Assembly (NCBI GenBank): GCA_947445525.1
Contig: CANFDS010000001.1
Coordinates: 1-64,000 of the forward strand
DNA from: Actinomycetota bacterium
Lineage (GTDB): Bacteria; Actinomycetota; Thermoleophilia; Gaiellales; Gaiellaceae
DNA: 64,000 bases
Direction of reading: 5' to 3'
Shown here in pieces: positions 1 through 64,000 of this stretch (the first letter of the stretch is position 1; each line of letters begins with the position of its first letter). The notes below the pieces were generated by a model. The model was not told where the DNA came from and did no database searches. It saw nothing but the letters and a program-made list of their open reading frames with translations. Both the position numbers and the translations under genes were made by a program.

Positions 1-3
1 CAG

Positions 4-762
4 GTGTTCAAGCTCGACCAGCACGTCGACCGCTTCTGCCAGTCGCTCCAGGCCACGGCGATCAGGCCCCGGCTGGGCAAGGCGGAGTGGACGGAGGCGA
101 TCCTCGAGACCACGCGGCGCAACGACCTCCAGGACGCGTCGATCCGTTTCATCGCCACGCGTGGCGTGCCGAAGGCGATCATCGCCGACCCGCGCGACCA
201 CGAAGCGACGACGATCGTGTGGGCGGCCCCGTACATCTTCCTTGCCTCCGACGAGGGCCGCCGCCACGGCATCCGGCTGATGATCAGCTCGCTGCGCGGC
301 TTCACGCCGGACACGCTCGACCCGCGCTACAAGTCGCTCGACCGGCTGCACTTCCAGCTCGCGCGGATCGAGGCGGTGGCTGCAGGCTATGACGACCTGC
401 TGTGGCTCACCCGCGACGGCTACGTCGCCGAGGGGCCGGCGTCGAACGTCTTCATGGTGACCGGGGGCACGCTGATCACGCCGGGCCGCGAGATCCTGCG
501 CGGCATCACCCGCGCGACGATGCTCGAGCTGGCCGCCGAGCTGGGCATCCCGGCCCGCGAGGCCGATCTCACGCCGTACGACCTGTTCAACGCCGACGAG
601 GTGTTCACGTGCTCGACGGCGGGCGGCGCGCTGCCGGTGCGCGAGATCGCCGGCCGCACGATCGGCGGCGGCGAGGGCGCACGGCCGGTGACGACGGCGC
701 TCGACCAGCTGTACTGGCGCAAGCGCGAGGCCGGCTGGCACGGGACGCCGGTCGCCGGCTGA
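4..762 (+). CDS. Class IV aminotransferase (branched-chain / D-amino-acid transaminase family), probably 5'-truncated by window edge
   Basis: ORF with DDLLWLTRDGYVAEGPASNVFMV and EVFTCSTAGGALPV motifs typical of fold-type IV PLP aminotransferases. Confidence 0.88.
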   Translation: MFKLDQHVDRFCQSLQATAIRPRLGKAEWTEAILETTRRNDLQDASIRFIATRGVPKAIIADPRDHEATTIVWAAPYIFLASDEGRRHGIRLMISSLRGFTPDTLDPRYKSLDRLHFQLARIEAVAAGYDDLLWLTRDGYVAEGPASNVFMVTGGTLITPGREILRGITRATMLELAAELGIPAREADLTPYDLFNADEVFTCSTAGGALPVREIAGRTIGGGEGARPVTTALDQLYWRKREAGWHGTPVAG

Positions 763-767
763 AGGTC

Positions 768-812
768 GGGCGGCGGGTCGAAGCCTGCGACAGAGGCTTC
801 GACCCGCCGCCC
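768..812. terminator. Bidirectional terminator hairpin between convergent genes
   Basis: 19-bp perfect inverted repeat GGGCGGCGGGTCGAAGCCT / AGGCTTCGACCCGCCGCCC (768-786 / 794-812), 7-nt loop, between convergent stops at 762 and 835. Confidence 0.8.
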
Positions 813-834
813 GCGGCACACCTGGAGCGTCCGG

Positions 835-2430
835 CTACTTGATCTGCAGCCGGTCGACGTAGATGCTGTTGACGCCGAAGGTCGGCTCGCCCATCAGGCC
901 GCCGGAGACGCGCTTGCTCCACAGGCGGAGGTTCGCCGTCTCCACCAGCGGCACGTATGGATTCGCCGCCTCGAGCGCCTTGACGATGTTCACCACGAAG
1001 CGGTCGCGGCGCTTGCCCGGCTCCGTGGTCATCGCCAGCGGGATGTTCTTGTCGACGGTCGGGTTCGAGAAGTTCGAGAAGTTCTGACCGCCGGTCGTGC
1101 CGAAGTAGAGGAAGCCGAAGTACGCCGGGTCGATGACGACCGGCCCGAGGCTGGCGATCCAGGCCTCGTACTTCTTCTTCGCCCGGTCGGCCTCGAACTG
1201 GGCGCTGGTAGCCACCGTGTTGATGTTCACCTTGATTCCGACGAGGGAGAGCTGGGACTGGATCGCCGTGGCGAGCGGCACCACGTACGCGCCCGGCCGG
1301 CACGGGCAGATCGTCAGGGTGAACTCGAACCCGCTCGCGTAGCCGGCGTCGGCCAGTAGCTTCTTCGCCTTCGCCGTGTCGTAGTCGAGGTTGCCGGGCA
1401 CCTTCACGGGCGTCGGGATCGTGCTCGACACCTGCGTCGCCGGGATGACCCCGTAGCCTGCGTACACCGTGTTGAGAAGCGCCTTGCGGTCGATCGCGTG
1501 GTTCAGCGCCTCACGCACGCGGACGTCGGAGAACGGCTTGAAGCCGACGTTCGGGATCAGAGAGTCGTGCCACGGGGTCGGCCCGGCGGTCACCTGCACG
1601 TCGCTGCCGCTCGCCGCCGACTTCGCCTGCTGGAAGTCGAGGCCGTTGGTGTAGTCGGCCTGGCCCTTCTGCACGAGCTGGAGCCGCGCGGATGAATCCG
1701 GGATGGCACGGGCAACGACCGCCGGGATGTTGACCTTCCCCCACCAGTTCGGGTTCGCCTTGAAGTAGACGACCTGGCCCGGCTGGATCCCCTCGAGCTT
1801 GTAGGGGCCGAAGGTTGCCGTGTTGACCCTGAGCCAGTTGCGAGCCCACGGGTCGGCGTCGGTGACGTGCTTCTTCGCCTCGGTGGCGTCGACGATCGCC
1901 ATCACGTAGTGCGTCAGCGAGCCGAGCAGCATCGGCGCGTTGTTCAGCAGGTTCATCCGGAAGCGCTTGTCGTCGATCACCGTGATCGGGTTCTTCTGGT
2001 CGACGTTGTTCACCGCGAACAGGAAGCGGGCGATCGGGTCGAGCGCCACCTTCCGCTCGAAGCTCCACTTCACAGCCGCCGAGTTGAGTTCGTTGCCCCA
2101 CTGGCTCTTGGCGTCGCGCAGGGTGAACTCCATCCCGCTCGACACCTTCTTCCACGACGTGGCGAGGAAGCCGTCGACCGAGAACGGGCCGGGCAGCTGC
2201 TTGTAGTCGGCCGCGTACGGCTTGTAGCGGACGAGCATGCTCGAGAAGATGTTGTACGTGTCGTTGCTCGGCAGGCCCTGGTAGTTCTCGGGATCGACGT
2301 CGACGGGCGTGCCGGCGATCGCCATGACGAGGGTACGGTTGGCCGACGACGAGCCGGCGAAGCCGAAGACGACCGGCAGGGCGGCAATCACCGCCAGTGC
2401 AGCGGCCAGCTTGGGCAGGTGTTTGCGCAT
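835..2430 (-). CDS. ABC transporter substrate-binding protein, family 5 (peptide/nickel type)
   Basis: 531 aa, N-terminal signal sequence, SBP_bac_5-like motifs (VREALNHAIDRKALL, DYDTAKAKKLLADAGY). Confidence 0.92.
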   Translation of the reverse strand: MRKHLPKLAAALAVIAALPVVFGFAGSSSANRTLVMAIAGTPVDVDPENYQGLPSNDTYNIFSSMLVRYKPYAADYKQLPGPFSVDGFLATSWKKVSSGMEFTLRDAKSQWGNELNSAAVKWSFERKVALDPIARFLFAVNNVDQKNPITVIDDKRFRMNLLNNAPMLLGSLTHYVMAIVDATEAKKHVTDADPWARNWLRVNTATFGPYKLEGIQPGQVVYFKANPNWWGKVNIPAVVARAIPDSSARLQLVQKGQADYTNGLDFQQAKSAASGSDVQVTAGPTPWHDSLIPNVGFKPFSDVRVREALNHAIDRKALLNTVYAGYGVIPATQVSSTIPTPVKVPGNLDYDTAKAKKLLADAGYASGFEFTLTICPCRPGAYVVPLATAIQSQLSLVGIKVNINTVATSAQFEADRAKKKYEAWIASLGPVVIDPAYFGFLYFGTTGGQNFSNFSNPTVDKNIPLAMTTEPGKRRDRFVVNIVKALEAANPYVPLVETANLRLWSKRVSGGLMGEPTFGVNSIYVDRLQIK

Positions 2431-2651
2431 CGATGAACCTCCGGGAGATGGGACAACTGGGTGAGCAGGCCCGCGGGAGGATACTGCCCAGCGGGCCGCG
2501 GTTCAACCCGAGTCGGGGCCGGCGGAGAACTGCCCAACGGCGCTGCCGCCGCGAATGCGACGCGACCCGCGCCCGCGCTCTCCCGGTCGCAGCTGATTCC
2601 TCCGAGAGGGAGGGATCGGTTCGCGGCGAGACCTGCGGGGCCACGCCGCGC

Positions 2652-3389
2652 CTACATCACGTGGCCGCCGCTGACGTTGAGGACGGAGCCGGTGTAGTAC
2701 CCGCCGCCGACCTCGCTGGCCAGGAGCAGCGCGGTTGGCGCGATCTCCTCGGGCCGGCCGAGCCGCTTGAGCGCGACGTCGTTGGTGATCACGTCGATGG
2801 CCTTGGCGTCGATCGAGTCGAGGATCGCGGTGCGGGTCGGGCCGGGCGCGATGGCGTTGACGGTGATGCCGTGCTCGGCCACCTCGGCGGCGATCGACTT
2901 GGTGAGCGTGTGCACGCCGCCCTTCGCCGCGCAGTAGTGGCCCATTCCGGGGGCGCCGCAGAAGCCGAGCTGCGAGCCCGTGTTGATGATCCGCCCGTAC
3001 TTCTGCGCGATCATCGTCGGCAGCACGGCACGGCAGCCGAGGAAGACCGAGGTCAGGTCGATATCGATCATCCGCTGCCACTGCACGAGCGTCATGTCGA
3101 CGGTGAGGGCGAAGTCGCCGATGCCGGCGTTGTTCACCATCACGTCCACGCCGCCGAGCCTGGCGATGGCGGCGGCAACGGTCCTGTTCACCGACGCCTC
3201 CTTCGCCACGTCCACCTTCAGCGCGAACGCGTGGCCACCGATCTCGGCGGCCACGGCCTTCGCCCCGTCGAGGTCGAGGTCGAGCACCGCCACGCGCGCG
3301 CCCTCCTGCGCGAAGAGCGTGACGATTGCCTTGCCGATGCCGCTGGCCGCCCCGGTGACGATCGCCTTCCTGCCGTCGAGCTGTCCCAT
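2652..3389 (-). CDS. SDR family NAD(P)-dependent oxidoreductase
   Basis: TGAASGIGKA cofactor motif, NNAG, YCAAK active site. Confidence 0.95.
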   Translation of the reverse strand: MGQLDGRKAIVTGAASGIGKAIVTLFAQEGARVAVLDLDLDGAKAVAAEIGGHAFALKVDVAKEASVNRTVAAAIARLGGVDVMVNNAGIGDFALTVDMTLVQWQRMIDIDLTSVFLGCRAVLPTMIAQKYGRIINTGSQLGFCGAPGMGHYCAAKGGVHTLTKSIAAEVAEHGITVNAIAPGPTRTAILDSIDAKAIDVITNDVALKRLGRPEEIAPTALLLASEVGGGYYTGSVLNVSGGHVM

Positions 3390-4928
3390 CTAGCTGGTCT
3401 CCTGTTCTCGAAGGTCGCGCCGAAGCACCTTGCCCGCCGCGTTGCGCGGCAGCTCGGCGATGAACGTGATCGACTTGGGCAGCTTGTAGCGCGCGAGCCG
3501 CTCCTCGCAGAACGCGAGCAGCTCGGCCTCGGTGACGGTCGCGCCGCTGCGGACGACGACGTGGGCGGCGAGCGCCTCGCCCCAGTACTCGTCCTTGACC
3601 CCCACGCACGCGGCCTCCCTGACGGCCGGGTGGTGGTGGAGCACCTCTTCGATCTCGCGCGGGTAGATGTTCACGCCGCCCGAGATAATCATGTCCTTCT
3701 TGCGGTCGACGATGTAGATGAAGCCCTCGTCGTCCTTCACCGCCAGGTCGCCGGCCGAGAACCAGCCGTCGCGCAGGCTCTCGGCGGTCGCCTCGGGCAG
3801 GCCCCAGTAGCCGTTGAAGAGGTACGGGCTGCGGCTGAACAGCTCACCCACCTCGTTCGGGCCGACCTCCTGGCCGGCGTCGTCGAGCAGCTTCACCTCG
3901 GTGTTGGGGATCGGCAAGCCGACGCACTGGATCTTGCGCAGCTGGTCGGGCGGCCGCAGGTTGCTGACGATCGAGCCCTCGGTCGAGCCGTACGTCTCGT
4001 GCAGCAGGCCCTCGCCGAAGTACGCGACAATCTTCTCCTTCGTCGCCTGCGGCAGCGGAGCGGCGTTCGAGATGATCGTGCGCAGGTGCGCCGGCTTGAA
4101 CGTGGCGAGCGTCTCGGGCGGCAGCGCGAAGATCGCATTGAAGTGCGTCGGCACGAAGAAGACGTTGGTCAGCTCCATGTCGCGCAGCGTGCGCAGCGTC
4201 CACTCCGGGTCGTACTTGGGCGGGCCGACCTCGGTGAAGCCGCCGTTCGCGATGGGGGCGACGGCGAACGCGAAGCCGGCACCGTGGTACAGCGGCGCCG
4301 TCGCCAGCGCGCGATCGTCCTGCGAGTAGCAGCCGAACTCGACCGCCATCGCGTGAAACGTGAGCGAGCGCGAGCGGTGCGAGAGCATCGCTCCCTTGGG
4401 ATGGCCCGTCGTGCCGGCGGTGTACGAGAGCGAAAAGAGATCCCACTCCTCGATCTGCACGTCGGGACACACGGGCCGCGCCGCCGCGACGAGCCTCTCG
4501 TAGTCGCCGCCGCCGCCGACGACGACGATCCGCTCCACCGTCGGCAGGTCGGTCGCGCGCGCCAGCGCCTCGAGCGATGCGTGCACGAAGAGCACACGCG
4601 CGCCGCTGTCGTTGCAGATATACGCCAGCTCCGGCCCGGTCAGCTTCGGGTTCACCATCGCGGTGACGCCGCCCGCTGCCGCGACGCCCAGCACGATCTC
4701 GATGAACTCGAGGCAGTTTGGCGCCATCAGGGCGCTCCGGTCGCCCTTGACGAGCCCCAGCGTGTCGGCGGCGAGGTCGGCGACCCGGTCGATCCGCTCG
4801 ACCAGCTGCGCGTACGTGTAGCTGTGCCCGGCCATGGCGAGCGCGACCTTGCCCGGCGTGCGCGCCGCCGCAGCGCGTACGCCGGTGTCGATCAGGACGG
4901 GCCGGTACGTCTCGGGGAGGTCAGGCAA
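3390..4928 (-). CDS. AMP-binding acyl-CoA synthetase/ligase
   Basis: SYTAGTTGHPKGAMLSH, ETYGSTEG, DRKKDMIISGGVNIYPREIEE motifs. Confidence 0.95.
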   Translation of the reverse strand: MPDLPETYRPVLIDTGVRAAAARTPGKVALAMAGHSYTYAQLVERIDRVADLAADTLGLVKGDRSALMAPNCLEFIEIVLGVAAAGGVTAMVNPKLTGPELAYICNDSGARVLFVHASLEALARATDLPTVERIVVVGGGGDYERLVAAARPVCPDVQIEEWDLFSLSYTAGTTGHPKGAMLSHRSRSLTFHAMAVEFGCYSQDDRALATAPLYHGAGFAFAVAPIANGGFTEVGPPKYDPEWTLRTLRDMELTNVFFVPTHFNAIFALPPETLATFKPAHLRTIISNAAPLPQATKEKIVAYFGEGLLHETYGSTEGSIVSNLRPPDQLRKIQCVGLPIPNTEVKLLDDAGQEVGPNEVGELFSRSPYLFNGYWGLPEATAESLRDGWFSAGDLAVKDDEGFIYIVDRKKDMIISGGVNIYPREIEEVLHHHPAVREAACVGVKDEYWGEALAAHVVVRSGATVTEAELLAFCEERLARYKLPKSITFIAELPRNAAGKVLRRDLREQETS

Positions 4929-5544
4929 CCTGCACCGGCTCCTTCGCCCACGCGTCCACGACGTCGCTCACGCCGACGACGCGGGCGAAGCCGAAGCCCA
5001 TCGTCCTCAGCGAGACGCGATGCCGCTCCTCCTCCAGCTCGCCGCAGGCGTCGGCCACCACGAACACCTGGTAGTCGCGTTGGCTGGCGTCGCGCACCGT
5101 GGTCTCGACGCACATGTTCGTCGTCACCCCCGCCACGACCAGCCGCTGGATGCCCATGCTCGTCAGGATCGGCTCCAGCCGCGTGCCGTAGAACGAGGAG
5201 CAGCGGTTCTTGTCGATCACGAAGTCGCCGTCCACGGGCTGCAGCTCATCGACGAGCTCCATGTCCCACGTGCCCTCGACCAGGGCGTTGACATCGGCGA
5301 GCGCAGGCAGGAAGTGCTCCACGAGAACGCCGCCATCACGGAAGTCGGCACGGTAGACGAAGCGCGTGAAGACCACCGGCACCCCTGCCGCCCGGGCGGC
5401 GGAGACGAGCAGCACGCACCCCGGGATCGCCTCGGCCAGGCGCGCGTAGTCGAGGTCGAGCTGCGCGATCGACCCTTCCGAACGGCAGAAGCCGTTCTGC
5501 ATGTCGACGACGACGAGCGCCGTCCTGTCCCTCGTGAGCTGCAT
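4921..5544 (-). CDS. Isochorismatase-like cysteine hydrolase
   Basis: D/K/C triad context: ALVVVDMQNGF, FVIDKNRCSSF, VVAGVTTNMCVETTVRDA. Confidence 0.92.
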   Translation of the reverse strand: MQLTRDRTALVVVDMQNGFCRSEGSIAQLDLDYARLAEAIPGCVLLVSAARAAGVPVVFTRFVYRADFRDGGVLVEHFLPALADVNALVEGTWDMELVDELQPVDGDFVIDKNRCSSFYGTRLEPILTSMGIQRLVVAGVTTNMCVETTVRDASQRDYQVFVVADACGELEEERHRVSLRTMGFGFARVVGVSDVVDAWAKEPVQVA

Positions 5545-5556
5545 CGAAACCTCTGA

Positions 5557-6432
5557 CTAGACCGCGAGCGCGTCGGGAAGCTTGAACAGCTTGATCGCGT
5601 TGTTGCGGAAGAACTTCTTGGCCGACTCCTCGCGCAGGCCGAACTCGTCGATCTCGTTGCGCGCGCGCTCGAAGTCGATGACCGGGAAGTCGGTTCCGAA
5701 CATGCACTTCTCCTGCCCGAACGTGTTGAGGAAGTGGACGTACTCCTTCGGCCAGTGCTTCGGCCCGTAGGCGTCCGCGCACATGAAGACGTTCGCGTGC
5801 TTGTACGCGACCGCGATCATCTCGTCGGTCCAGGGCCAGCCCAGATGGATGCCGATCACCTTCAGCTCGGGGAAGTCGATGGCGACGCGGTCGAGCGTGA
5901 TCGGCCGGCCGACGCTGGGCAGCACGCGGTCGCGGTTGTAGTCGAGGCAGTGGCCGATCTGCATCATGATCGGCACGTCGAGCTCGCAGCACTTGTAGTA
6001 GAAGGGGTAGAACTTCGCGTGGTCGGGCGGCAGCTCGAACCAGTGCGGGTAGAGGTGCGCGCCAACGAAGCCGAGGTCGTTGATCCCGTGCTCGAGCAGC
6101 TTGACGCCCTTGTCGATCCGCGACGGGTCGATGCCGGCAAGGCCGGAGAAGCGGTCGGGATGCTCCTCGCACAGCTTGGCGACGCGGTCGTACGGGATCG
6201 CGAACGAGTACGGCAGGCCCTCGGCTCCCGCCCGCGTCGCCATGATCAGCGAGCGGTCGATCCTGGCGGCGTCCATCTTGTCGAGCATCCACTGGGTGGA
6301 GACGCCCTTGCGCAGCTCCTTCGGAAAGCCGATCTTGTCGAGGAAGACGTCGTCGACGCCGGTGTGCTTGCCGGCGATCTCCTCCGGCCCCATCAGGTTG
6401 ACGGTGATATCGATTGCGCGGATCTCGGACAC
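5557..6432 (-). CDS. Amidohydrolase 2 family metal-dependent hydrolase
   Basis: VIGIHLGWPWTDEM and FGTDFPVIDFERA motifs; GTG start proposed at 6432. Confidence 0.88.
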   Translation of the reverse strand: MSEIRAIDITVNLMGPEEIAGKHTGVDDVFLDKIGFPKELRKGVSTQWMLDKMDAARIDRSLIMATRAGAEGLPYSFAIPYDRVAKLCEEHPDRFSGLAGIDPSRIDKGVKLLEHGINDLGFVGAHLYPHWFELPPDHAKFYPFYYKCCELDVPIMMQIGHCLDYNRDRVLPSVGRPITLDRVAIDFPELKVIGIHLGWPWTDEMIAVAYKHANVFMCADAYGPKHWPKEYVHFLNTFGQEKCMFGTDFPVIDFERARNEIDEFGLREESAKKFFRNNAIKLFKLPDALAV

Positions 6433-6461
6433 TGGGATTCCCTCCTGGACGTACGGTGGCG

Positions 6462-7517
6462 TTAGGCGTCGCGGTGCGTGCTGCCGCGCATCTTCGAGAC
6501 GACGCCACGGCCGACCGTGTCGCCGAACTCGGCGGCAGCCTTGGTGGCCGCCCACTTCTTGAACTTGTCCTTCTCCTGGTAGCGCGTCCAGGGGGTCTCG
6601 GCCCACGGGGTGTGCTCGGCCGGCACGTCGAACGCAAGCTCGTCCATGTAGGCGTTACAGACCTCGTCCTGGAACGGGTAGTCGCGCGGCGGCCACGGGT
6701 AGCCCATCGGCGCATCCGTGTGCACGATAATCAGCGCGCCCGAGCGGCTCGCGAACGGACCGTGCCACCACTCCTGCGGGTGGCAGACGACGGTACCCGG
6801 CGCCATGATCCCCTCGTCGGCCAGCAGCGTGTCGCCGCCGAGCATGATGATCTCCTCGAAGCACTCGTGGTGGACGTGCTCGTAGGGGGCCTTGATGCCC
6901 GGCGCGATGAACGTGTAGCGCAGGTAGCCGCCGGGCGGCCCGTCGGCGCAGAAGCCCTCGGGATGCTGGTACGGCGTGTTCTGCGGGTCGGGCAGGCGCA
7001 GCGACTTGTGCATCAGCCCGTGGTAGTCGGGCAGCGACATGACCCACTCCATGTCGCGCACGCGCAGCACCAGGTTGTCGGTATAGGGCGGCGGGTACGA
7101 GGGCGCGTTGGGGTTCCACCAGACGAGCGCGAGCGCGCCCTGTTCGGAGCGTACCTCGCCACCGCCGCAGCCCTGCGGCAGGTGGATGTAGGCACCCGTG
7201 CCGATCCGGTCGCCGTTCAGCGACAGCTCGCCGCGCAGCGTGAAGATCTCCAGGGCGCCGCCCTTGCCGTCGAACTTCTTGCGGTACTTCGCCGGGAACT
7301 CCACGACGAGAGTGTGCGCGCCGGAGTGCGTGTCCCTGCTCATCAGCGCGCCCGTCAGCCCGCCGACGGCATCGGGGACGTCCTTCAGCAGCGGCGCACG
7401 GTCGAACTGGAGGAAGTTGTAGAAGTTCGGGATGTCGCGGCGCCAGTGCTCCTTCGTGGGGCGGCGTCCCGGCTTCGCGCGGGGCTTCGGGGCTGCGGCC
7501 TTCTGCTCGTGTGCCAT
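6462..7517 (-). CDS. Bicupin protein of unknown substrate
   Basis: Two cupin-like segments (LPQGCGGGEV; YEHVHHECFEEIIMLGGDTLL...HGPF); homologous by eye to the ORF at 53890-54780. Confidence 0.75.
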   Translation of the reverse strand: MAHEQKAAAPKPRAKPGRRPTKEHWRRDIPNFYNFLQFDRAPLLKDVPDAVGGLTGALMSRDTHSGAHTLVVEFPAKYRKKFDGKGGALEIFTLRGELSLNGDRIGTGAYIHLPQGCGGGEVRSEQGALALVWWNPNAPSYPPPYTDNLVLRVRDMEWVMSLPDYHGLMHKSLRLPDPQNTPYQHPEGFCADGPPGGYLRYTFIAPGIKAPYEHVHHECFEEIIMLGGDTLLADEGIMAPGTVVCHPQEWWHGPFASRSGALIIVHTDAPMGYPWPPRDYPFQDEVCNAYMDELAFDVPAEHTPWAETPWTRYQEKDKFKKWAATKAAAEFGDTVGRGVVSKMRGSTHRDA

Positions 7518-9557
7518 CTAGATCTCCCTTCCGAGCTTTTCGCTCTCGTACATGACTGCCTCGAGCTTCCGCGGGGCGACGGCGTCGCCCACCCGGTGCA
7601 CCTCGGGGTGCTGGTCGCGCACCGCGAAGTAGAGATCGTCGACGGGGGCCTTGAGCTGTGCCAGCACGACCGTATCGACGCCGTCGATCACGGCCGGCGG
7701 CGCGCCCCACACCCCGAACAGGTGGACAGTGGCGCCCTCGATCCGATCGACGAACATCTGCGCGGTGATGCGCACGCCCTTCCCCTGCAGCCTCGGCAGG
7801 TTGTGCGGGAAGTCTCCCGTCTTGAGCGTATCCTCGCCGAGGAAGAGGTGCGGCGTGACGATGTCGACCGAGACGCCGGCGTCAGACAGCAGCTCCGCGA
7901 GGCCGAGCGGCCAGTAGCCGGCCGACTCGTCGAGGATCAGCACCTTCTTGCCGAGGGCGTGCGGGTCGGCGACGACGCGCTTCGCCGCGCTGCCCATGTC
8001 CAGCACGTTGTCCTGCTCGGCGCCGGGGATGCCTGGACGGCCGGGATGGAACTGGCTGAAGCCGGTGCGGTCCCAGCGCGAGCCGGTGGCGATCACGATC
8101 GTGTCGGGCGAGCCAGACTTGAGCACGTCGGGGGTCGCCTCGTGGCCGAGGCGGACGTCGACCCCGAGGCGGGCGAGCGGCTTGGCGAGGTTCTCGATGC
8201 CCACGGCCCACTCCGTGCGAGTCGGCATCTGAGCGAGCAGGCGCAGGTGCCCGCCCAGCTCGGCCTCCTTCTCCAGCAGCACGACCTTGTGGCCGCGCTC
8301 TGCCGCCACCTTCGCGACATGCATGCCGGCAGGTCCGCCGCCAACGACGATCACGCGCTTGCTGCCCCCGGCCGCCGGCTTCAACGTGCCGACTCCCCAC
8401 TCGCGCTCCCGGCTCACGGTCGGGTTCATCACGCACACCACCTCGCGCTGGTCGAACGCGCGGGAGAGGCACACGTTGGCGCCGATGCACTTGGTGATCT
8501 CGTCGTAGCGGCCCTGCTGCGCCTTTGTCACGAGCTGCGGGTCGGCCATCTGCGCGCGCGTCATGGCGACCATGTCGGCGCTGCCGCTGGCGATCGCGTC
8601 GTTCGCCATGCGCGGGTCGAGGATGCGCCCGATGATGAACACCTTGGCGCGGTCGCCGACGACGTCCTTCGCCCGCTTGCCGAACGGGATCATGAAGCCC
8701 TGCGGGACATTCATGTTGGCGACCGCCATGTGCATCGTGTGGTAGCCGCCGCCGGAGATATTGAAGTAGTCGAACAGGCCGGTGGCCGCCAGGATCTCGA
8801 GGCCCTCCTCGCTCTCCTCGCCGGTGATGCCGGCGTCGCCCATGAACTCGTCGAAGGACATGCGCAGGCCGACGGTGATCTCACGGCCGACCTTCGCGCG
8901 GATCGATTCCGCGATCTCGATCGCGAAGCGGCAGCGGTTGGCGGTGGAGCCGCCGTACTCGTCCGTGCGGAAGTTGTAGGCCTTCGAGAAGAACTGGCCC
9001 ACGAGATAGGAGTGGGCGCCGTGGATCTCGACGCCGTTGAGGCCGGAGACACGGACATTGTCGGCCGACTCGCCGAACGCTTTGACGACGTCGAGGATGT
9101 GCGCCTTCTCCATCACCATCGGCACCTCGCGGTGCACCACCGACGGTACGCGCGAGGCCGCCCACAGCGGGTGCCAGTTGTCGTGCACCATCGTGCCCTT
9201 GTCGTGCACGCCCGCCGCGAACAGCTGCACGAACTGCTTGGCGCCGTACGGGGCGATGCTTTCGGCCAGCTTCGCGTACTGCGCGATCGCCCGCTTGTCG
9301 TGCGCCGAGCAGCCCATGTAGAACGAGCCCTTCGACAGCGGGTGGCCCGCCTGCTGCTCGGTGATCAGCAGCGCCGTCCCGCCCTTCGCCCGCTCGGTGT
9401 AGTAGGCGATGTGCTTCTCGCCGAGCACGTGGTTCTCGCCGTAGAGGATTGTCTGCGCCGTCTGCATGATGCGGTGCTTGACGCGCGTCGGGCCGATGTC
9501 GAGCGGCTGCCAGAGGTGGGTCAGCTCGGCTGTTGGCGTCGGGGCGGTTGCGGTCAC
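7518..9557 (-). CDS. NADH:flavin oxidoreductase / 2,4-dienoyl-CoA reductase / TMADH-like fusion (OYE barrel plus NAD(P)-binding domain)
   Basis: GVEIHGAHSYLVGQFFSKAYNFRTDEYGGS OYE motif; C-terminal VIVVGGGPAGMHVAKVAAERGH. Confidence 0.93.
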   Translation of the reverse strand: MTATAPTPTAELTHLWQPLDIGPTRVKHRIMQTAQTILYGENHVLGEKHIAYYTERAKGGTALLITEQQAGHPLSKGSFYMGCSAHDKRAIAQYAKLAESIAPYGAKQFVQLFAAGVHDKGTMVHDNWHPLWAASRVPSVVHREVPMVMEKAHILDVVKAFGESADNVRVSGLNGVEIHGAHSYLVGQFFSKAYNFRTDEYGGSTANRCRFAIEIAESIRAKVGREITVGLRMSFDEFMGDAGITGEESEEGLEILAATGLFDYFNISGGGYHTMHMAVANMNVPQGFMIPFGKRAKDVVGDRAKVFIIGRILDPRMANDAIASGSADMVAMTRAQMADPQLVTKAQQGRYDEITKCIGANVCLSRAFDQREVVCVMNPTVSREREWGVGTLKPAAGGSKRVIVVGGGPAGMHVAKVAAERGHKVVLLEKEAELGGHLRLLAQMPTRTEWAVGIENLAKPLARLGVDVRLGHEATPDVLKSGSPDTIVIATGSRWDRTGFSQFHPGRPGIPGAEQDNVLDMGSAAKRVVADPHALGKKVLILDESAGYWPLGLAELLSDAGVSVDIVTPHLFLGEDTLKTGDFPHNLPRLQGKGVRITAQMFVDRIEGATVHLFGVWGAPPAVIDGVDTVVLAQLKAPVDDLYFAVRDQHPEVHRVGDAVAPRKLEAVMYESEKLGREI

Positions 9558-10645
9558 GCGGGGCCTCCGTGGGCGCGGGTCGTGGCTAGGGCGGGGGTTG
9601 CGGCCGTCAGCAGCCGTGCAGGGTTAGCGACGGTGATGCGGTCGATGTCGGCTCGTGAGACGCCGGCCTCCTCGAGCCAGCGCGTCACGTGCAGCGGGAT
9701 GTGCCCGTAGCCGGCGCCACCGAAGCTGCGCAACTGCACGCGGTAGCAGGCGTCGTGCGAGACGAGGATGCGGTCGCCGTAGCCGTCGCCCACCAGCCGG
9801 GCGATCGCGGCGACGACGTCCTGATCCCGCGGCTCGCGGTAGCCGCCCCAGCTCTCATAGAGGAACTCGGCCCCGAAGCGGTCGAACTGGATGGTGGCGC
9901 CGGTGTCGGCGCAGGCACGCTGGTAGTCGAGGCTGTGCGCGGTGTGGCTCTGGTGCCCGAGGATGACGCGGGTCGGATCGGCGCCGGCGGCGGCGAGGAT
10001 GCCGACGATCTCGGGGCCGCGCTGCTCGTGCGGGATCGGGCAGTGGATGGTGATGGCGAGGCCGGTCTCCTGCTGGGCGAGGGCGGCGGCGCGGAGCACC
10101 TTCGCCTCGTCGGGGTGGATGCCGTCGCTGATGCCGAGCTCGCCGATGATGCCGGGCCGGACGCCGGTGCCGCCGATGCCGTCGCGGATCTCGGCGACGA
10201 GCAAGGCCGCCAGCTCCTCCTCGCCGGCGGCGGCCACGCTGGGCGTGTGCGTCGGCTGCACGTACCAGCCGCAGCCGCACACGATGCGGACGCCCGTCCG
10301 CTCGGAGAGGCGGCGCAGCGCGGCCGGGTCACGCCCGATCGAGTCGAGGCTGACGTCAACCAGAGTGCCGCCCCCCGCCTCGGCGAACCAGCGCAGCTCC
10401 TGCGCGGCGACCTCCTCGTCGGTGAAGACGAGGTTGTCGCGGAAGGCCATCGGGTCGCGGTAGACCTCGGCGAAGGTGTCGGCGCGCACGGTCTCGCCGA
10501 CGAGCGCGCGCTTGTGCGGGGGCGCCGGCAGCAGCCAGGTGCCGAGATCGAAGAAGACGTGCTCGTGCGGGAGCGTCAGGCCGAGCTCGCCGGAGGCGAC
10601 CGGCCCGGTGACGGTCATCACGGTGCCGGCCGCCGGCGCGGTCAC
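9554..10645 (-). CDS. Phosphotriesterase-family (PTE/lactonase-like) metal hydrolase
   Basis: LGLTLPHEHVFFD, TIHCP, VILGHQSHT, ILVSHD metal-ligand motifs; GTG start at 10645 overlaps upstream stop. Confidence 0.88.
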   Translation of the reverse strand: MTAPAAGTVMTVTGPVASGELGLTLPHEHVFFDLGTWLLPAPPHKRALVGETVRADTFAEVYRDPMAFRDNLVFTDEEVAAQELRWFAEAGGGTLVDVSLDSIGRDPAALRRLSERTGVRIVCGCGWYVQPTHTPSVAAAGEEELAALLVAEIRDGIGGTGVRPGIIGELGISDGIHPDEAKVLRAAALAQQETGLAITIHCPIPHEQRGPEIVGILAAAGADPTRVILGHQSHTAHSLDYQRACADTGATIQFDRFGAEFLYESWGGYREPRDQDVVAAIARLVGDGYGDRILVSHDACYRVQLRSFGGAGYGHIPLHVTRWLEEAGVSRADIDRITVANPARLLTAATPALATTRAHGGPA

Positions 10646-12030
10646 GCGTGCCACCGGCGGTCGACCTCGTCGAGGGCCGCGTCGAAGGCGGCGAGGCCCA
10701 CCTCGATCTCGGCGTCCGTGACGGTGAACGGCGGCGCCACCTTGATCGTGTTCGGGACGAACCCGCCGAGGAAGACGCCCCGCTTCGCGCACTCGGCGGC
10801 GACGACGTTGTTGGGCGCGGCCGAGAGGTCGCCGAGGAACGCGGTGGCCCGATCCTCCGCGACGATCGGCCGGCGGTCGGCGCCGACGAGATCGACGGCC
10901 CAGTAGAAGCCGCGGCCCGAGATGCGCCCGATCGACGGATGCCGGGCCGCAAGCTCGCCGAGGCGCCGCCCCAGCTCGACCCCGCGGGTGCGCACACGCG
11001 CCACCATGTCGGCCTCGAGCATCGCCTCGATGTTGCCGACGATCGATGCGCACACCAGTGGGTGGGCGTCGTGGGTCGACCCCGACCACCAGCGCGCACG
11101 GTCGAACCACTCGCCGATCTCGATGTTCGTGACAACGCCGCCGACCGGCAGCGCGCAGCCGTTGATGCCCTTGCCGACGACCATCAGGTCGGGCACCAGG
11201 CCGCCCGGCACGGTCTCGTAGCCGAACCACTCGCCCAGCCGCCCGAACCCGGTCAGCACCTCGTCGGCGATCCAGAGGATCGCGTAGCGGCGCGCCAGCT
11301 CGACGAGGCCGCGGTTGTAGCGGTCGGGCGGCAGCAGCCCGCCGGCCCCGAACATCGTCTCGGTGATGATCGCGGCGATGTTCTCGGGCCCGGTCTCGAG
11401 GATGATCCGCTCGGTCTCGAGCAGGGACGGCAGCGGGTCGCGCGCGTCGTCGAAGAACTCCGGCTGCGGGATCGCGACGACGTTGGCGCCGGCCGCGCCC
11501 GGGACGTCGAGCACAGCGTCGCGCCGGTCGTCGGGGGTGATGTTGCCGCGGTAGCCGCGCAGCTGTGTCGCGCCGGGCACGAGGCCGTGATAGCTCGCCG
11601 CCTGCGTCAGGATCACGGGCCTGCCCGTGAAGAGCCGGGCCATCGCCATCGCCACCTCGGCGCCCTCGGTGCCCGACGAGAGGATGCGGATGCGCCCTGC
11701 CCACGATGCCGGCGCGCCCAGGACATCCTCGAGCACGAGCTTCGCCGCACGCGCCCGGTAGTCGGTCGCCATGCCAAAGAAGACGTGGCCGTAGCGCTCC
11801 ATCGCGCGCACGATCTCGGCATGCACGCGCGGATGGCGGTGCCCCATGGAGTCGGAGATCAGCTGGCTCTGGAAGTCGAGCAGCCGCGCACCGCCGGCCA
11901 GCACGAGGTAGTTGCCGTCGGCCCGCTCGACGCCTGTGAAGGCGTACTCGGACTGGGCCTGCACGTTGTGGAGGTAGTACGAGCGATCCCAGCGCTCGAT
12001 CTCACCCCAGTCGATATCGAGATCAGCCAT
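10642..12030 (-). CDS. Class III (omega) aminotransferase
   Basis: LWIADEVLTGFGRLGEWFG and MVVGKGINGCALPVGGV (PLP Lys) motifs. Confidence 0.94.
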   Translation of the reverse strand: MADLDIDWGEIERWDRSYYLHNVQAQSEYAFTGVERADGNYLVLAGGARLLDFQSQLISDSMGHRHPRVHAEIVRAMERYGHVFFGMATDYRARAAKLVLEDVLGAPASWAGRIRILSSGTEGAEVAMAMARLFTGRPVILTQAASYHGLVPGATQLRGYRGNITPDDRRDAVLDVPGAAGANVVAIPQPEFFDDARDPLPSLLETERIILETGPENIAAIITETMFGAGGLLPPDRYNRGLVELARRYAILWIADEVLTGFGRLGEWFGYETVPGGLVPDLMVVGKGINGCALPVGGVVTNIEIGEWFDRARWWSGSTHDAHPLVCASIVGNIEAMLEADMVARVRTRGVELGRRLGELAARHPSIGRISGRGFYWAVDLVGADRRPIVAEDRATAFLGDLSAAPNNVVAAECAKRGVFLGGFVPNTIKVAPPFTVTDAEIEVGLAAFDAALDEVDRRWHA

Positions 12031-12079
12031 GCGGACTAGCTTACGAGACCCTGCGCGGCAGGGTCAACCGAGCTACAGG

Positions 12080-13156
12080 CTAGACGCCCGCCGCGAGCCG
12101 GGCGGCGCGGTAGTCGGCGCGGCGCTGCTCGCGCGTGCGCTCGATCTCTTCCTCGGTCAGGTCGCCCTCGGTCATCCGCCAGCACCGCGCGAAGTGGTCG
12201 TTCTGGCCGGCCATCGTGAGACGCTGTGGCTCCTGCCGGCAGCGATCCTTGACGTACGGGCAGCGGGTGGCGAGGTAGCAGCCCTGCGGCAGGTTGATCG
12301 GGCTGGGGATCTCGCCCTCCAGCCGCTCGGCGCGGTTGGACTGATCGCGCCGCTGCTTCGGGTCGGGCCGGAGCACCGAGGCGAGCAGCGCCCGGCTGTA
12401 CGGATGGCGCGGATGGTTGAAGATCTCCTCGCGGCTGCCGAGCTCGACTACCTGGCTCAGGTACATGATCGCGACGCGGTCGCAGATCGAGCGCACGAGC
12501 GCGAGGTCGTGGGAGATGAAGATGTAGGTGAGCCCGAGCTCCCGCTGGAGGCGCTTCAGCAGCGCCATGATCTCGGCCTCCGCCTCGGGCGGCAGCGCCG
12601 AGGTCGGCTCGTCGAGAACGACGAGCTTGGGGTTGGTCGAGATCGCGCGGGCAATCGACGCGCGCTGAAGGGCGCCGGGCGAGAGCATCGCCGGAATCGC
12701 GTCGGCGACCGATGGCGGCAGGCCGACCAGCGCGAGCAGCTCCAGCGACCGCTCGCGGCGCTGCTGCTTCGACATGTCGGTGTGGATGCGCAGCGGCTCG
12801 ACGATCTGCTTCCAGATCGTGATCTGCGGGTTGAGCGCATCGAACGGCTCCTGGAACACGATCTGCATGTCGGTGCGCAGGTGCCGCACCTCGGCGCCCG
12901 TCATCTTGGTGACGTCGCGGCCCTCGAAGATTACCTCGCCGGCGGTTGGGTTGATCAGCCGGAGCACGCAGCGACCGAGCGTCGTCTTGCCAGAGCCGGA
13001 CTCGCCGATCACGCCCAGGGTCTCGCCCTTGTACAGCGTCAGGTCGACATCCGAGCAGGCGTGCACGACGGCCTTGGTGCCGGGAATCGTGAACTGCTTG
13101 ACGAGCCCCTTGATGTCGACGAGGACTTCCCGGGTATCGGTGGCGGCTTCGGTCAT
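12080..13156 (-). CDS. Oligopeptide/dipeptide ABC transporter ATP-binding protein (DppF/OppF-like)
   Basis: Walker A GESGSGKTTLGR, Walker B LVVLDEPTSAL, C-terminal CPYVKDRC oligo_HPY motif; signature reads MLSPGALQRASIARA. Confidence 0.94.
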   Translation of the reverse strand: MTEAATDTREVLVDIKGLVKQFTIPGTKAVVHACSDVDLTLYKGETLGVIGESGSGKTTLGRCVLRLINPTAGEVIFEGRDVTKMTGAEVRHLRTDMQIVFQEPFDALNPQITIWKQIVEPLRIHTDMSKQQRRERSLELLALVGLPPSVADAIPAMLSPGALQRASIARAISTNPKLVVLDEPTSALPPEAEAEIMALLKRLQRELGLTYIFISHDLALVRSICDRVAIMYLSQVVELGSREEIFNHPRHPYSRALLASVLRPDPKQRRDQSNRAERLEGEIPSPINLPQGCYLATRCPYVKDRCRQEPQRLTMAGQNDHFARCWRMTEGDLTEEEIERTREQRRADYRAARLAAGV

Positions 13157-13165
13157 GCCGTCTCC

Positions 13166-14212
13166 TTAGTGGCCCGACGCTTCAGCGCCGAGGAGCTGGG
13201 TACGGACGGTCTCGGTCACGGTGGCGGTGCGGTGACAGCGAGAGAAATGGCCGGGCACGACCTCGACGAAGTCGGGGTGCACCGTGGTGCAGCCGTCCTC
13301 GACCGTGCTGAAGGGGCAGCGGTTGTGGAGCAGGCAGCCCGTGGGGAGCTGACGGCCGTCCACGGGGAAGCCGGTGAGTTGCAGCCGCTTGTCGGCGATG
13401 CCGCGCTGCGCCGCCAGGAGCGCCGCGCTCGCGGGGTAGCTCGGCTGCTCGAAGAAGCGCTCGGTGGGCGCCTCCTCGACGACCTCGCCGGCGTGCATCA
13501 CGTAGACGCGGTCGCAGTAGTTGGCGACGATCGACAGGTTCTGCGTGACGACGAGCAGGCTCGACCCGACCTCGTCGACGGCGTGCCGCAGGTCGTCGAG
13601 CACCTGCGCCTGCACCGTCACGTCGAGGCCGCTGGTCGGCTCGTCGGCAATCAGCAGCCGTGGCGAGCAGGCGAGGGCCATTGCGATGAGCACGCGCTGG
13701 GCCATGCCGCCGGACAGCTCGTGCGGGAATGCCCGCAGGCGGCGCACGGGGTCGTTGATGCCGACGATCTCGAGCAGCTCGATCGCTCGGGCGAGCGCCT
13801 GCTCCTCGGTCGCCTCGCGATGCGCCGTGTACATCGTGACCAGCTGCTCACCGAGGCGCATCACCGGGTTGAGCGCGCCGCGGGGGTTCTGCGTCACGAG
13901 GCCGATGGCGCTGCCACGCACCTTGCGCCACTCCTCGTCGGACAGCCCATTCATCCCCTCGGGCGTCGCCGAGTAGAGCTGCTCGCCCTCGAAGTGGACG
14001 CTGCCACCGACGATCTTGCCGCTGCGCCGGGTCAGGCCGAGGACACCGAACATGGTGGACGACTTGCCCGAGCCGGACTCGCCGACGATGCCGACAACCT
14101 CGCCGCGGCGCACGTTGAACGAGACGTCGTTGACGGCGCTGTTGACCGACCCGACCTGCCGGTACTGGATGCTCAGGTTGCGGACGTCGAGGAGGAAGTC
14201 GCTCTCGGCCAC
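13166..14212 (-). CDS. Oligopeptide/dipeptide ABC transporter ATP-binding protein (DppD/OppD-like)
   Basis: GESGSGKSSTMFGV, ELSGGMAQRVLIAMAL, LLIADEPTSGLDV; GTG start proposed at 14212. Confidence 0.94.
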   Translation of the reverse strand: MAESDFLLDVRNLSIQYRQVGSVNSAVNDVSFNVRRGEVVGIVGESGSGKSSTMFGVLGLTRRSGKIVGGSVHFEGEQLYSATPEGMNGLSDEEWRKVRGSAIGLVTQNPRGALNPVMRLGEQLVTMYTAHREATEEQALARAIELLEIVGINDPVRRLRAFPHELSGGMAQRVLIAMALACSPRLLIADEPTSGLDVTVQAQVLDDLRHAVDEVGSSLLVVTQNLSIVANYCDRVYVMHAGEVVEEAPTERFFEQPSYPASAALLAAQRGIADKRLQLTGFPVDGRQLPTGCLLHNRCPFSTVEDGCTTVHPDFVEVVPGHFSRCHRTATVTETVRTQLLGAEASGH

Positions 14213-14214
14213 GG

Positions 14215-15141
14215 CTACGTCCGCCTCAGGAAGATGTCCTGGAGCGCCTCGCCGACGACCGCGAAGCCGAACACGCAGGCCGACATGGCGAGGCCCGGGA
14301 ACACCGAGGGCCACCACTGGCCGATGATGATGCCGTCCTTGCCGGCGGCGATCATGCTGCCCCACTCCGGCGTCGGCGGCTGGACACCGGCGCCGATGAA
14401 CGAGAGGCCGGCGGTGATGATGATCGAGTAGCCGAAGGTGATCGACGCCTGCGCGAAGCCTGGCGTCATCGCGTTCGGCAGCACATGCCGGATCGCAATC
14501 GACGCACCTCGGTCACCAGTGGCTCGTGCCGCCTCCACGAATGTCCGTTCTCGCAGCGAGAGGACTTCGGAACGAATCAGGCGCAGGTAGATCGGCACGT
14601 TGAGCAGCGCGATCACGATCACGATCACGATGTACGATCGCCCGAAGCCGACGACGACCACGATCGCGAGCACGAACAGGGGAAACGCCTGCACCGTGTC
14701 GGAGGTGCGCATCACGAGCTCGCCGGCGAAACCGCGGAAGAAGCTTGCGAGCAGGCCGATCAGTGAGCCGATGATGAGCGACAGCAGCGTCGCCACGACG
14801 GCGATCGTGACGTCGATGCGCGGCGCTGCCAGCACGCGCGAGAAGATGTCGAAGCCGGATGCATCCGTGCCGAACCAGTGCGTACCGCTCGGCGCCTGGT
14901 TGACGTCCGAGGTGGCAGCCGTGGTGTCGAACGGAACCACATACGGGCCGATGATCGCGAGCAGGACGAAGACGAACACGAAGAAGGCGCCGATCTTGGT
15001 GAGCAGGCTGGTCCTGAGAATCGAGACGAAGTGCTCGCGCATCGTCACCGCGCGCACGAGCGCATCGTCGTGCAGCCCCGGGGTGATCTGCGTGTCGAGC
15101 CCGCGCTCGATCTCGATGTTCGGTCCGCCCATCTCGGTCAT
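14215..15141 (-). CDS. ABC transporter permease (DppC/OppC-like)
   Basis: Multi-TM; EAARATGDRGASIAIRHVLPNAMTP EAA loop. Confidence 0.93.
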   Translation of the reverse strand: MTEMGGPNIEIERGLDTQITPGLHDDALVRAVTMREHFVSILRTSLLTKIGAFFVFVFVLLAIIGPYVVPFDTTAATSDVNQAPSGTHWFGTDASGFDIFSRVLAAPRIDVTIAVVATLLSLIIGSLIGLLASFFRGFAGELVMRTSDTVQAFPLFVLAIVVVVGFGRSYIVIVIVIALLNVPIYLRLIRSEVLSLRERTFVEAARATGDRGASIAIRHVLPNAMTPGFAQASITFGYSIIITAGLSFIGAGVQPPTPEWGSMIAAGKDGIIIGQWWPSVFPGLAMSACVFGFAVVGEALQDIFLRRT

Positions 15142-16262
15142 CGTGTACCTCCGTAACGGACCCGCGGATCGAGCACCGCATAGACGATGTCCATGAGCAG
15201 GTAGATGAGCAGCGAGAAGGCGGTCATCACGACGACGGCGCCCTGGATCGCCGGGAAGTCGGTGGCGAGCGTGCGCTGCAGCGAGTACACGCCAAGGCCG
15301 TCGAGCGAGAACACCGTCTCGATCAGCACTGCGCCGCCGAGCATGAAGCCGAAGAGGATGCCCGAGAGCGTGATCACCGGCGAGAGCGAGTTGCGCAGCA
15401 TGTACCAGCGGATCGTCTTGGCGTGGTAGCCGGCAGCCTTGGCGTACAGGATGTAGTCCGAGTTGACAACGCTGAGCACGCTCTGCCTCGTCATCTTGAT
15501 GATCGGGCCGGTGAGCACGAACGCGAGCGTGAAGACAGGGAGACAGTAGTGCCACAGGTTGTTGCCGAACGCCGTCCAGTTGCCCGCTATCAGCGCGTCT
15601 ATCAGCGTGAACCGGGTATGCACGTCGGGCGGGCTGACCTCGGGCGACAGCTGGCCGAGCGGAGCGGGGAACCACTTGAGCAGGAAGAAGAAGACGTAGA
15701 CGAACATCAGGCCCCACCAGAAGTCGGGCTGGGCGCCGGCGAACAGCGAGTAGCCGAGCGTCAGCTTGTCGGGCAGCTCGCCCGGCTTGGCGGCGGCAGC
15801 ACGGCCGACCGGGATCGCGATCAGCAGCGACAGGAAGAACGCCATCACCGTGAGCTGGATCGTGACCGGGAAGCGCTGCGCGATCTCGCTCCAGATGGCG
15901 TCCTGCGTATTCCACGAGACGCCGAAGTCGAAGTGCAGGATCAGGCCCTTGAGGTAACGCCAGAGCTGGGTGCCCTGCGAGACGTCGATGCCGAGCGTGG
16001 CGCGCGCCTGGGCCCGTGCCGCGTCGGTGGCGACGAAGCCGACGACGCGCGAGGTCGGGTCGACCGGCAGCCAGCGCAGCAGGAAGAACGTCCCGATGAC
16101 GACGATCAGCAGCTGCGGGATGAGGAAGCCGAGCCGCTTGAGAATGAAGCGCCCGAGATCGGTGACGAACAGGAAGCCGAGGATCTTCAATGCCCGCTTG
16201 GACGCAGCGCTGCGCTCCCTGACCGGAGCCGGCGCGTTCACGGGTGGGCTGGCGGCTTCCAT
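15138..16262 (-). CDS. ABC transporter permease (DppB/OppB-like)
   Basis: Multi-TM; YAKAAGYHAKTIRWYMLRNSLSPVIT EAA loop; ATG at 16262 preferred. Confidence 0.92.
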   Translation of the reverse strand: MEAASPPVNAPAPVRERSAASKRALKILGFLFVTDLGRFILKRLGFLIPQLLIVVIGTFFLLRWLPVDPTSRVVGFVATDAARAQARATLGIDVSQGTQLWRYLKGLILHFDFGVSWNTQDAIWSEIAQRFPVTIQLTVMAFFLSLLIAIPVGRAAAAKPGELPDKLTLGYSLFAGAQPDFWWGLMFVYVFFFLLKWFPAPLGQLSPEVSPPDVHTRFTLIDALIAGNWTAFGNNLWHYCLPVFTLAFVLTGPIIKMTRQSVLSVVNSDYILYAKAAGYHAKTIRWYMLRNSLSPVITLSGILFGFMLGGAVLIETVFSLDGLGVYSLQRTLATDFPAIQGAVVVMTAFSLLIYLLMDIVYAVLDPRVRYGGTR

Positions 16263-16375
16263 GGCGTGATGGTTGGTCGACCCCGTGCTCCTGCAGGTCG
16301 AACAGGACGGATGTATACACCACACAACAACCCGCGACAACTGACTACCGCACAGCACCGAGGAGGAGGCACCAG

Positions 16376-16789
16376 ATGACACAGGAAGGCACCCGCGTCG
16401 AACGCGTCACGACCGAGGGCGACTGGTTCGAGCCCTACAAGATCGCCCTGGCCTGGAAGGTCGGCGACCTCGTCTTCACGTCCGGCCAGGCGGCGATCAC
16501 CGAGCAGGGCGAGATCGTCGGGCTCGGCGACTTCGACGCCCAGGTGGTGCAGACGATGAAGAACGTCGCCCGCGTGCTGGAGCTCGCCGGCTCGAGCATG
16601 AAGGACATCGTCAAGGTGAATATCTATGTAACGGATATGACGCACTTCCCCAAGGTGCTGGAGCTGCGCGAGAAGTACTTCGCGTATCCCTGGCCGGCCG
16701 ACACCATCGTCGAGGTGACGGCGCTCGCGATCCCCGGCCTGATGATCGAGGTCGACGCGACGGCCGTCGTCAGCGCCGCACGCCGGTAG
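16376..16789 (+). CDS. RidA/YjgF/YER057c/UK114-family protein
   Basis: LVFTSGQAAITEQGEIVG...QTMKNVARVLELAGSSMKDIVKVNIYVTDM; SD AGGAGG upstream of ATG 16376. Confidence 0.92.
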   Translation: MTQEGTRVERVTTEGDWFEPYKIALAWKVGDLVFTSGQAAITEQGEIVGLGDFDAQVVQTMKNVARVLELAGSSMKDIVKVNIYVTDMTHFPKVLELREKYFAYPWPADTIVEVTALAIPGLMIEVDATAVVSAARR

Positions 16790-16802
16790 GCACGACGCAA
16801 CG

Positions 16803-18728
16803 ATGACCGCCACCGTCGTCCGCACGGTCTGCCCGAAGGACTGCCCCGACACGTGCGGGCTGCTCGCGCACGTCGAGGACGGGCGCGTGACACGGGTGGT
16901 CGGCGATCCCGACCATCCCGTCACGCGGGGCTTCCTCTGCGGGCGGTTCCAGCACTTCGAGGAGCTGATCCACCATCCCGACCGGCTCGTGCGCCCGCTG
17001 GTGCGCGAGAGCAAGAGCGAGCCGTTCCGCGAGGCGACGCTCGACGACGCGCTCGACCTGGTGGCGGCGCGGCTCGGTGCGCTCGCGGCGGAGCACGGCG
17101 GCGGCGCGATCCTGCCCTACTCGTACCTCGCCAACATGGGCGTGGTCGCGAACCGCTTCGCCGACCGGCTGTGGAACAGGCTCGGCACCTCGCGCGTCGG
17201 AATGGAGATCTGCGCGATGGCGGGCGCCGAGGCGGTGTTCCGGGTGATGGGACGGATCCGCGGCACCGAGCCGCAGTTCCTCGACCGGACGAAGCTCTAC
17301 GTCGCGTGGGGGCGCAACCCGAAGGCGACCGGTGTCCACTCGTGGGCGCTGACCAGGGACATCCACCCGCGCGTCGTGATCGACCCCTTCCAGTCGGACA
17401 GCGCGCGGGCCGCCGACCTCTGGATCCAGCCGCGGCCGGGCACCGACTCGCTGCTGGCGATCGGGATGATGCGGCTGCTGATCGAGCGCGACTGGGTCGA
17501 CTCGCAGTTCGTCGAGGAGCGCACGAACGGGTACGAGGCGCTGCGGGCGAAGGTGCTCTCGGTGCCGCTGGGCGACGTCGTGGCCGAGACCGGGGTGCCG
17601 CTCGCGCGGATCGAGGAGCTGACCGAGCTGTACCACTCGGTGCGCCCGGGGCTGCTGCACGCCGGCGTCGGCCTGCAGCGCAACACGAACGGCGGCGAGA
17701 TGGTCGCGGCGATCTGCATGCTGGCGGCGCTCACCGGGCAGGTCGGCGTGCCGGGCGGCGGCGCCCTCTACGCAAACTTCGACTGGGACTGGGCCGACGT
17801 CTCGCACGCGGAGTTGCGCGGCGGCGACGCGCCACGCATGGTGTCGATGCTGCAGCTCGGCCGCGCGCTCACCGCGGACGACTCGCTGAAGGCGCTCGTC
17901 GTCTACAACTCGAACCCGGCCGCAACGGCACCGAACCAGTCGCTCGTCTGGCGGGGCCTGCAGCGCGATGACCTGTTCGTCGTCGTGCACGACCTCTTCC
18001 TGACGGACACGGCCCGTTTCGCCAACGTCGTCCTGCCGGCCGCCAGCTTCGCCGAGTCGACCGACGTCTACCGCTCGTACTGGCACGACTACGCGCAGAT
18101 CGGCAACAAGGCCATCGAGCCCGTCGGCGACTCGCTGTCGAACCACGCCCTCGTGCAGCAGCTCGCGCGGCGGCTCGGCTTCTGCGAGCCGTGCTTCGAC
18201 GAGACGGAGGAGCAGGTGATCGAGGCGGCGCTGGCCGGGACCGGCCTCGCCGTCGACGACCTCCGGGCAGGCCCGGTGCCCGCCGAGGATCCGCGGAAGA
18301 CGTCGTTCGAGGACGGCCGCTTCCCGACGCCGAGCGGCCGGCTCGAGCTGCTGGTGCCGACGTACACGCCCCGGCGCGACGCCGAGCACCGCTACCGCTA
18401 CATCACGCCCAAGAGCCGCGAGCAGCACGGCAGCCAGCTCTTCCTCTACGAGCGCAAGCGGCCGATGCTGGAGACGCCGTTCCTCTTCATCCACCCCGAA
18501 GACGCCGCCGCCGAGGGCATCGCCGACGGCGACGCCGTGCGCGCCTGGAACAGCCGCGGGGCGGTCGAGCTGGTCGCGAAGGTCAGCGGGCGCGTCCAGC
18601 CCGGGCTCGTCGTCAGCTACATGGTGCGCTGGGGCGCGAACGCGAATGCGACGACGAGCGACGAGCCCGCCGATATGGGCGGCAACTCGACCTTCCACAC
18701 GAACTACGTGAGCCTGGCGCGGGTGTAG
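16803..18728 (+). CDS. Molybdopterin-dependent oxidoreductase (DMSO-reductase superfamily)
   Basis: N-terminal CPKDCPDTCGLL...GFLC Fe-S motif; molybdopterin domains; LFLYERKRPMLETPFLFIHPEDAAAEGI C-terminal domain. Confidence 0.92.
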   Translation: MTATVVRTVCPKDCPDTCGLLAHVEDGRVTRVVGDPDHPVTRGFLCGRFQHFEELIHHPDRLVRPLVRESKSEPFREATLDDALDLVAARLGALAAEHGGGAILPYSYLANMGVVANRFADRLWNRLGTSRVGMEICAMAGAEAVFRVMGRIRGTEPQFLDRTKLYVAWGRNPKATGVHSWALTRDIHPRVVIDPFQSDSARAADLWIQPRPGTDSLLAIGMMRLLIERDWVDSQFVEERTNGYEALRAKVLSVPLGDVVAETGVPLARIEELTELYHSVRPGLLHAGVGLQRNTNGGEMVAAICMLAALTGQVGVPGGGALYANFDWDWADVSHAELRGGDAPRMVSMLQLGRALTADDSLKALVVYNSNPAATAPNQSLVWRGLQRDDLFVVVHDLFLTDTARFANVVLPAASFAESTDVYRSYWHDYAQIGNKAIEPVGDSLSNHALVQQLARRLGFCEPCFDETEEQVIEAALAGTGLAVDDLRAGPVPAEDPRKTSFEDGRFPTPSGRLELLVPTYTPRRDAEHRYRYITPKSREQHGSQLFLYERKRPMLETPFLFIHPEDAAAEGIADGDAVRAWNSRGAVELVAKVSGRVQPGLVVSYMVRWGANANATTSDEPADMGGNSTFHTNYVSLARV

Positions 18729-18793
18729 GGCCTACGCCCGGCCGCGCTCAAGCTGCGTATGGCCCGTGGCCATGATCCGCTGGCTCACTCCGG

Positions 18794-19279
18794 CTACTTC
18801 GCTGCCGCGATGCGCTGCGCCGCGGTCTGGATCGACGTCACGATGTTGTTGTAGCCGGTGCAACGGCAGTAGTTGCCGCTGATGGCGTGGCGGATCTGGG
18901 CCTCGTCGGGCGTCGGGTTCGACTCGATCAGATCGAGCGCGGCGAACAGCATGCCGGGCAGGCAGTAGCCGCACTGGAAGCCGTACTCGTCCCAGAACGC
19001 CTGCTGCACCGGATGGAGCCCGCCCTCGTCGGGGGCGATGCCCTCGATGGTGCGGATCTCGGCGCCGTCCGCGCTCGCGGCCAGCACGAGGCACGACTTC
19101 TCGATCTCGCCGTTCAGCTGGACGGTGCAGGCACCGCAGTCGCCGGTCAGGCAGCCGATGTGGGTGCCCTTGTAGCCGAACGTGTCGCGGATCGCCTCGA
19201 CGAGCAGGAGGCGCGGATCGATGTCCGCGGCCTTCGCGTCGCCGTTGATGGTCAGCTCGATGTGGATGGTGTCGCTCAT
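18794..19279 (-). CDS. [2Fe-2S] subunit of xanthine dehydrogenase/CoxS-type molybdenum hydroxylase
   Basis: GCLTGDCGACTV and CGYCLPGM...NYCRCTGYNNIV. Confidence 0.95.
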   Translation of the reverse strand: MSDTIHIELTINGDAKAADIDPRLLLVEAIRDTFGYKGTHIGCLTGDCGACTVQLNGEIEKSCLVLAASADGAEIRTIEGIAPDEGGLHPVQQAFWDEYGFQCGYCLPGMLFAALDLIESNPTPDEAQIRHAISGNYCRCTGYNNIVTSIQTAAQRIAAAK

Positions 19280-19293
19280 CGTCGGTGTCTCCT

Positions 19294-20100
19294 CTAGACC
19301 GCGGCCTTGACCGCGCGCTTCGCGATCGCGCCGGCGATCTGCTTCCGATACTCGCCATCGGCGAGGACATCGCTGAACGGGCTGGTGATGGCGGCCTCGG
19401 CAGCCCGTGCCAGGCCGTCGAGGTCGGAGGCCGAGCCGGTGACCGTGACGGGCCGGCTGTTCGCCGCGCCGATCGTCACCGTGACCGAGCCGTCTGCACC
19501 GACGAGGGAGGTGCCCGTGCAGATCGGCCAGCTCGACTCCGCCACCTTGAACTTGTAGTAGCCCTGCCTCATGCCTACGGGCACCGGAATCGAGATCGAC
19601 TCGAGCAGCTCGCCGGCCTGGAGGACGGTGTCGAACGGGCCCCGGTAGAAGTCGGCCGCCGCGACCTGGCGGGTGCCGGCTGCCGTGCGCAGGTTGAACG
19701 TCGCGCCGAGCCCGACGAGCAGCCCGTGCGCATCGGCGCTGGGGTTGGCGTAGCAGACCGACCCGGCGATGGTGGCCCGGTTGCGGAGCTGCGCGCCACC
19801 GGTGATACCGGTGCACATGGCCACGAGCGCCGGGATCTTCTGCGCGGCAGCCGAGCGGATGACGTCGGTGTAGGTGGCACGGGCGCCGATGACGACTGCG
19901 CCGCCCTCCTCCCTGACATAGCGGAGGCCCGCGTTCTTCAGGTCGATGACGCGCCTCGGGTCGCGGTCACCGGCCGTCATCTCGACGACGACCCACGTGC
20001 CGCCGCCGATCACCTCGGTGTCGGCGGGCGACTGCGCGAGCAGCGAGGCCGCCTCCTCGACGCTCTTCGGCGCGAGGTACTGGAAGCGGTTCTTGATCAC
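19294..20100 (-). CDS. FAD-binding subunit of molybdenum hydroxylase (CoxM-type)
   Basis: EVIGGGTWVVVEM, RNRATIAGSVCYANPSAD motif. Confidence 0.94.
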   Translation of the reverse strand: MIKNRFQYLAPKSVEEAASLLAQSPADTEVIGGGTWVVVEMTAGDRDPRRVIDLKNAGLRYVREEGGAVVIGARATYTDVIRSAAAQKIPALVAMCTGITGGAQLRNRATIAGSVCYANPSADAHGLLVGLGATFNLRTAAGTRQVAAADFYRGPFDTVLQAGELLESISIPVPVGMRQGYYKFKVAESSWPICTGTSLVGADGSVTVTIGAANSRPVTVTGSASDLDGLARAAEAAITSPFSDVLADGEYRKQIAGAIAKRAVKAAV

Positions 20101-22502
20101 TGCCGGGCCTCCTTCAGCGCAGCGAGAACATAGGGCGGGGCGGCCGGAGTGCGGCGCAGCCGGGCGCCCAGGGGCCGGATCGCGTCGTTGACGGCGTTGA
20201 TGATCGCGCCGGCGGCGCCACCGACACCCGCCTCGCCGGCGCCCTTGACGCCGAGCAGCGTGAACGGGCTGGGGGTCACCTGGTGCTCGATCTCGATCAT
20301 CGGGATCTCGTTGGCCCGCGACATCATGTAGGTCTTGAAGCGGTCGGCCAGGAGCGTTCCGTCGGCGCTGTACTTGCACTCCTCCGAGAGGGCGGCGCCG
20401 AAGCCCATCACCGCAGCGCCGTGCATCTGGCCCTCGACGAACATCGGGTTGATCATGTTGCCGCAGTCGTGCAGCACACCGAAGCGCTGCAGGTCGACCT
20501 TGCCGGTCTCGATATCCACCTCGACGATCGCAACGTGCACCGCGTTCGAGTACGTCGGGTAGGGCTGGATGCGGCCCTTCTCGTCGGGGAAGTGGACGAT
20601 GTTGTCCGGCTTGTAGACGCGGGTCGCCTCGAGCGGCGGCTCCACCATGTGGGCGGTGGCGAAGGCGAGCGTGTAGACGACGTTGGCGACGTCCTTGATC
20701 GCGACCGCCTTGTCGGTGCCGGCGACGCTGATCTTGCCCTGGTCGAAGACGAGGTCGTCCTCGGCCGCCTCGAGCATGAATGCGGCAACCTTCGCCAGCT
20801 TCACCCGGATATCGCGCGCGGCGAGCAGGGCGGCGTTGCCGCCCGAGACCATCGAGCGGCCCGAGTAGTTGCCGAAGCCGTACGGGCAGATGTCGGTGTC
20901 GCCCTGGATCACGGTGATGCCGTCGAGGTCGACGCCGAGCGTGTCGGCGACGATCTGTGCGATGCCGCCGTCGTTGCCGGAGCCAGGGGTGGTGACGCCG
21001 GTGAGCACCGTGACCTCGCCGGACGGGCCTACCTTCACCGTCGAGGTGTCGTAGCCGCCGACGATCGTGCCGGGGATGTCGGCCGACTCCGGGGTCAGCT
21101 CGAACGCGATGCCGAAGCCAATGTGGCGACCCTCCGCAAGGGCGGCTGCCCGCCTGGCCGGGAACCCCTCGTAGTCGAGCATCTTGAGCGCCGTCTCGAG
21201 CGCCTGGTGGTAGTCGCCCGAGTCGATGTTGAGGCCCGAGTTCGTCTTGTACGGGAACTCGTCCTTGTGGATGAAGTTGCGGCGGCGCACCTCGGCCGGG
21301 TCGATCCCGGTCGCCTCGGCGACGAGGTCGATGATCCGCTCCATCACGATCTGCGGGCCTTCCTTGCCGTAGCCGCGCGCGGCCTGCCAGGGCGCCTTGT
21401 TCGTCGTAACCGCGGTGACGACGACATCGGTGTTCGGCACCTTGTAGCCCGTCGGAAACGAGAGGCCCGCGAGGAACGCCATGCCCCAGCCCGGGCACGC
21501 CGAGATCGAGCCGACGTTGGCCGTGAAGTGGTTGCGCAGGCCGACGATCTTGCCGTCGCTGTTGAAGGCGACCTTGAAGCGGTGGAGGTGCTCGCGGGCG
21601 CCGAACAGCAACGCCTCGTCGCGCTCCTCGATCCACTTGACCGGCTTGCCGAGGATGCGGCTGAAGACGCAGGTCAGCCCCTCCTCCGGGTGGCCCGGCA
21701 TCTTCAGGCCGAAGCCGCCGCCGATGGTCGGCGCGATGATGCGGATCTGCGACTCGTTGACGCGGAGGGCGGCCGACAGCACCCAGCGCAGCGGATGCGG
21801 GTTCTGCGTGGCGAAGTGCAAGGTGTACGCCTCGGCGCGGGAATCCCAGGAGGCGATGTAGCCGCGGGTCTCGATCGGCTGGGTCGAGTAGCGATGGTGG
21901 TAGAAGGTGTCCTCGAGCGTGTGGTCGGCAGCTGCCGCCGCGGCGTCGAAGTCGCCCTCGACGAACGGGATGCGGATGACGACGTTGTCCTCCCAGCCCT
22001 CCGTGTCGTAGAGCAGCGGGGCGCCCGGCTTGAGCGCCTCATCGCCGTCCAGAACGAACGGCAACACCTCGTACTCGACGTCGATCAGGTCGAGCAGGGC
22101 GTCGGCGTCGCCGCGGCTCGGCGCCACGACGGCCGCCACGATCTGGCCCCGGTACGTCACCTTCCCCGTAGCGATCACGCGCACGTCGTTGTACTTGCCC
22201 CCGAACACGGCCGCCGAGATGAAGTGCGGGATCGGATCGGCGTGCTCCTTGGCCTCCTCGCCGTCCAGCGCGCTGATGCAGCGCGGATCCTGGCGCACCC
22301 GGCTGAGGTCGACCTTCTTGATGAGCGCATGCGGATGCGGGCTACGAAGCACCGACATGTGGACGGTGCCGAGCAATTCGAGGTCGTTGACGTACTCGGT
22401 CTTGCCGGTCAGGAACTGATCGCCCTTCAGCTTCTGCGAGCGCTGACCGATGTAGCGATTCGCCTCGGGAACCGCTTTCGGATACGGGCTGGCGACGCTC
22501 AT
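20097..22502 (-). CDS. Molybdopterin-binding large subunit of molybdenum hydroxylase (CoxL-like)
   Basis: Ald_Xan_dh domains; TIGGGFGLKMPGHPEEGL; GAGEAGVGGAAGAIINAVNDAI. Confidence 0.94.
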   Translation of the reverse strand: MSVASPYPKAVPEANRYIGQRSQKLKGDQFLTGKTEYVNDLELLGTVHMSVLRSPHPHALIKKVDLSRVRQDPRCISALDGEEAKEHADPIPHFISAAVFGGKYNDVRVIATGKVTYRGQIVAAVVAPSRGDADALLDLIDVEYEVLPFVLDGDEALKPGAPLLYDTEGWEDNVVIRIPFVEGDFDAAAAAADHTLEDTFYHHRYSTQPIETRGYIASWDSRAEAYTLHFATQNPHPLRWVLSAALRVNESQIRIIAPTIGGGFGLKMPGHPEEGLTCVFSRILGKPVKWIEERDEALLFGAREHLHRFKVAFNSDGKIVGLRNHFTANVGSISACPGWGMAFLAGLSFPTGYKVPNTDVVVTAVTTNKAPWQAARGYGKEGPQIVMERIIDLVAEATGIDPAEVRRRNFIHKDEFPYKTNSGLNIDSGDYHQALETALKMLDYEGFPARRAAALAEGRHIGFGIAFELTPESADIPGTIVGGYDTSTVKVGPSGEVTVLTGVTTPGSGNDGGIAQIVADTLGVDLDGITVIQGDTDICPYGFGNYSGRSMVSGGNAALLAARDIRVKLAKVAAFMLEAAEDDLVFDQGKISVAGTDKAVAIKDVANVVYTLAFATAHMVEPPLEATRVYKPDNIVHFPDEKGRIQPYPTYSNAVHVAIVEVDIETGKVDLQRFGVLHDCGNMINPMFVEGQMHGAAVMGFGAALSEECKYSADGTLLADRFKTYMMSRANEIPMIEIEHQVTPSPFTLLGVKGAGEAGVGGAAGAIINAVNDAIRPLGARLRRTPAAPPYVLAALKEARQ

Positions 22503-22645
22503 GCACTCTCCTCGGGTCGTTGTCGACTCTGATCCCGGATTCTGGTTCGCGCACGGCGACCGAGCGCTGGCCGTCTCAGGTGGACGCGAGTGAGATTACC
22601 GCAATTGCCGATACACACCACCGTTGCATCAGGGATGCTGCAGGC

Positions 22646-24082
22646 ATGAGCTTCCGCTTCGCCTACGGGCGCCCCCCCCAGGTGGCCGCGCGCGCCATGG
22701 TCGCGACGAGCCAGCCCCTCGCCACCCGCGCCGGCCTGCGCATGCTCGAGCGCGGCGGCAACGCCGTCGACGCTGCGATCGCCGCGGCCGCCGTCCTCTG
22801 CGTGGCAGAGCCGATGATGACCGGGCTCGGCGGCGACTGCTTCGCGCTCGTGTGGCGAGACGGCCGCGTCGAGGGCCTCGACTCGGCCGGCCCGGCGCCG
22901 GCGACGGCCGACCCGGTGTTCCCCGTCGAGCAGAAGGGGCCGCGCTCGATCACGGTGCCCGGCGCGGTCGCCGGCTGGGCCGCGCTCTCCGAGCGCTACG
23001 GCAAGCTCGGCCTCGATGCCTGCCTCGCCGACGCGGTCGACGCCGCCGTACACGGTGTCGCCTCCGGCTACCGCAACAGCGCCCAGTGGGAGCTGTCGCC
23101 GGCTCCCGCCGAGTTCGGCCAGGCGCCCCCGCCCGGCCGCATCTACCACCTGCCGGGGCTGGCGGCCACGCTGCGCCGTGTCGCCGAGGAGGGCCCGGAT
23201 GCCCTCTACCGCGGCCCCGTCGCCCACGCCATCAGCGCGGTCAGCTGGCTCGAGGAGAGCGACCTCGCCGGGTTCACGCCGCGCTGGGTCGAGCCGCTGC
23301 GCATCGGCTACCGCGGCTACGAGGTCGTGGAGTTGCCGCCGCCGACGCAGGGCGTGGCGGCGCTGATCGGCCTGGGCCTGCTGGAGGGCTTCGAGCCCGA
23401 CCTCGCCTCGCAGGTGGCGTGCGTGCGGCTGGCGCTCGAGGACGCGTTCGCCAACGTCCGCGACGGCGCCGACGTGAGCCGGCTGCTCGCCCCCGACCGG
23501 CTCGCCCGCCGCCGTGGCGACACGCCGCCCTGGGTGACCGAGCCACGCGGCTCGACGGTATACCTGTCGGTGGTGGACGAGGACCGGCTGGCGGTCAGCT
23601 TCATCCAGAGCGTGTACATGGGCTGGGGCTCCGGCATCGTCGCGCCGGGCACCGGCATCGCCCTGCAGAACCGGGGCGCCTGCTTCGCCGTGAACGGCGC
23701 GGTCGAGCCCGGCCGGCGGCCCTACCACACCATCATCCCGGGGCTGCTGCTGCGCGACGGTGCGCTCGCCGGGCCGTTCGGCGTGATGGGCGGCTTCATC
23801 CAGGCCCAGGCGCACGTGCAGCTGGTTTCCGGCCTCGTCGACCGCGGGCTCGACCCGCAGGCCGCGCTCGACCAGCCGCGTTTCCGGGTCGAGGACGACA
23901 CGGTGTGGCTGGAGGAGGGGCTGTGGCCCCGGGCCGCCGAGCTCGAGCAGGCCGGCCACAAGGTGGCGCTCGACGAGCAGACGTACCCGTTCGGCGGCGG
24001 CCAGGTGATCCTCGTCAACGACGAGGGCACGCTCGTCGGCGGCTCCGACCCGCGCAAGGACGGGTACGCCGCCGGCTTCTAG
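22646..24082 (+). CDS. Gamma-glutamyltransferase family protein
   Basis: AMVATSQPLATRAGLRMLERGGNAVDAAIAA; STVYLSVVD nucleophile region; GSGIVAPGTGIALQNRG. Confidence 0.92.
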   Translation: MSFRFAYGRPPQVAARAMVATSQPLATRAGLRMLERGGNAVDAAIAAAAVLCVAEPMMTGLGGDCFALVWRDGRVEGLDSAGPAPATADPVFPVEQKGPRSITVPGAVAGWAALSERYGKLGLDACLADAVDAAVHGVASGYRNSAQWELSPAPAEFGQAPPPGRIYHLPGLAATLRRVAEEGPDALYRGPVAHAISAVSWLEESDLAGFTPRWVEPLRIGYRGYEVVELPPPTQGVAALIGLGLLEGFEPDLASQVACVRLALEDAFANVRDGADVSRLLAPDRLARRRGDTPPWVTEPRGSTVYLSVVDEDRLAVSFIQSVYMGWGSGIVAPGTGIALQNRGACFAVNGAVEPGRRPYHTIIPGLLLRDGALAGPFGVMGGFIQAQAHVQLVSGLVDRGLDPQAALDQPRFRVEDDTVWLEEGLWPRAAELEQAGHKVALDEQTYPFGGGQVILVNDEGTLVGGSDPRKDGYAAGF

Positions 24083-24097
24083 CCGGCCTCTGCTGGG

Positions 24098-24923
24098 ATG
24101 CCCGAGTGGCCGGAGCTGGAGGCGTGGCGGCGGGAGCTCGACCCGCTCGTCGCGCGCACCGGTGGCGGCGGCCGGGCCGGCCCACATCGCGACGCTGAAG
24201 ACGTTCGACGCGCCGCTCGCAGCGCTGGCCGGGCGCCGGTTCAGCGGGGCCGAGCGGCGCGCCAAGCGGCTCCTCTTCCCCACCGGCGACGGCGAGCTCG
24301 TGCTGGTCGTCCACCTGATGACCGCCGGCCGGCTGCGCTTCCTCGAGCCGGGCGCGAAGCGGCCGAAGACGCCGGCGTTCCGGCTGCGCTTCGAGGACGA
24401 CGCCGAGCTCATCCTGACCGAGGGCGGAACCAAGAAGGCGGCGGGCGTCTGGCTGCTGCGGCCGGCGGCGGCCCGGGAGCTGCTCGCCCACCTGGGGCCA
24501 GAGGCCGTGGGACTCGGCGCCGAGCGGCTGGCCGGGATCCTCGCCGCCGACACGCGCCGGCTGCACGCGTTCCTGCGCGACCAGCGTGCGCTCGCCGGCA
24601 TCGGCCGCGCCTGGGCGAACGAGATCCTGCATGCCGCCCGACTCTCGCCGTACGGGCTCTCGACCCGGCTCTGGGCGGCGGAGGTAGAGCGGCTGGCAGC
24701 AGCGATCGACTCCGAGCTCCTGCGCGGCCTGGCGTTGCGCGAACAGGGGCTGCCGGATGTGCAGATCTATCGTGTCCACAACCGGTTCGGACAGCCGTGT
24801 CACGTCTGCGGGACGCCGATCGACCGTATCGACTTCGAGGAGCACACGATCGCCTACTGCCGGGTCTGCCAGACCGGCGGACGGTTGCTGCAGGACCGGC
24901 GGCTGTCGCGGCTGCTGAAGTAG
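24098..24923 (+). pseudogene. Fpg/Nei-family DNA glycosylase interrupted by a +1 frameshift near 24150-24165
   Basis: MPEWPELEAWRRELDPLV in frame of 24098; GPAHIATLKTFDAPLAAL... CHVCGTPIDRIDFEEHTIAYCRVCQ zinc finger continues in frame of 24162. Confidence 0.8.
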
Positions 24924-24942
24924 CGCGGCCGGGCGCCGCGCC

Positions 24943-25548
24943 CTACTGCGGCAGCCGGATCGTCAGCAGCTCGCCGTCGATCGTGACGGCGCCGCCCAGA
25001 AACGCGATCAGGCGCACGGCAGCGGCGGCCCCCAGGTCGCGGATCTCCTGCCCCAGCACGACCGGCGCCGCGTGCTTGGTGACCCGCTCGACCGTGATCT
25101 CGGCACCGCAGGCGACCACGGCCACGTGCTCCTGCGCGCCGTGCCGGAGCGCGGCCTGGATGAGCGCCGAGACCGCGCGCTCGACCGGCTCGCGGTCGAC
25201 GACGACCCTGCCCCCGGGCCCGGAGAGCCCGACCCGGTCGGCGCCGAGGTGCCCCTCGGCGTAACGCGCAACGGCAAGCGAGTCGGCGTCCTCCAGCTTC
25301 GCCTGGTAGCGGCCGGCCTCGATCCGCGAGACGAGCGACAGCTCCGCGATCAGCTCGGTGAGTTGTCCCGACGCCGTCTCGATCATCTCGACGTACTTCC
25401 GCTGCTGGTCGCCGAGCGTGGCGTCGCGCCCGAGGGTGCGCGAGAAGCCGAAGATCGTCGCGAGCGGCGTGCGCAGGTCGTGGGCGGCGAGCATGACGAG
25501 CCGCTCGAAGCTCGTGTCGTGCTGCGGCAGGGGCAGGGCGTCGGACAC
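24943..25548 (-). CDS. Short histidine-kinase-like protein (HisKA domain with degenerate ATPase-like C-terminus)
   Basis: LVMLAAHDLRTPLATIFGFSRTL H-box; N-box replaced (ALIQAALRHG) and no DxGxG. Confidence 0.7.
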   Translation of the reverse strand: MSDALPLPQHDTSFERLVMLAAHDLRTPLATIFGFSRTLGRDATLGDQQRKYVEMIETASGQLTELIAELSLVSRIEAGRYQAKLEDADSLAVARYAEGHLGADRVGLSGPGGRVVVDREPVERAVSALIQAALRHGAQEHVAVVACGAEITVERVTKHAAPVVLGQEIRDLGAAAAVRLIAFLGGAVTIDGELLTIRLPQ

Positions 25549-25554
25549 GGCCGG

Positions 25555-26178
25555 CTACGGCGTCGGGGCGACGGACGCCCCGCCCTTACGGCGCCGCAGC
25601 GTCGCCCGGCTCTCGGTGCCCGCGCGAAGGCGGGCGATGTTTGCGCGATGCAGCACCACGACCCCGAGGAAGGCGATCCCGCCCATCACGACGACCGGCC
25701 ACGGCTCGCCGAGGGCCGCCGCGAGCGGCGCGAGCGAGGCGGTCGCGACGATCGAGCCGAGCGACACGTAGCGGCCGAGCAGGAAGACCACGAGGAAGAC
25801 GGCGATCGCCGCGAGGCCAACGAGCGGTGCGACGCCGAGGATGGCCCCGCCCGTCGTCGCAACCATCTTGCCGCCCTTCTGGAACTTCATGAAGAGCGGC
25901 CGAGCATGTCCGGCCATTGCCGCCGCACCCGCGAGAACGCCGGCCAGGTGGCTGACCGTGAGCGTCGCCACCAGCGCCGGCACCAGCCCCTTGGCGACGT
26001 CGAAGAGCATCACCGGCAGGCCGTAGTTGCGGCCGTAGGTGCGCCAGACGTTCGTCGCGCCAACGTTGCCGCTGCCGACCGTGCGGATGTCGACGCCCTT
26101 CGTCAGGCGGACGAGCCAGTACCCCGCCGGGATGCTCCCGGCGAGGTACCCGACTACGACGAGGAGGGCGAAGAGCAC
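25555..26178 (-). CDS. plsY: Glycerol-3-phosphate acyltransferase PlsY
   Basis: [34 protein letters not shown] motifs, multi-TM. Confidence 0.93.
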
Positions 26179-26205
26179 GGTCGAGCCGGCCGGGCCGTCA
26201 ACCGG

Positions 26206-26826
26206 TCAGGCCGGGATCTGATACTTGGCGACCCAGTCGTTGACGACGTTCCAGTCGAGGTTCCGGAAGAACGCGTCGATGTACGAGCCACGATCGGTCA
26301 GGTAATCCGAGAAGTAGGCGTGCTCGTAGACGTCGAGCGCCACGAGCGGCGTCGCGTTCCACACCGGGTACGTGTTCTGGGCGTCGCCGATGTAGTTGAA
26401 CAGCCGGCCCTCGTCCCAGTCGTACGCCGTCCAGGCCCAGCCGCGGCCCGCGATACCCGTCGCCTTGAGATCGGCCTTCCAGGAGCCGACCGAGCCGAAG
26501 TCGCGCTTGATCAGGTAGCCGATAGCGCCGTCGGGATCGCCGCCGTTGCCGCCGAGGTGATCGAAGTAGATCTCGTGGTTCTTCACGCCGCCGACGGCGA
26601 ACGTGTAGTCGACCTTGAGCGCGCGCAGGTCGGAGTAGACCTGGTTCGCGGTGGCGAGATCGACCTCGGTAAGACGCTTCAGCAGCTCGTTCCGCTTGTT
26701 CACGTAGCCGGTGTAGAGCTTGTGGTGAGCCTCGACCGACTCACGGGAGATGCCGTCGAGCTCGAGCAGCGCAGCCTTCAGCGGCTTCGCAGCGATCTCG
26801 ACGTGGTTGTAGGCAAGCGCAGACAT
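26206..26826 (-). CDS. Fe/Mn superoxide dismutase family
   Basis: [47 protein letters not shown]. Confidence 0.92.
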
Positions 26827-26942
26827 CACAATCCTTTCCTGGACTCGAACACGCGGCCGGAGCATATCGCCCAATCCAGGCCAGACGGAGATGCACCGGC
26901 AGCAGCGGGCAATTCGCGAGCAGCCGTACCGCCTACACGTTC

Positions 26943-27560
26943 GTGACGATGAGCGCAACACTCGCCCTCACCCGCAGCTTGCCGCCGACCGCCGCAACGG
27001 CAACTATCCACCTTGAGCAGGCGCTCGAGACGACGGACGGGGAGCTGCTAGAGCGGGTCGGCGCCGGCGACCGCGTGGCCTTCGAAGACCTCTACAAGCG
27101 GTACGCGCGCTCGGTGCTGGGGCTGGCGCTGCGCCGTCTGAGCGACCGCGGCACGGCCGAGGACGCCGTCCAGGAGACATTCGCGGCAATCTGGCGCTCG
27201 GCCCGGAGCTACAGGCCGGAGCGGGGGCCAGGCACCCCATGGCTGTACGCGGTCGCGCGCAACGCGATCGCCGACCGGGGCCGTCGCCGACCCGAGACGA
27301 CCGCCGAGGTGCCCGACACCCCCGACCGCGAGCCGCTACCCGGTGACCGCGCCGAGGCCGAGTGGGTCTCGTGGCGCGTGCATCGCGCGCTCGAGGAGCT
27401 CCCCCAGTCCGAGCGCCAAGTGATCGAGCTCGCCTACTGGAGCGGGCTGTCCCAGAGCGAGGTGGCCGAGTTCCTCGACATCCCGCTGGGAACCGTCAAG
27501 ACACGCACGCGCAGTGGCCTCGGCAGGCTCGCCGTCGCCCTCGCAGGGGAGCTGCGATGA
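26943..27560 (+). CDS. ECF-type RNA polymerase sigma factor (SigK-like)
   Basis: Sigma70 r2 (DRVAFEDLYKRYARSVLGLALRRL...AEDAVQETFAAIW) and r4 (ELPQSERQVIELAYWSGLSQSEVAEFLDIPLGTVKTRTRSGL). Confidence 0.95.
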   Translation: MTMSATLALTRSLPPTAATATIHLEQALETTDGELLERVGAGDRVAFEDLYKRYARSVLGLALRRLSDRGTAEDAVQETFAAIWRSARSYRPERGPGTPWLYAVARNAIADRGRRRPETTAEVPDTPDREPLPGDRAEAEWVSWRVHRALEELPQSERQVIELAYWSGLSQSEVAEFLDIPLGTVKTRTRSGLGRLAVALAGELR

Positions 27561-28192
27561 CCGACCGGCCCGATCTCCGCGACCTGCTGCCCGACGACGT
27601 CGGGCCGGACGAGCTCGAGCGGCTCGGCCACGTCCACGAGCTGCTGCTGGCCGCCGGCCGGCCCGCCGAGCTGCCGCCGCGCCTGACGAGCGTGCCGACC
27701 GCACGCAGATCAGGTCTGATCGCCTTCGCCGAGCACCGCCGCAAGGCCGTCCTGCTCGTCGCCGCGGCGGCGGCCGCCGCGCTCTTCGGCGTCGGCTTCT
27801 TCTCGGGCTGGTCGACGAAGGACGGGAGCTTCAAGGCGGCCTTCGGCCCGATCGCGATGCGCGGCAGCGACACAACGGGCGCCGCGCTCGCGCAGATCTG
27901 GGTCGGACAGAAGGACGCCGCGCTCAACTGGCCGTCGCTGATGAAGGTGCGCGGACTGCCCACGTTGCCGAAGAACGGCTACTACGCCCTCTACCTCACC
28001 GACGAGAAGACCGGGAAGCGCCTGCTGCTGTGCACCGTGTTCGCCGTGCACAAGGGCGTGACGACCGTCACCTTCAACTACCCGGGTTCGGCCAGGGGCC
28101 GCGGCTGGGTGGTCGTACCGGAGACCCCGGGCGGAGCCGTCGACAGCCCGGCAGTGCTCTGGACGCCGAAGCCCGGCAGCGGCAGCGCGTAG
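27557..28192 (+). CDS. Anti-sigma factor (RskA-like C-terminal domain)
   Basis: Overlaps sigma stop by 4 nt (ATGA); one TM; extracytoplasmic GYYALYLTDEKTGKRLLLCTVFAVHKG... Confidence 0.85.
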   Translation: MTDRPDLRDLLPDDVGPDELERLGHVHELLLAAGRPAELPPRLTSVPTARRSGLIAFAEHRRKAVLLVAAAAAAALFGVGFFSGWSTKDGSFKAAFGPIAMRGSDTTGAALAQIWVGQKDAALNWPSLMKVRGLPTLPKNGYYALYLTDEKTGKRLLLCTVFAVHKGVTTVTFNYPGSARGRGWVVVPETPGGAVDSPAVLWTPKPGSGSA

Positions 28193-28246
28193 CGGCGCCC
28201 GGCGGCCCCTCGCCCTCGCGCCCGCGCCAGCCTCGGCCCGCGTCGC

Positions 28247-29956
28247 TCAGGGAGCGGTGCGGTTGTTGGCGACGAACGCCGCGTGCGTGACCGGCATGTG
28301 GTCGGCGAACAGCTCCTCGACCGCCTCGGCGAAGCGCCGGATCTCGCGCTGGGCGGCCTCGGCGTTGCGCAGCGACACGAAGTTCATCAGGGCCCGCGCG
28401 TTGACCGTCCAGTAGAACTCGGTGTAGATGCCGACCGGCAGCACGGCGCGGGCGACCTCGCGGGCGACGCCCTGCTCGACGAGGCGCTGGTACGTGCCGA
28501 AGGCTGCCGCGTAGGACGCCTCCAGCTCGGCGCGGGTGGAGGCGGCCAGCTCGGGCGCCACATGGTCGAAGGTGTACGCGCCCGGCTTGCCGACCTGGGT
28601 GCGCACGTCCTCGGCTGCAGGCACGTAGAACTCGTCCTTCGCCTCGGCGTAGCGCATCGAGAACTCGTTGAACGAGCCGATGCGGTGCCGGAACCACTCG
28701 CGCGCGACGAAGATCGGGCAGCGGACGTGGTAGCGGAAGGCGTTGTGCTCGAACGGCGTATTTCCCGAGAACGCGGCGTAGCCGTTGCGGCGCACGTAGA
28801 GGGTGCCGTTCGGCACCTCCACGCAGTGGATAGCGCCGTCGTAGCTCTCTATGCCCATGTGGTTGTCGGCATCCTGCCGCGTCCGGCAGAGCTCCGGCCG
28901 CGTGTTGCGCGGCGCGAAGATCGACACGCGCCAACGTGGTTTGCTGCCGAAATGCCCATCACCAGGCTCGAAGCGGTGCGGGCGCACCGAAGCGCTGCGG
29001 CCGAGCTTCAGCGCGAGCACCTGAACCGAGTCGGCAAGACGCCGGCTCGTTGTCGAGTAGGTGAGGCGATCGGCACGTCCAGGGCGCTCGAGCCGCGATC
29101 CATCCGACTCGATCAGCCCATGGAGCAGCTCTTCGAGGTGCTCGGGGGCAAGGGCGAGCAGGAGCCGCGGAACGACCTTCTCCTTCTCCACGTAGCACTG
29201 TGCGAAGACGCCGCGCAGCTCCGGCCCCACCGGCACGGCAAGCTGCTTCCCCCAGGCGCGGACTTCCAGTCCCAGCTCCCCGGCGGTTTCACGCAGGAAG
29301 GCGATCTCGCGCTCCTTGCGCAGGTTGAAGATGATGGAATTCGACGACGGCAGATTCCCATCGCCGATGAAGAAGCCAACGAGGCGGAGCAACTTCTGTG
29401 GCGCGAAGCGACGACCGTCGAAAACGAAATGGTCGAGCCGCTCGCCGTGCCACTCGGCGGTCGTGACATGCCGGTGCGGGCGCCACAGCACCGAGTGGGC
29501 CGGGCGGAGGGCGAACTGCGGCGAGGCGCGGCCATCCCGCGTTGTCGTCGATGCACAAAGCACGCGATGGTCGGGAGTGACGAGCATGTCGAGGCTCATC
29601 CCGTTGAACCCGATCATGTGGCCCTTGTACGGCTTGCGTACGAGTCGCAGCGCAGGCTGGTACTCGAGCTGCCCCGTGCGCGAACGTGTGGCGAACAGCT
29701 CCTCGCCCGTCACATCCGGCCACGACTTCCAGCCAACGTGCGTGAGAACGTCGGTCGCATCGTCGTAGCAGCCGTGTCGCTCGCGCATCAGGAAGCGCAC
29801 GAGCCCCGCGTCGGAGTCGTCCATCTCGGTCTTGCGGCGGGCGAAGCTGACACGCGCGGCATTCACCACCGAGAGGTCGTCGGCCAGGGCGCCGTCGAGG
29901 CGCACGAAGCCGTGATCGAGGACGGGGATGGAGCCATCGGTGGCACGCATAGTCAT
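28247..29956 (-). CDS. thyX: FAD-dependent thymidylate synthase ThyX containing an in-frame intein
   Basis: Extein motifs RERHG|TPFEHNAFRYHVRCPIFVAREWFRHRIGSFNEFSMRY (ThyX RHRxxSxNExSxRY-type motif) split by 337 aa. Confidence 0.95.
   Translation of the reverse strand: MTMRATDGSIPVLDHGFVRLDGALADDLSVVNAARVSFARRKTEMDDSDAGLVRFLMRERHGCYDDATDVLTHVGWKSWPDVTGEELFATRSRTGQLEYQPALRLVRKPYKGHMIGFNGMSLDMLVTPDHRVLCASTTTRDGRASPQFALRPAHSVLWRPHRHVTTAEWHGERLDHFVFDGRRFAPQKLLRLVGFFIGDGNLPSSNSIIFNLRKEREIAFLRETAGELGLEVRAWGKQLAVPVGPELRGVFAQCYVEKEKVVPRLLLALAPEHLEELLHGLIESDGSRLERPGRADRLTYSTTSRRLADSVQVLALKLGRSASVRPHRFEPGDGHFGSKPRWRVSIFAPRNTRPELCRTRQDADNHMGIESYDGAIHCVEVPNGTLYVRRNGYAAFSGNTPFEHNAFRYHVRCPIFVAREWFRHRIGSFNEFSMRYAEAKDEFYVPAAEDVRTQVGKPGAYTFDHVAPELAASTRAELEASYAAAFGTYQRLVEQGVAREVARAVLPVGIYTEFYWTVNARALMNFVSLRNAEAAQREIRRFAEAVEELFADHMPVTHAAFVANNRTAP
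28760..29770 (-). mobile_element. ThyX intein with LAGLIDADG (DOD) homing endonuclease domain
   Basis: Begins Cys (CYDDATDVLTHVGWKSW); block B-like MLVTPDHRVL; DOD motifs LLRLVGFFIGDGNL and LLHGLIESDGSRL; block F/G IHCVEVPNGTLYVRRNGYAAFSGN followed by Thr+1. Confidence 0.93.
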
Positions 29957-30044
29957 CTAGCCCAACGTACCAATGGCGTCGGCGGCGGTCATCCTCAGCT
30001 GCCGGCGAGGGTGAGGATCGCGCCGCCGTGGCCCCCGGGAACGA

Positions 30045-30074
30045 CAGAGGCCCCGGCGGTTGCCGGGGCCTCTG
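30045..30074 (-). terminator. Terminator hairpin downstream of the 30119-30442 gene
   Basis: 13-bp perfect stem CAGAGGCCCCGGC-GGTT-GCCGGGGCCTCTG. Confidence 0.75.
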
Positions 30075-30118
30075 CGTCTCGCTGGGGAGGAGAGCTGTTA
30101 GCCGGTGGCGACGGTCAT

Positions 30119-30442
30119 CTACGGCGAGGTGATGGCGTAGCTGACGGAGCCAGCGGTGTTGACACAGGAGTACCAGGTACCGGCCGCGACGAGCTGGGCC
30201 TTGACGGTGGTCGCGGTGGCCGGGCTGATCGTGAAGGTGACGGCATCGACATTCGTCGGCGTCGACGCGTTGAGGGTGTAGCCGACCGAGGTGACGGTGT
30301 AGCCGGAGACGGTGCCGGTGCCCTGGCCGGCCTGCGTGGTCGGCACGGTGTTCGACGCCGTGAAGGCGTACGAGCCACCGGCGACGACGGCGACCGCGGC
30401 GAGCGTTCGGATGAAACCCTTGAGACCGAGGAAGCTGAACAT
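30119..30442 (-). CDS. Small secreted protein of unknown function (signal-peptide-bearing, Thr/Val/Ala-rich)
   Basis: 107 aa; MFSFLGLKGFIRTLAAVAVVAGGSYAFTASNTVP signal/anchor followed by Thr/Ser-rich beta-like sequence; own terminator downstream. Confidence 0.6.
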   Translation of the reverse strand: MFSFLGLKGFIRTLAAVAVVAGGSYAFTASNTVPTTQAGQGTGTVSGYTVTSVGYTLNASTPTNVDAVTFTISPATATTVKAQLVAAGTWYSCVNTAGSVSYAITSP

Positions 30443-30504
30443 TGGGTTGCTAGCGACTCTCCCAGTGAGTGATGAGCGGTGAGCGTTGCTTGCACAGAGA
30501 GTTG

Positions 30505-30654
30505 TCGCACCGCCCTGTGTGACCACCGGTGCCGTTTCGTATGAGAACGGTACGGGCGGCCAGAATCACCCGAACGGGGGTTTCGCCGCAGGGACGGCAG
30601 GGTCGAGGGCGAATCCCTGACCGTTCCGAATCCAGCCAACAGGAGGCGGTTGCA
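30505..30654 (+). ncRNA. Structured 5' leader of mscL, candidate c-di-AMP (ydaO-yuaA class) riboswitch
   Basis: Closing stem 30507-30514/30645-30653; hairpin GTGCCGTT/AACGGTAC (30529-30536/30546-30553); AGGGCGAATC (30606-30615) and CCGAATCCAGCCAAC (30626-30640) resemble the remembered ydaO 3' core AGGGCGAA...CCGAAUCCGUCAGCUAAC. Confidence 0.5.
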
Positions 30655-31062
30655 GTGAAGATGGGCCAGAATTTCAAGGCGTTTCTGATACGCGGCAACA
30701 TGGTCGACCTTGCCATCGCGGTCGTCATCGGTGCCGCCTTCGGGGCAGTCGTGACCGCGCTGGTGAGCGACTTCATTACGCCGCTGATTGCAGCGATCGC
30801 CGGCAGCGCCGACTTCTCGGCACTCGACTTCAAGGTCAGTGGCAGCACGTTCAGGTACGGGCACTTCGTCAACGCCGTGATCTCGTTCGTGACGGTGGCG
30901 GCCGCCGTGTTCTTCTTCGTCATCGTGCCGCTCAACAAGCTGATGGCGCGGAGCCGCAAGGAGGCGCCGGCCGATCCGACCACGAAGAAGTGCACGGAGT
31001 GTCTGAGCGTCATCCCGCTCGAGGCGAGGCGCTGCATGTGCTGCACCAGCGTGCAGGCGTAG
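30655..31062 (+). CDS. mscL: Large-conductance mechanosensitive channel MscL with C-terminal Cys-pair tail
   Basis: FKAFLIRGNMVDLAIAVVIGAAFGAVVTALVSDFITPLI; SD AGGAGG 30641-30646 upstream of GTG 30655. Confidence 0.93.
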   Translation: MKMGQNFKAFLIRGNMVDLAIAVVIGAAFGAVVTALVSDFITPLIAAIAGSADFSALDFKVSGSTFRYGHFVNAVISFVTVAAAVFFFVIVPLNKLMARSRKEAPADPTTKKCTECLSVIPLEARRCMCCTSVQA

Positions 31063-31069
31063 CCGCCGG

Positions 31070-32101
31070 CTAAAAGAGCTTCTTCAACACCCTGAGCGCC
31101 TGCGGGTTCCAGGGGACGCGGTGCGTGACGCCCGCGCCACCGATCTGCCCGCGGTGCTCCATGTACCAGTCGTACGTCTCGATCAGCGTGCGTGCGTTCG
31201 AGAGGCGGGGCTCCCAGCCGAGCAGGAGCCCCGCCCTGTCGATCGAGACAAACGAGTCCCTGTGCGCGGTCTTGTAGTGCCACTCCGCGAGCGGTGACAG
31301 GTGCGCCAGCTCGAGGGCGCGCAGGCCCACCTCGGCGAGCCTGGCGGGGAACGGGAAGAGCTTGCTGCCCGAGCCGGCGTGCGCGATCAGCGCGCCGAGG
31401 TCCTCACGCACGGTGCCGAACTCGCGGGCGCCGATGTTGAACGTCTGGCCCGCCGCCTCGGGCCGCTCGCCCGCGCGCACGATGGCGTCGACGAGGTCGC
31501 TCACCGCGAGCAGCTGGTAGCGGTTGTGGCCGCTGCCGAGGATCGGGATGCGCCGCCCCTCGCGGATCCAGTCGAAGAGGATCTCGAACACCCCGAGCCG
31601 CTCCGGCCCGAGGAACGTCTTCGGACGGATGATCGCGGCTTCGACGCCGGTGGCCTCGCGCACGACGCGCTCCGCCTGGATCTTCGACTCGCCGTACCAG
31701 CCGACCCCGACCACGGGCGCATCCTCGAGCAGCGGGTGCACCCGGGGGACGCCGTAGACGGCGGTCGAGGAGATGAGGACGACGCGGTCGACGCCGGCAG
31801 CGCGCGCCGCGGCAACAACGTTCTCGGTGCCGCCGACATTTACCGTGAGGATCGTCTCGCGCTTCGCCTGGATCGGCAGGGCGGCGGCAGCATGGACGAC
31901 GATGTCGGCGCCGGCCACGAGCCGGCCCACCGCAGCCGTATCACGGATGTCGCCGCGCAGCTCCTCGACGGAGCGCTCGAGCTCGGCGTCGTCGAGCGGC
32001 GCCGTGTCGAGCGAGCGGACGGTGTGGCCGTCGGTGAGGAGCCGCCGCGCGAGGTGGAAGCCGAGGAAGCCGGCGCCGCCGGAGATCGCCCAGACGCTCA
32101 C
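31070..32101 (-). CDS. NAD-dependent epimerase/dehydratase (extended SDR)
   Basis: GGAGFLGFHLARRLL, VVHAAA, YGESK motifs. Confidence 0.92.
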   Translation of the reverse strand: MSVWAISGGAGFLGFHLARRLLTDGHTVRSLDTAPLDDAELERSVEELRGDIRDTAAVGRLVAGADIVVHAAAALPIQAKRETILTVNVGGTENVVAAARAAGVDRVVLISSTAVYGVPRVHPLLEDAPVVGVGWYGESKIQAERVVREATGVEAAIIRPKTFLGPERLGVFEILFDWIREGRRIPILGSGHNRYQLLAVSDLVDAIVRAGERPEAAGQTFNIGAREFGTVREDLGALIAHAGSGSKLFPFPARLAEVGLRALELAHLSPLAEWHYKTAHRDSFVSIDRAGLLLGWEPRLSNARTLIETYDWYMEHRGQIGGAGVTHRVPWNPQALRVLKKLF

Positions 32102-33486
32102 GGGCGCGCCTGCGAGGCGGCGGGCGCCGCAGCCGCAGCCGCGGAGCCGGGCAGGGCCGCCACCCGGGCAACGGAGGGCAGGGCCTGGGCGGGACTGTTC
32201 CTGGGCACGGGCGGCTCCGAGTTGACGAGGATCGCGGCGAGGACGAGCACGGAGGCGAGCACCGCGCTCTCGCCGAGCAGGCTACACCGGAGCCTACCGA
32301 CGAAGCCGTCGCGGCCCTGGCCCTCGATCACCGGGCGGGCGACGAGATGGTGGAAGCCGCCCCACGCGAGCGCCGCCACGACGAGGACGAGCTTGATGAT
32401 CAGCACGTTGCCGTAGGTGGTCTCCCACAGGTCGGCGACTGCGGTGAGCCGGCGGATCGTGAGGTAGATACCGGCGGCCGCGACGAGCCCGACCAGCGCC
32501 ACGGCGAGCCGCGAGAAGCGCAGGAACACTACTCGCCGCAGCTCCGGGGCCGTGCCCCACAGGCAGATCGCCATCGTCGCAAGCCCACCGACCCAGATCG
32601 CGGCTGCCGAGAAGTGCACCCAGTCGGCCAGCTCGCTCGCCCACGCCTGCCCGCCGGTGGACGAGTGCCCGGAGAGGGCGAGCCCGGTGCAGAGCGCCAG
32701 CGTGAACGGGAGCGCGACCGCCAGCGGCCACGTCCGGTCGCTGAGCCAGGCAAAGGTGATGAGCGCAGCGACGACGACGAAGCCGAGCGTCAGCGCGATG
32801 AATGCCTGGCCGAAGCGAGTTCCGTTGGCGAGCGGTGAGAGGTCGCCGTAGAGGAACTCGGCAAACGGCACCTGGAGCACGTTGACGGCCCGCAGCAGGA
32901 AGCCGACGACGCCGATCTCGATGCTGGCGACGACGCCGGCCGCAGTCGAGATCAGCAGCGCCCGCCGCAGCCGTGGCGGCAGCTCGAGCCCGCGCAGCAG
33001 CACGACGCGGAAGGCGAGACCACCCACGAGCAGCGCAATCGCCAGGTAGTAGCCCCAGCGCACCAGCTGCTCGGTGGTACCGGGGGCGGTGGTGCCGTAG
33101 GCCGCGGTCGCGGGCAGTGCCGGGTAGCGGATGCCGAACGTGAACACGCCCGACACGACGTGGCCGTCGAGCGCCGAGAGCGTGCGCCAGCGCACCGTGT
33201 AGCCGCCCTTCGGCAGGTCGAGCAGGTCGGCCAGGAGCGTCCGCTTGTCATGGCCGAAGCGCGGTGGGCCCGAGAAGCGCTGACCGGTCGTGCTGAGCAC
33301 CTGGATCGAGTTGGGAAGCACCCTCAGCGGGCCGCTGAAACGCAGCTCGAGCTGCCGTGGCGCGACGTCGAGGCGCTGGCCCGGCGAGGGGTTCGAGCCG
33401 TCGAGGACGGCATGCGCGACTGCGGCCGCTGGGATGGCGAGCGCGACGGCTGCAACCGCGGCCGCGAGCAGCCAAAGCCGGCTCAC
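32098..33486 (-). CDS. CopC-CopD fusion copper resistance/import protein
   Basis: CopC domain (AHAVLDGSNPSPGQRLDVAP..., LDGHVVSGVFTFGI) followed by multi-TM CopD-like domain; GTG start at 33486. Confidence 0.88.
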   Translation of the reverse strand: MSRLWLLAAAVAAVALAIPAAAVAHAVLDGSNPSPGQRLDVAPRQLELRFSGPLRVLPNSIQVLSTTGQRFSGPPRFGHDKRTLLADLLDLPKGGYTVRWRTLSALDGHVVSGVFTFGIRYPALPATAAYGTTAPGTTEQLVRWGYYLAIALLVGGLAFRVVLLRGLELPPRLRRALLISTAAGVVASIEIGVVGFLLRAVNVLQVPFAEFLYGDLSPLANGTRFGQAFIALTLGFVVVAALITFAWLSDRTWPLAVALPFTLALCTGLALSGHSSTGGQAWASELADWVHFSAAAIWVGGLATMAICLWGTAPELRRVVFLRFSRLAVALVGLVAAAGIYLTIRRLTAVADLWETTYGNVLIIKLVLVVAALAWGGFHHLVARPVIEGQGRDGFVGRLRCSLLGESAVLASVLVLAAILVNSEPPVPRNSPAQALPSVARVAALPGSAAAAAAPAASQARP

Positions 33487-34070
33487 CGTGGCACCGGCGG
33501 GCGCGCGTCGGGCGACATGTGGCCGAAGATCGGTGCGACATCGCGGTGGCAGAGCAGCAGGATCGCGAGGAAGAAGAACAGCGCCGCGAGCCCGAGCGAG
33601 AACACCCGCGACTGTGGCCGCAGGCTGAGCCCGATCGGGAAGACGGAGGCGCCGATCGCGCCCCAGCCCTCGAGTTGGTGCAGGAACGACGAGCGGTTGA
33701 AGAGCCACCCCTGCGACTCGTGCACCAGCGTCGCGCCACCCCCGACGAGCAGCGCGAGCGCCACGCTGAGCGTCCACAGCGGGCTGCGCAGCTTGCCGCG
33801 GGCCAGGCCGAGCAGGCAGACGCCCGCGATCATCATCATCTGGGCCCAGAGGCCGTGGGCGATCATGTGAACGGTCGAGTTCGTGAAGAACACCATCACG
33901 GCCCACATGAACATGCCCATCACGAACAAAAAGGTGGGCCACAGGTAGGGCCGCCAGCCGTGCTTCCGCCACACCTCCGGCCCGACGGCCACCTCGCACA
34001 CCAGGCAGAGCCCGAGCATCAGGAAGCCGAGCGCAAACAGCCAGTGGACAACCTCGGGGGGCGGCTGCAT
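33483..34070 (-). CDS. Polytopic membrane protein of unknown function, His-containing TM segments
   Basis: About 5-6 hydrophobic segments; HMIAHGLWAQMMM, FLHQLEGWGAIG, LLLCHRDVAPIFGH; 4-nt overlap with copCD. Confidence 0.7.
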   Translation of the reverse strand: MQPPPEVVHWLFALGFLMLGLCLVCEVAVGPEVWRKHGWRPYLWPTFLFVMGMFMWAVMVFFTNSTVHMIAHGLWAQMMMIAGVCLLGLARGKLRSPLWTLSVALALLVGGGATLVHESQGWLFNRSSFLHQLEGWGAIGASVFPIGLSLRPQSRVFSLGLAALFFFLAILLLCHRDVAPIFGHMSPDARPPVPR

Positions 34071-34345
34071 CAGCCCTCCAGCTCCTCGAGGTCGTGCAGC
34101 AGGGGTCGCGCGACGAACGCTGCGAAGAGGATGCCAAGGGCGATTACGAGCAGCGGCGGCTCGACGACGAGGTACCAGAAGCCCTTGCCGTACGGGTGGA
34201 GCAGCGTGATGCGCCGGGGCTGGATGAACGCCCACAGCAGGCCGCCGAGCGCAGTCAGCGGACCGACGGCAGCGACCACCTGGGCACGCCGCGACCGTCG
34301 GACGATGGCCGGGACAGCTCGGTGGAACGCTGACACCAACGTCAC
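34070..34345 (-). CDS. Small membrane protein of unknown function
   Basis: 91 aa, two predicted TM segments, coupled to the downstream membrane gene. Confidence 0.6.
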   Translation of the reverse strand: MTLVSAFHRAVPAIVRRSRRAQVVAAVGPLTALGGLLWAFIQPRRITLLHPYGKGFWYLVVEPPLLVIALGILFAAFVARPLLHDLEELEG

Positions 34346-34365
34346 TCCTCCTCCACGAGCGGCAC

Positions 34366-34381
34366 GGAGCCCGCGGGCTCC
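34366..34381. terminator. Palindromic hairpin between 34426 stop and 34345 start
   Basis: Perfect 16-nt palindrome GGAGCCCGCGGGCTCC in intergenic region. Confidence 0.35.
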
Positions 34382-34425
34382 CCGCAGGCTACGCGACGAC
34401 CGGAGACGGCGTCCCCGCTACTGCC

Positions 34426-34815
34426 TCAGCCGACGGCGGAGAGCGTCCAGTCGCCGCGGCTCTGCCCTTCGAGGTCGAACAGCATCACGCGCTGCCACTG
34501 GCCCAGCAGGAGCTTGCGGTCGCTGAACGGGATCTGCTCCGTGCCCGGGCCGAGCAGGAACAGCAGGTGCTTGAGCCGGTCGGCGGAGCCCTGGGGCACG
34601 AAGCGCGCGAGCAGCTCCTCGACATCGCAGAAGAAGCCGGCCTCGCGCTCCTGCACGCGGATCAGGGTGCCCGGCTCGCCGGTGAGGAAGGCGATGCCGC
34701 TCTCGACGGTGCCGCGGGCGAGCTCGGCGGCGACGCTCTCCGTGATGTCACGCACCAGCAGGGTCGGCAGGGCTGCCGCGATGGTCTCCGAGTGTGAGAT
34801 CTCGATGCTTGTCAT
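34426..34815 (-). CDS. YjbQ/UPF0047-like protein (divergent)
   Basis: REAGFFCDVEELLARFVP and KLLLGQWQRVMLFDLEGQSRGDW. Confidence 0.72.
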   Translation of the reverse strand: MTSIEISHSETIAAALPTLLVRDITESVAAELARGTVESGIAFLTGEPGTLIRVQEREAGFFCDVEELLARFVPQGSADRLKHLLFLLGPGTEQIPFSDRKLLLGQWQRVMLFDLEGQSRGDWTLSAVG

Positions 34816-35810
34816 GCGACCTCCCGCGGCAGCCGGAAGTGAACGTCTTCCCTCGCCACGGTCACCTCCTCCAGGTCGTCGTGGCCCATGCGGGCGAGCT
34901 GCTCGAGAACGGACTGCACGAGCTCCTCGGGAGTGGAAGCGCCTGCGGTGAGGCCGATTACGGTATGTGCGGAAACGAGCTGCGGATCGATGGGGCTCTC
35001 GCCGTCGATGAGCATCGACTCGGCCCCGAAGCGCCGGGCGACCTCGACGAGGCGCTGGGCGTTCGAGCTGGTGGGCGACCCGATGACGAGAATCAGAGTC
35101 GCCTCTTTTGCGAGCTCCTTGACGGCGTCCTGGCGATTCTGCGTGGCGTAGCAGATGTCGTCAGCGTGTGGCCGCGTCAGAGTGCCGAACTGGTCGGCTA
35201 GCGCGTCGACGGTGGCGGCGACGTCGTCGAGCGAGAGCGTCGTCTGGCTGACCACGGCGATCGGCCGGCCACCGGTCTCGAGCTTGCGCGCCTCCTCGGG
35301 CGACTCGACCACCACGATCGAGTCCGGGCGGACGCCGCGGGTGCCGATCACCTCGACGTGGTCGGCGTGGCCGATCAGCGCGACCAGATAGCCGGAGTCG
35401 GCGTAACGCCGCGCCTCCGCGTGCACCTTCGAGACGAGCGGGCAGGTGGCGTCGATGACGCGCAGGCCCCGCTGCTCGCAGCTGGCCTTGACTGCCGGCG
35501 CCACGCCGTGCGCCGAGAGCACGCAGATTTGCCCGGGCGGGATCTCGTCCTCGGACTCGACGAACACCGCGCCGAGGCCCTCGAGCCGCCGGACGACATG
35601 CTCGTTGTGGACGATCTGATGGCGAACGTAGACCGGGGCGCCATGCTGCTGGAGCAGGCGCTCGACGACCTCGATTGCTCGGTCGACGCCGGCGCAGAAC
35701 GATCGCGGCGCCGCGATCAACACCTTGCCGCGACCGGTCTCGTTGCCGGTCGGGGAGTCGAGCTTCTCGCGTGTCGCCACACGGTAGCCCTTGGGGGATG
35801 CGCTGCTCAC
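34812..35810 (-). CDS. ispH: 4-hydroxy-3-methylbut-2-enyl diphosphate reductase
   Basis: Three Fe-S Cys: PRSFCAGVDRAIEVVE, DATCPLVSKVH, DDICYATQNRQ; GSPTSSNAQRL. Confidence 0.96.
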   Translation of the reverse strand: MSSASPKGYRVATREKLDSPTGNETGRGKVLIAAPRSFCAGVDRAIEVVERLLQQHGAPVYVRHQIVHNEHVVRRLEGLGAVFVESEDEIPPGQICVLSAHGVAPAVKASCEQRGLRVIDATCPLVSKVHAEARRYADSGYLVALIGHADHVEVIGTRGVRPDSIVVVESPEEARKLETGGRPIAVVSQTTLSLDDVAATVDALADQFGTLTRPHADDICYATQNRQDAVKELAKEATLILVIGSPTSSNAQRLVEVARRFGAESMLIDGESPIDPQLVSAHTVIGLTAGASTPEELVQSVLEQLARMGHDDLEEVTVAREDVHFRLPREVA

Positions 35811-36397
35811 CGAATCGCCTCCGCCGTCCGCTCGAGGACACGGAGGGCCCGGCGACCGTCACCGGCAGCCCGGACGAAGCCGGCCGGTGAGCGGAGGAAC
35901 GCGCGGGCGAGACCGACGGGGTCGAGCTGGCCGCTCTCGCGCACGGCGCCGTCGAGGCCGTCGAGCGGCCGCTCCGCCGTGTCGGAGATGACGCGCACGC
36001 AGCCGACTAGGCGACCGGAGCGCGCGATTGCGCCGGACTCCATGTCGACCGCGATCGCGCCGGTGGCGGTGTGCAGCCGGCGGCGCTCGGCCGGCGCGTC
36101 GATCACGCGGTCGACCGCGAGCACCGTGCCGACGCGGGCGCCCGGGACACCGACGGGGCGGCCCTCCCAGAGCACGGCGCCGGCGGCGTCGACGACACGG
36201 TCGGCATCGATGACATCGCCACAGGCGAGGCCGTCGGCGATGCCGCCGCCCAGCCCGAACGAGACGAGCGGGCCGGACGGCAGGCCGTTCGCGGCACCCA
36301 GGCCGACGAGCGCGACCGCTGCGCCGCTGTGGCGCCCGGCCTTCAGCTCTGCCGAGGTGGCGCAGGCCAGGGTGCGGCCTAGCCCTTCAGCGTCCAC
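35807..36397 (-). CDS. hpnG: Hopanoid-associated nucleoside phosphorylase
   Basis: PNP/MTAN-like SFGLGGGIADGL, AVDMESGAIAR, adjacency to hpnH; GTG start proposed at 36397. Confidence 0.82.
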   Translation of the reverse strand: MDAEGLGRTLACATSAELKAGRHSGAAVALVGLGAANGLPSGPLVSFGLGGGIADGLACGDVIDADRVVDAAGAVLWEGRPVGVPGARVGTVLAVDRVIDAPAERRRLHTATGAIAVDMESGAIARSGRLVGCVRVISDTAERPLDGLDGAVRESGQLDPVGLARAFLRSPAGFVRAAGDGRRALRVLERTAEAIR

Positions 36398-37383
36398 GCC
36401 ATGCTCCGCGCGGACTCGCGCACGCTCGACACCGAGGCGAACGCGGCGGCCGGCTCGAAGCCGGAGTGGATCCCGCAGTGCTCGCAGCGGTGGTCGTTGC
36501 CGGGGCCGTAGTTGTCCCACTCGATGCCCTCGAGCAGCGCCTCGTACGTCGGGAAGATGCCGTCGGTGAGCAGGTAGCACGGTCCCTTCCAGCCATACGG
36601 GTTGCGCGTGATCGAGCCCCAGGGCGCGCACGGCAGCTTGCGCTCGCCCGTGAGGAAGTCCTGGTAGATCGGGGTGGCGAGCCAGCGGTAGCCCTTCTTC
36701 TTGACCTCGGCGCGGAGGGCGCGGAACTTCACCTCGTGCTCGTCGCGCGTCATCGTCATCTCGGGGTCGATCTGCGAGTACTGGTAGCCCGGTGCGACCA
36801 GCATGCCGTCGATGCCGATGTCGTCGGTGAGGTAGCGCATCATCTCGATGACGTCGCTGATCTCGGTCTCCTTGAAGATAGTCGTGTTGGTGGAGACGCG
36901 GAAGCCCTTCGCGCGCGCCTTCTTGATCGCGTCAACGGCGATGTCCCAGAGCCCCGGGTAGTCGCACACGTAGTCGTGGATCTCGCGCATGCCGTCGAGG
37001 TGAACGACGAAGGTGAGGCGCGGGTCGGGCTGGAAGATGTCGAGGAACTGCTCGAGGCGCAGCGCGTTGGTGCAGAGCTGGATGTTCTTGGGCATCTCGA
37101 GCATCGCGGCCACGACCTCTTCGATCCCCTTGAACACGAGTGGCTCGCCGCCGCAGATCGACACGACCGGAGCGGGGCACTGCACGGCGGAGTCGATCGT
37201 CTCCTCGACCGTCAGCTTCGCCTTGTTCGACTCGTACTCGCGGATCTTCCCGCAGCCGATGCACGCGATGTTGCAGGCGAGGGTCGGCTCGAGCATGAGC
37301 ACGAGCGGGTAGCGCTCGCCCTTGCGCTGCTGCTGGGCGACGTACTTGCCGATCTGAACGGTCGAGCGGAGGGGGAACTTCAT
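36379..37383 (-). CDS. hpnH: Hopanoid biosynthesis radical SAM protein
   Basis: LEPTLACNIACIGCGKIREYE (CxxxCxxC) radical SAM motif; adjacent to shc. Confidence 0.94.
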   Translation of the reverse strand: MKFPLRSTVQIGKYVAQQQRKGERYPLVLMLEPTLACNIACIGCGKIREYESNKAKLTVEETIDSAVQCPAPVVSICGGEPLVFKGIEEVVAAMLEMPKNIQLCTNALRLEQFLDIFQPDPRLTFVVHLDGMREIHDYVCDYPGLWDIAVDAIKKARAKGFRVSTNTTIFKETEISDVIEMMRYLTDDIGIDGMLVAPGYQYSQIDPEMTMTRDEHEVKFRALRAEVKKKGYRWLATPIYQDFLTGERKLPCAPWGSITRNPYGWKGPCYLLTDGIFPTYEALLEGIEWDNYGPGNDHRCEHCGIHSGFEPAAAFASVSSVRESARSMAWTLKG

Positions 37384-39170
37384 CTGGCGAGCCTTTCTCG
37401 AAGTCGGCCGAGTGCGAGCAAGGGGAACTGCAAACGATAGAGGTGATAGCGGATCATGAAGTCGAGCGGGAAGCCGGTGCCGGTGAAATGCTCTTCGTCC
37501 CAGTCGCCGTCGAGGCGCTGGGAGGTGATCAGGAAGTCGGCGGCGCGGCGGGCTGCGTCGCTTCGTTCCTCCCCTGCGGCAACGTAGCCTAGAAGAGCCC
37601 AGGCCGTCTGGCTAGGGGTCGGTGTGCCACGCCCTCTCCAGGAGCGATCCTGGTACGAGAGGACATCTTCGCCGAAACCGCCGCTGCCGTGCTGCACCGA
37701 GTCGAGCCAGGCCACCGCGCGGCGCACCGCCGGGTGGTCGTGCGGGACGCCGCAGGCCTCGAGCGCGGGCAGCGCGGCGCCGGTGCCGTAGACGTGGTTG
37801 ACGCCCCAGCGGCCGAACCACGAGCCGTCGTCCTCCTGCTCGGCGAGGACGTAGGCGAGGCCCCGGTCGACCGCGGGCTGATACTCCGGCAGCCCGCCCA
37901 GCGCCTCGAGCGCGTGCGCCGAGACGTCGACGCTGGGCGGGTCGATGACGGCGCCGAAGTCGAAGAAGGGGAGCTTGTACAGCCACTCGCTGGTGTTGTC
38001 GGCGTCGAACGCGCCCCAGCCGCCGTTGGCCGACTGCATGCCGACGACCCAGTCGAGGCCGCGCTGCACGGCGGCCTCGCCCACGCCGAGGTCGCGCAGG
38101 GCGAGCGCGATCACGGCGGTGTCGTCGACGTCGGGGTAGGAGTCGTTCTGGAACTCGAAGGCCCAGCCGCCGGGCGCGAGGTCGGGGCGGCGCACGGCCC
38201 AGTCGCCCTTGACGGTGACCTCCTCGGCGAGCAGCCAGTCGGCGGCGCGGCGCACCTGCGGGTGGTCGGCTGGGACGCCGCACGCGCGCAGGCCGAGCAG
38301 CGCGAGCGCCGTGTCCCACACCGGCGACTGGCAGGCCTCGGGGCGCAGACGGTCGCCGTCCTCGACGAGGAAGCCGCGCCAGCCCTCGACCGCCTTGGCG
38401 AACTGCGGGTCATCGAGCCCGTGGCCCCGGCAGGCCAGGAAGAGCAGGCCCCACACCCACGGCGGCTGGATGCCGCCCCAGCCGCCGTCGGCCTCCTGGC
38501 GGTCGCGGATCCACTTCTCGGCCGCGGCGAGCGCCCGCCGGCGCACGGGGCCAGGGGCCTTCGCCGGCTTCGACTGGCCAGGGCGCGCGCCGATGTCGGT
38601 GAGGTCGACGTCGATGCGGCGGAGTGGGCGCAGGGCCATCACCCCGGCGAGCGGCACGACGGTCTGGCGTGCCCAGCAGGCGAGGTTGTAGATCGAGAAC
38701 GGCGCGCTCGCCGGCAGCAGCACGAACTCGACGGGCACCGGCGGGATCCGCTGCCACGGCCACTGATCGAAGAGCGCGAGGAAGCACTTCGTGAAGACGC
38801 GCGCCTTGGGGATGCCGCCCAGCGCGTTGATCGCCTCACGCGTGCGGTCGCCCGGGTCGACGCCGACGATGCGCAGCGCGACGTAGGCCTCGACGGTGGT
38901 CGAGAGGTCGGCCGGGCCCTCGAACCAGATCGCCCAGGTGCCGTCGTCGCGCATCCGCGAAAGCAGCTCGTTGGCGATGCGGCCGTCGAGGTCGGGCGTG
39001 CGCAGGCCGAGGAAGTGATGCCAGAAGAGATGCTGGGCCGCCATCGTCACGTTGGACTCGAGCTCGCCGACCCACCAGCCGCCCTCCTGCTGGAGCTCGA
39101 GCAGGCGGTGGACACCGGCGGCGATGGCCGTGTCGATCCGTGCCAGCTGGTCGGCGGGAGTCGTCGTCAC
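37380..39170 (-). CDS. shc: Squalene-hopene cyclase
   Basis: DVDDTAV catalytic motif; QW repeats (QSANGGWGAFD, QEDDGSWFGRWGVNHVYGTG). Confidence 0.96.
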   Translation of the reverse strand: MTTTPADQLARIDTAIAAGVHRLLELQQEGGWWVGELESNVTMAAQHLFWHHFLGLRTPDLDGRIANELLSRMRDDGTWAIWFEGPADLSTTVEAYVALRIVGVDPGDRTREAINALGGIPKARVFTKCFLALFDQWPWQRIPPVPVEFVLLPASAPFSIYNLACWARQTVVPLAGVMALRPLRRIDVDLTDIGARPGQSKPAKAPGPVRRRALAAAEKWIRDRQEADGGWGGIQPPWVWGLLFLACRGHGLDDPQFAKAVEGWRGFLVEDGDRLRPEACQSPVWDTALALLGLRACGVPADHPQVRRAADWLLAEEVTVKGDWAVRRPDLAPGGWAFEFQNDSYPDVDDTAVIALALRDLGVGEAAVQRGLDWVVGMQSANGGWGAFDADNTSEWLYKLPFFDFGAVIDPPSVDVSAHALEALGGLPEYQPAVDRGLAYVLAEQEDDGSWFGRWGVNHVYGTGAALPALEACGVPHDHPAVRRAVAWLDSVQHGSGGFGEDVLSYQDRSWRGRGTPTPSQTAWALLGYVAAGEERSDAARRAADFLITSQRLDGDWDEEHFTGTGFPLDFMIRYHLYRLQFPLLALGRLRERLAR

Positions 39171-40426
39171 GCGAGATAGCTTGCCGCAACGCGACCGCTG
39201 ATGATTGCGCTCTCCATCGTGGCCGGCCAGCCGGTGGCCGTCCAGGCGCCCGCGCGGGCGACGTTGGGGCGCGCCGTGGCCGGGCCGAGCCGCCGTGCCG
39301 CCGAGCCCGGGCGGCACGCGAACGTAGCTCGCGGCTCGCGGCTGACCCGCGACCAGAGCAGCTCCGCCGGGCCCAGCCGCGACGTCAGCTCGCCCGCGAT
39401 CAGGTCGACGACGTTGCGGCCGCGCACGTCCAGCAGCTCGGGCACGCCGCTGGCGACGACCGTGAGGTACTGGCCGCGGGCGGGCGGGTGCCCGGTGATG
39501 CGGCCGCGGTCGAACACCCACTGGGCCGGACTGCCGATGAGCGCGGCGAGCGGCGGGCCGAGCAGCTCACGATCGAACTGGAGGTGGACGCTGACGATGG
39601 GCGAGTCCTCGAGGCCCGGGTCGGGCTCGCCGAGCAGGCGCGCGCCCTCGGCCGGCGGCAGGGCGACGACGAAGAGCTCGCCCGCGATGCGCTCGCCCGT
39701 GTCGAGCACGGCGGCGTCGGCGGCGTCGCCAACGGCCAGCTCGGCGACGCGGGCGCCGAGGCGCACCGTGACCCCGCGCGCGGCGAGCGCCTGCTGCGTC
39801 GCCGTGTGGTGGATAGCGCCGAGCGGCTGCACCGGCAGGACGAGGTCGCTGGCGCCGCGCGGACCGAGCAGGGCCGTCTTGACGGTGAAGATGCCGAGCG
39901 CGGCGCTGGCCTCGTCGGAGGGGAGGTTGAGGGCAGGACGCACGAAGACGTCCCAGAAGCGGTCGATCACGCGCGGGGCGGTGCCGAGCCGACGGAGGAC
40001 GGCGCCGAAGCTCTCGCCGTCGTGGGCGGCGGGGTCGAGCTTGCCGATGGCAAGCGAGGCGCGGGCCACCTGGACGCGCTCGCGGAAGGTGATGTGGCGG
40101 TAGCGCAGCAGCGCGAGCGGGCCGGCGCCGATCGCCGACATGCGGCCGTCCTCGTCGTACACGGGCATCCACAGCGGCCGCCGCTGGAGCGCCGCCGCCT
40201 GGCCGATCTCCTCGGCGAACGAGAGGTAGGCGGCGCAGCAGCCGAGCGCGACGTGCTGCCCGTTGTCGGGCGGCGGCGGCGGGTCGCCCTCGCGCTCCGG
40301 CAGCGTCTGCACGGCGCCGCCCAGCGTCGGCCGCGCCTCGAGCAGCGTCACCGTGTGCCCCTGCCTGACGAGCTCGAGCGCCGCGCTTGCGCCCGCGAGC
40401 CCGCCCCCGACGACCACGGCCCTCAC
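39167..40426 (-). CDS. hpnE: Hydroxysqualene dehydroxylase / squalene-associated FAD-dependent desaturase
   Basis: VRAVVVGGGLAGASAALELVRQGHTVTLLEARPTLGGAVQT; operon context. Confidence 0.92.
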   Translation of the reverse strand: MRAVVVGGGLAGASAALELVRQGHTVTLLEARPTLGGAVQTLPEREGDPPPPPDNGQHVALGCCAAYLSFAEEIGQAAALQRRPLWMPVYDEDGRMSAIGAGPLALLRYRHITFRERVQVARASLAIGKLDPAAHDGESFGAVLRRLGTAPRVIDRFWDVFVRPALNLPSDEASAALGIFTVKTALLGPRGASDLVLPVQPLGAIHHTATQQALAARGVTVRLGARVAELAVGDAADAAVLDTGERIAGELFVVALPPAEGARLLGEPDPGLEDSPIVSVHLQFDRELLGPPLAALIGSPAQWVFDRGRITGHPPARGQYLTVVASGVPELLDVRGRNVVDLIAGELTSRLGPAELLWSRVSREPRATFACRPGSAARRLGPATARPNVARAGAWTATGWPATMESAIISGRVAASYLA

Positions 40427-41250
40427 AGCGGCACGAACCCCCGGGCGACGATCCGCAGCTTCCGGGCGGTCGGCACGCGCGGCCGGGTGGTGAAGACGTC
40501 GTAGTCGGCCGCCTCGATCCGCTCGAGCACTGCCTCGTACAGCCCGGCGAAGGTCGAGACGCACGCCCGCGAGCGCCGGTCGAGGTGCGGCAGCAGCTCC
40601 AGCCCCTCGGCGAGATAGGCGCGGGCGCGCTCGCCCTGAAAGGCCATCAGCGCACGGAACGCCGGCGTGGCCCGCCCCGCGGCGAGATCGTCCTCGCTGA
40701 CGCCGAACGCCGCCAGCTCGTCCTGCGGCAGGTAGACGCGGCCGAGCGACCAGTCCTCGGCGACGTCGCGCATGATGTTGATCAGCTGCAGCGCGATGCC
40801 TAGCGTCTCGGCGAGTGCGGGCTCGTCGGCGCCGTAGACGGGGATGCAGGCGACGCCGACGGCGCCCGCGACCTTGCGGCAGTAGCCGACGAGCTCGCCG
40901 ATGTCGGCGTAGCGCTGCTGCTCCAGGTCCTGGAGGCCGCCGTCGCAGAGCGCGGCGAGCGCGTCGGTCGGGATGGTGTAGCGGGCGCGGGCGTCGCCGA
41001 GGGCGATCCACATCGCGCTGTCGGGCGGCGCGGGCGCGTGCAGGGCGGTGCGCAGCTCCTCCAGCTGGCGGCGCTTCTCGGGGGGCGGGTCGTCGCCGTC
41101 GGCGATGTCGTCGGTGAGCCGCGCGTAGGCGTAGATCGCGGCGATCGCGCGGCGCTTCGGCTTCGGCAGCACCATGATCCCGAAGGCGAAGTTCTTGGCA
41201 CGCTCGCGCGTCAGCCGCTCGACCTCCGCGTACGCCTCCTCGACGTTCAC
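40423..41250 (-). CDS. hpnD: Presqualene diphosphate synthase
   Basis: Squalene/phytoene synthase motifs YAYARLTDDIADGDD, LINIMRDVAEDWSLGRVYLPQDEL. Confidence 0.92.
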   Translation of the reverse strand: MNVEEAYAEVERLTRERAKNFAFGIMVLPKPKRRAIAAIYAYARLTDDIADGDDPPPEKRRQLEELRTALHAPAPPDSAMWIALGDARARYTIPTDALAALCDGGLQDLEQQRYADIGELVGYCRKVAGAVGVACIPVYGADEPALAETLGIALQLINIMRDVAEDWSLGRVYLPQDELAAFGVSEDDLAAGRATPAFRALMAFQGERARAYLAEGLELLPHLDRRSRACVSTFAGLYEAVLERIEAADYDVFTTRPRVPTARKLRIVARGFVPL

Positions 41251-42053
41251 GAGACCACTGCTCGCACGGCGGCACGGGCGAGCCGCGCCTTCGACGGCCG
41301 CGGCCGCTGCGTGAAGATGTCCCAGCCGGCCTCGTCGAGGGCGTCCAGTGCGGCGAGGCCACCCCCCGCGAACAGGCCGATCGCCCGGCCCAGCCGCCCG
41401 CCGATGCCGCGCCGCAGCGCCTCGCCACCGGCGAGCAGCCCGCGCGCCCGCGCCGCCTCGAACTCGAGCAGCGCGCGCAGCGCCGGGCTCGGCCGGTCGA
41501 GGGCCGTCACGCCGAAGCGGCGGATCTCCTCGGCGGGCAGGTAGACGCGGCCGAGCTCGAGGTCGCGCGGCACGTCCTGCAGGAAGTTGACGAGCTGGAG
41601 CCCGGTGCACACGTCGTCGCTGGCCGCGAGCAGCGCCATCTCCCCCGCCTTGCCGACGACGCCCAGCACTAGCCGCCCGACCGGGTCGGCCGACAGCGTG
41701 CAGTACTGCTTGACATCGGCCCACGTCTCGTAGGCGGCGACACGCTGGTCCTGGCGGTTGCACTCGATCAGGCGCCAGAACGGGTCGCGGTCGAGCCGAC
41801 AGGCCTGGATCGTCGGCTGCAGCTGCGCCATGACCTGCCAGCTGGGAGTGCCGTCGTAGCAGGCGTCGAGCTCGCGCTCCAGCCCGTCGAGCAGTGCCAG
41901 CCGGTCGCCCCCGGCCTCGTCCCCGAGCATGTCGACGAGCCGACAGAAGCCGTAGACGGCGCGCAGGTGCGGCCGGACGGCGCGCGGGAACAGCACCGAC
42001 GCGATCGGGAAGTTCTCGGTCTCGGCGCGGCTGGCGACCTCGGCAGGATCCAC
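41247..42053 (-). CDS. hpnC: Hydroxysqualene synthase
   Basis: ENFPIASVLFPRAVRPHLRAVYGFCRLVDMLGDE, LVNFLQDVPRDLELGRVYLPAEE. Confidence 0.9.
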   Translation of the reverse strand: MDPAEVASRAETENFPIASVLFPRAVRPHLRAVYGFCRLVDMLGDEAGGDRLALLDGLERELDACYDGTPSWQVMAQLQPTIQACRLDRDPFWRLIECNRQDQRVAAYETWADVKQYCTLSADPVGRLVLGVVGKAGEMALLAASDDVCTGLQLVNFLQDVPRDLELGRVYLPAEEIRRFGVTALDRPSPALRALLEFEAARARGLLAGGEALRRGIGGRLGRAIGLFAGGGLAALDALDEAGWDIFTQRPRPSKARLARAAVRAVVS

Positions 42054-42085
42054 CGCGACAGGATCCCTGTCGGCCCGGACGCCCG

Positions 42086-42889
42086 TCAAAGAGGTTTCCG
42101 CAGCAACGTGACGTCCTGCACCGGGTTGCCCCGGGCGCCCTGGGGCACGAAGTCGACGACCTCGAAGCCACGCGCCAGCCGCTGCCGGACTGCCTGCTCC
42201 GGGTGGAACGTCGTGCACCAGTTGGAGCCGGCGACGGCGCCGCGGCGCACCACCGTGTGGCCGGCCAGGAACGCGACGCGTTCCGGCTCGTTCAGCCGGT
42301 GGAGGTACGCCCCGCCGTGCGTCGAGACGACCAGGTGGCCGCCGGGCCGCAGGATCCGCCACATCTCCTTCATCCAGGCCGCCTCGAGCTCGACGGGCAT
42401 GTGCGTGAACACCGAGAATGCGTACACCAGGCCGAACTTCCCGTGCTCGTACGCCAGCGGCGGCTCCAGGCCGTTCACGGCGAAGCGCGCGAACGGCAGG
42501 CCCTTGCTGCACCACTCGACGAGCTTCGGGTTGACGTCAGAGCCGTGCACCTCGACCCCTAGCTCGTGCCAGCGCCGGATGACGCGGCCGCAGCCGCAGC
42601 CGAAGTCGAGAATCGGCGCGCCGGCGGCGATGTCCACGCCGTGGCGGCGCAGCAGCTCGAGCAGCGAGGACGAGGCGGCAGCACCGCTCTCGAAGTACCA
42701 GTCGGGGTCGCACTCGTTGGTGACGAGGAAGAGCAGGCGCGGCGGCGGCACGGGCAGCCCGTCGCCGGGCTCGCGATCGGAGCCGACGGCGCGTAGCCGC
42801 GCCCGGGCGTAGAGGAGGTCGCCGTACAGCCACACGAGCAGGGGCAGCAGCCCGAGCGGCTCGGCGAGCCGTGCGACAAGTGCCCTCAC
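42086..42889 (-). CDS. Class I SAM-dependent methyltransferase
   Basis: ILDFGCGCGRVIRRW motif I, FGLVYAFSVFTHMP, MWRILRPGGHLVVSTHG; start site uncertain. Confidence 0.85.
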   Translation of the reverse strand: MRALVARLAEPLGLLPLLVWLYGDLLYARARLRAVGSDREPGDGLPVPPPRLLFLVTNECDPDWYFESGAAASSSLLELLRRHGVDIAAGAPILDFGCGCGRVIRRWHELGVEVHGSDVNPKLVEWCSKGLPFARFAVNGLEPPLAYEHGKFGLVYAFSVFTHMPVELEAAWMKEMWRILRPGGHLVVSTHGGAYLHRLNEPERVAFLAGHTVVRRGAVAGSNWCTTFHPEQAVRQRLARGFEVVDFVPQGARGNPVQDVTLLRKPL

Positions 42890-42969
42890 GCGCTTCCCCG
42901 GTGTCACGCGAGGGAGAGTAACCGTGACAAGCCGCGCGCGTGAGATCTCGTGGTGGCTAGGCTGCTTCC

Positions 42970-43251
42970 ATGCGCGCACTCTGGAACGGAGCAGTCCTCG
43001 CCGAGAGCGACGATACCGTCGTCGTCGAAGGCAATCACTACTTCCCGGCGGACTCGATCCGGCCGGAGCACTTCCGCCCCAGCGACCACCACACGGTGTG
43101 CGGCTGGAAGGGCACCTGCTCGTACTACGACGTCGTCGTCGGCGACGCCGTCAACGCCAACGCCGCCTGGTACTACCCCGAGACGAAGCCCGAGGCCGAC
43201 AACGTGCGCGGCCGGGTCGCGTTCTGGCACGGCGTGCAGGTCGAGGCGTAG
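42970..43251 (+). CDS. DUF427 domain protein
   Basis: MRALWNGAVLAESDDTVVVEGNHYFP...CGWKGTCSYYDVVV...AWYYPETKPEADNVRGRVAFW. Confidence 0.9.
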   Translation: MRALWNGAVLAESDDTVVVEGNHYFPADSIRPEHFRPSDHHTVCGWKGTCSYYDVVVGDAVNANAAWYYPETKPEADNVRGRVAFWHGVQVEA

Positions 43252-43298
43252 CGGCAACGCCGACGCAGCCGGCGCCGCGCAGATAGAGTGAGAGATCT

Positions 43299-43448
43299 AT
43301 GGCACGTGGAGATCGCAAAACCGTTCGCTGGGCGAACGACCGTCAGAAGAAGAAGAAGGAGCGCGAGAAGAAGAAGCTCGCCCCCTTCCTCACCAAGGTC
43401 ACCAAGGCCGTCAAGGCCGTCAAGGCCAAGCCTGCCGCCAAGCGGTAG
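43299..43448 (+). CDS. Very basic Lys-rich 49-aa protein
   Basis: MARGDRKTVRWANDRQKKKKEREKKKLAPFLTKVTKAVKAVKAKPAAKR; purine-rich region upstream; below the ORF-track length cutoff. Confidence 0.6.
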   Translation: MARGDRKTVRWANDRQKKKKEREKKKLAPFLTKVTKAVKAVKAKPAAKR

Positions 43449-43463
43449 CAGCGTGTCGCGCTG

Positions 43464-44195
43464 CTAGCGGTCTCGCTCCGAAGCAGCCTCGACATCCGGC
43501 TCGGCGTCCAGCTCGGCGACCCACTTCGCGTGGTGCTCGCGGGCCCAGTCCTCGCGCACCATCCCCAGCGTGATGCCCCGCAGCGCGTGGCGCGTGCGCG
43601 GGTAGATCACGGCGAGGTAGAGGTGCCCGACGAGCACGACGAGTGAGACGTACATCAGCGCGTCGTGCAGGAAGACGGTGCCGGCGAGGCGGAACGCATG
43701 GTCGCGCTCGCCGAGCCACAGCAGCGCGCCCGAGAGGGCGAAGAGGAAGGCGAAGGCGGCGGTGAGAATGACGTTGATCTTCTGGCCGGCGTTGAAGCGG
43801 CCCTGCGGGGCGCGGAGGTTGCCGCGCAGAAAGCGGCGGTCGTCGGCGTCGAAGGTGTCGACCTCACGGGCGGCCCGGACGACCGCCCGCCGGTTGCCGA
43901 GAACGGCGACGAGGATCATCGCCACGGCCCAGGCGACGGCAGTCCACCAGTGGACGTCCTTGACGAACGGCCGGCGGCCGACCGCGCTCGAGAGCGGCGG
44001 CAGGTAGAGGACGAGCCCCGAGCCGAGCAGGACGAAGAACGCGGCGGCGTGCACCCAGTGCAGCGAGCGCTCGGTGCGGGTGAAGCGGCGGACGTAGCGG
44101 CGGCCGGTCGCCGGGCCGGTCGCCGATCCGGCCGCCTGCGGTGCCGGCGCAGTGCCGGGCACGTGGCCGGCCGCGGAGCCGGTCGCGATGCTCAT
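43464..44195 (-). CDS. Cytochrome b561/formate dehydrogenase gamma-like membrane cytochrome b
   Basis: RFTRTERSLHWVHAAAFFVLLGSG..., FNAGQKINVI, FLHDALMYVSLVVLVGHLYLAV. Confidence 0.88.
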   Translation of the reverse strand: MSIATGSAAGHVPGTAPAPQAAGSATGPATGRRYVRRFTRTERSLHWVHAAAFFVLLGSGLVLYLPPLSSAVGRRPFVKDVHWWTAVAWAVAMILVAVLGNRRAVVRAAREVDTFDADDRRFLRGNLRAPQGRFNAGQKINVILTAAFAFLFALSGALLWLGERDHAFRLAGTVFLHDALMYVSLVVLVGHLYLAVIYPRTRHALRGITLGMVREDWAREHHAKWVAELDAEPDVEAASERDR

Positions 44196-44899
44196 GCGCC
44201 GTTCGACCGGCCGATCCAGGCGTCGCGGTCGTAGCCGCGCTGCTCCCAGTAGCCGTCCTTGGGCTGCGCAACGAGGTCGATCTGCTCGACCCACTTGACG
44301 CTCTTGTAGCCGTACATCCTGGGGATCACGAGGCGCAGGGGTGCGCCGTGCTGTCGCGGTACGGGGCGGCCGTCCATCTCGTAGGCCAGCAGCACGTCGG
44401 GCAGCGCGGCCTGCTTGCAGGTGAGCGAGTCCTCGTAGGGCAGCTCCGATGAGACGAAGTTGAGCGCGGTCGCCGTCGCAGCCGGCCGGGCGTGCTTCAG
44501 CACGTCATCGATACGGACGCCGGCCCAGGTCACGTTCCTGACAATCCAGCCGGTGACGCAGTAGAAGTCGGAGACCTGCTGCACGCGCGGGAGGTCGCGC
44601 ACGTCGTCGTAGGAGAGGGAGAGCGGCTTCTCGACGAGACCGCCGACGGTGAGCCGCCAGGTCGCCGGATCGAAGCGCGGCATCGTCGAGGCGACCGTGT
44701 AGATGCGCCAGCCCGACGACGGGACGACGCCGGCCAGGCCGAGGTTGTCGGTGAGCGGCCGGGTCACCTTGCTCGTGGCACGCGAGAGCGCGCCACCGGC
44801 GAACAGGGTGCCGACGCCCGCGGCGACGATGCCGACGAAGGCGCCGCGACCGAGGCGGCGCTGACCGAGGTTCTCGCGAGGCTGCTCTGGCATTGCCAT
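44192..44899 (-). CDS. Sulfite-oxidase-family molybdopterin oxidoreductase, probable Tat signal
   Basis: QQRSDFYCVTGW-type MoCo Cys region (QVSDFYCVTGWIVRNVTWAGVRIDDVL), GAPLRLVIPRMYGYKSVKWVEQI; N-terminal RRLGRGAFVG. Confidence 0.9.
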   Translation of the reverse strand: MAMPEQPRENLGQRRLGRGAFVGIVAAGVGTLFAGGALSRATSKVTRPLTDNLGLAGVVPSSGWRIYTVASTMPRFDPATWRLTVGGLVEKPLSLSYDDVRDLPRVQQVSDFYCVTGWIVRNVTWAGVRIDDVLKHARPAATATALNFVSSELPYEDSLTCKQAALPDVLLAYEMDGRPVPRQHGAPLRLVIPRMYGYKSVKWVEQIDLVAQPKDGYWEQRGYDRDAWIGRSNGA

Positions 44900-44979
44900 G
44901 CAGTCGTTGTAGCACCGTCGGCCCCGCCGGCGGCGGCCGCGACGGGGCATTTGAGGCACTCGTAAGGCGCGCGTCAGCG

Positions 44980-45327
44980 CTACTCCCGACCGAGCACGAT
45001 GTCGATGCCCGCGAGCACGAGAGTCAGGTCGGACGCAGAGAGGTGGCCGGCCCGCTCGCCGAGGTACGCGCGGTCGACTGCGGTGATCTGCGAGACGTTG
45101 GCGACCGAGTCGCGGGGAAGGCCTGTCTGCTTCGCAGTGAGGAAGACGTTGCCGGGCGCGGCGGCCCAGCGCATCGTGCTCGTCAGCGGCACGACCACAG
45201 CGGTAGCGAGCCTGCTCGCGTTGAACGCCTCGCCCTGAACGACCACGACGGGCCTGCGGAAGCCAGGGCCAGAGCCGGCCGGGTCGGGGAGCGAGGCCCA
45301 GAGGACATCGCCCTGGGCAACTACCAC
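44980..45327 (-). CDS. MazF/PemK-type endoribonuclease toxin
   Basis: VAQGDVLWASLPD...FRRPVVVVQGEAFNASRLATAVVVPLTSTM...LPRDSVANVSQITAVDR. Confidence 0.88.
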   Translation of the reverse strand: MVVAQGDVLWASLPDPAGSGPGFRRPVVVVQGEAFNASRLATAVVVPLTSTMRWAAAPGNVFLTAKQTGLPRDSVANVSQITAVDRAYLGERAGHLSASDLTLVLAGIDIVLGRE

Positions 45328-45560
45328 TCGCTGCGCCCGAGCGTGCCGTGTGCCGCCGCCGCGAGCCACTCGTCGACGCCGTCCCGCGCTACGTCGTCGG
45401 CGACCTGGTTCAGGGCCGCAGTCACCGCGCCAGGCTCTCGTCGAGCCACGTACTCCGCGAGCGCCTCCCGGTAGACCTGGCTGCGCGACTTGCCGAGCCG
45501 CTGCGCGAGCTCCTCCGCCTGCGCAAACAGCGCGTCAGGGATCGAGACCGCAGTTTTCAT
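45321..45560 (-). CDS. Ribbon-helix-helix antitoxin
   Basis: MKTAVSIPDALFAQAEELAQRLGKSRSQVYREALAEYVARR; overlaps toxin start by 7 nt. Confidence 0.88.
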   Translation of the reverse strand: MKTAVSIPDALFAQAEELAQRLGKSRSQVYREALAEYVARREPGAVTAALNQVADDVARDGVDEWLAAAAHGTLGRSEW

Positions 45561-45642
45561 ACCCGGAGTATAACCCGGCCGCGTAAGCGACTTCGTGCCG
45601 GCGGCGTGCCGGAACTGCGCCAGCTCGACGCGGCCGCCGCCC

Positions 45643-46708
45643 TCACACCGGCAGCGTGAACGCGACCCGCGCGCCGCCTTCCGGGCGGTTCTCGGCCCAG
45701 ATGCGCCCGCCGTGCGCGCGCACGAGTCCCTGCGCGATCACGCTGGCCGAGCACGGCGCCGTCGGCGCTGCGGGCCGCTTCGCCGCGCCAGAAGCTGTCG
45801 AACATCCGCTCCTCGGCGCCGGGTGCAAGGCCTGCGCCGCTGTCGTCGACGGCAACGAGCACCTGCCCGCCCTCGCCGCGGACGACCACGGCGACCGCCC
45901 CGTCCGCCGGCGTGTGTCGCAGCGCATTGGTAAGCAGGTTGAAGAGGACGCGCTCGACCTTGTCGGGGGCGCAGCGCACCGACGGGGTGGCCGCAGCGAA
46001 ATCGGCTTCGAGTCAGATGCCCCGCGTGCGCGCCTCGGCCTCGAACCCGCGCAGGCAGGCGCCGGCGATGGCGGCGAGCGACGCCTGCTCGAGGTCGAGC
46101 GTGACGGCACCGGCATCGATGCGCGCCAGCTCGAACAGGTCGTCCACGATCGACGAGAGGAGACGCACCTGGCGGTGTAGCGCGTCGGTGTATTCGCCGG
46201 GGTCGGCGAGGCCGTCCTGCTCGGCCTCGAGCATCGCCTGCATCGAGGCGAGCGGGGTGCGCAGGTCGTGGCTCGCCCAGGCGACCAGCTCGCGCCGCGA
46301 GTCGAAGAGCCGCTCCAGCGAGCGTCCCATCTCGTTGAAGGCGGCACCCAGCTCGGCGAGCTCGGTCGGGCCGCGCTCGGGTGCCTGCGCTCGCAGCTCG
46401 CCGCGGGCGACCTCGCTGGCGGCGGCCCGCAGTCGGTCGAGCGGCCCGACGATCCAGCGGGCCAGCAGCAGCGCGCCGACGACCGCCGAGAGTCCTGCCG
46501 TCGCCGACACCGTCAGGATCTTGACGTCGTCCTACATGTGGAACATCACCCAGCCGGAGGCGAGCACCGCGCTCAGCGGCAGCACGACCGCGAGCAGCGC
46601 CAGGCCCGCGAGCTGCAGCCGCACCGTGGGCAGCAACCGCAGGCCGAAGGCGGCGACGACGCCCGCCGCGAGCGTGGCGAGCGCGGTGAAGATCGCGGTG
46701 GAGGTCAT
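45643..46708 (-). pseudogene. Sensor histidine kinase (TM-HAMP-HisKA-HATPase) disrupted by two in-frame stops and one frameshift
   Basis: ATG 46708; ...ASGWVMFHM*DDVKILTVSATAG... (TAG at 46532-46534), SHDLRTPLASMQAML, ARTRGI*LEADFAAATPSV (TGA at 46013-46015), NLLTNALRHTPADG, then frameshift near 45740-45746 before VIAQGLVRAHGGRIWAENRPEGGARVAFTLPV. Confidence 0.88.
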
Positions 46709-46736
46709 GGCGTCAGAGCCCGGCCGCGCGGCACCA

Positions 46737-47441
46737 TCACGGCGTGAACCGGTAGCCGACGCCCCTCACCGTCTCGAGGTGCACGGGAACGGCAGGGTCG
46801 GCCTCGATCTTCTCGCGCAGGCGGCGCACGTGAACGGTGACCGTGCCGCTGTCGACGGCGGCGGTATACCCCCACACACGTTCCATCAGCTGATCGCGCG
46901 AGAACACCTGGCGCGGGTTGGTGACGAGGAAGAGCAGCAGGTCGAACTCCTTCGCAGTGAGCTTCAGCTCGCTGCCGGCGCGGACGACGACGCGCGCCGC
47001 CGGGTCGATAGCGAGCCCCGCGACCGCGATCGGATCGAGCGGCACGTCTCGGCCGGACCCCGCGGCGCCGGCTGCCGACCGGCGCAGCACCGTCTTCACG
47101 CGCGCAGCCAGCTCCCGTGGCGAGAACGGCTTGGTCACGTAGTCGTCGGAGCCGAGCTCGAGCCCGACGATGCGATCGGTCTCCTCGCCGCGGGCGGTGA
47201 GCAGGATCACCGGCAGGTCGGAGCGGGCGCGGATCCAGCGGCACAGCGCGAGGCCGTCCATGCCCAGCATCATCACGTCGAGGACGACGAGGGCGGGGCG
47301 CGCGCTCTCGACCAACCCGCGCGCCGTGTCACCGTCACCGGCCTCGATCGTCTCGAAGCTCTCGCGGCGTAGGTAGCGCGCGACGACCTCGCGCACGATG
47401 GGCTCGTCGTCGACGAGGAGGACGGTGGGCATGACGGCCAT
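46737..47441 (-). CDS. OmpR/PhoB-family response regulator
   Basis: VLLVDDEP, VVLDVMMLGMDGL, VTKPFSPREL receiver; winged-helix LTAKEFDLLLFLVTNPRQVFSRDQLMERVWGY. Confidence 0.95.
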   Translation of the reverse strand: MAVMPTVLLVDDEPIVREVVARYLRRESFETIEAGDGDTARGLVESARPALVVLDVMMLGMDGLALCRWIRARSDLPVILLTARGEETDRIVGLELGSDDYVTKPFSPRELAARVKTVLRRSAAGAAGSGRDVPLDPIAVAGLAIDPAARVVVRAGSELKLTAKEFDLLLFLVTNPRQVFSRDQLMERVWGYTAAVDSGTVTVHVRRLREKIEADPAVPVHLETVRGVGYRFTP

Positions 47442-47489
47442 TGTGCAGCGCGCGGCGCGCCAGCAGGCGGCGCGGTACCCACCTGCGGC

Positions 47490-47770
47490 TTACGAGTGTC
47501 TTAAGAGTTCAGGCCGGAGCCTGTACAGACGCTGCAGCCGCAGCCTGAACGTCAGGTGCGGATGACGCTCGTCCGAGGTCAGCCCCGGCCGGCGGCCCGC
47601 ATCGACCTCCGCCCTGCGTACCCAGGTGCGCAGCGTCTCCGGCGTGCAACCGATCTTCCCGGCGACCGACACGATCGTCGCCCACTGCGACTCATGCTCG
47701 CGCTGCTGCTCCAACACCAACCGCACCGCCCGCTCCCGAACCTCCGGCGCGTACCTCCGTGAAGTGCTTG
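47490..47770 (-). mobile_element. Truncated IS3-family OrfA remnant
   Basis: RRYAPEVRERAVRLVLEQQREHESQWATIVSVAGKIGCTPETLRTWVRRAEVDAGRRPGLTSDER then unrelated sequence; no OrfB. Confidence 0.75.
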
Positions 47771-47861
47771 ATATGACCCCATCCTCTCAAGGATTAGCGC
47801 CTGCAACATCCCCGGAGCGGTTCAGGGCGACGTCAAGGCTGCGTTCAAGAGGTAGCGCAGC

Positions 47862-47891
47862 AACCGGGCGGCGGCTCGCCGCCGCCCGGTT
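47862..47891. terminator. Strong intrinsic-type hairpin
   Basis: 13-bp perfect stem AACCGGGCGGCGG-CTCG-CCGCCGCCCGGTT followed by T. Confidence 0.75.
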
Positions 47892-48241
47892 TGACGCCAC
47901 CTGTCGGCGGGTACTTCTCGACCATGAAGCGCATGGCCATCGACATCAGTTCCGGAGCTCCGCGGCTCGCCGAGCTCCGTTGGCAGCGGCAGCAGCTCTC
48001 GGAGCGGCGGCTGCAGCTCCGGCGCGACCAGGCGAACGTGTTCTCGCCCGAGCTCGCGGCAACGCTCGTCGGCCTCGGCAGCGAGCTCCGTGGCCTCGAG
48101 GACGAGGAGAGAGCCCTGCGCTCGCGGATCCGCTTCGGGCCGCGCGAGGCGATCCTCAAGCGCGCATATCTCGAGCAACGGCTGCTGCAGAGCTCGAGGG
48201 CCGCTCGTTTCCCGCGTTTCAGACGGGAGCGTGAAGGCGAT

Positions 48242-48476
48242 GCCGGCACCGGACACGACCCGGGTGCAGCTTCGGAGCGAGCTGCTGCGCGGGTCGAATC
48301 ACTTCATGCGCGAGCTCCTGGAGGGAAACGCGCACGGCGTCATGCCGTTCTTCTGCGAGTGCGACCACGCCGGCTGCTTCGCGCCCGCCTGGCTGACGGT
48401 CGCCGAGTACGACCACGCGAGAGTCCAGGGCACTTCGATCTTTGCGCGGGCCGACGCGCTGGCGCGGGCGCTGTAG
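48242..48476 (+). CDS. Small Cys-containing protein of unknown function
   Basis: MPAPDTTRVQLRSELLRGSNHFMRELLEGNAHGVMPFFCECDHAGCFAPAWLTVAEYDHARVQG...; in-frame within track ORF 48090-48476; exact start uncertain. Confidence 0.6.
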
Positions 48477-48507
48477 CCGCCGCAGCCGGCGAGCGAGCGC
48501 CTCGGCG

Positions 48508-48879
48508 CTACGCCTTGCCGAAGGCGTTGTCGATGACCACGAGCCAGCGCCCGTCCGGCTGGCGCCGGAACACGTCGCCGGAGCGGCCGACCATCTCCAC
48601 CGGGTCGCCGTTGGCGGCCGTGCCGCGCAGCTGCCAGCGAGCGTAGGCGATCGCGATATCGCCGGCCTCCACAATCACCGGCGGCTCGAGCTCGAAGTCC
48701 ATGTCGTCGAGCAGCAGGCTGCGCAACGCCTCACCGATGGCGACGGTGCCGGCAGCGACGCTGCCGTCCGGCAGCACGAGCCTGGCGTCCGGCTCGTACA
48801 GCTCGAGCAGCGCGGGCACGTCGCGGGCACGGAAGGCGCTGTTGAACTCCTCGAAGACCTCGTCGAACGTCGTTGCCAT
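48508..48879 (-). CDS. NTF2-like/SnoaL-type small protein
   Basis: MATTFDEVFEEFNSAFRARDVPALLELYEPDARLVLPDGSVAAGTVAIGEALRSLL... Confidence 0.85.
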   Translation of the reverse strand: MATTFDEVFEEFNSAFRARDVPALLELYEPDARLVLPDGSVAAGTVAIGEALRSLLLDDMDFELEPPVIVEAGDIAIAYARWQLRGTAANGDPVEMVGRSGDVFRRQPDGRWLVVIDNAFGKA

Positions 48880-49571
48880 CAGCTCTCTCCCTCTTCTGGT
48901 GGATTCCCTCCGGCGCGGGTCGCTGCCTTCTCCTTCTCGGCCTGCAGGGCAATGGCGTCGGCGCGGAGATGCGTGCGCATCAGCTCCTCGACCGTCGCCG
49001 CGTCGCCGGCCTCGAGCGCGGCAATGATCCCCGCGTGCTCCGGGATCGCCGCTTCCGGACGGCCGGGCAGGACGAGACGCATCCACTCGTGCGCCGCCCA
49101 GGCGCTGCGGATCATCGGCAGCAGGTGGTGCGTCCCTGCAGCGGCGAACAGCTGCATGTGGAAGTCGTGGTCGAGCCGGCGGATGTCGCGCTGGTCGGCC
49201 TTGCCGACCGTGCTCGCGATCTGGCCGTTGATGGCTTTGAGCGCCTCGATGTCCTCGGCGGTGACACACGCGGTGGCGAGGCGCGCCGCGTACGGCTCGA
49301 GCAGCATGCGGATCTCGGCGAGCTCCTGCTGGCCCTCGACGCCAGCGTGCGCAACGCGGACGCCGCGGTGCACCTCGTGGGCGACGAGGCCGCGCGCGCT
49401 CAGCTCGCGCAACGCCTCCCGCACCGGGGTGATGCTGACGCCGTAGCGCGCGGCGAACTCCTCCTGCCGCAGCAGCGTGCCGGGGGCGAGTCGGCCCGTG
49501 AGGATCTCCTGCTCCAACGCATCGAAGATCAGTTCCTTCTTGCTCGAATACTTGAGCGTCTCCACCTGCAA
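48879..49571 (-). CDS. GntR-family (FadR/FCD-type) transcriptional regulator
   Basis: wHTH LAPGTLLRQEEFAARYGVSITPVREALRELSARGLV plus all-helical FCD domain. Confidence 0.92.
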   Translation of the reverse strand: MQVETLKYSSKKELIFDALEQEILTGRLAPGTLLRQEEFAARYGVSITPVREALRELSARGLVAHEVHRGVRVAHAGVEGQQELAEIRMLLEPYAARLATACVTAEDIEALKAINGQIASTVGKADQRDIRRLDHDFHMQLFAAAGTHHLLPMIRSAWAAHEWMRLVLPGRPEAAIPEHAGIIAALEAGDAATVEELMRTHLRADAIALQAEKEKAATRAGGNPPEEGES

Positions 49572-49619
49572 ACTCCTTCCGGAGCGACTGCCGCTCCGTC
49601 TCTGCCCCCGAACCCGCGC

Positions 49620-50075
49620 CTAGTCGGCGCTCGCCATCGAGGGTACGTCAAAGCCCGCGTCGCGCATCCCGTCGATCGCATCGATCGAGAACTCGGCGAC
49701 GGTGACGTTGCCGATCTTGCCGTCGTCGTTCAACTCGAACCTGATGAAGCCGTCGTTGATGTAGCGCCGCCCGGTGCCGAGCGTGCCCTCGGTGTGCCAC
49801 TCACCGATCGCGGCGCGCTCCGAGATCAGGCGGACGTTGGCAAGCACGGTGTGCACGTCGGGCATCGTCTCGAGGATGCCGCTGAACACCGTCTCCTTGA
49901 GGTTGCGGACGGTGAGTCCGGAGGAGTCGATGTTCGCCGTGTGCGTGGCGTCGTCGGCGACGAGCTGGTGCCAGGTGTCCCAGTCGCGCGCGTTGCTCGT
50001 GTCGAAGTAGGCCATCGCCATCACGCCCGGGCCGAGGACCTGCGTCCAGCGGGCAACGTCGATCTCGAGCTTCAC
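49620..50075 (-). CDS. NTF2-like/SnoaL-type protein
   Basis: DTWHQLVADDATHTANIDSSGLTVRNLKETVFSGILETMPDVHTVLANVRLISE. Confidence 0.75.
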   Translation of the reverse strand: MKLEIDVARWTQVLGPGVMAMAYFDTSNARDWDTWHQLVADDATHTANIDSSGLTVRNLKETVFSGILETMPDVHTVLANVRLISERAAIGEWHTEGTLGTGRRYINDGFIRFELNDDGKIGNVTVAEFSIDAIDGMRDAGFDVPSMASAD

Positions 50076-50458
50076 GATGCCGCCGGTTCCGGCGCCTCGG
50101 GCGCGTCCGGGTCGAGCTGGAAGAGGCTGAAGTGGTTGCCCTCGGAGTCGGCGCAGTGGGCGATCCAGCCGATCTTGCGTAGGGGGTACTTCGCGTCGAA
50201 GACGCCGCCGCCGAGCTCGACGACCCGTGCCGTCGCCGCCTCGATGTCGGACACCTTGAAGTAGGGGACGAGGCTGCCGGTCGGGCGCCAGGTCGGGAAG
50301 AGACCGCCGTCGGGGCCGCCGGGCGTGTTGATGCGCCAGTACTCCATCGGGCCGCTCCAGCGGGAGAACGTCCAGCCGAAGAGGTCGCCCCAGAAGGCGC
50401 GGGCGCGCTCGGAGTCGACTGCGGGCACTTCGAAGTGCATCAGCTCGCCGTCGTGCAT
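50072..50458 (-). CDS. VOC-family (glyoxalase-like) protein
   Basis: MHFEVPAVDSERARAFWGDLFGWTF...IAHCADSEGNHFSLFQLDP. Confidence 0.9.
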   Translation of the reverse strand: MHDGELMHFEVPAVDSERARAFWGDLFGWTFSRWSGPMEYWRINTPGGPDGGLFPTWRPTGSLVPYFKVSDIEAATARVVELGGGVFDAKYPLRKIGWIAHCADSEGNHFSLFQLDPDAPEAPEPAAS

Positions 50459-50940
50459 CAGCTCTCCTCGGGGAGGAACGTGAAGCCGACCTTTGCCGCC
50501 GAGGCGGCGATCGCAGCCCAGTCGACCGCGGCGGGGTCGAGGACGGGCGGCGTGTCGCCGTGCTTCGGGATGCCGGTCTCGCGCACGAGCGACTCGGCGC
50601 CGCCGGGCGACGTGATCGCGAAGGTGCGGGTCGTGTCGCTGCTGTTGTTCGTGAACGAGTGGACGATCCCGCGCGGCACGAACACGACGTCGCCGGGGTG
50701 GAGGACGTGGTCGACGCCGTCGATCACACCGGACAGCGTGCCGACGACCTGCATCACCGTCTCGTCGTCCCGGGCGTGCACGTGCGGGCCGATGCCGCCG
50801 CCCGGCAGGTTCACGATCTCGATCAACGTGAAGGCGCCGCCGGTGCGATCCGCGCCGAGCTTGATGTCGATGAAGCCGTTGCCCATCCAGTACGCCTCGC
50901 GCTCGCCCTGCACGACCGAGATGTCTCCAGCCACCGCCAC
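50458..50940 (-). CDS. Cupin domain protein
   Basis: GGGIGPHVHARDDETVMQVVGTLSGVIDGVDHVLHPGDVVFVPRGIVHSFTN. Confidence 0.9.
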   Translation of the reverse strand: MAVAGDISVVQGEREAYWMGNGFIDIKLGADRTGGAFTLIEIVNLPGGGIGPHVHARDDETVMQVVGTLSGVIDGVDHVLHPGDVVFVPRGIVHSFTNNSSDTTRTFAITSPGGAESLVRETGIPKHGDTPPVLDPAAVDWAAIAASAAKVGFTFLPEES

Positions 50941-50943
50941 TCC

Positions 50944-50965
50944 CCTGCTCGAAGGTAGGAGCAGG
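50944..50965. promoter_or_regulatory. Inverted repeat in divergent promoter region (candidate operator)
   Basis: CCTGCTC-GAAGGTAG-GAGCAGG between divergent starts 50940(-) and 51026(+). Confidence 0.35.
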
Positions 50966-51025
50966 ATACGCAATTCTCCATGCGCGATGCACAATGCGCG
51001 TGACCCGTCAAACCAGGAGAGACGC

Positions 51026-51445
51026 ATGTCGCACGAGCAGCACCGCCTGATCGCCCGCCGCTACCTCACCGACGTGCTCAGCGTCGTCGACATTGACGCC
51101 GCCGACGAGCTGCTTGCCGACGACGTCGTCTGCATCCTCCCGGACGCCACACGCGTCGAGGGGGCAGCAGCGCTCAAGGCGATGCTACGCGAGGTCGGCG
51201 GAGCCTTCCCCCACCGCGACATCTCGATCGACTTCGAGGTCGCCGACGAGGGCGGCGCTGCCGTCGTCTACTCGCTGCGCATGAAGCACGTCGGCGACTA
51301 CAAGGGCCTGCCGGCGACCGGTCGCGAGATCGTCATCACCGGCGTCGACACGTTCCGCATCAGCGACGGGCGCGTCACCGAGATCCGCGTGTTCTACAAC
51401 CCCGAGCTCGTCGCGGCTCAGCTCGCCGGGGCGGGCGGGGCCTGA
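51026..51445 (+). CDS. SnoaL-like polyketide-cyclase/ester-cyclase-family protein
   Basis: IARRYLTDVLSVVDIDAADELLADDVVCILPDATRVEGAAALKAMLREV...VYSLRMKHVGDYKGLPATGREI. Confidence 0.88.
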   Translation: MSHEQHRLIARRYLTDVLSVVDIDAADELLADDVVCILPDATRVEGAAALKAMLREVGGAFPHRDISIDFEVADEGGAAVVYSLRMKHVGDYKGLPATGREIVITGVDTFRISDGRVTEIRVFYNPELVAAQLAGAGGA

Positions 51446-52440
51446 GCCGCCGCCGGGGCCGCCGGGGCGACAGCCGCCGCCGGCTGACGGAACGCGTCGA
51501 TGATGCGCCGCACCTGCTCGCGCGAGACGGCGGGCGGCAGGCCGAGCGGCGGCATCAGGCACGGCCAGTCGACGATGCCCTCGTAGCGACGCAGCTTGTC
51601 GCGCACCTGCTGCGGCGTGCCGGCGATGCACATCGCCTCGACCGCCCGGTCGCTGACAGCGCCGTGCAGTTCGTCGGCGAAGCCGTGGTCGGCGAGGATG
51701 TCGCGGAAGCGCGGGAAGTGGAACGCCAGGCCGGGGCGCAGCAGGTCGTAGGCCTCGGCCTCCGACCCGGCGACCGCGCAGAACACGATGTGCCCGACGT
51801 CGAAGGACGAGCGCGACCGGCCAGCCCGCGCCAGCCCGCGCTCGACGGTCGGCAGCCCGACCTCGCGCAGCCACTCGGCGGAGTGGAGGAACGCGAAGAT
51901 CGCCCCGTCCGCGACCTCCCCGGCGAGCTCGATCATGCGCGGGCGGTTGCCCGCGAGGTACAGCGGGATGGGGCCGTGGGCTGGCTCCGTCGGCCGCTCG
52001 TAGTCGCGGAAGCTGTAAAACGGCCCTTCGTGGGCTGCCGGCCGGCCGGGGCCCGACGTCCAGGCGGCACGCACTGCCGCCACGAAGTCGCGCATCCGCT
52101 CGACAGGGTGGCTGCCGTCGAGGCCGTGCCAGTCCTGCGACCACGACGGTGGGATCGCACCGAGGCCGAAGCGGTACCGCCCCGGCGCCAGCTCGGCCAG
52201 GGTGGAGGCGCCGAGCGCGGTCGTCACCGGCGACCGCGTCCAGTTGGCGATCGCCGTCACCAGCTCGACGCGCCGGGTCTGCACGGCGAGCGCGCCGGCC
52301 AGCGCGAAGTTCTCGGCGTAGCCGTCGCCGACCGCGACCAGCCCGAAGCCGGCGGCCTCCGCCGCGCAGGCGAACTCGACGACCTCCGCCAGGCCGACGC
52401 CGGGATGCTCGATGTAGATCCCGAGCGAGCGGAAGCTCAG
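51418..52440 (-). CDS. LLM-class flavin/F420-dependent oxidoreductase
   Basis: SFRSLGIYIEHPG...LVTAIANWTRSPVTTALGASTLAELAPGRYRFGLGAIPPSW; no ATG/GTG/TTG at the expected position, start uncertain. Confidence 0.85.
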   Translation of the reverse strand: MSFRSLGIYIEHPGVGLAEVVEFACAAEAAGFGLVAVGDGYAENFALAGALAVQTRRVELVTAIANWTRSPVTTALGASTLAELAPGRYRFGLGAIPPSWSQDWHGLDGSHPVERMRDFVAAVRAAWTSGPGRPAAHEGPFYSFRDYERPTEPAHGPIPLYLAGNRPRMIELAGEVADGAIFAFLHSAEWLREVGLPTVERGLARAGRSRSSFDVGHIVFCAVAGSEAEAYDLLRPGLAFHFPRFRDILADHGFADELHGAVSDRAVEAMCIAGTPQQVRDKLRRYEGIVDWPCLMPPLGLPPAVSREQVRRIIDAFRQPAAAVAPAAPAAAQAPPAPAS

Positions 52441-52757
52441 AGCGTGATCTCCCCCAGCGTCGCCCCGTCGACGACGATGTAGTGATGGACGACGGCCTCG
52501 CCGGCGAGGCACTCGCCGATGAGCGCGCCGACCTTCTGACCGAACTCCGACTCGCCGAGCGCGGTGTGATCCTCGATCCGATCCCAGGTGAGGTGGAGGA
52601 CGAAGCGGTTGGGGTCCTCCGCCGCCCGGATCAGGCGGAACGAGTGGAAGCCCTTCGTCGTGCCGAGCGCCAGGTACGCGGCGGCGTCGCGGCCGAGCTG
52701 CTCGATGTCGGCCGCGCGCTCGGGCTTGACCGGGAGGATCGCGATCTCGAGGAACAT
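52437..52757 (-). CDS. Antibiotic biosynthesis monooxygenase (ABM)-like small protein
   Basis: MFLEIAILPVKPERAADIEQLGRDAAAYLALGTTKGFHSFRLIRAAEDPNRFVLHLTWDRIEDHTA. Confidence 0.8.
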   Translation of the reverse strand: MFLEIAILPVKPERAADIEQLGRDAAAYLALGTTKGFHSFRLIRAAEDPNRFVLHLTWDRIEDHTALGESEFGQKVGALIGECLAGEAVVHHYIVVDGATLGEITL

Positions 52758-52767
52758 GCGTGCTCTC

Positions 52768-53697
52768 CTATCTCCAGTGGGAGACGACCGTGTCGGCGAA
52801 GAGCCGGACGTCGTCGTAGGTGCCGGGAACCAGCGAGTTGACGAAGTGGTCGACGCCGACCGCCTCGAGCGCGCTGATGCGCTCGACGATCTCGGTCGGC
52901 TCGCCCGCCAGGAACGCTGCGTCAGCGACCTCGGGCGGGAGGCCGAAGTACTGCGCGATCGCGCGGGCCCGCTCCTTGGCCCGGGCGCCGTCGTGCCCGA
53001 CGACGGTGACGAAGGCCATGTTCGTCTCGATCTCGGCCGGGTCGCGGCCGATCTCGCGGCAGAGATCGGTGAGCACGCCGTGCTTCTGCACGAAGTCCTC
53101 GGGCCCGGCGCCACCGGAGAGGTTCCACTGGTCGGCATAGCGCGCGACGAGCGGCAGCGTCAGCTTCTCGCCGCGGCCGCCGAGCAGCAGCGGCGGGCCG
53201 CCAAGCTGCACCGGCGGCGGCGAGAACGGCGCCTCCTTGATCGTGTAGTGGGCGCCGTCGAACGAGAAGCGCTCCTGCGTGAAGAGGCCCTTCAGCACCT
53301 GGCACGACTCGGCCAGCATCGCGGCGCGCTCGCGCTGCGAGTGCATCGGGATGCCGTACGAGACGTGCTCGATCTCGTGGTAGCCGGCGCCGAGGCCGAC
53401 GATCAGGCGGCCGTCGCTCATGTGGTCGATCGTCGCGGCCATCTTCGCGAGCAAGCCGGGGTGGCGGAACGTGTTGCAGGTGACCATGCAGCCGATCGTG
53501 AGCCGCTTCGTCGCCACGGCGAGCCCGGCCAGCAGCGACCACGCCTCGAAGATCGACCCGTCGGGCGCGATCATCAGCGGCACGATGTGGTCGAAGTTCC
53601 AGGCCGAGTCGAGCCCGGCGTCGTCCGCCGTGCACCACGCGTCGCGGATCTGCTCCCACGTCACGTCCTGCGGGGCTGTCTGAATGCCGAACTTCAT
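52768..53697 (-). CDS. LLM-class F420-dependent oxidoreductase
   Basis: MKFGIQTAPQDVTWEQIRDAW...KMAATIDHMSDGRLIVGLGAGYHEIEH. Confidence 0.93.
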   Translation of the reverse strand: MKFGIQTAPQDVTWEQIRDAWCTADDAGLDSAWNFDHIVPLMIAPDGSIFEAWSLLAGLAVATKRLTIGCMVTCNTFRHPGLLAKMAATIDHMSDGRLIVGLGAGYHEIEHVSYGIPMHSQRERAAMLAESCQVLKGLFTQERFSFDGAHYTIKEAPFSPPPVQLGGPPLLLGGRGEKLTLPLVARYADQWNLSGGAGPEDFVQKHGVLTDLCREIGRDPAEIETNMAFVTVVGHDGARAKERARAIAQYFGLPPEVADAAFLAGEPTEIVERISALEAVGVDHFVNSLVPGTYDDVRLFADTVVSHWR

Positions 53698-53889
53698 CGG
53701 TGACCTCCGGGGCCGACCGTCCAGGCGGAGGATCCGCCGGGCGTTGTGCGCGATGCCGTACGCACGATCCTACGAGGCCGGGCGTGCGCGAGTCAACGCG
53801 GCCCCGGCACGCCCGCCCGGGCAGCGCTGCTCGCCCTGCGGCACGCCCGCCCGCCGGGCCGCCGCGCCCCCGCGCCCCCGCGCCCCGCC

Positions 53890-54780
53890 CTACGGTGCGT
53901 ACTCCAGCTCCGGCGAGCCCGCCTTGCCGATGTGCAGGTACGGCAGCTCGGCCCAGTCGGTGTGATGGGTCTCGGTCAGCCACGAGCCGCCGTCCTGGAA
54001 CGCCTCCTGGATCTGGGGGCCGCCGTCGACGAAGTGGAAGTCGGCGCCCATCGGCGCGTTGCAGTGGAGGATCTGGATGTTGCCCTTCACCGTCAGCAGG
54101 GGCCCGTGCTTGAGCTCCGGCGGGTTCGACAGCACCGAGCCGGCGGCATGGAGGCCGCGCTGCGGCATCAGGAAGTCGCCCGCCAGCCAGAGCATCTCCT
54201 CCCAGCAGTCGTGATGCACCTCCTGCCGGGTCTCACCGAAGCCGGGCGCCATCATGATCAGGCGGATCATCCCGCCCGGCCCGCCGTGCATCAGCCCGCC
54301 GTGCGGATCGGGTGTCCGCAGCGACTTGTGCAGGATCCCGGGCTGCAGGCCGGGCATCACCGACGCTGTCCACGGCTCCTGCCAGATCTTGCGCACCTGG
54401 AGCTGCCCGCCGTCGTAGCAGTGCTGCACCGGCAGGGTGGTGTTCCACCAGAGCAGCGCCTGGCAGCCGCCCTGGGACGAGAGCTCGACCTGCCCGCAGC
54501 CCTGCGGCACGGCAACGAAGCCGGTGCAACCGACGCTGCGGCCCTCGGCGGCGAGGTCGCCCTCGAGCACGAAGATCTCGGCCGAGCCCTCGTCGGCGCG
54601 GGCGGTATGGCGCCAGCCCGGCGGGATGCGGAGCATGAAGGTGGCCGAGCCGTTCTCGCCGTCGCGGCTGACGAGCCGCGACTCGGCGTCATGTGTGAGC
54701 GCGGGGCCGACGCCGGTCTCCCACGGCAGGGCGAACGCGTTGAAGAACTGCGGCTCTTCACGCCGCCAGTGCTGCTTCAT
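53890..54780 (-). CDS. Bicupin protein, paralog of 6462-7517
   Basis: MKQHWRREEPQFFNAFALPW...VAVPQGCGQVEL...VHHDCWEEMLWLAGDFLMP...KHGPLLTV. Confidence 0.78.
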   Translation of the reverse strand: MKQHWRREEPQFFNAFALPWETGVGPALTHDAESRLVSRDGENGSATFMLRIPPGWRHTARADEGSAEIFVLEGDLAAEGRSVGCTGFVAVPQGCGQVELSSQGGCQALLWWNTTLPVQHCYDGGQLQVRKIWQEPWTASVMPGLQPGILHKSLRTPDPHGGLMHGGPGGMIRLIMMAPGFGETRQEVHHDCWEEMLWLAGDFLMPQRGLHAAGSVLSNPPELKHGPLLTVKGNIQILHCNAPMGADFHFVDGGPQIQEAFQDGGSWLTETHHTDWAELPYLHIGKAGSPELEYAP

Positions 54781-56297
54781 GGTGCCTCCTTCGGGGCGAG
54801 GGTACGGACTGGACGAAACGGGAGGCGGCCGCGCAGGGAGTACGCGACCGCGCAGGCGAGGCCGACGCCGGCGACGCAGGCCGAGACGAGCACGGCGTGG
54901 CCCATCGCCAGCGTGAAGGCGTCGACGCCCGGCCGGCGAAACGCGCCGCTGCCGGCGATGCCCTGCGCCAGGTCGGCCTTCGCCGCGCTCAGCAGCGCGG
55001 GCGTCTGCGGCAGCCCGGCTCGGCGAAGGGCACCGGAGTACTCGCCTGCCACGCTCGCCGCCACGACCGAGCCGGCGACGGCGACGGCGAGCGAGTTTCC
55101 GACGTGCACGGCGGCGCCGTGGGTGCCCGAGACGGCGCCGCCCCGCTCCGGCGGGACGCTGCGCACGATCAGCGAGATGGTGCACGTCGAGAGGGCGCCC
55201 ATGGCTAGCCCGATCAGGAGGAGGAAGGGGACGATGCTCGCGTAGCTGGAGCCGCCGTCGATCGTCGAGAGGCCGGCCAGGCCGGCGACCTCCGCCACGA
55301 ACGCGACCGGCAGCAGCAGCGCCGTCCCGTGCCTCCCTACCCACCGTCCCCACAGCGGCGACAGGCCGGCCGCGATGCCGGAGAGCGGCAACACGTAGAT
55401 GCCGGCCCGCAGCGGCGACAGCTCGAGCACGCGCTGGAACCAGATGAGCAACAGGAAGAACGGGCCGACGGCGGCGAAGAGCGACAGCTGGGTCAGGCCG
55501 AGGCCCGCTGCCAGCGCCCCCGCGTCGACAGCGGGCGAGGCGGCCGCGCGCCGCCACACCACGGCGCCGAGGGCTGCCAGGGCGAGCGGGCCGGCGACGA
55601 TCGCCGGCAACACCCGGCCCGACCCCCACCCGTGCGACACGGCATTGATGAGGCCCCACACGAGCACGACGAGGCCGGCCGCGAGCACCAGATTCCAGCG
55701 CCAGCGCAGCTCGGCGGGCGAGCGGACGCCCGGCGGCAGCGCGACCAGTGCGAGCACGACGACCACCGCGCCCAGGATCACGTTGGGGGCGAACACCGAG
55801 CGCCACGAGAACGCGGCGAGGAGGGCGCCGGCCAGGAGCGGCCCGGCCGCGGCGCCGCCGATCGCCCCCGCCACCCAGGTGCCGATCGCCCGGGCCAGCG
55901 CGGGGCCGGCGAAGGCCGAGCGCAGCACCGCGAGCGAGGCGGGCAGGACGAATGCGGCGCCCACCCCCTCGATGACGCGCATCGCCACGAGCGGCCCCGG
56001 CGACGAGGTCGCAGCCGAGGCGGCCGACCCGGCCACGAAGACGAGCAGCCCGGCCACCAGCACGCGCCGGCTGCCGAGCCGGTCGGCGAGCGCGCCCCCG
56101 GTCACGAGCAGCGCCGCCAGCGGCAGCAGGAAGCCGGCGTACACCCACTGCAGCTCGGCAAGGCTGGCGCCCAGCGCGTCGCCGATCCGCGGGGTGGCGA
56201 CCGGCACCGCGGCCTCGTCCATGTTCACCAGGAACGTGGCGAGGACGGCGACGGTGAGCACCGCCCAGCGGGCGCGGGCGGGCGCGGGCGACGGCAT
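54777..56297 (-). CDS. MFS transporter (DHA2-like, about 14 TM)
   Basis: RWAVLTVAVLATFLVNMDEAAVPVATPRIGDALGASLAELQWVYAGFLLPLAALLVTGGALADRLGSRRVLVAGL. Confidence 0.93.
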   Translation of the reverse strand: MPSPAPARARWAVLTVAVLATFLVNMDEAAVPVATPRIGDALGASLAELQWVYAGFLLPLAALLVTGGALADRLGSRRVLVAGLLVFVAGSAASAATSSPGPLVAMRVIEGVGAAFVLPASLAVLRSAFAGPALARAIGTWVAGAIGGAAAGPLLAGALLAAFSWRSVFAPNVILGAVVVVLALVALPPGVRSPAELRWRWNLVLAAGLVVLVWGLINAVSHGWGSGRVLPAIVAGPLALAALGAVVWRRAAASPAVDAGALAAGLGLTQLSLFAAVGPFFLLLIWFQRVLELSPLRAGIYVLPLSGIAAGLSPLWGRWVGRHGTALLLPVAFVAEVAGLAGLSTIDGGSSYASIVPFLLLIGLAMGALSTCTISLIVRSVPPERGGAVSGTHGAAVHVGNSLAVAVAGSVVAASVAGEYSGALRRAGLPQTPALLSAAKADLAQGIAGSGAFRRPGVDAFTLAMGHAVLVSACVAGVGLACAVAYSLRGRLPFRPVRTLAPKEAP

Positions 56298-56308
56298 GCG
56301 GCGCGCCG

Positions 56309-57253
56309 TCAGCGTAGGTGCGGCATGGCCTCGGCGGCGAACAGCGCGACGTCGTCGGTGCCGATGTTGAAGCCGGGCACCAGCCCGAACACGAAGTGCT
56401 GCACGCCCTTCGCCTCGAACGCCTTGATCCGCTCGACCACCTCGGCCGGGCTGCCGCTGATGCAGTGCGGGGCCGCCGCCTCGGGCGACATGCCGAACGC
56501 CGCGGCCAGCTCGCCCTCGCGGCGCTTGGCGTCCTGCGAGCGCTCGTTGACGAACACGAGCAGCGAGACGTTCGTCTCGATCTCGGCCGGGTCGCGGCCG
56601 ACCTCGTCGCAGCGCTGCAGCAACACCTCGTAGAGGGCGCGCCACTGGTCGGGCACGATCCCGTCGGTGCCGGGCGGCATGTTCCACATGTCGGCGTGCC
56701 GGGCAACCGTGCGCAGCGTGCGCTCCGGCCCGCGCCCGCCGACGAGGATCGGCAGGCGCGACTGGATCGGCTTCGGCTCGGCGGGCGCGTCCTTCAGCGT
56801 GTAGTGCTTGCCCTCGAAGGTGAGGCGCTGCTGCGTCCAGAGGCCGCGCAGGATCTGGCACGACTCCTCGAGCCGCTCGGCACGCTCCCGCACCGAGCCG
56901 AGGTGGATGCCGTAGAGGTCGTGCTCGGGCTCCCAGTAGCCGGCGCCGAGGCCGACGATCATGCGGCCGTTGCTGACGTGGTCGAGGGTCGCCGCCATCT
57001 TGGCCAGCAGCGCCGGCGGGCGCAGGGTGTTCGCCGTCACCATCTGCCCGATGTGGATCCGCTTCGTCGCCTGGGCGAACGCGCCGAGCATCGACCAGCA
57101 CTCCAGGATCGGATCCTCGAGGTTCGGCGACAGCGGGATGATGTGGTCGAACGGCCACACCGAATCGAAGCCGAGCGTGTCGGCCTGAACCGTGACGTCG
57201 ATCAGCTCCGCCCAGGTGCACTTCTGCGGGCCGAAGGCGATGCCGAGCTTCAC
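56309..57253 (-). CDS. LLM-class F420-dependent oxidoreductase (paralog of 52768-53697)
   Basis: VKLGIAFGPQKCTWAELIDVTVQADTLGFDSVWPFDHIIPL...KMAATLDHVSNGRMIVGLGAGYWEPEH. Confidence 0.93.
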   Translation of the reverse strand: MKLGIAFGPQKCTWAELIDVTVQADTLGFDSVWPFDHIIPLSPNLEDPILECWSMLGAFAQATKRIHIGQMVTANTLRPPALLAKMAATLDHVSNGRMIVGLGAGYWEPEHDLYGIHLGSVRERAERLEESCQILRGLWTQQRLTFEGKHYTLKDAPAEPKPIQSRLPILVGGRGPERTLRTVARHADMWNMPPGTDGIVPDQWRALYEVLLQRCDEVGRDPAEIETNVSLLVFVNERSQDAKRREGELAAAFGMSPEAAAPHCISGSPAEVVERIKAFEAKGVQHFVFGLVPGFNIGTDDVALFAAEAMPHLR

Positions 57254-57254
57254 G

Positions 57255-58049
57255 TCAGGCTCCTTGCGCGAGGGGGTGCCGGGCGATGAACGCGCCGACG
57301 ACGGTGTCGAGCTCCTGCTTCTGCTCGGGCGAGACGAAGAAGGCATGCGGCGTGCCGGCCATCACATGCGTCTCGGCCTGCGGGAGCTCGGCGAGAAACG
57401 GGGGGAACAGCCGGTCGCTGGTCATGATGTCGGTGCTGTCACCCGAGACGAGCAGCACCGGCGCGGTGATCGCGCCGAGCCGGCCGGTGATGTCGAAGTC
57501 GATGCAGGCCTGGATGTAGCCGAGGTGGGCCTCGGTGCAGTCGCGCATCGGCGCCCAGCCGGTGGCGAGCACGTCAGCGGCGTTGGCCGCGAGGTACTCG
57601 GGCGGGAAGCAGAGCACCGCGGCCGCCTTCTGGTACGCCTCGAAGCTGTGCTCGCGCAGGATGCGCAGGCACTCGAGCTGCCAGCGCAGCGAGACGTCGG
57701 GCACCGCCCACGGCTGCTGCAGCACGACCGCGCCGACGCGCCCGGGGGCGACGCTGGCGAGCTCGGCCGCCAGGCAGGCGCCCATGCCGCCGATGCCGAC
57801 GATGTGCGCGCGCTCGAGGCCCTCGCGGTCGAGGATGTCGAGCGCGTCACGCGTGTACGCCGCGATCGAGTGCTCCTCGCCGGGGACGGGCGTGCTGTTG
57901 CCCGAGCCGCGGTAGTGGAACGCGAGCAGGCGCCGGCCCGCGGCGACGGTCGGGAAGAGGTCGGCGAAGCCCTGGGCGAAGAAGGTCGTCCAGCCGTCCG
58001 CGCAGAGGACGGGCTCGCCCTCGCCGATGGAGTCGTAGAAGAGAGTCAC
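57255..58049 (-). CDS. Alpha/beta-hydrolase-fold protein lacking nucleophile Ser
   Basis: AFHYRGSGNSTPVPG, HIVGIGGMGACLAAELA (elbow), PVLLVSGDSTDIM, AGTPHAFFVSPEQ. Confidence 0.85.
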   Translation of the reverse strand: MTLFYDSIGEGEPVLCADGWTTFFAQGFADLFPTVAAGRRLLAFHYRGSGNSTPVPGEEHSIAAYTRDALDILDREGLERAHIVGIGGMGACLAAELASVAPGRVGAVVLQQPWAVPDVSLRWQLECLRILREHSFEAYQKAAAVLCFPPEYLAANAADVLATGWAPMRDCTEAHLGYIQACIDFDITGRLGAITAPVLLVSGDSTDIMTSDRLFPPFLAELPQAETHVMAGTPHAFFVSPEQKQELDTVVGAFIARHPLAQGA

Positions 58050-58081
58050 CCCTGCTACCTAACAGAATCCATCGTGCACAG

Positions 58082-59761
58082 TCAATCGGGGAGGCCGTCG
58101 GCAGCAGTGGCGCCCGCGCTCGCCGCGCCGTAGGCGGCGGCCGCGCCGTCCGCGCTGACGAGGCCGCGCCGCACGTCCCGCTCGATGTCGGCCCGCGCGC
58201 GCGTGCCCGGCTCGCCGAGCCCGCCGCCGCCCGCGGTCACGAACACGAGCCGGTCGCCGGGGACGACCGGGACGAGGTCGCACTTCGACGGCAGCTCCTC
58301 GCTCGTCCCGTCGGCGCGGATCAGCAGCTTGCTGCTGCACGCGCCCGGCAGGCCGCCGTCGGCGCCCCACGGCCGCGAGCGCCAGCGGTCGTCCTGGATC
58401 GTGATCTGGCCGGGCGCCTCGAAGCGGTAGATCTTCTCGATCCCGTTGCCGCCGCGGTGCCGGCCCGCCCCGCCCGAGTCGGGCACCGAGCGGTAGCGCT
58501 CGATGACGACCGGGTAGTAGCTCTCGATGTACTCGGTGGGGATGCTGGTGAACAGCGGCCACCAGGAGTGGCCGTCGAGCCCGTCGCCGGCCGGGCGGCC
58601 CGGCAGCCCGCCGAACGAGATCTCGCCGAGCTGGAAGTAGCGGCCGTGATCGTCGGTGCCGCTGTAGGTCAGCGCGGGGCTCGAGCCGTAGCCCGCGCCC
58701 GCCGCGTACTCGGGCGCGCAGCGGGCGAGGACGCCCTGGATCGCGTCGAGCTGGCGCGCGAGCGTGATGTTGAGCAGGCCGAGCGGCGCCGGGAACACCG
58801 GCTTGACGATCGACCCCTCGGGCAGGATCACCTCGAACAGGTCGTGGAAGCCCTCGTTGAAGTTGATCCCCGGATCGAATGCCATGATCAGGTAGATCCC
58901 GGCGAACATCTTGAAGAGGCCCTCGTGGGTGAGCAGGTTGATCGGGCCGGGGGCCTGCGGCGAGGAGCCGGTGAAGTCGAACACGGCGCGGTCGCCGTCG
59001 CGGCGCAGGCTCAGCGCGAGCGTGAAGGGGCCGTTGCCCTGGCCGTCGTCGTCGACGACGTCCGCGAAGCGGACGGGCTCCTCGGGGACGTAGCGGCGGA
59101 TGATCGTGCGCATAGCCTCGCGGGTGCGGTCGAGCAGGGCCGCGCAGGCCTCCAGGTACGTCTCGACGCCGATCCGGTCGCACAGCTCGACGACGCGCTG
59201 CGCACCGGTGCGGCACGCCGCCACGATCGCGAGCAGGTCGGCCTCGTTCATCTCGGGCGTGCGCGAGTTGCCGAGGATGACCTTGAGCAGCTGGCGATTG
59301 AAGGTGCCCGCCTCGAAGAGCTTGACCGGCGGGATGCGCAGGCCCTCGTCCCAGATCGACTTCGCCGTGGCGGCCATGCTGCCGGGAACGCTGCCGCCGA
59401 CGTCGAGCATGTGCCCGAACATCGACGTGTAGCCGATGCGCCGGCCCTGGTAGTCGATCGGCACCAGCACAAGCCAGTCGGGCGTGTGCTGGATGGCGCC
59501 GTCGCACAGGTACGGGTCGCTCTGCAGCAGCACATCGCCGGGGCCGATCTCCTCGTCGTAGGTCTCCAACAGGAGCGGCACGTACGAGCCAAACTGGCCG
59601 ACCAGCATGTAGCCGTCGGCGTTGGTGACGAGCGGGAACTCGTCGTGCTGCTCGCGGATGATCGGCGACATCGCCGACCGCCACACGACCGTGTCCATCT
59701 CGTCGCGGAGGCTGCGCAGGGCGGCCTCGACGATCTCCATCGTGACGATGTCGACGCTCAC
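58082..59761 (-). CDS. hyuB: Hydantoinase B/oxoprolinase family protein
   Basis: DIVTMEIVEAALRSLRDEMDTVVWRSAMSPIIREQHDEFP...GRHRGGNGIEKIYRFEAPGQITIQDDRWRSRPWGADGG. Confidence 0.93.
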   Translation of the reverse strand: MSVDIVTMEIVEAALRSLRDEMDTVVWRSAMSPIIREQHDEFPLVTNADGYMLVGQFGSYVPLLLETYDEEIGPGDVLLQSDPYLCDGAIQHTPDWLVLVPIDYQGRRIGYTSMFGHMLDVGGSVPGSMAATAKSIWDEGLRIPPVKLFEAGTFNRQLLKVILGNSRTPEMNEADLLAIVAACRTGAQRVVELCDRIGVETYLEACAALLDRTREAMRTIIRRYVPEEPVRFADVVDDDGQGNGPFTLALSLRRDGDRAVFDFTGSSPQAPGPINLLTHEGLFKMFAGIYLIMAFDPGINFNEGFHDLFEVILPEGSIVKPVFPAPLGLLNITLARQLDAIQGVLARCAPEYAAGAGYGSSPALTYSGTDDHGRYFQLGEISFGGLPGRPAGDGLDGHSWWPLFTSIPTEYIESYYPVVIERYRSVPDSGGAGRHRGGNGIEKIYRFEAPGQITIQDDRWRSRPWGADGGLPGACSSKLLIRADGTSEELPSKCDLVPVVPGDRLVFVTAGGGGLGEPGTRARADIERDVRRGLVSADGAAAAYGAASAGATAADGLPD

Positions 59762-61794
59762 GGGCGCTCCTCGCGGTCGATCAGGAGGTTGCCCCGCGCG
59801 TCGACGACGACGACGTGCGCGGGCAGGACGAAGGTGGTCGTGTCGGGCTGCGTCACGACGGCGGGCCCGGGGAAGCGGTCACCGGGGACGAGCAGCGCGC
59901 GGTCGTACACCGCGGCGTCCTGCCAGCGGCGGCCAACGTACACCTGGGTCGTGCGGACGAGCGCCTGGGCTCCGTCGCCCGGCGAGGGCTCGACCGCAGC
60001 CGGCTCGGTGAAGGCTGCTGCGCCACGCCCCTCGACACGCAGGTTGACGACCTCCATCTCGGCAGCCGGCACGAAGCCGTACAGCCTGCGGTGCTCGGCG
60101 CGGAAACGCTCGCCGGCAAGGGCCGCCCAGCCCGGGCGCAGCTCCTCCTCGGCAAAGCCGACCTCGAGCTCGTAGCCCTGCCGGAAGAAGCGCATGTCGC
60201 ACGACACCGACAGCTCGTCGTGGCCGCGCGCCTGCACCGCGAGCTCCTCGAAGGCGGCCAGCAGCTCGGCCTCGGTAGCGGGCCCGACATCGCGGATGAC
60301 CGTGCGCGTGAAGCTTGCCCGGTGGCCGACGGTCTGGAACCCGTACGCCGAGAGCACGCCCGGCGAGTGCGGCACGATCACCGGGTAGCAGCCGAGCAGC
60401 GCCGCCAGCGCGTTGCCGTGCAGCGGGCCCGCGCCGCCGAAGGCGACGAGCGCGAAGCTGCGCGGGTCGAGGCCGCGCTCGACGGTGACGACGCGCAACG
60501 CGCCCGCCATGTTCTCGTCGACGATGTCGATGATGCCCTGGGCCGCGTCCAGCGGGTCGAGGCCGAGCGGCTCCGCCAGCGCGGCGATGACGCGCGCCGA
60601 CGCCTCGCGGTCGAGCGTCATCTCGCCGCCGACCAGCTGGTCGGTGAGCCGGCCGAGCAGCAGGTTCGCGTCGGTCACGGTGGGCCGCTCGCCGCCGCGG
60701 CGGTAGCAGGCCGGGCCCGGGAAGGCGCCCGCCGACTCCGGCCCCACGCGCAGCGAGCGCACCAGCTCCGGCAGGTGCGCGAGCGAGCCGCCGCCCGCGC
60801 CGATCGAGCGCACGTCGACGCTGGCCGAGCGGATCGGGAAGTCACCGATGAACGTCTCGCGCGCCACCGCCGACGCGCCGCCGATGCACACCGCGACGTC
60901 CGCCGAGGTACCGCCCATGTCGATCGTCAGGATGTCGTCGAAGCCGGCGGCGCGCGACACGGCGAGCGCTCCCGCGACCCCGCCCGACGGGCCCGAGAAG
61001 ATGGTCGCCACGGGCCGCGCCGCCGCCTCGGCCGCGGACATCAGCCCGCCGTCTGAGCGCACCACGTCGACCTTCAGCTGCCAGCCGTCCGCCGCGAGCC
61101 GGCGCTCGAAGTCGCCGAGGTAGCGCGACACGGCGGGCAGCACGTAGGCGTTGGCGACGGTCGTCACGCAGCGCTCGTACTCGCGGTACTCGGGCAGCAC
61201 CTCGCTGCTGAGCGTCACCGAGAGGCCGGTGGCGGCGCGGGCGATCTCGCCGGCACGGCGCTCGTTGGCGGGGTTCGCGTAGCTGTGCAGGAAGCAGATG
61301 GCGATCGTCTCGATCCCGGCCGCCGCCAGCCGCCGCACCGCAGCCTCGACCTGCGCCTCGTCAAGCGGCGTCTCGACCGTCCCGTCGGCGCGGGTGCGCT
61401 CGTAGATCTCGACGGTGTCCTCGAGGTCGGCGAGCGGGTCGGGCTTCGCCATGCGCAGCCAGCCGACGAGCGGCCCCGGCGTCTGCGAGCGGGCGAGGTG
61501 GAGCACCTGGCCGAAGCCGTCGGTGACGAGCAGGCCGACGCGGGCGCCGCGCCGTGTCAGCAGCGCGTTCACCGCGGCCGTCGTGCCGTAGTGGAGCGAG
61601 GTCACGTCACCCTGGGCGAGCCCCGCCGCCTCGCAGGCCTTGGCGAGGCCCGTGAGGACGCCGTCGGTCGGGTCGGGCGTCGTCGGCGTCTTCGCGATCC
61701 AGCGCTCGCCGCTCCGGCGCAGCACGATGTCCGTGAACGTCCCGCCGACGTCGATGGCTGCCACGACGTCGCGGGCTGCAACAGCGTCGCTCAT
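59758..61794 (-). CDS. hyuA: Hydantoinase A/oxoprolinase family protein
   Basis: AAIDVGGTFTDIVLR, LHYGTTAAVNALLTRRGARVGLLVTDGF, ILTIDMGGTSADVAVCIGG, LVAFGGAGPLHGNALAALLGC. Confidence 0.95.
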   Translation of the reverse strand: MSDAVAARDVVAAIDVGGTFTDIVLRRSGERWIAKTPTTPDPTDGVLTGLAKACEAAGLAQGDVTSLHYGTTAAVNALLTRRGARVGLLVTDGFGQVLHLARSQTPGPLVGWLRMAKPDPLADLEDTVEIYERTRADGTVETPLDEAQVEAAVRRLAAAGIETIAICFLHSYANPANERRAGEIARAATGLSVTLSSEVLPEYREYERCVTTVANAYVLPAVSRYLGDFERRLAADGWQLKVDVVRSDGGLMSAAEAAARPVATIFSGPSGGVAGALAVSRAAGFDDILTIDMGGTSADVAVCIGGASAVARETFIGDFPIRSASVDVRSIGAGGGSLAHLPELVRSLRVGPESAGAFPGPACYRRGGERPTVTDANLLLGRLTDQLVGGEMTLDREASARVIAALAEPLGLDPLDAAQGIIDIVDENMAGALRVVTVERGLDPRSFALVAFGGAGPLHGNALAALLGCYPVIVPHSPGVLSAYGFQTVGHRASFTRTVIRDVGPATEAELLAAFEELAVQARGHDELSVSCDMRFFRQGYELEVGFAEEELRPGWAALAGERFRAEHRRLYGFVPAAEMEVVNLRVEGRGAAAFTEPAAVEPSPGDGAQALVRTTQVYVGRRWQDAAVYDRALLVPGDRFPGPAVVTQPDTTTFVLPAHVVVVDARGNLLIDREERP

Positions 61795-62654
61795 GCGTTG
61801 TAGCGCGCTTCGAGGCCGCGCCACTCCTCGAGCCCCATCAGCGAGTTGAACGCGTCGAAGCCGGTCACCAGGTCGGCGATCTCGTCGAGCGAGTCGCACG
61901 CGGTGAGCCTACCGACGAATGCGGCGAACGCCTTGTGGACGACCTGCGCCACGTCGGCGTACAGCACGAGCGGGAAGCCGAGCTCGGCGAGCCAGCTGAT
62001 CGGGACGTGCGGCGTGAGGCCGTCGTAGGCCCAGTTGAAGAGCTGCGGGCCGAGGTCGGCCCCGGCGATGCGCACGATCTCCTCGCGCGAGAGCGGCGAC
62101 TCGACGAAGAGCATGTCGGCGCCGGCCTCGCGGTAGAGCGCGGCCCGCTCGATTGCGGCATCGAGGCCCTCGATCGTGTTGGCGTCGGTGCGGGCGATGA
62201 TCAGGAAGTCGTCGTCGAGCCTGGCGTCGCAGGCGGCCTTCACCTTCGCCACCATCTCGGCGGCGGGGACGACGCGCTTGCCGGCCATGTGCCCGCAGCG
62301 CTTCGGGTGCACCTGGTCTTCCAGGTGGATGCCGGCCGCGCCGGCCCGCTCGAAGGTGCGGATGGTGCGGTGGACGTTGAGCGCGTTGCCGTAGCCGGTG
62401 TCGATGTCGGCGATCAGCGGCCGGTCGGCGGCCTCGACCATGCGCGCGCAGGCGCCGGCCATCTCGGTGACCGAGAGCAGGCCGATGTCAGGGGCGGCGG
62501 CGAGCGCCGCGGAGGCGCCGTAGCCGGTCAGGTGCAGCACCTCGACGCCGGCCAGGGCCGCGGTCTTGGCGGTGAGGGCGTCGTAGCCGGAGATGACGAG
62601 CCGGGTCTTGCCGTCGGCGACGTAGCCGCGCAGCGTGCGGGCGTGGGTGGTCAT
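61791..62654 (-). CDS. Isocitrate lyase/PEP mutase-superfamily lyase (2-methylisocitrate/2,3-dimethylmalate-lyase-like)
   Basis: IDTGYGNALNVHRTIRTFERAGAAGIHLEDQVHPKRCGHMAGKRVVP (KRCGH lyase motif). Confidence 0.93.
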   Translation of the reverse strand: MTTHARTLRGYVADGKTRLVISGYDALTAKTAALAGVEVLHLTGYGASAALAAAPDIGLLSVTEMAGACARMVEAADRPLIADIDTGYGNALNVHRTIRTFERAGAAGIHLEDQVHPKRCGHMAGKRVVPAAEMVAKVKAACDARLDDDFLIIARTDANTIEGLDAAIERAALYREAGADMLFVESPLSREEIVRIAGADLGPQLFNWAYDGLTPHVPISWLAELGFPLVLYADVAQVVHKAFAAFVGRLTACDSLDEIADLVTGFDAFNSLMGLEEWRGLEARYNA

Positions 62655-63160
62655 TGCGGCACCAGCGGCAGGCCGGCGCGGAGGCGCGCGCCCGCGTACT
62701 CGGCGAGGCCGCCCGCCTCGGCGATCAGCCGGACGAAGTCGGGGAGCGGCGGCACCTGCCACTCGGCGCCGGCGGTGACGTTGCGGATCGTGCCCGCGAC
62801 CGCGTCGACCTCGACCACGTCGCCGTCGGCGATCCCGGCCGCCGCCTCGGGCGACCACACGACGGGCAGCCCGATGTTCACGCAGTTGCGGAAGAAGATC
62901 CGCGCGAAGGACCCGGCGACGATCGCCGAGAAGCCGGCGGCGCTGATCGCCCGCGGCGCACCCTGGCGCGAGCTGCCGGTGCCGAAGTTGGCGCCGGCGA
63001 CGAGCACGTCTCCCGGCTGCACTGCGGCGGCGATCGCGGGCGACACGCTCTCCAGCACGTGCGCAGCCAGCTCGGCGTCGTCGGTGAGGGCCATGTAGCG
63101 CCCCGGCAGGATCTCGTCGGTCGAGACGTTGTCGCCGACCTTCCAGGCGCGACCGCTCAT
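62651..63160 (-). CDS. Aconitase/isopropylmalate-isomerase swivel (small) subunit homolog
   Basis: WKVGDNVSTDEILPGRYMALTDD, VLVAGANFGTGSSRQGAPRAISAAGFSAIVAGSFARIFFRNCVNIGLPVV. Confidence 0.93.
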   Translation of the reverse strand: MSGRAWKVGDNVSTDEILPGRYMALTDDAELAAHVLESVSPAIAAAVQPGDVLVAGANFGTGSSRQGAPRAISAAGFSAIVAGSFARIFFRNCVNIGLPVVWSPEAAAGIADGDVVEVDAVAGTIRNVTAGAEWQVPPLPDFVRLIAEAGGLAEYAGARLRAGLPLVPQ

Positions 63161-64000
63161 CCCAGCACCTCCTCCGGCGCCGCGACGGCGCCTGCGATCG
63201 CAGAGGCGGCCGCCACGGCCGGCCCGGCGAGATAGACCTTGCTCGAGAGGGCGCCCATCCGCCCCGGAAAGTTGCGGCTCGACGTCGCCAGCGCGACCTC
63301 GCCGTCGCCGAGGACGCCCAGATGGAGCCCAGCGCACGGCCCGCAGCCCGCCGGCCCGATCACGGCGCCGGCCTCGACGAGGTCGGCGATCAGGCCCTCG
63401 CGCAGGGCCGCGAGGTACACCTCGGGGCTGCCCGGCACGACGATCAGGCGCGTGCCCGGGTGCACCTTGCGGCCGCGCAGCACCTCGGCGGCGACGCGCA
63501 GGTCGCTGATGCGCCCGTTGGTGCAGGTGCCGATGAAGATCTGGTCGAGGTGGGCGCCGGCGGCCTCGCTCACGGGCACGCCGCGGTCGGGTGCGCCGGG
63601 CAGGGCCACCAGCGGCGGCAGGTCGGCGACGTCCAGCTCGTGCACTGCGGCGTAGGCCGCGTCGGGGTCGGCCCAGGCTGCCAGCCCGGCACCGCTGTGA
63701 CCCGCGCGCTCGCGCGCGTACGCGAGCGTCGTCTCGTCGATGCGCACCGCGGCGCTCTTCGCGCCCACCTCGATCGCCATGTTGGCGAGCGTGAAGCGGC
63801 CGTCCATCCCGAGGGCGGCGACGTACGGCCCGTCGATCTCGACCGCCTGGTACAGGCAGCCGGCCTGGCCGAGGCGCTGCGTCAGCTCGAGCATCGCGTC
63901 CTTCGGCCCGGCCCAGCGCGACGGCGTGCCCGCGATGGTCACGCGCACCGACTCCGGCACGCGCAGCCACGTCTCGCCGAACGCGAGGGCGACCGCGGTG
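63157..64000 (-). CDS. Aconitase/isopropylmalate-isomerase large subunit homolog, truncated by window edge
   Basis: FIGTCTNGRISDLRVAAEVLRGRKV, GCGPCAGLHLGVLGDGEVALATSSRNFPGRMG. Confidence 0.93.
   Translation of the reverse strand, partial: TAVALAFGETWLRVPESVRVTIAGTPSRWAGPKDAMLELTQRLGQAGCLYQAVEIDGPYVAALGMDGRFTLANMAIEVGAKSAAVRIDETTLAYARERAGHSGAGLAAWADPDAAYAAVHELDVADLPPLVALPGAPDRGVPVSEAAGAHLDQIFIGTCTNGRISDLRVAAEVLRGRKVHPGTRLIVVPGSPEVYLAALREGLIADLVEAGAVIGPAGCGPCAGLHLGVLGDGEVALATSSRNFPGRMGALSSKVYLAGPAVAAASAIAGAVAAPEEVLG

Follow-up and report, generated by a model that had tools for sequence, protein, structure and literature searches.

A probable class 1 intein with a LAGLIDADG endonuclease domain in the thymidylate synthase ThyX of a Gaiellaceae bacterium

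The interrupted thyX gene and the anatomy of its insert

The window analysed here is a stretch of 64,000 nucleotides (contig CANFDS010000001.1 of assembly GCA_947445525.1) from an actinobacterium of the family Gaiellaceae. On its reverse strand, positions 28247-29956 form a single open frame of 569 amino acids with an ATG start. The translated precursor matched the Pfam family Thy1 (1.6e-45) and the NCBIfam model thyX (2.1e-53), the latter in two separate stretches, and the ThyX of Thermotoga maritima (TmThyX) was likewise aligned as two blocks (query residues 10-61 and 399-562), the 337 residues of the insert being absent from it. The insert is in frame, follows ThyX residue 62 and occupies precursor residues 63-399 (Cys63 to Asn399), positions 28760-29770 of the reverse strand. 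It starts with CYDDATDVLT, contains the block B sequence VTPDHRVL and ends with YVRRNGYAAFSGN (C-terminus NGYAAFSGN), after which a Thr follows. The initial annotation had placed a 337-residue insertion between RERHG and TPFEHN, with a Ser-Gly-Asn end, Thr+1 and two LAGLIDADG motifs, and was exact on every one of these points. The features are the following, all on the reverse strand:

28247-29956, reverse: thyX precursor open reading frame, interrupted by the putative intein (Pfam Thy1, NCBIfam thyX)
29771-29956, reverse: N-extein, ThyX residues 1-62, ending RERHG (alignment with TmThyX)
28760-29770, reverse: putative intein, 337 residues, Cys1 to Asn337 (reading frame and comparison with relatives)
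29768-29770, reverse: Cys1, predicted block A nucleophile, invariant in the 33 aligned relatives
29567-29578, reverse: block B, T65-P-D-H68 (TxxH); His invariant and Thr or Ser at T65 in the 33 relatives
29351-29383, reverse: first LAGLIDADG motif, LVGFFIGDGNL, with acidic D137 (Asp or Glu in 33/33)
29090-29116, reverse: second LAGLIDADG motif, LIESDGSRL, with acidic D223 (32/33; Pfam LAGLIDADG_3)
28823-28825, reverse: Cys316, block F position 4 (F:4, assigned by alignment), invariant
28760-28795, reverse: block F/G end, VRRNGYAAFSGN, with invariant VRR, Gly336 and Asn337
28757-28759, reverse: Thr+1, first residue of the C-extein and predicted second nucleophile
28247-28759, reverse: C-extein, TPFEHN..., with the ThyX RHR motif RHRIGSFNEFS (alignment with TmThyX)

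The site of insertion, just before TPFEH, belongs to a conserved part of ThyX close to the active site. As this part is interrupted in the unspliced precursor, the latter is, judged from the ThyX alignment, probably inactive. The similarity of the insert to other proteins is beyond chance: a phage thymidylate synthase was matched over the full length and four other genomes gave matches at E below 1e-166. Weak NCBIfam matches to intein-containing DnaB, RecA, GyrA and RNR models were also obtained over the endonuclease part. Beyond the gene, a small open reading frame (30119-30526, reverse strand) has a hydrophobic N-terminal stretch, looks like a secreted protein and gave no Pfam match, and an ordinary gene of an MscL mechanosensitive channel lies at 30529-31062 on the forward strand.

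The conservation of the residues was judged on 33 aligned inteins, that is, the ThyX insert and its relatives. The insert carries the class 1 residues Cys1, C-terminal Asn337 and Thr+1 together with the block B TxxH (T65-P-D-H68), and both the TmThyX alignment and the uninterrupted alleles of the same genus identify it as an in-frame insertion in a conserved host protein. Val-Arg-Arg 326-328 is invariant across the alignment. The penultimate His, which is usual but not required in class 1, is absent, Gly336 standing in its place. Class 3 (WCT) inteins have no Cys or Ser at position 1 and carry Trp B:12, Cys F:4 and Thr G:5. This class was considered on account of the Cys at F:4 and was rejected, as Cys1 is present, Val70 is found two residues after His68 and G:5 is Ser335; Asp is the commonest residue at F:4 of inteins and Cys the second (PMC4031507).

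As for the endonuclease, the Pfam family LAGLIDADG_3 was matched above its cut-off (5e-8) over precursor residues 276-327, and the two helices expected of a LAGLIDADG (DOD) enzyme were found with their acidic residues, D137 and D223. The AlphaFold2 model of the intein, for which the 33-intein alignment served as input, had a mean pLDDT of 93.4 and a pTM of 0.92. When this model was compared with the PDB by Foldseek, the best matches were the TliVMA intein (E 7e-17) and PI-SceI (1e-15), followed by other intein endonucleases, I-DmoI-type LAGLIDADG enzymes and a hedgehog Hint domain; the model thus has the Hint fold, and the sequence profile search agreed with Foldseek on relatives of the VMA type. 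The insert is therefore predicted to fold as an intein with a LAGLIDADG endonuclease, closest within the PDB to the VMA inteins.

Class residues, motifs and predicted fold all agree with the earlier description of the ThyX insert as a full-length intein bearing a DOD (LAGLIDADG) homing endonuclease, and they place it in class 1. A dead insertion due to mutated blocks, which the same description had allowed for, was not borne out, the residues of blocks A, B, F and G not being degenerate. Judged by its residues, the insert would be an ordinary class 1 intein and is probably active.

Empty alleles, relatives and distribution

Uninterrupted thyX genes were found in two genomes of the same genus (G001 and G002), so that intein-free alleles, with which a comparison had been proposed, do exist close to the host. 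Their junctions read RERHG/SPFEHN and RERHG/TPFEHN, with zero bases gained or lost. The extein is 90% identical to the thyX of G002 and 84% identical to the other, and in the extein tree it groups with these two at 99/99 support, which indicates that the gene belongs to the host lineage and that there is no obvious binning error. The source genome is a draft (93% complete) with 8.28% contamination and the intein lineage is rich in phages, so that a contaminating or prophage-borne thyX, binned into this genome together with an intein from another organism, had to be weighed. However, besides the identity and grouping of the extein, the examined neighbours of thyX are ordinary cellular genes (an ECF sigma factor, MscL and an epimerase) and the interrupted thyX is the only Thy1 match of the genome. 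A foreign origin by misbinning is largely refuted by these data, and we regard it as barely credible.

Among annotated sequences, gp22 of Corynebacterium phage P1201 (YP_001468924.1) comes closest: a thymidylate synthase to which the insert was aligned from end to end (31.7% identity, E 1e-36), and the record of which already carries the note 'contains hypothetical intein'. Its junctions, ILRQKHH/CYSS...VWSGN/SVLEH, correspond to those of the window, HH/SVLEH being homologous to HG/TPFEH; the intein of the window is thus an allele of the P1201 type, with the same site and a homologous intein. An uncultured phage (L059) has a ThyX intein of the form GHG/CYDD...VWSGN/SVLEH, and related inteins are found in further ThyX-like phage proteins at this site or one residue from it (GHWG/C...CGN/CLEHP). 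The viral scan gave no match with a single protein as query, while the alignment-based viral scan did. The ThyX inteins of this spot stand together on the intein tree, although the fork between the bacterial clade and P1201 with L059 is weak (85/63), and many further relatives occur in other phage and archaeal proteins. The insert in the 'putative thymidylate synthase' of Escherichia phage 18-1-2 is related but was not accepted as the same allele, its host sequence context being different.

Several observations concern other sites and hosts. Inteins of the same lineage as that of the window occupy a third ThyX site, NVSRV(C/F)/THEL(I/V)RHR (L042-L045, L157-L159 and phage L078), in Nocardiopsis, Actinocorallia, Thermoleophilaceae and a phage. 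A different ThyX intein is found in two members of the same family (L034 of G003 and L033 of G010) at the RHR motif (RHRAGH/SYNEWSGRY); it has an HNH-like CxxC...LDHV...CxxC segment and a VVHN end, and is similar to the insert that mycobacteriophage ZygoTaiga has at this RHR-motif site of its ThyX. Two Desulfobacterales sequences (L046 and L057) showed several separate intein-like matches within one open frame, which suggests multiple inteins of the lineage.

Inteins at the same ThyX site were detected in 5 of the 129 genomes of the order, namely that of the window, G023, G018, G096 and G059. All five are open, without stops, share 62-68% of their amino acids and form one clade in the intein tree (100/100). 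On the extein tree they are distributed patchily, which takes 4 changes (no fewer than 3 of them imposed by well-supported branches), and the intein of G096 also has an empty thyX relative within its own genus (G004). Recent lateral transfer among the five hosts was considered but is not supported: in every pair the inteins are less identical (62-68%) than the exteins (76-86%), so that nothing points to an exchange in the very recent past. The distribution would be compatible with ancient acquisitions, with vertical inheritance and subsequent losses, or with a combination of the two. The endonuclease had pN/pS values of 0.34-0.46 and the splicing part values of 0.23-0.33; the synonymous sites being near saturation, they are only a rough guide, yet they are low in both parts, so that both appear to be kept under selection.

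The possibility that thyX is essential had been raised in the initial annotation, together with a check for thyA. Neither ThyA (PF00303) nor thymidine kinase (PF00265) was found in the source genome (a draft, 93% complete, with 8% contamination), and in the 41 genomes searched, its own included, ThyX was present in 34 and ThyA in 1. Thus thyX is probably essential, in which case the intein must splice, and splicing is probably needed for growth, as far as gene content can indicate; an incomplete draft may, however, have missed a thyA or tdk. G020, a single-contig genome of the same family, has ThyA and no ThyX, which suggests replacement of the synthase type within the family.

These results also bear on a dead or decaying insertion, in which the endonuclease or the splicing domain would be non-functional and dTMP would come from another source. 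The faster evolution of the endonuclease and the chance that the draft misses a thyA would be in keeping with such decay, but the frame is intact, the two LAGLIDADG motifs keep their acidic residues, no class 1 nucleophile is missing, pN/pS is well below 1, no ThyA or thymidine kinase was found, and failure of splicing is expected to be lethal. We therefore consider decay very improbable.

The penultimate glycine and asparagine cyclization

From the Gly-Asn end the initial annotation had concluded that this particular allele must splice by an atypical chemistry or slowly. This was not upheld. The relatives were brought in by collection scans with N-terminal patterns only, so that the C-terminus was not selected for, and among 86 distinct C-termini (83 parsed, and L116, L117 and L090 read by eye) the penultimate residue was Gly in 85 and Ser in 1. 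The near fixation of Gly across the relatives makes it a trait of the lineage and not a lesion of the window's allele. Class 1 inteins of mycobacteriophages are often without the penultimate His (PMC5050341), class 1 inteins lacking it do splice (PMC5050341, PMC7664689), and the literature accepts that missing histidines can be compensated for (PMC7664689). In the Bethlehem RDF intein, which has a penultimate Gly, splicing was complete at time zero, while its Gly-to-His mutant needed more than 5 h to become about 50% spliced (PMC5050341).

The second histidine that assists Asn cyclization, that of block F, is absent as well: F:13 of the ThyX intein is Tyr, and His was found at this position in 0 of the 83 parsed C-termini. 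Slow or conditional splicing might then put a post-translational brake on the synthesis of dTMP, for instance through a redox switch of Cys1 and Cys316. Besides the absence of both histidines, the two invariant cysteines, the place of ThyX as a metabolic control point and the effect of the penultimate residue on the splicing rate of the RDF intein (PMC5050341) speak for such a brake. In that intein, however, it is Gly that is fast and His that is slow; the same end is found in a nucleotidyltransferase, a radical SAM protein and other unrelated hosts without shared regulation, and no sign of conditionality was seen in this analysis. A regulatory brake thus seems unlikely to us.

We would rather suggest, tentatively and as something that may well turn out otherwise, that the inteins with Cys1, Cys F:4, VRR(N)G and Gly-Asn represent a distinct, phage-spread class 1 lineage which cyclizes Asn without either histidine, perhaps by means of the conserved arginines or the flexibility of the Gly main chain. 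Histidine-free Asn cyclization would be a step without mechanistic description so far, and the lineage, whose members lack the two histidines to which this reaction is usually credited, offers a ready test set for it.

Proposed splicing and homing, and comparison with known inteins

The insert is very probably a class 1 intein with a LAGLIDADG endonuclease, which would splice to give active ThyX and home into empty alleles. This reading is based on the anatomy, the predicted fold, the empty sites, the relatives at the same site, the scattered distribution and purifying selection. The precursor would be translated whole, Cys1 would attack the carbonyl of the preceding Gly (N-S acyl shift), Thr+1 would take over the N-extein, cyclization of Asn337 would release the intein, and an O-N shift would join RERHG to TPFEHN, yielding active ThyX. 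Intein-free thyX would probably be cut by the freed endonuclease at its conserved RHG/TPFEH codons, whereupon repair would copy the intein into the cut allele. The finding adds, within one actinobacterial family, a small clade of thyX inteins that are probably chromosomal. As intein-free sister alleles exist and phages carry homologues at the identical residue, this clade lends itself to tracing how inteins are gained by, and lost from, a gene that is probably essential.

ThyX inteins had been noted beforehand as a known kind, which examples from phages, Streptomyces and Trichodesmium confirm, and the intein of the window is one more example of this kind of mobile element. The PHROG thymidylate synthase profile phrog_85 already includes intein positions. 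Kelley et al. (2016, PMC5050341) described inteins in the thymidylate synthase (TdS) of mycobacteriophages and Streptomyces and presented evidence that such inteins are transferred horizontally; like ours, these inteins reside in the flavin-dependent enzyme, in phage and actinobacterial hosts. They were considered as occupants of the window's site, but the ZygoTaiga intein sits elsewhere (RHRSGF/SYNE), and differs further in its HNH-like endonuclease sequence and HN end. The ThyX intein of Trichodesmium erythraeum (Ter ThyX), which as a mini-intein splices to about 100% in E. coli (PMC3620165), is likened to the intein of the window by its host protein. The Bethlehem RDF intein (gp51) shares the penultimate Gly, a trait compared by its published description, and lies in another host protein. 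The VMA inteins TliVMA (7qsu) and PI-SceI (1vde) are the closest solved structures, having, as predicted for the ThyX insert, a Hint fold with an embedded LAGLIDADG endonuclease, but they are only 12-17% identical in structural alignments and belong to another host gene. The P1201 intein has the same host gene, insertion point and architecture and a similar ...VRRNGKPVWSGN end, and differs in its identity of only 32-35%, its phage host protein and its Ser in place of Thr at +1. The ThyX inteins of G023 (palsa_612), G018 (MGR_bin198), G096 (CK_bin.5) and G059 are inserted at the same residue in hosts of the same family, although these belong to other genera and the inteins are known from raw, unannotated sequence.
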